11,239 bases of DNA, taken from Parcubacteria group bacterium RIFCSPHIGHO2_01_FULL_47_10b. GTDB taxonomy: Bacteria > Patescibacteriota > Minisyncoccia > 2-01-FULL-47-10. The stretch lies in the NCBI GenBank assembly GCA_001824325.1, contig MHXC01000044.1, positions 1 through 11,239 of the forward strand, read 5' to 3'. Below, in pieces: positions 1 through 11,239 of this stretch (its first letter is position 1; every line of letters starts with the position of its first letter). The position numbers and the translations under genes are program-made. Under the pieces are notes generated by a model. The model searched no databases and was not told where the DNA came from. It saw nothing but the letters and a program-made list of their open reading frames with translations.

Positions 1-228
1 TCATTTCGGTTGTTCGGAAACGTTTTCGCCGGGGAAGTGCTTCTTATGGCTATGAGCAAGATTCTGCCGTTTCTACTTCCTATCCCGTTCCTCTTCCTTG
101 AAATCTTTGTCGGGTTGATTCAAGCGCTCATCTTCTCCATTTTGGTGTTGGTGTACTTCACTATTGCGGCGCAAGACCATGATGAGCATTCCGAAGAGGG
201 AGCGGAGCAGCATACGGCACACGCATAG
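1..228 (+). CDS. atpB: F0F1 ATP synthase subunit a, C-terminal part (5' truncated by window edge)
   Basis: Membrane subunit a of the F0 proton channel; it forms the two half-channels beside the c ring. Frame 1 is open from the first base and begins SFRLFGNVFAGEV, the highly conserved segment that carries the essential Arg (third visible residue, equivalent to E. coli Arg210). It continues through LPIPFLFLEIFVG and the last membrane helix (LIQALIFSILVLVYF), with the conserved Gln facing the c ring. The protein ends in a soluble His/Glu/Asp-rich tail (QDHDEHSEEG...). Only about 75 residues are present; the start lies outside the window, and an internal TTG at base 10 is not the real start. The 81 bases to atpE hold no gene or clear signal. 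Confidence 0.95.
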   Translation, partial: SFRLFGNVFAGEVLLMAMSKILPFLLPIPFLFLEIFVGLIQALIFSILVLVYFTIAAQDHDEHSEEGAEQHTAHA

Positions 229-297
229 TATTTGAACGTTGCCTTTTGGTATTTAAGATAGATGCCAGAATGTAAAGGTCAAATAATTATCAATTAA

Positions 298-519
<222 letters not shown>

Positions 520-532
520 ACAGTTGGCAGTT

Positions 533-606
533 GAAAGATTTAAGATGTAAGTAAAGCAAAGATTCTGAAATTACTTTATTCTAGAGCTTACGCCTTAAAT
601 CTTTTC
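533..606. repeat. Long inverted repeat in the atpE-atpF gap
   Basis: The arm at 533-551 (GAAAGATTTAAGATGTAAG) is nearly the reverse complement of 587-606. One base is extra and two are mismatched, and the spacer is about 35 nt. The outer core AGATTTAA/TTAAATCT is perfect. It could fold in the mRNA between subunits c and b, as a stability or differential-expression element, or be a mobile palindromic repeat. Confidence 0.6.
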
Positions 607-680
607 TACTGTTCGCTGGGACAGTTTCTTTTCTTCCGCGTATTACTTAAATCTCTTAACGTAAATCTTAAATCTAAATT
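595..680 (+). repeat. TTAAATCT repeats in the atpF leader
   Basis: TTAAATCT occurs at 595-602, 647-654 and 668-675, with GTAAATCT at 661-668. The reverse complement AGATTTAA lies at 536-543. The stretch TTACTTAAATCTC (643-655) recurs exactly at 8950-8962 in front of atpC, where ATCTAAA again sits at the start codon. The leader of atpF and the leader of atpC therefore share a repeat-derived sequence. No function is demonstrated. Confidence 0.55.
608..635 (+). terminator. Possible weak terminator or attenuator hairpin before atpF
   Basis: ACTGTTC (608-614) and GGACAGT (619-625) form a 7-bp stem (one G-U pair) with the loop GCTG. It is followed by TTCTTTTCTT. This resembles a weak intrinsic terminator inside the operon, which could lower readthrough from the abundant c-subunit message into atpF. 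The T tract is interrupted and the stem is not GC-rich, so this is tentative. Confidence 0.35.
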
Positions 681-1175
681 ATGGCTTCCATAATTTCTAC
701 ATTCCACATAGACTGGCAGATTATCGTTGCCCAAGCGGTGAACTTCGCTATCGTCCTTGCCGTGCTCTATTTATTCGCGCTTAAACCTCTGAATAAGCTG
801 ATGGCGGAGCGCTCAGAGAAAATCGGTAAGGGTATTTCTGATGCCAAGGCGAATGCCGAGCTTCTTGAAACGACAAAGGCCGAGTACGAGAGTGCTTTAG
901 CGAAGGCCAGAGCGGAAGCAAACGCTATTTTCCAGTCCGGCAAAAAGGAGGCGGAAGAGAAACGCACCGAGATGCTTGAATCGGCAAAGGGCGAGGTAAA
1001 GACGATGATTGAGAGCGGTAAGAAGACTCTTGAGGCGGAGAAAGCGAGAATGGTTGAAGATGCCAAGAGGGAAGTGGTCGCGCTTATTGTCGCGGCCACA
1101 AAGAAGGTGTTGGACGACAAGGCGGGTGAATCTTCTGACGAGAAGTCGGCGAACGAGCTGGGAAGGATACGATAG
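681..1175 (+). CDS. atpF: F0F1 ATP synthase subunit b
   Basis: Peripheral-stalk subunit b, which anchors F1 to the membrane through subunits a and delta. The 164-residue product has the expected design: a short N-terminus, one membrane helix at about residues 14-34 (IIVAQAVNFAIVLAVLYLF), then KPLNKLMAERSEKIGKGI. A long charged Ala/Glu/Lys-rich helix follows to about residue 145, giving the right-handed coiled-coil dimer. Length is close to that of typical b subunits (about 156-170). The tail (GESSDEKSANELGRIR) is polar and probably unstructured. The start ATG at 681 follows the TTAAATCT-rich leader and has no clear Shine-Dalgarno. Its stop is three bases before atpH, so the two are probably translated together. 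Confidence 0.96.
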   Translation: MASIISTFHIDWQIIVAQAVNFAIVLAVLYLFALKPLNKLMAERSEKIGKGISDAKANAELLETTKAEYESALAKARAEANAIFQSGKKEAEEKRTEMLESAKGEVKTMIESGKKTLEAEKARMVEDAKREVVALIVAATKKVLDDKAGESSDEKSANELGRIR

Positions 1176-1178
1176 ACG

Positions 1179-1598
1179 ATGAATACGACTATGGCCAAAA
1201 TTTCCACTAAAGACGTCGCGAGGGCTTTCTATGAATCCACAAAGAATAAAAGTGGGCCGGAGGTAGAGCGTACCATTACAAACGCCGTTGAATTTTTGAC
1301 TAAGAATAAGCTTCTCTCTAAGGCAACCGAAATTCTGGAACATCTAGAGAAAATTCGGGATAAGGACCTCGGAGTGGTCAGCGCTACGGTGACAAGCAAA
1401 AGACCGCTCCCGAAGAAAACTCTAGATGAGATTAAAAAAATCCTAAAAAATCGTTACGAAGCGTCAGACATCACCCTCCACGCGCACGAAGACCTTACTC
1501 TTATCGGTGGTGTCAAGATAGAAGCGAATGACGAAATGATAGACCTTTCACTCAAGAACAAAGTACGCCAATTGCAAAATCATTTATTAACCACCTAA
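1179..1598 (+). CDS. atpH: F0F1 ATP synthase subunit delta (short form)
   Basis: Delta links the top of the alpha3beta3 head to the b stalk. The 139-residue product is clearly shorter than the usual 175-180, mainly in the N-terminal helical domain. The C-terminal signature is kept: DLTLIGGVKIEANDEMIDLSLKNKV corresponds to the conserved GGxxIxxxDxxIDxSxxxxL region. It follows atpF by three bases in the normal b-delta order. ATG 1179 is preceded by GGAAGGA at 1161-1167, one of the few Shine-Dalgarno-like sites in the window. ATG 1191 (MAKISTKDVARAF) is an alternative start that fits the family N-terminus well. Short delta subunits are plausible for reduced CPR genomes, but that is general knowledge and not shown here. 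Confidence 0.92.
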   Translation: MNTTMAKISTKDVARAFYESTKNKSGPEVERTITNAVEFLTKNKLLSKATEILEHLEKIRDKDLGVVSATVTSKRPLPKKTLDEIKKILKNRYEASDITLHAHEDLTLIGGVKIEANDEMIDLSLKNKVRQLQNHLLTT

Positions 1599-1612
1599 TC
1601 CCACTCTTCGCT

Positions 1613-1708
1613 GTCGTTCCCGCGCAGGCGCCCGCCCGACTGAAACAGTCGTTTCGGGCGGGGGACTCCAGACAACATTCACTGGGTCCTCGCATTCGCG
1701 AGGATGAC
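1613..1708. repeat. Nested palindromic repeat between atpH and atpA
   Basis: Two inverted arms, 1613-1630 continued by about 1662-1671, and 1682-1708, are imperfect reverse complements. Each arm is itself a hairpin; the right arm is CCTCGC-ATTC-GCGAGG. The left arm is split by a second element at about 1631-1662, with stem CCCGCCCGA / TCGGGCGGG and an inner GACTG-AAA-CAGTC. Removing that element restores the match between the arms. This looks like one REP/MITE-like palindrome inserted into another. It fills most of the 136-nt atpH-atpA gap. No T tract follows it. Confidence 0.75.
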
Positions 1709-1734
1709 AAGAAAAACCGAAATAACAAATCACC

Positions 1735-3315
1735 ATGAGCAACAACACAATAGTCGAAAACCTAAAAAAGCAGATTGAGAAGTTCCAGTCCGAAGTGAAG
1801 GCGGAGAAGGTGGGTCATGTCGTGGAAGTGTTCGACGGTATTGCGAAACTTTCCGGTCTTTCCGATATTAAGGCATCGGAAATGGTTACCTTCCCGAACG
1901 GCGAAATCGGTGTAACGCTTAACCTTGAGGAGGATTCTGTCGGTGTCATTATTCTCGGTGACTTCACGCACATTCACGAAGGTGATGAGGTCAAAGCTTC
2001 GGGACGCATTTTGGAAATCCCCGTCAGCGATAAACTCATCGGACGTGTGCTGAACGCTCTCGCGGAGCCCATAGACGGCAAGGGTGCGATTAAGTCCGAC
2101 CCTTCGACGGGTTCGACAAGCTCACCGAGGGCAGGCTCAGGGCAGGCAAGAACCTACCCGATTGAGAAAGTGGCTCCCGGTGTCGTTACAAGACAAGGCG
2201 TGGACCAAGCGGTACAGACCGGCATCAAGGCTATCGACGCCCTTATCCCAATCGGTCGCGGACAACGCGAGCTTATCATCGGCGACCGCCAGACCGGAAA
2301 GACCGCTATCGCCATCGACGCTATTTTGAACCAAAAATTTACCCGAACTGCGGAGCAGGGCGGGGGTCAAGAACCAATGATTTGCGTCTACGTTTCAATA
2401 GGTCAAAAAGATTCCAAGCTTCGCAAACTCCAGACGCGACTTGAGGATGGCGGCGCGATGGAGTACACCGTTATTGTTTCCGCCGGCTCGTCAGAAAGTT
2501 CCGCTCTTTCATATATCGCTCCTTACACGGGAGTTTCGATTGCCGAATACTTTATGGACCAAGGCAAAGACGTACTCATCATTTACGATGACCTTTCCAA
2601 GCATGCGGTAGCCTACCGAGAAATCTCTTTGCTTCTCCGTCGTCCTCCAGGCCGTGAAGCCTATCCCGGAGACGTCTTTTACCTCCACTCACGACTTCTT
2701 GAACGTGCTTGCCGTCGCAACGCAAAATATGGTGGTGGTTCCATTACCGCGCTCCCGATTATCGAAACCCAGGCCGGCGATGTGTCCGCCTACATTCCGA
2801 CCAACGTCATCTCCATTACCGACGGTCAGATTTTCCTTGAAACCGACCTGTTTTACAAAGGTGTTCGCCCAGCCGTAAACGTCGGACTTTCGGTGTCGCG
2901 TGTCGGTTCATCCGCACAAATTAAGGCTATGAAGAAAGTATCGGGAACGTTGAAGCTTGACCTTGCGCAATTCCGCGAACTTGAAGCCTTTTCACAATTT
3001 GGTTCAGACCTCGACGAGGGCACGAAGAAACAGTTGGAACGTGGCAAACGTGCGGTGGAAGTCTTGAAACAACCGCAATACGCGCCGGTCAAAGCCGAAC
3101 ACCAAGTCGTTACCCTCTACGCGCTTGTGAAGGGCTTTATGGATGACGTGCCTGTTGCCAAAATCAAGGAGTTTGAGGCGGGGTTGATTGACTACACCGA
3201 ATCCAACGCCAAGGTTTTCTTCAAAGATATCCGCGAGACCAAAATGTGGTCTGATGCCGGCGAGGCGGAGATTAAGAAAGTGATTGGGGAATTTAAGGGG
3301 AGTTTTAAGTTGTAA
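1735..3315 (+). CDS. atpA: F0F1 ATP synthase subunit alpha, with an in-frame repeat-derived insert
   Basis: Non-catalytic nucleotide-binding subunit of the F1 head. The 526-residue product has the N-terminal beta-barrel, the P-loop GDRQTGKT at residues 183-190, the Walker B region ([18 protein letters not shown]) and [10 protein letters not shown] with the arginine finger at Arg389. Its C-terminus ([14 protein letters not shown]) is also normal. The length exceeds E. coli alpha (513) mainly because residues 123-138 ([16 protein letters not shown]) interrupt the loop after [12 protein letters not shown], before [11 protein letters not shown]. The insert is a palindromic-repeat copy shared with atpD. 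VTRQGVDQ has Gly where Ser is usual. No Shine-Dalgarno precedes ATG 1735. Bases 3233-3281 recur exactly at 3938-3986 in a partial second copy of the gene end. Confidence 0.98.
2101..2145 (+). repeat. In-frame palindromic-type repeat inside atpA
   Basis: These 45 bases encode [15 protein letters not shown] and match, with a few differences, the 45-base insert at 7486-7530 in atpD. The shared core is GGTTCGACAAGCTCACCG. TTCGAC occurs twice. The sequence has no stop codon in the frame used, and it interrupts a well-conserved region of AtpA, so it was inserted into an existing gene. Confidence 0.85.
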
Positions 3316-3328
3316 GTTAAAAAGTTCT

Positions 3329-3354
3329 CCCCCGTCCTGAAGACGGAACGGGGG
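3329..3354. repeat. GC-rich hairpin just after atpA
   Basis: CCCCCGT (3329-3335) pairs with ACGGGGG (3348-3354). An alternative inner stem CCGTC/GACGG with loop CTGAA competes with it. It begins 14 bases after the atpA stop. No T tract follows, so it is more likely a REP-like palindrome or an mRNA 3'-end protector than an intrinsic terminator. Confidence 0.6.
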
Positions 3355-3367
3355 TAAGGCCGAAGCC

Positions 3368-3381
3368 ACTGTCCACACAGT
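3368..3381. promoter_or_regulatory. Small palindrome ACTGT-CCAC-ACAGT before the toxin gene
   Basis: A perfect 5-bp inverted repeat with a 4-base centre ends 7 bases before the ATG of the PemK-like gene. It could be an operator or a translation-blocking hairpin, but it is short enough to occur by chance. Confidence 0.3.
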
Positions 3382-3388
3382 ATATCAA

Positions 3389-3778
3389 ATGAAAAAAGAT
3401 TTTCAGAAATGGCATACCAAAAAGGAACTTCTGGACAAGGAGCCCAATCGTCCTCTCTTTGGTGAGCAGGAAGTCTGGTTTTGTTCGCTCGGTGCCAATG
3501 TAGGTTCCGAACAAAATGGTGTTGGAGATAAGTTTTTAGGACCAGTTGTCGTGGTCAGGAAGTTTAACAGCGAGATTTTTTGGGGCATCCCAACCACGAG
3601 AAAAAAGAGAAAGGGTAAATTTTATTTCTATTTTTCTTTTCATGAAAATGATTTTACAACCGCAATTTTATCCCAAATTCGCTTGATTGACGCCAAAAGA
3701 TTGGCATATAAAATAGGAATGATGCGAAATGCTGATTTCAAAGAAATGAAAAAACGCCTCACCTCATTTCTGAAGTAA
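3389..3778 (+). CDS. PemK/MazF-family toxin-like protein, without an evident antitoxin
   Basis: A 129-residue protein with the PemK/MazF endoribonuclease pattern. An N-terminal strand EVWFCSLGANVGSEQNG matches the family's [E]xWxxxxGxNxGxEQ region. It is followed by GPVVVVRKF, FWGIPTTRK and the C-terminal AILSQIRLIDAKRLAYKIG, which matches the family's SQxRxID...RLxxKxG. MazF proteins cut mRNA at short motifs and are normally neutralised by a neighbouring antitoxin. No reading frame fits one in the 73 bases between atpA and this gene, and the next gene is separated by an atpA fragment. The antitoxin may be encoded elsewhere or lost. It probably relies on readthrough from atpA. Family membership is confident; activity is inferred. 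Confidence 0.85.
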   Translation: MKKDFQKWHTKKELLDKEPNRPLFGEQEVWFCSLGANVGSEQNGVGDKFLGPVVVVRKFNSEIFWGIPTTRKKRKGKFYFYFSFHENDFTTAILSQIRLIDAKRLAYKIGMMRNADFKEMKKRLTSFLK

Positions 3779-3793
3779 AGCGTCTTTTCTTTT
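3751..3793 (+). terminator. Possible terminator overlapping the end of the PemK-like gene
   Basis: AAAACGC (3751-3757) can pair with GCGT (3780-3783) plus the following TTTT, and TCTTTTCTTTT lies at the base. The loop is long, about 22 nt, so efficiency is doubtful. Confidence 0.25.
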
Positions 3794-3796
3794 GAC

Positions 3797-3812
3797 CTCC
3801 GCCGAAGCGGAG
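3797..3812. repeat. Hairpin CTCCGC-CGAA-GCGGAG
   Basis: A perfect 6-bp GC-rich stem with a 4-base loop, 18 bases after the PemK-like gene. It resembles the short palindromic repeats elsewhere in the window. The rest of 3813-3912 shows no gene or recognisable signal. Confidence 0.5.
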
Positions 3813-3912
3813 TCGGGCTCAAGGCCATTTGTACCCATATCCTATCAAGCATGAAAAATAAAGTCAAGCGAAAAGTTGAAAACTGCCGAATAAAAGGTTA
3901 AAGTACGGCTAT

Positions 3913-4017
3913 AACAAAGAATTTTGCAAAGACATCTGCGAGACCAAAATGTGGTCTGATGCCGGCGAGGCGGAGATTAAGAAAGTCATCGCTGAATTTA
4001 AGACTACATTTAAATAG
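3913..4017 (+). pseudogene. Fragment: second copy of the 3' end of atpA
   Basis: Read in frame, these 35 codons end in [19 protein letters not shown], then VIAEFKTTFK and a stop. They align to the last residues of AtpA ([19 protein letters not shown], then [11 protein letters not shown]). Bases 3938-3986 are identical to 3233-3281 (49 nt), while both flanks differ. An in-frame stop lies just upstream, so it cannot be expressed as a protein of any size. The end reads like a genuine alternative AtpA C-terminus, not random decay. It is followed after 5 bases by the NUDIX gene, as an intact upstream operon gene would be. Confidence 0.9.
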
Positions 4018-4022
4018 CTGTA

Positions 4023-4427
4023 ATGGGAAAAAGTTATATAGACAAATTAGCGTTCATTGAGATAAAGGATCGAAAGGTTCTTGAAACTTGTAGCTATGGG
4101 AAGGACAAGTGGTATATTCCTGGTGGCAAGCGGGAGCAGAATGAATCTGACCAGGAAGCTCTCATTCGCGAAATGAAAGAAGAGTTGCTTGTAGATCTTA
4201 TTCCCGCTACGCTTGTTCACTACGGCACATTTGAAGCACAAGCTCATGGTAAACCAGAAGGGACTATTGTTCGCCTGACATGCTATACGGGCAAATATAA
4301 CGGAGTACTCTCTCCAAGCGCGGAGGTTGAAAAAATGGACTGGTTCGATTACTCAAGAAGAAATGAAACTTCACCCGTTGACCATCTGATTTTTGATGAT
4401 TTAAAGAAGAAAAATTTGATTGATTAA
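4023..4427 (+). CDS. NUDIX hydrolase
   Basis: A 134-residue NUDIX-fold pyrophosphohydrolase, a family that cleaves nucleoside diphosphate-linked substrates such as oxidised nucleotides, dNTPs or nucleotide sugars; the substrate cannot be told from sequence. The Nudix box spans residues 35-57: G35, E41 and R49-E50-M-K-E53-E54 are all present, supplying the metal-binding glutamates. The Gly near the end of the consensus box is Leu56 here. WYIPGGKRE precedes the box as usual. The gene lies between partial copies of atpA (5 bases upstream) and atpG (5 bases downstream). This implies it once sat directly between those genes. No own promoter or Shine-Dalgarno is visible. Confidence 0.93.
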   Translation: MGKSYIDKLAFIEIKDRKVLETCSYGKDKWYIPGGKREQNESDQEALIREMKEELLVDLIPATLVHYGTFEAQAHGKPEGTIVRLTCYTGKYNGVLSPSAEVEKMDWFDYSRRNETSPVDHLIFDDLKKKNLID

Positions 4428-4432
4428 ATTAT

Positions 4433-4561
4433 ATGGCAGGAAGCAAAGAGATAAAAAGACGCATCAAAAGCGTAAAAAGCACGAACCCCAGTAGCAGAAA
4501 TCGGAATTTCGCTACGGGGCGAGGAAAAATTACCAAAGCTATGGAATTGGTGGTAGCTTAG
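4433..4561 (+). pseudogene. Fragment: second copy of the 5' end of atpG, interrupted by a palindrome
   Basis: The ATG at 4433 starts MAGSKEIKRRIKSVKST, identical to the first 17 residues of AtpG (5889). Fourteen codons from a palindromic insert follow (4484-4525). The match then resumes with KITKAMELVVA and ends at a TAG (4559-4561). Identical runs are 4460-4485 with 5916-5941, and 4532-4553 with 5949-5970. The remaining roughly 260 residues of gamma are missing, so this is a remnant. A 42-residue peptide could still be translated because the insert keeps the frame. Confidence 0.92.
4486..4519. repeat. Palindromic insert within the atpG fragment
   Basis: CCCC-GTAGC-GAAAT pairs with ATTTC-GCTAC-GGGG around a CGGA loop: 14 base pairs with two bulged A on the left arm (4490, 4496). 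Relative to intact atpG, a net 39 nt is inserted, replacing the codon after Thr17 without changing frame. It differs in sequence from the repeat found in atpA and atpD. Confidence 0.8.
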
Positions 4562-4606
4562 CAAGGCAAGAAAAATTAGGATTTTCTGGAATTTTTTACA
4601 AGCAAA

Positions 4607-4615
4607 TGCTATACT
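4607..4615 (+). promoter_or_regulatory. Extended -10 promoter for the MazE-like gene (leaderless)
   Basis: TGC-TATACT is an extended -10 element. It ends 6 nt before ATG 4622, so transcription would begin at or next to the start codon. No good -35 box is present at 16-18 bp, which is acceptable for an extended -10. Confidence 0.6.
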
Positions 4616-4621
4616 GCGCGT

Positions 4622-4816
4622 ATGAATATGCTGACGAAACAAACGCGAATAAACATAAAAAACGCCTCTAAAGTCCTTGGGGTTGAAGAAGCGGATATTC
4701 TTGAACGTGCCTCTGTGTTTTATCTTGATGCTATCCAAAAGGATATAGAACTGAAAAAGGAATTTGCCTTTTGGGATTATTTGAGCGATGAGGCACTGGC
4801 GAAGAGCCGACTGTAG
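4622..4816 (+). CDS. Putative antitoxin of a MazEF-like pair
   Basis: A 64-residue acidic/basic protein directly upstream of a PemK/MazF toxin gene, with stop and start three bases apart. TRINIKNASKVLG followed by two predicted helices (VEEADILERASVFYLDAI) is compatible with a ribbon-helix-helix DNA-binding fold. The charged tail with FWDYLSDEALAKSRL resembles the disordered toxin-binding tail of antitoxins. The assignment rests mostly on position and size. It is probably expressed from its own leaderless promoter (4607-4615) and may repress it, as such antitoxins commonly do; no operator repeat is obvious. Confidence 0.75.
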   Translation: MNMLTKQTRINIKNASKVLGVEEADILERASVFYLDAIQKDIELKKEFAFWDYLSDEALAKSRL

Positions 4817-4819
4817 ACC

Positions 4820-5143
4820 ATGAAAAAGGGGGGAATTTGGGTAATTGATTCCGGAGATTCGAGTGGACATGAGCAGTCGGGTATACGGCCGGCTATTGTT
4901 TTCTCTGGTGTTGTGGCGGGACTGGTTATGGTTGTGCCACTCACTTCAAATAGTAGAGCTTTACGCTTTGCGCACACGGTTCAACTCTCGCCAAACGCCT
5001 CAAATGGTTTAACCGCGCCATCTACGGCGCTTGTCTTTCAACTACGGGCAATTGATGTGAAAAGATTAGAAAAGAAAATTGGCTCCTCGACGGGAGAAAT
5101 GAAACTGCTGAACAAGGAGATAAGAAAGATGTTACGCGTCTAG
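4820..5143 (+). CDS. PemK/MazF-family toxin of a MazEF-like pair
   Basis: A 107-residue MazF-like endoribonuclease, which in this family cuts mRNA at short sequence motifs and stops growth when freed from its antitoxin. Family features run through the whole length: GGIWVIDSGDSSGHEQSGIRP (GxxWxxD...GxEQxGxRP), PAIVFS, VVPLTSN, HTVQL, NGLTAPSTALVFQLRAIDVKRL and KKIG. Length and domain coverage are normal, so it looks intact. It follows the putative antitoxin by three bases and shares its promoter. It is different from the PemK-like gene at 3389, so it is probably not a local duplicate. Its stop codon lies inside a 31-base palindrome. Confidence 0.92.
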   Translation: MKKGGIWVIDSGDSSGHEQSGIRPAIVFSGVVAGLVMVVPLTSNSRALRFAHTVQLSPNASNGLTAPSTALVFQLRAIDVKRLEKKIGSSTGEMKLLNKEIRKMLRV

Positions 5144-5171
5144 TTATGCAACACCCCGTGTTGCATAACTA
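5141..5171. repeat. Perfect 14-bp inverted repeat overlapping the toxin stop codon
   Basis: TAGTTATGCAACAC (5141-5154) and GTGTTGCATAACTA (5158-5171) are exact reverse complements around CCC, and the left arm contains the TAG stop of the MazF-like gene. The following AAAAATT is not a + strand T tract. It could protect the mRNA 3' end, act as a terminator without a U tail, or mark a repeat or recombination site between the two toxin-antitoxin modules. Confidence 0.75.
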
Positions 5172-5175
5172 AAAA

Positions 5176-5204
5176 TTGGTAAAGTATGATAAAAATGATA
5201 AAAT
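5176..5204 (+). promoter_or_regulatory. Promoter of mntA (leaderless)
   Basis: A -35 element TTGGTA (5176-5181), a 17-bp spacer and an extended -10 TGA-TAAAAT (TAAAAT at 5199-5204). The -10 ends exactly 6 nt before ATG 5211, predicting a leaderless mRNA. Confidence 0.7.
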
Positions 5205-5210
5205 CACTTT

Positions 5211-5516
5211 ATGTCAACGGATTTAGAAACAATCAAGCGGAAAATCGCTGAAAATAAGGAGTATTTGCTGAAAACCTATGGCGTGGAAGAAATAGGCGTG
5301 TTCGGCTCGTTCGCGCGGGGAGATCAAAACGCAGAGAGCGATATTGATATTTCAGTTGAATTGAATCACGACAAAGTACCCGTAGGGCTTTTTGAATTCG
5401 CCGGTATGCAGTTTTACTTGGAAGACCTGTTGGGACGAAAAGTCGATTTAGTGACAAAAACCGGAATCAAACCGATGATTAAAGATAGAATTTTAAGCCA
5501 ACTGGTTATTGTATGA
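5211..5516 (+). CDS. mntA: MntA-like minimal nucleotidyltransferase antitoxin
   Basis: A 101-residue minimal nucleotidyltransferase of the polymerase-beta superfamily. It carries the motif GSX10DXD: Gly32-Ser33, Asp44 and Asp46, with Asp79 in GRKVDLV as the third metal ligand. In the characterised MntA-HepT system the MntA antitoxin inactivates the HEPN toxin HepT by adding AMP to a tyrosine in its RX4HXY motif. The downstream gene overlaps by four bases (ATGA at 5513-5516) and encodes a HEPN protein with exactly that motif. The gene has its own promoter and looks intact. Function is inferred from motifs and pairing. Confidence 0.93.
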   Translation: MSTDLETIKRKIAENKEYLLKTYGVEEIGVFGSFARGDQNAESDIDISVELNHDKVPVGLFEFAGMQFYLEDLLGRKVDLVTKTGIKPMIKDRILSQLVIV

Positions 5517-5861
5517 GTGAAAAAAGGAGTGTACAACTATTTATTCAAGATGTTTTGGACGCCATCGAAACAATCAATGGCTATGTTTCCGATATGACAA
5601 GCGGAAAGGAGTTAAAAAGCGATAAAAAAAACATATGATGCGGTGCTGATGAATTTTATTATCATCGGCGAAGCAGTCAAAAATATCTACGAGGAAGTTC
5701 GCGAAAACTATCCGAAAGTGGAATGGAGAAAAATCATGGCGATGCGAAATCTTCTGGCTCATGAGTACTGGGGAGTGGATGAAAAAGTCGTGTGGAGCGC
5801 GATACGGAAAAATTTGCCGCAGTTAAAAGAAATTATTTTGAACGTCAAAAACAGTTTATAA
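5513..5861 (+). pseudogene. hepT: HepT-like HEPN toxin, frameshifted at an A8 run
   Basis: ATG 5513 overlaps the mntA stop. The frame runs 41 codons and ends at TGA 5636-5638, straight after eight A (5624-5631). Removing one A joins it to the frame ending at TAA 5859-5861, giving about 115 residues, a normal HEPN length. The restored protein reads SDKKTYDAVLMNFIIIGEAV and has the RX4HXY motif RNLLAHEY (Arg78, His83, Tyr85), the RNase site and AMP-accepting tyrosine of HepT. Everything else is well preserved, so the shift is recent, reversible by slippage, bypassed, or a sequencing error in a homopolymer. As written, the toxin is inactive. Confidence 0.88.
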
Positions 5862-5862
5862 T
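5857..5862 (+). promoter_or_regulatory. Possible -10 element upstream of atpG
   Basis: A consensus TATAAT overlaps the stop codon of hepT, 26 nt before ATG 5889. No -35 element sits at the right distance and no TG extension precedes it, so it may be chance. If real, it would let atpG be expressed independently of readthrough across the inserted genes. Confidence 0.25.
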
Positions 5863-5888
5863 CCTGAATCTAACATCTACCAGATACC

Positions 5889-6806
5889 ATGGCTGGATCT
5901 AAGGAAATAAAAAGGCGCATCAAAAGCGTAAAAAGCACGAAGAAAATCACCAAAGCTATGGAATTGGTGGCGGCTTCGAAGATGAAACGCGCTGTGGCGT
6001 CTACGATTGCCTCGCGTCTGTATGCCGAATATTCGTGGGAGGTTTTGGTTTCTATCGGCAAGAATGTGGAGGAAATCACGCATCCATTGTTCACAGAACG
6101 TGGAACACGGAACATTCTTTTGATACTTATAACATCCAACCGAGGTCTTTGCGGAGCGTACAATTCGCAGGTTATTAAGAAAACGTTGGCATTGCTTCGC
6201 AAGAAAAACGGCAACGCTAACATCGACATTATAACTGTCGGCAAGAAGGGGGACGTGGCAATGCGCCGAATCGGTCAAAAGATTATCGCCTCCTTTACGG
6301 ACTTACCGGCCAACATTTCTCTTGGAGATGTGTTGCCTATTTCCAAACTTGCCATTCAGGAGTTTACTGCCGGTAATTATGATACAGTGCTGGTAGCTTA
6401 TACCGACTTCGTATCGGCAATGTCGCAGGTTCCAAACATCAAACAAGTCGTTCCGGTTTCTAAAACGGACCTTAAGGATTTAATAAGCGACCTTAGCGTG
6501 CCAACATTGGAAGTCAGGGTTCCTCCCGACGCCGGAAAGGAAACAAGTATAAATTATTTAATTGAGGGCGATAAGAATAACCTGTTAGGTTCTCTCGCTG
6601 AAAAGCTCGTCAGAATGCAAATCTACCAAATGCTTCTTGAGTCAAACGCTTCCGAGCAATCTTCCCGAATGGTCGCGATGAAGAACGCCAGTGAAGCCGC
6701 CGGAGAAATGATAGAAGACCTGACACTGGTATTTAACAAGGCAAGACAAGCAAACATCACGCAGGAAATATCGGAAATTAGCGCGGGGATGGCGTCGGTG
6801 AGCTGA
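5889..6806 (+). CDS. atpG: F0F1 ATP synthase subunit gamma
   Basis: Central rotor shaft of F1, turning inside the alpha3beta3 head and coupling it to the c ring. The 305-residue product is slightly longer than E. coli gamma (287) and complete. The N-terminal helix MAGSKEIKRRIKSVKSTKKITKAMELVAASKM and the C-terminal helix FNKARQANITQEISEISAGMASV together form the coiled-coil shaft, with a Rossmann-like middle (LLILITSNRGLCGAYN) between them. The ATG is confirmed by the conserved N-terminus; no Shine-Dalgarno is seen. It is separated from atpA by about 2.6 kb of accessory genes. A truncated copy of its first 28 or so codons lies at 4433-4561. Confidence 0.97.
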   Translation: MAGSKEIKRRIKSVKSTKKITKAMELVAASKMKRAVASTIASRLYAEYSWEVLVSIGKNVEEITHPLFTERGTRNILLILITSNRGLCGAYNSQVIKKTLALLRKKNGNANIDIITVGKKGDVAMRRIGQKIIASFTDLPANISLGDVLPISKLAIQEFTAGNYDTVLVAYTDFVSAMSQVPNIKQVVPVSKTDLKDLISDLSVPTLEVRVPPDAGKETSINYLIEGDKNNLLGSLAEKLVRMQIYQMLLESNASEQSSRMVAMKNASEAAGEMIEDLTLVFNKARQANITQEISEISAGMASVS

Positions 6807-6836
6807 AAGTCCCTAAAGTCATCAAGTCTAAAAGCC

Positions 6837-7070
6837 ATGGATATTGTTTTCAGCCGACACGCAAAACTGAAAATCGTACAGAGAAAGATACCGATGCGGG
6901 CTGTAATTGCGGTAGTAAGGTTTCCGGAGTTTAGAGCAGATGGGTACAATCCTCGAGAAGAACTCTATAAGAAATTCAGGAATATTTATTTGAAAGTAGT
7001 GATAAAACGAAAGCGAAATAAAATTATTGTCATTACTACCCATTTGGTTGCGAAAGTGAAAAATAACTGA
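6837..7070 (+). CDS. DUF4258 protein, putative toxin-like partner of the DUF2283 gene
   Basis: A small basic protein (77 residues) with the DUF4258 pattern: FSRHAKLKIVQRKIP near the start, a Pro/Glu-containing middle (VRFPEF, Arg-rich), then YLKVVIKRKRNKIIVITTHLV. The His in SRHAK and the Lys/Arg-rich strands are the conserved part of the family. No biochemical activity is established here. DUF4258 genes often sit next to DUF2283 genes, and that pairing is widely regarded as a possible toxin-antitoxin module. It starts 30 bases after atpG with no promoter of its own, so it is probably expressed by readthrough from the operon. Its TGA stop overlaps the extended -10 of the next gene. Confidence 0.8.
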   Translation: MDIVFSRHAKLKIVQRKIPMRAVIAVVRFPEFRADGYNPREELYKKFRNIYLKVVIKRKRNKIIVITTHLVAKVKNN

Positions 7071-7076
7071 TAAAAT
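7048..7076 (+). promoter_or_regulatory. Promoter of the DUF2283 gene (leaderless)
   Basis: TTGCGA (7048-7053), a 17-bp spacer and TGA-TAAAAT (TAAAAT at 7071-7076). The -10 is 6 nt before ATG 7083, the same geometry as at 4622 and 5211. The element lies within the end of the DUF4258 gene. Confidence 0.65.
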
Positions 7077-7082
7077 CGCATT

Positions 7083-7307
7083 ATGAAGATTACATACGAC
7101 AAAGAAGTGGACGCCCTCAATGTATCCTTGCGTCCCGGCATAGTAGCAAAAACTCTGGAAATCTCCCCCGAGATTATGTTGGACATGGATAAAAACGGCA
7201 ATCCTCTCTTCCTTGAAATTATCGGCGCGAGCGAAAAAATCGGCAAAAAGAATTTTGGTAAAGTCATCGTGGGGAAAAGATTCCTTAATCTTCCATCGTT
7301 TGCTTAA
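7083..7307 (+). CDS. DUF2283 protein, putative antitoxin-like partner
   Basis: A 74-residue protein with the clear DUF2283 pattern: MKITYDKEVDALNVSL at the N-terminus and a central ISPEIMLDMDKNGNPLFLEIIGAS, the family's D.D..G...GIEI.xAS-like core. The molecular role is unknown; proximity to DUF4258 suggests an antitoxin or regulator. It starts 12 bases after the DUF4258 stop and has its own promoter. It could therefore be made in excess of its upstream partner, as expected for an antitoxin encoded second. The 79 bases to atpD hold only A/T-rich sequence with a weak CTTCA-GGT-TTGAAG hairpin (about 7343-7355). Confidence 0.85.
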   Translation: MKITYDKEVDALNVSLRPGIVAKTLEISPEIMLDMDKNGNPLFLEIIGASEKIGKKNFGKVIVGKRFLNLPSFA

Positions 7308-7380
7308 TAACAAAGACGGTCAGCATAAAAGGCCGCAAAACAGCGACCCCTCCTTCAGGTTTGAAGAAAAATTTTAATAA

Positions 7381-8784
<1,404 letters not shown>

Positions 8785-8828
8785 AGGGAACTCATTCTGA
8801 TGGGAACCGCATCGCAAGACCTTTGATA

Positions 8829-8863
8829 ATAATTTGTGAGTTTTCTTAAACGAAACAAATTAT
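8829..8863. repeat. A/T-rich hairpin after atpD
   Basis: ATAATTTGT (8829-8837) and ACAAATTAT (8855-8863) are perfect complements, with an inner GTTT-TCTT-AAAC. It is the first of three hairpins in the 193-base atpD-atpC gap. Its role is unknown; an mRNA-processing or stability function is possible. Confidence 0.55.
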
Positions 8864-8877
8864 AGAAAAGGTGTACA

Positions 8878-8892
8878 GTCCCTGTAAGGGAC
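8878..8892. repeat. Hairpin GTCCCT-GTA-AGGGAC
   Basis: A perfect 6-bp GC-rich stem with a 3-base loop. ATTATAATTTTTC follows, so it might act as a weak terminator before atpC, but the T run starts 9 bases downstream. Confidence 0.5.
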
Positions 8893-8896
8893 ATTA

Positions 8897-8916
8897 TAAT
8901 TTTTCAGAAAAAATTA
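8897..8916. repeat. Hairpin TAATTTTT-CAGA-AAAAATTA
   Basis: A perfect 8-bp A/T stem with a 4-base loop, 4 bases after the preceding hairpin. The two together resemble a terminator or processing structure between atpD and atpC. The exact copy of TTACTTAAATCTC from the atpF leader follows at 8950-8962. Confidence 0.45.
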
Positions 8917-8977
8917 CAGAGATTAAAGTAACAAAAATTGCATTCCATTTTACTTAAATCTCACAACTTAGATCTAA

Positions 8978-9424
8978 ATGTCTAAAAAACTCAAACTTAA
9001 GATCGTCACTCCTGAACTCCTTATCTTAGAAGAAGAGGTTGACCAAGTCACGTTCCCTACCACCGAGGGCGAGCTGACCATCCTGCCCGACCACATTCCC
9101 CTTATTGCGGGACTCTCTTCGGGTGATGTTGTAGCCGTCACAAACGGCGAGCATCTGCCGTGGGCGGTTGTTGGCGGATTTGTGGAGGTTAAAAAAGACG
9201 AGAAGAGACAGACGACCGTTGCCGTCCTTGCCGACTTTGCCGAACACGTTTCAGAACTTTCCGACGCCGCCATTGAAAAAGCAAAAGCCCGCGCCGAAGA
9301 ACTCCGCAAACAAATGGAAAACAAAGGTACGGTGGACTTCGAACATTTCGCCGCCGAACTTGAGCGTTCCCTTACGCGTGTCAGAGTTGCGGACAAGTGG
9401 CGCACCAAAAAGTATAGGAAGTGA
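8978..9424 (+). CDS. atpC: F0F1 ATP synthase subunit epsilon
   Basis: Rotor-stalk subunit that couples gamma to the c ring and often inhibits ATP hydrolysis. The 148-residue product starts with the typical beta-sandwich (KLKLKIVTPELLILEEEVDQVTFPTTEGELTILPDHIPLIAGLSSGDV, then VVGGFVEV, about residues 1-90). A C-terminal helical pair follows (SELSDAAIEKAKARAEELRKQM and FAAELERSLTRVRVADKWR). Conserved PTTEGELTILPDHIP confirms the family. It is somewhat longer than E. coli epsilon (139). It is the last gene of the operon. The ATG lies in ATCTAAATG, with no Shine-Dalgarno. Confidence 0.96.
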   Translation: MSKKLKLKIVTPELLILEEEVDQVTFPTTEGELTILPDHIPLIAGLSSGDVVAVTNGEHLPWAVVGGFVEVKKDEKRQTTVAVLADFAEHVSELSDAAIEKAKARAEELRKQMENKGTVDFEHFAAELERSLTRVRVADKWRTKKYRK

Positions 9425-9491
9425 AAGTTCGTTACGGCTCATGCGCACGGTCATATGGCAGAAAATTCCGGAAACAGTCCGATTTTTTTGT

Positions 9492-9527
9492 AAAAAAAGT
9501 TTGGGAGTCCGCGGGCGGGACTCCCAA
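9492..9527 (-). terminator. Intrinsic terminator for pyrB (minus strand)
   Basis: TTGGGAGTCC (9501-9510) and GGACTCCCAA (9518-9527) make a perfect 10-bp stem with a 7-base loop. On the minus strand it is followed after two bases by seven T (complement of 9492-9498). It lies 43 bases after the pyrB stop. The same stem could also stop + strand transcription from atpC, but no T tract follows on that side. Confidence 0.88.
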
Positions 9528-9569
9528 GTGAGAAATGTTTTGAGTTGTGAATTCTTGAACCGGGCCGAT

Positions 9570-10553
9570 TCAGTTCAACCGATTTTCAAGCATATGAAGA
9601 AGCAAGGCCATTCGCACCGGCAGACCATTTCGAGCTTGCTCGTACACCTTGAACTGCGGGAAGTTGCCGTTTCGCACGGCAAGGGTGATTTCGTGCTTGT
9701 CACTGATTGGCATTGGGTGCATAAGTAACGTGTTCGGTTCCATCAATGCGACCTGGTTCACATCAATTTGGAAGTTTGCGTACTGCGCCTCCAGTTGCTT
9801 ACGAAGCTCCGCGGTTTCAACCCTTTCCGCTTGTAGGCGGCCCCAGTACACCACATGAGCGCCCCTGATACCTTCGTTCACGTCTGTCGTGCATTCAAAC
9901 CTTGTTCCCGATTGCGTGAGGTGTTCCAACAGCTCAGATGGGGGCGCAAGCTCCGCAGGGGTTACAAAACGAAGCGTAATACTCGCGAACTTAGAAAATA
10001 AGTAGGCGAGTGATCGGGCCGTTCGGCTGAAAAGCACGTCGGCACCGATGGCAATAGTGAGGTTGTCCAATCGGTTGAGGAGTTCCAAGATGGTAAACAA
10101 ATCCAACAGGGATTGCGTTGGGTGGTGTTTCCTGCCGGAACCAGCGTTGATTGTCGGAATACCTCCATGATGCAAGTCACTGATACGCGCGGCAATGTCA
10201 GCGGCGTTGTCGGATGGATGCCTCGACACAAGGATATCGGGCAGATACCCAAGAAGCACTTCGACGGTTTCTTCCCACGATTCGCCCTTGGCCAATGAGG
10301 AAAATTTTCCGTTTTCGCACCAGACCAGCGCCATGCCAAGATTTATAGCGGCGGTGGCGAAGGAGAACCGTGTTCGGGTCGATTCCTCGGCAAAGAACAA
10401 ATACATCAGCATTCCCGAAAGGCGGGTCCGCAGTTTCGCTCTTCCTTGCGGTGTGGCGAGCATCAGCTTAATCTCGCTGACTCTCGGAAGGAAATCATTG
10501 AGGAGCCATGCAGGGTCAAACTGCTTTGCGTTGAGCACGTGTCTAATTTCCAT
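9570..10553 (-). CDS. pyrB: Aspartate carbamoyltransferase, catalytic chain
   Basis: Catalyses carbamoyl phosphate + aspartate to N-carbamoylaspartate, the committed step of pyrimidine synthesis. Numbered from the upstream TTG (10571), the protein has STRTR (64-68), SSLAKGES with Lys95, RHP (117-119), HHPTQSLLDLFTI (from 149) and GRLQAERV with Arg245 and Gln247. Together these form the carbamoyl-phosphate and aspartate sites. MHPMPISDKHEI (from 284) replaces the usual HPLPR, with Ile289 where Arg is common. ATG 10553 is preferred because MEIRHVLNAKQF fits the family start and gives 327 residues; TTG 10571 would add six. No pyrI-like regulatory chain is in view. It is convergent with the ATP synthase operon. 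Confidence 0.92.
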   Translation of the reverse strand: MEIRHVLNAKQFDPAWLLNDFLPRVSEIKLMLATPQGRAKLRTRLSGMLMYLFFAEESTRTRFSFATAAINLGMALVWCENGKFSSLAKGESWEETVEVLLGYLPDILVSRHPSDNAADIAARISDLHHGGIPTINAGSGRKHHPTQSLLDLFTILELLNRLDNLTIAIGADVLFSRTARSLAYLFSKFASITLRFVTPAELAPPSELLEHLTQSGTRFECTTDVNEGIRGAHVVYWGRLQAERVETAELRKQLEAQYANFQIDVNQVALMEPNTLLMHPMPISDKHEITLAVRNGNFPQFKVYEQARNGLPVRMALLLHMLENRLN

Positions 10554-10749
10554 ATTCAGTTGTACTTTCAAAGAGCTCCAAAAAGAGCTCGGTTGCGGTT
10601 TAAAACGAGGAGAGAGAATACCTTGTTAATGCTACTCCTTTCTTTTTGGAAGTCAAAATTGACGGACTTTTCTTTTTGTTTTGCTTGCGTTAGAGTGGGG
10701 TTCGGACGGTTAATCAATGTGCAGAGAAAAAAACAGAAAGAATTGCTCT
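10554..10749. other. Divergent pyrB-purD intergenic region
   Basis: About 196 bases that must hold promoters for both genes. AGAGCTC appears twice 12 bases apart (10573-10579 and 10585-10591), each containing the palindrome GAGCTC, close to the pyrB start. TTGAC-type -35 candidates occur on both strands near 10655-10665, but neither has a convincing -10 at the right distance. No RNA gene or riboswitch was recognised. Confidence 0.4.
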
Positions 10750-11239
10750 ATGAAATTCATCGTTGGCGGTAATGGCGGGCGCGAGAGCGCTATCGTCGAG
10801 GCCTTAGCGAAGTCGCTTGAGGTCACCGAAATCATCTGCTGCGTGGGAAATCCCGGCATCGCGGCAACGCGTCTCCGGAAGAATGGAGAATTGGTGGAAT
10901 GCATTCCCATTCCGGCCGGAAGCATCAGGGAACTGCTCGCTTTTGCCTGCGAGCGTTTCCCGACTCTCGCGGAGCGGGCAGAGGTTACCCTCATCGTCGG
11001 TTCGGAGGACCTGCTCGCTGCCGGTATCACGGACATGTTCCTTGCGAAAGGGTTCAAGGTGTATGGGCCGAAGCTGAAGGCCGCGGAGCTGGAGATCTCG
11101 AAGGTCTTCTCGCAGGGGTTCATGGAGAAGTATGACATTCCTCACGCTCGCGGTGGAGTATTCACCGATGTGCAGGGAGCGCTCGGTTTTGTCACCGGCG
11201 AACTTGGCGGACGCGGTGGGGTCAAGTGGCCGTATCCCG
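10750..11239 (+). CDS. purD: Phosphoribosylamine-glycine ligase (GAR synthetase), N-terminal part, cut by window edge
   Basis: Second step of purine synthesis: phosphoribosylamine + glycine + ATP to glycinamide ribonucleotide. The frame is open from ATG 10750 to the end (163 complete codons). MKFIVGGNGGRESAI matches the family start VxGxGGREHA, with Ser where His is usual. VTLIVGSEDLLAAGITDMF (residues 79-97) matches VVGPExPLxxGxxDxF with Pro changed to Ser. GPKLKAAELEISKVFSQGFMEKYDIPHA (about 106-133) is the strongly conserved GPxxxAAxLExSKxFxKxFMxxxxIPTA region that opens the ATP-grasp domain. VKWPYP at the edge deviates from the usual VKADGLAAGKGV, so a divergent PurD or a related ATP-grasp enzyme cannot be excluded. 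Confidence 0.8.
   Translation, partial: MKFIVGGNGGRESAIVEALAKSLEVTEIICCVGNPGIAATRLRKNGELVECIPIPAGSIRELLAFACERFPTLAERAEVTLIVGSEDLLAAGITDMFLAKGFKVYGPKLKAAELEISKVFSQGFMEKYDIPHARGGVFTDVQGALGFVTGELGGRGGVKWPYP

Follow-up and report, generated by a model that had tools for sequence, protein, structure and literature searches.

Between its intact atpA and atpG genes, the atp operon analysed here carries a cut copy of the end of atpA and a cut copy of the start of atpG, both adjoining toxin-antitoxin genes. The explanation we favour, at a probability of roughly 0.65, is that the modules entered by recombination, each bringing a homologous gene end, while the original ends were pushed away as fragments. 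The operon lies in a stretch of 11,239 nucleotides (the window) from a Patescibacterium, whose AtpA is 74–81% identical to that of nine loci with titles naming Nomurabacteria, Parcubacteria, Paceibacterota or unnamed bacteria.

All features of the window described below lie on the forward (+) strand. Intact atpA (1735–3315), the tail of which (about 3280–3315) resembles a replacement end, is followed by a leader with a conserved hairpin motif (3316–3388), a PemK/MazF-like toxin gene (3389–3778) and a segment (3785–3912) that contains a downstream hairpin motif, recognised by alignment, and a pair of promoter-like hexamers. Then come the displaced atpA 3′ end (3915–4017, with its stop codon at 4015–4017), a NUDIX hydrolase gene (4023–4427; PF00293, 38.4 bits against a cut-off of 21.1) and the displaced atpG 5′ end (4433–4561), recognised by its similarity to the intact atpG start. 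A MazE-like antitoxin gene (4622–4816, named by position only), a MazF toxin gene (4820–5143), an MntA-like antitoxin gene (5211–5516) and a HepT-like toxin gene split in frame (5513–5861, in the pieces 5513–5638 and 5643–5861) lead up to intact atpG (5889–6806), whose first codons differ silently from those of the fragment. An earlier note on this DNA had described a compact unit of cut atpA end, 5 nt, NUDIX gene, 5 nt and cut atpG start, with intact and differing versions of both genes outside it; its coordinates and description hold, as does the difference between the copies (84% identity for atpA, 87% and 91% for two parts of atpG). It missed a 39-nt hairpin (4486–4524, boundaries approximate) that breaks the atpG fragment at codon 17 and is absent from the intact gene. 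When the bin was searched with the DNA of 3905–4565, four matches were returned, all on the window's contig and corresponding to this place and the two intact genes; Rfam gave no matches across 3200–6000. Elsewhere in the operon, an 84% repeat over 44 nt is found inside atpA (2101–2144) and inside atpD (7486–7529), in frame in both, and a repeat of the 2101–2144 type is lacking from AtpA of G306, G307, G155, G196 and G270.

Ten relatives from three families have an atp operon of the window's type (G293, G300, G304, G306 and G307; G135, G196 and G270; G155 and G077), and five of them (G300, G306, G307, G135 and G155) carry gene-end fragments between atpA and atpG. In G293, G304 and G077 the spacing between atpA and atpG is 7, 7 and 106 nt, respectively, G293 and G304 serving as empty sites. 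In G196 and G270 the junction holds other genes, and no fragment was found there. G306 reads atpA, NUDIX, atpG fragment, PemK, atpG, with no insertion on the atpA side. In G300 the order is atpA, a broken PemK gene, two ORFs, an atpG fragment with the same hairpin as in the window, MazEF, MntA, HepT and atpG, and this genome is collinear with window positions 4433–8771 at 82.6% by blastn. G307 has atpA, another gene, an atpG fragment, MazEF, a further atpG start fragment (identified by eye and bearing a copy of the hairpin), PemK and atpG, while G135 has atpA, PemK, an atpA fragment, three ORFs, an atpG fragment, MntA-HepT and atpG. G155 shows atpA, a gene, an atpG fragment, HicBA, an atpA fragment, a gene and atpG, and further downstream an atpC 5′ fragment, HicBA and atpC. 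The insertions occur separately, on the right only in G306 and G307 and on both sides in G135, and each is seen alone in relatives; this supports the proposal of the earlier note that a PemK-like gene at the atpA 3′ end and MazEF/MntA-HepT at the atpG 5′ end arrived in two separate insertions. PemK also follows atpA in G270 and G300, there with no atpA fragment. Fragments adjoining toxin-antitoxin genes recur in relatives at atpA, atpG, atpC and an epimerase gene. A wider survey covered 83 atp loci with both genes in view (loci rather than genomes, some genomes possibly counted twice, and G135, G155 and G270 absent since atpG lies outside those loci). The two genes are less than 200 nt apart in 77 of them, and the six with wider gaps (409–947 nt, one being G196) hold no gene-end fragment. 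The trait at the atpA-atpG junction was thus seen only in the near kin of the window, the nearest species of which the AtpD plus AtpC tree was too weak to order.

The atpA fragment gives the clearest sign of where the ends belong. Positions 3915–4013 match the end of intact atpA (3210–3308) at 84% identity, with 49 consecutive identical nucleotides, and the fragment alone, searched against the whole bin, has an E value of 9.5e-10, beyond chance. The divergence is uneven, with 45 of 45 nt identical in the core and 18 of 27 in the tail. Over these 27 nt, on which the tail comparison rests, the intact gene of the window agrees at 25 positions with the G135 fragment and with G155 atpA, compared with 18 in G300, 20 in G306, 19 in G307, 22 in G293 and 18 in G304, the members of its own family. 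The tail of the window fragment is nearest to G196 (22/27) and G306 (21/27). In G135 the window-like tail sits on the fragment, the intact atpA of that genome matching at 18 of 27. These affinities to other families support the view that the atpA tail of the window is a replacement end, a view that holds only if such a tail is native in the lineage of G135.

The fragments also appear to record an older gene order. In G306 an intact atpA is followed by the same NUDIX gene (87% identical to that of the window) and then by an atpG start, and this segment aligns in one continuous stretch with window positions 3927–4485 at 82.6% over 559 nt, so that both the atpA-NUDIX and the NUDIX-atpG junctions of the window fragments are matched in a genome where atpA is complete. 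Among 13 family genomes searched, G306 is the only one with the NUDIX gene at high identity, and there it lies at the atpA-atpG place. G306 is therefore a relative of the kind that the earlier note's fossil order atpA-NUDIX-atpG called for. Between the window and G306 the NUDIX gene has a pS of 0.563 compared with 0.661 for the atp genes, a difference that is not significant (P = 0.07), and the gene could be as old as the split of the two species. Against the favoured explanation, G300, the nearest relative, has neither the atpA fragment nor the NUDIX gene. For the substrate class of the NUDIX protein, 11 NCBIfam hits were obtained, all below their cut-offs. The 134-aa protein itself drew 2972 hits from the protein collection. 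Of these, the best 120 are at 74–89% identity, and the few named ones among them come from several Patescibacteria groups and one Bacteroidetes MAG; the protein is unusually conserved and apparently mobile.

The same segment can be read in the opposite direction, namely that the intact genes are native and that the middle, from atpA end through NUDIX to atpG start, was imported from a G306-like relative, either between existing modules or into the junction. The earlier note had offered such an import as its second explanation. In its favour, the 82.6% identity to G306 exceeds that of the blastn pieces of atpA (75.5%), atpG (71.5%) and atpC (74.0%), with atpD at 80.3%, and the many NUDIX proteins at 74–89% identity suggest that the gene may be mobile. 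It is the intact atpA tail, however, and not the fragment, that has the affinity to other families; at silent sites the NUDIX gene and the atp genes do not differ significantly in divergence; and fragment-flanked insertions also occur in relatives with other genes in the middle. We consider the import unlikely, and of the two explanations in the earlier note it is the weaker.

The atpG fragment speaks to how the two copies of a gene end came to differ. Its identity to intact atpG is 87% across the initial 53 nt and 91% across a stretch of 34 nt close to the end of the fragment. The fragment of G300 has the same hairpin insert, and that of G307 has another insert at the same codon; copies of the window's insert with at most 2 mismatches number one each in G000 (the window's own bin), G300, G307 and G135, and none in G306, G293, G304 and G155. 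In the window, G300 and G307 alike, fragment and intact gene encode the same peptide in the first 17 codons and differ by silent changes only, a pattern that looks like the divergence of functioning genes rather than of neutral duplicates. The keeping of the 4433–4485 peptide in these three genomes could mean that the fragment has exchanged sequence with the intact gene repeatedly, or that it has a use in its own right. As to direction, the fragment is nearer than the intact start to the uninterrupted genes of G293 and G304 in G300 (42 and 42 against 38 and 38 of 51 nt) and in G307 (48 and 50 against 45 and 46 of 51). In G135 the fragment is nearer in four of six comparisons, with one tie; in G155 the copies are identical over the 51 nt compared; and G306 shows the opposite, its intact start being nearer to all five other relatives. 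For the window itself, compared with six relatives, the fragment is nearer in three, the intact start in two and one is tied, which gives no direction. The claim of imported replacement ends is consequently supported for atpA, the tail being closest to other families, and for atpG in G300 and G307, while for the window's own atpG start the evidence is mixed.

Insertion with a long target duplication of about 100 bp, the copies of which later diverged by mutation, would produce the same geometry, in which direct repeats of about 100 nt enclose an addictive module and relatives have empty sites. Divergence by mutation does not readily yield a 45/45-nt atpA core beside an 18/27 tail, and silent-only differences are not expected in the atpG start of a neutral fragment; we judge this explanation improbable. 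Neutral decay of a simple duplicate is disfavoured by the same silent-only differences. Tandem duplication of the atpA-atpG junction predicts the order A-G′-A′-G (primes marking fragments) and is rejected for the window because the order there is A-A′-G′-G; the order A-G′-A′-G does occur in G155, with HicBA between G′ and A′.

The window's contig, C44, belongs to a metagenome bin, G000, that holds a second and distant atp operon on contig C66, with an AtpA 60% identical to that of the window and, in its listing, no atpA or atpG fragment. The only rplB match of the bin is 48% identical to G300 rplB, while the window AtpA is 93% identical to that of G300 over 338 codons, and since these relations disagree the window contig is probably mis-binned; the structure would be unaffected, because relatives carry the same. 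That the fragments are a rearrangement or assembly artefact, as the second operon and the distant rplB might suggest, is hardly credible given the collinearity of the right half in G300, the presence of both fragments in G135 and the implausibility of an error shared across separate assemblies.

Returning to entry by recombination, silent sites indicate which genes have moved. Between the window and G307, MazEF has a pS of 0.441 compared with 0.685 for atpA plus atpG (P = 0.0005); between the window and G135, MntA has 0.400 compared with 0.688 for the atp genes (0 of 2000 resamples); and between the window and G300, MazEF, MntA and two DUF genes together have 0.439 compared with 0.566 (P = 0.001). 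Since their silent sites are less diverged than those of the atp genes, the toxin-antitoxin modules at atpG appear to have moved between species into the same place. The atpG gene is also low between the window and G300 (0.441 compared with 0.566, P = 0.0025), as if recombination had reached into it. PemK, compared between the window and G135, is not significantly lower (0.603 compared with 0.688, P = 0.12). The DUF4258 and DUF2283 genes at 6837–7307, between atpG and atpD, are common to the window and G300, and DUF4258 shows much less silent divergence between the two (Ks 0.35) than atpA, atpD and atpC (1.0–1.1).

The modules themselves are assigned by profile. Both the PemK-like and the MazF genes pass the PF02452 cut-off (31.2 and 67.2 bits against 23.1), which predicts their toxin class. 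The MazE-like gene has no Pfam or NCBIfam match and is 98% identical to its counterpart in G300 and 88% to that in G307. MntA (PF01909; NF047752 at 47.7 bits, with a cut-off of 60) and HepT (PF01934, on the second piece) are below the NCBIfam curated cut-offs, and the HepT-like frame that is split in the window is open in G300 and G135. The PemK-like protein is closest to the copy of G135 (84%), the genome whose atpA fragment the intact atpA tail of the window also matches, which speaks for the favoured explanation; it is 39–58% identical to the copies of G300 (part), G306, G307 and G270. No recognised antitoxin gene adjoins the PemK-like gene in the window, and an RNA part to this module is for this reason conceivable. 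A hairpin motif, consisting of a GC-rich stem followed by approximately GGCCGAAGCC and then by TGT and an AT-rich end, stands on both sides of the gene (3316–3388 and 3785–3852), and similar motifs are found before or after the PemK-like genes of G270, G300, G306, G307 and G135. The promoter-like hexamers at 3876–3904 match the consensus at 9 of 12 positions, which is no proof of function, and by eye a similar stretch is present in G135 and G270.

Gene-end fragments are also found beyond the atp operon. In 1.08 Mb of sequence outside the atp loci of G300, G155 and G135, we scanned 1031 ORFs, each 90 aa or longer, for partial copies of their own ends within 4 kb, counting as insertion-type a start fragment upstream or an end fragment downstream on the same strand. 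There were 23 partial copies, 19 of which, on 16 genes, had the insertion-type configuration; the same ORFs searched against flanks taken from a different gene in their own genome gave one hit, not insertion-type. Control regions, which were atp neighbourhoods and not random stretches, gave no hits in 835 ORFs of non-Patescibacteria and three in 479 ORFs of other Patescibacteria, two of them insertion-type, and with swapped flanks six and four hits, respectively, none insertion-type and several between related atp or upp-like genes. For the 19 hits, Fisher P values are 1.7e-5 against non-Patescibacteria, 3.5e-6 against swapped flanks and 0.03 against other Patescibacteria. On inspection, seven hits on four genes (L200, L207, L212 and L232) proved to be repeats or related genes, and for the 12 genes that remain the values are 0.0008, 0.0005 and 0.25. 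The excess over chance stands, but there is no significant difference from other Patescibacteria. In G155 (L200:1496–4395) a leader of about 57 nt is, by eye, repeated almost identically before three genes that resemble a PilC-type, a PilT-type and a response-regulator gene.

Among the 12 genes is the epimerase-like gene of G135, whose 3′ fragment follows BrnT- and CopG-type genes, both slightly below their cut-offs (32.7 against 34.5 bits and 25.4 against 28). A 123-aa ORF without a family separates G300 trmD from its 5′ fragment, a PD-(D/E)XK nuclease gene and a 208-aa ORF lie between a UvrD-like gene and its fragment, one further gene has an NYN-domain gene between, and others have unnamed ORFs. 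In five of the 12 the spacers are 18–245 nt, and those of the 3′ fragments of G300 RNase J, RuvB and rplB (18–77 nt) contain no gene; the names trmD, RNase J, RuvB, rplB and UvrD-like were assigned from sequence, without a family search. At trmD and RNase J no native or foreign direction could be read by eye, the relatives differing at most silent sites, and the intact trmD start of G300 resembles the family more than the fragment does (by eye and uncounted), which counts against the favoured explanation.

The shape of the joint is informative in the clearest copies. In seven pairs chosen as such (window, G135 and G300 atpG; G155 atpC; G300 trmD; window atpA; G135 epimerase), identity is higher in the half adjoining the break than in the terminal half in 7/7 (sign test 0.016), with longest identical runs of 26, 26, 28, 28, 30, 49 and 47 nt. 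Among 17 alignments, no long identical run occurs in the diverged copies of RNase J, RuvB, rplB, the UvrD-like gene and the atpA genes of G135 and G155, and a few pairs are near-identical throughout; G155 atpG is identical over its fragment. The sequence after the fragment differs between genomes.

These features can be joined into a sequence of events. An older junction, atpA-NUDIX-atpG, would be preserved at 3927–4485; the 3′ end of atpA would later have received a PemK-like module, and the 5′ end of atpG a MazEF module (plus MntA-HepT). With each module a gene end from a related lineage would arrive and complete the interrupted gene, displacing the native end as a fragment that presumably has no function of its own. 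We infer that entry took place by recombination at a short identical stretch common to donor and recipient, 26–49 nt in the best cases, by which the imported end would be joined to the native body and the gene would stay whole. This length fits the minimum needed for homologous recombination. The route may have been one crossover with circular DNA that carried module and gene end, or one-ended recombination of transforming DNA; alternatively, the donor may have been an allele already bearing both repeats. Addictiveness of the module would aid its retention. Natural transformation has been shown for Saccharibacteria (PMC10633639) and is stated as likely for Patescibacteria in general (PMC12455944).

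More tentatively, and with rather less than even odds, the toxin-antitoxin module, the spare gene end and the short identical core may together form a mobile unit that needs no recombinase of its own. Recombination between the two cores would free a circle of module and gene end and restore the donor gene; a single crossover would then integrate this circle at the same gene in another species, where the end it carries would complete that gene. If this is true, the essential gene serves as landing site and as insurance at once, and addictiveness keeps the module there.

The case bears on how toxin-antitoxin modules could move without a transposon or integrase. The scars described here, found in uncultured Patescibacteria within essential operons and for several module types, display the old end, the imported end and the joint side by side, and the route proposed under entry by recombination can be tested by strain comparison and simple transformation assays. 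Furthermore, such genomes can have mosaic gene ends and mosaic operon junctions, with consequences for trees and annotation. In the literature on toxin-antitoxin systems with target duplication or direct repeats, and on toxin-antitoxin systems, gene fragments and transformation in Patescibacteria and the candidate phyla radiation, the pattern is undescribed among the matches listed; publication elsewhere is possible.

The pattern shares features with four known kinds of system. First, integrative elements such as prophage e14 in icd restore the gene end that they interrupt. There, and on our reading here as well, an imported end completes the gene, the original end lies at the far side and the core is identical; here, in contrast, there are several unrelated target genes and cores, and no integrase or recombinase family was matched when ten ORFs of the window and ten inserted ORFs from relatives were scanned with Pfam. 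Second, restriction-modification genes have been described as inserting with a long target duplication on the order of 100 bp (PMC3874152, PMC1643837; Nobusato et al. 2000, as given in citing papers). The likeness is that an addictive pair is flanked on both sides by direct repeats of about 100 nt while the target gene is complete, the target repeats around the modules here being 99 nt at atpA and 53 plus 34 nt at atpG. The cargo here, however, is toxin-antitoxin, and the repeats consist of an identical stretch and a silently diverged end, which points to a donor and not to duplication alone. Third, in homology-facilitated illegitimate recombination short homology anchors foreign DNA (PMC3240628), and stacked displacement by one-sided homology has been proposed for immunity gene arrays (PMC5361080). 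Displaced pieces and stacked arrays are common to both, as in G307 with its two atpG start fragments, whereas at the sites described here every interrupted gene is complete and, in the selected pairs, it is the break side of the fragment that holds the identical stretch. Finally, the modules match the profiles of known toxin-antitoxin systems (PemK/MazF, MntA-HepT, HicBA, BrnT-CopG), some below the curated cut-off, but they lie here between cut and intact copies of a gene end in an essential operon. What would be new relative to the second and third of these kinds, judging from the sequence comparisons, is that the end of an essential gene appears to have been replaced by a diverged one.
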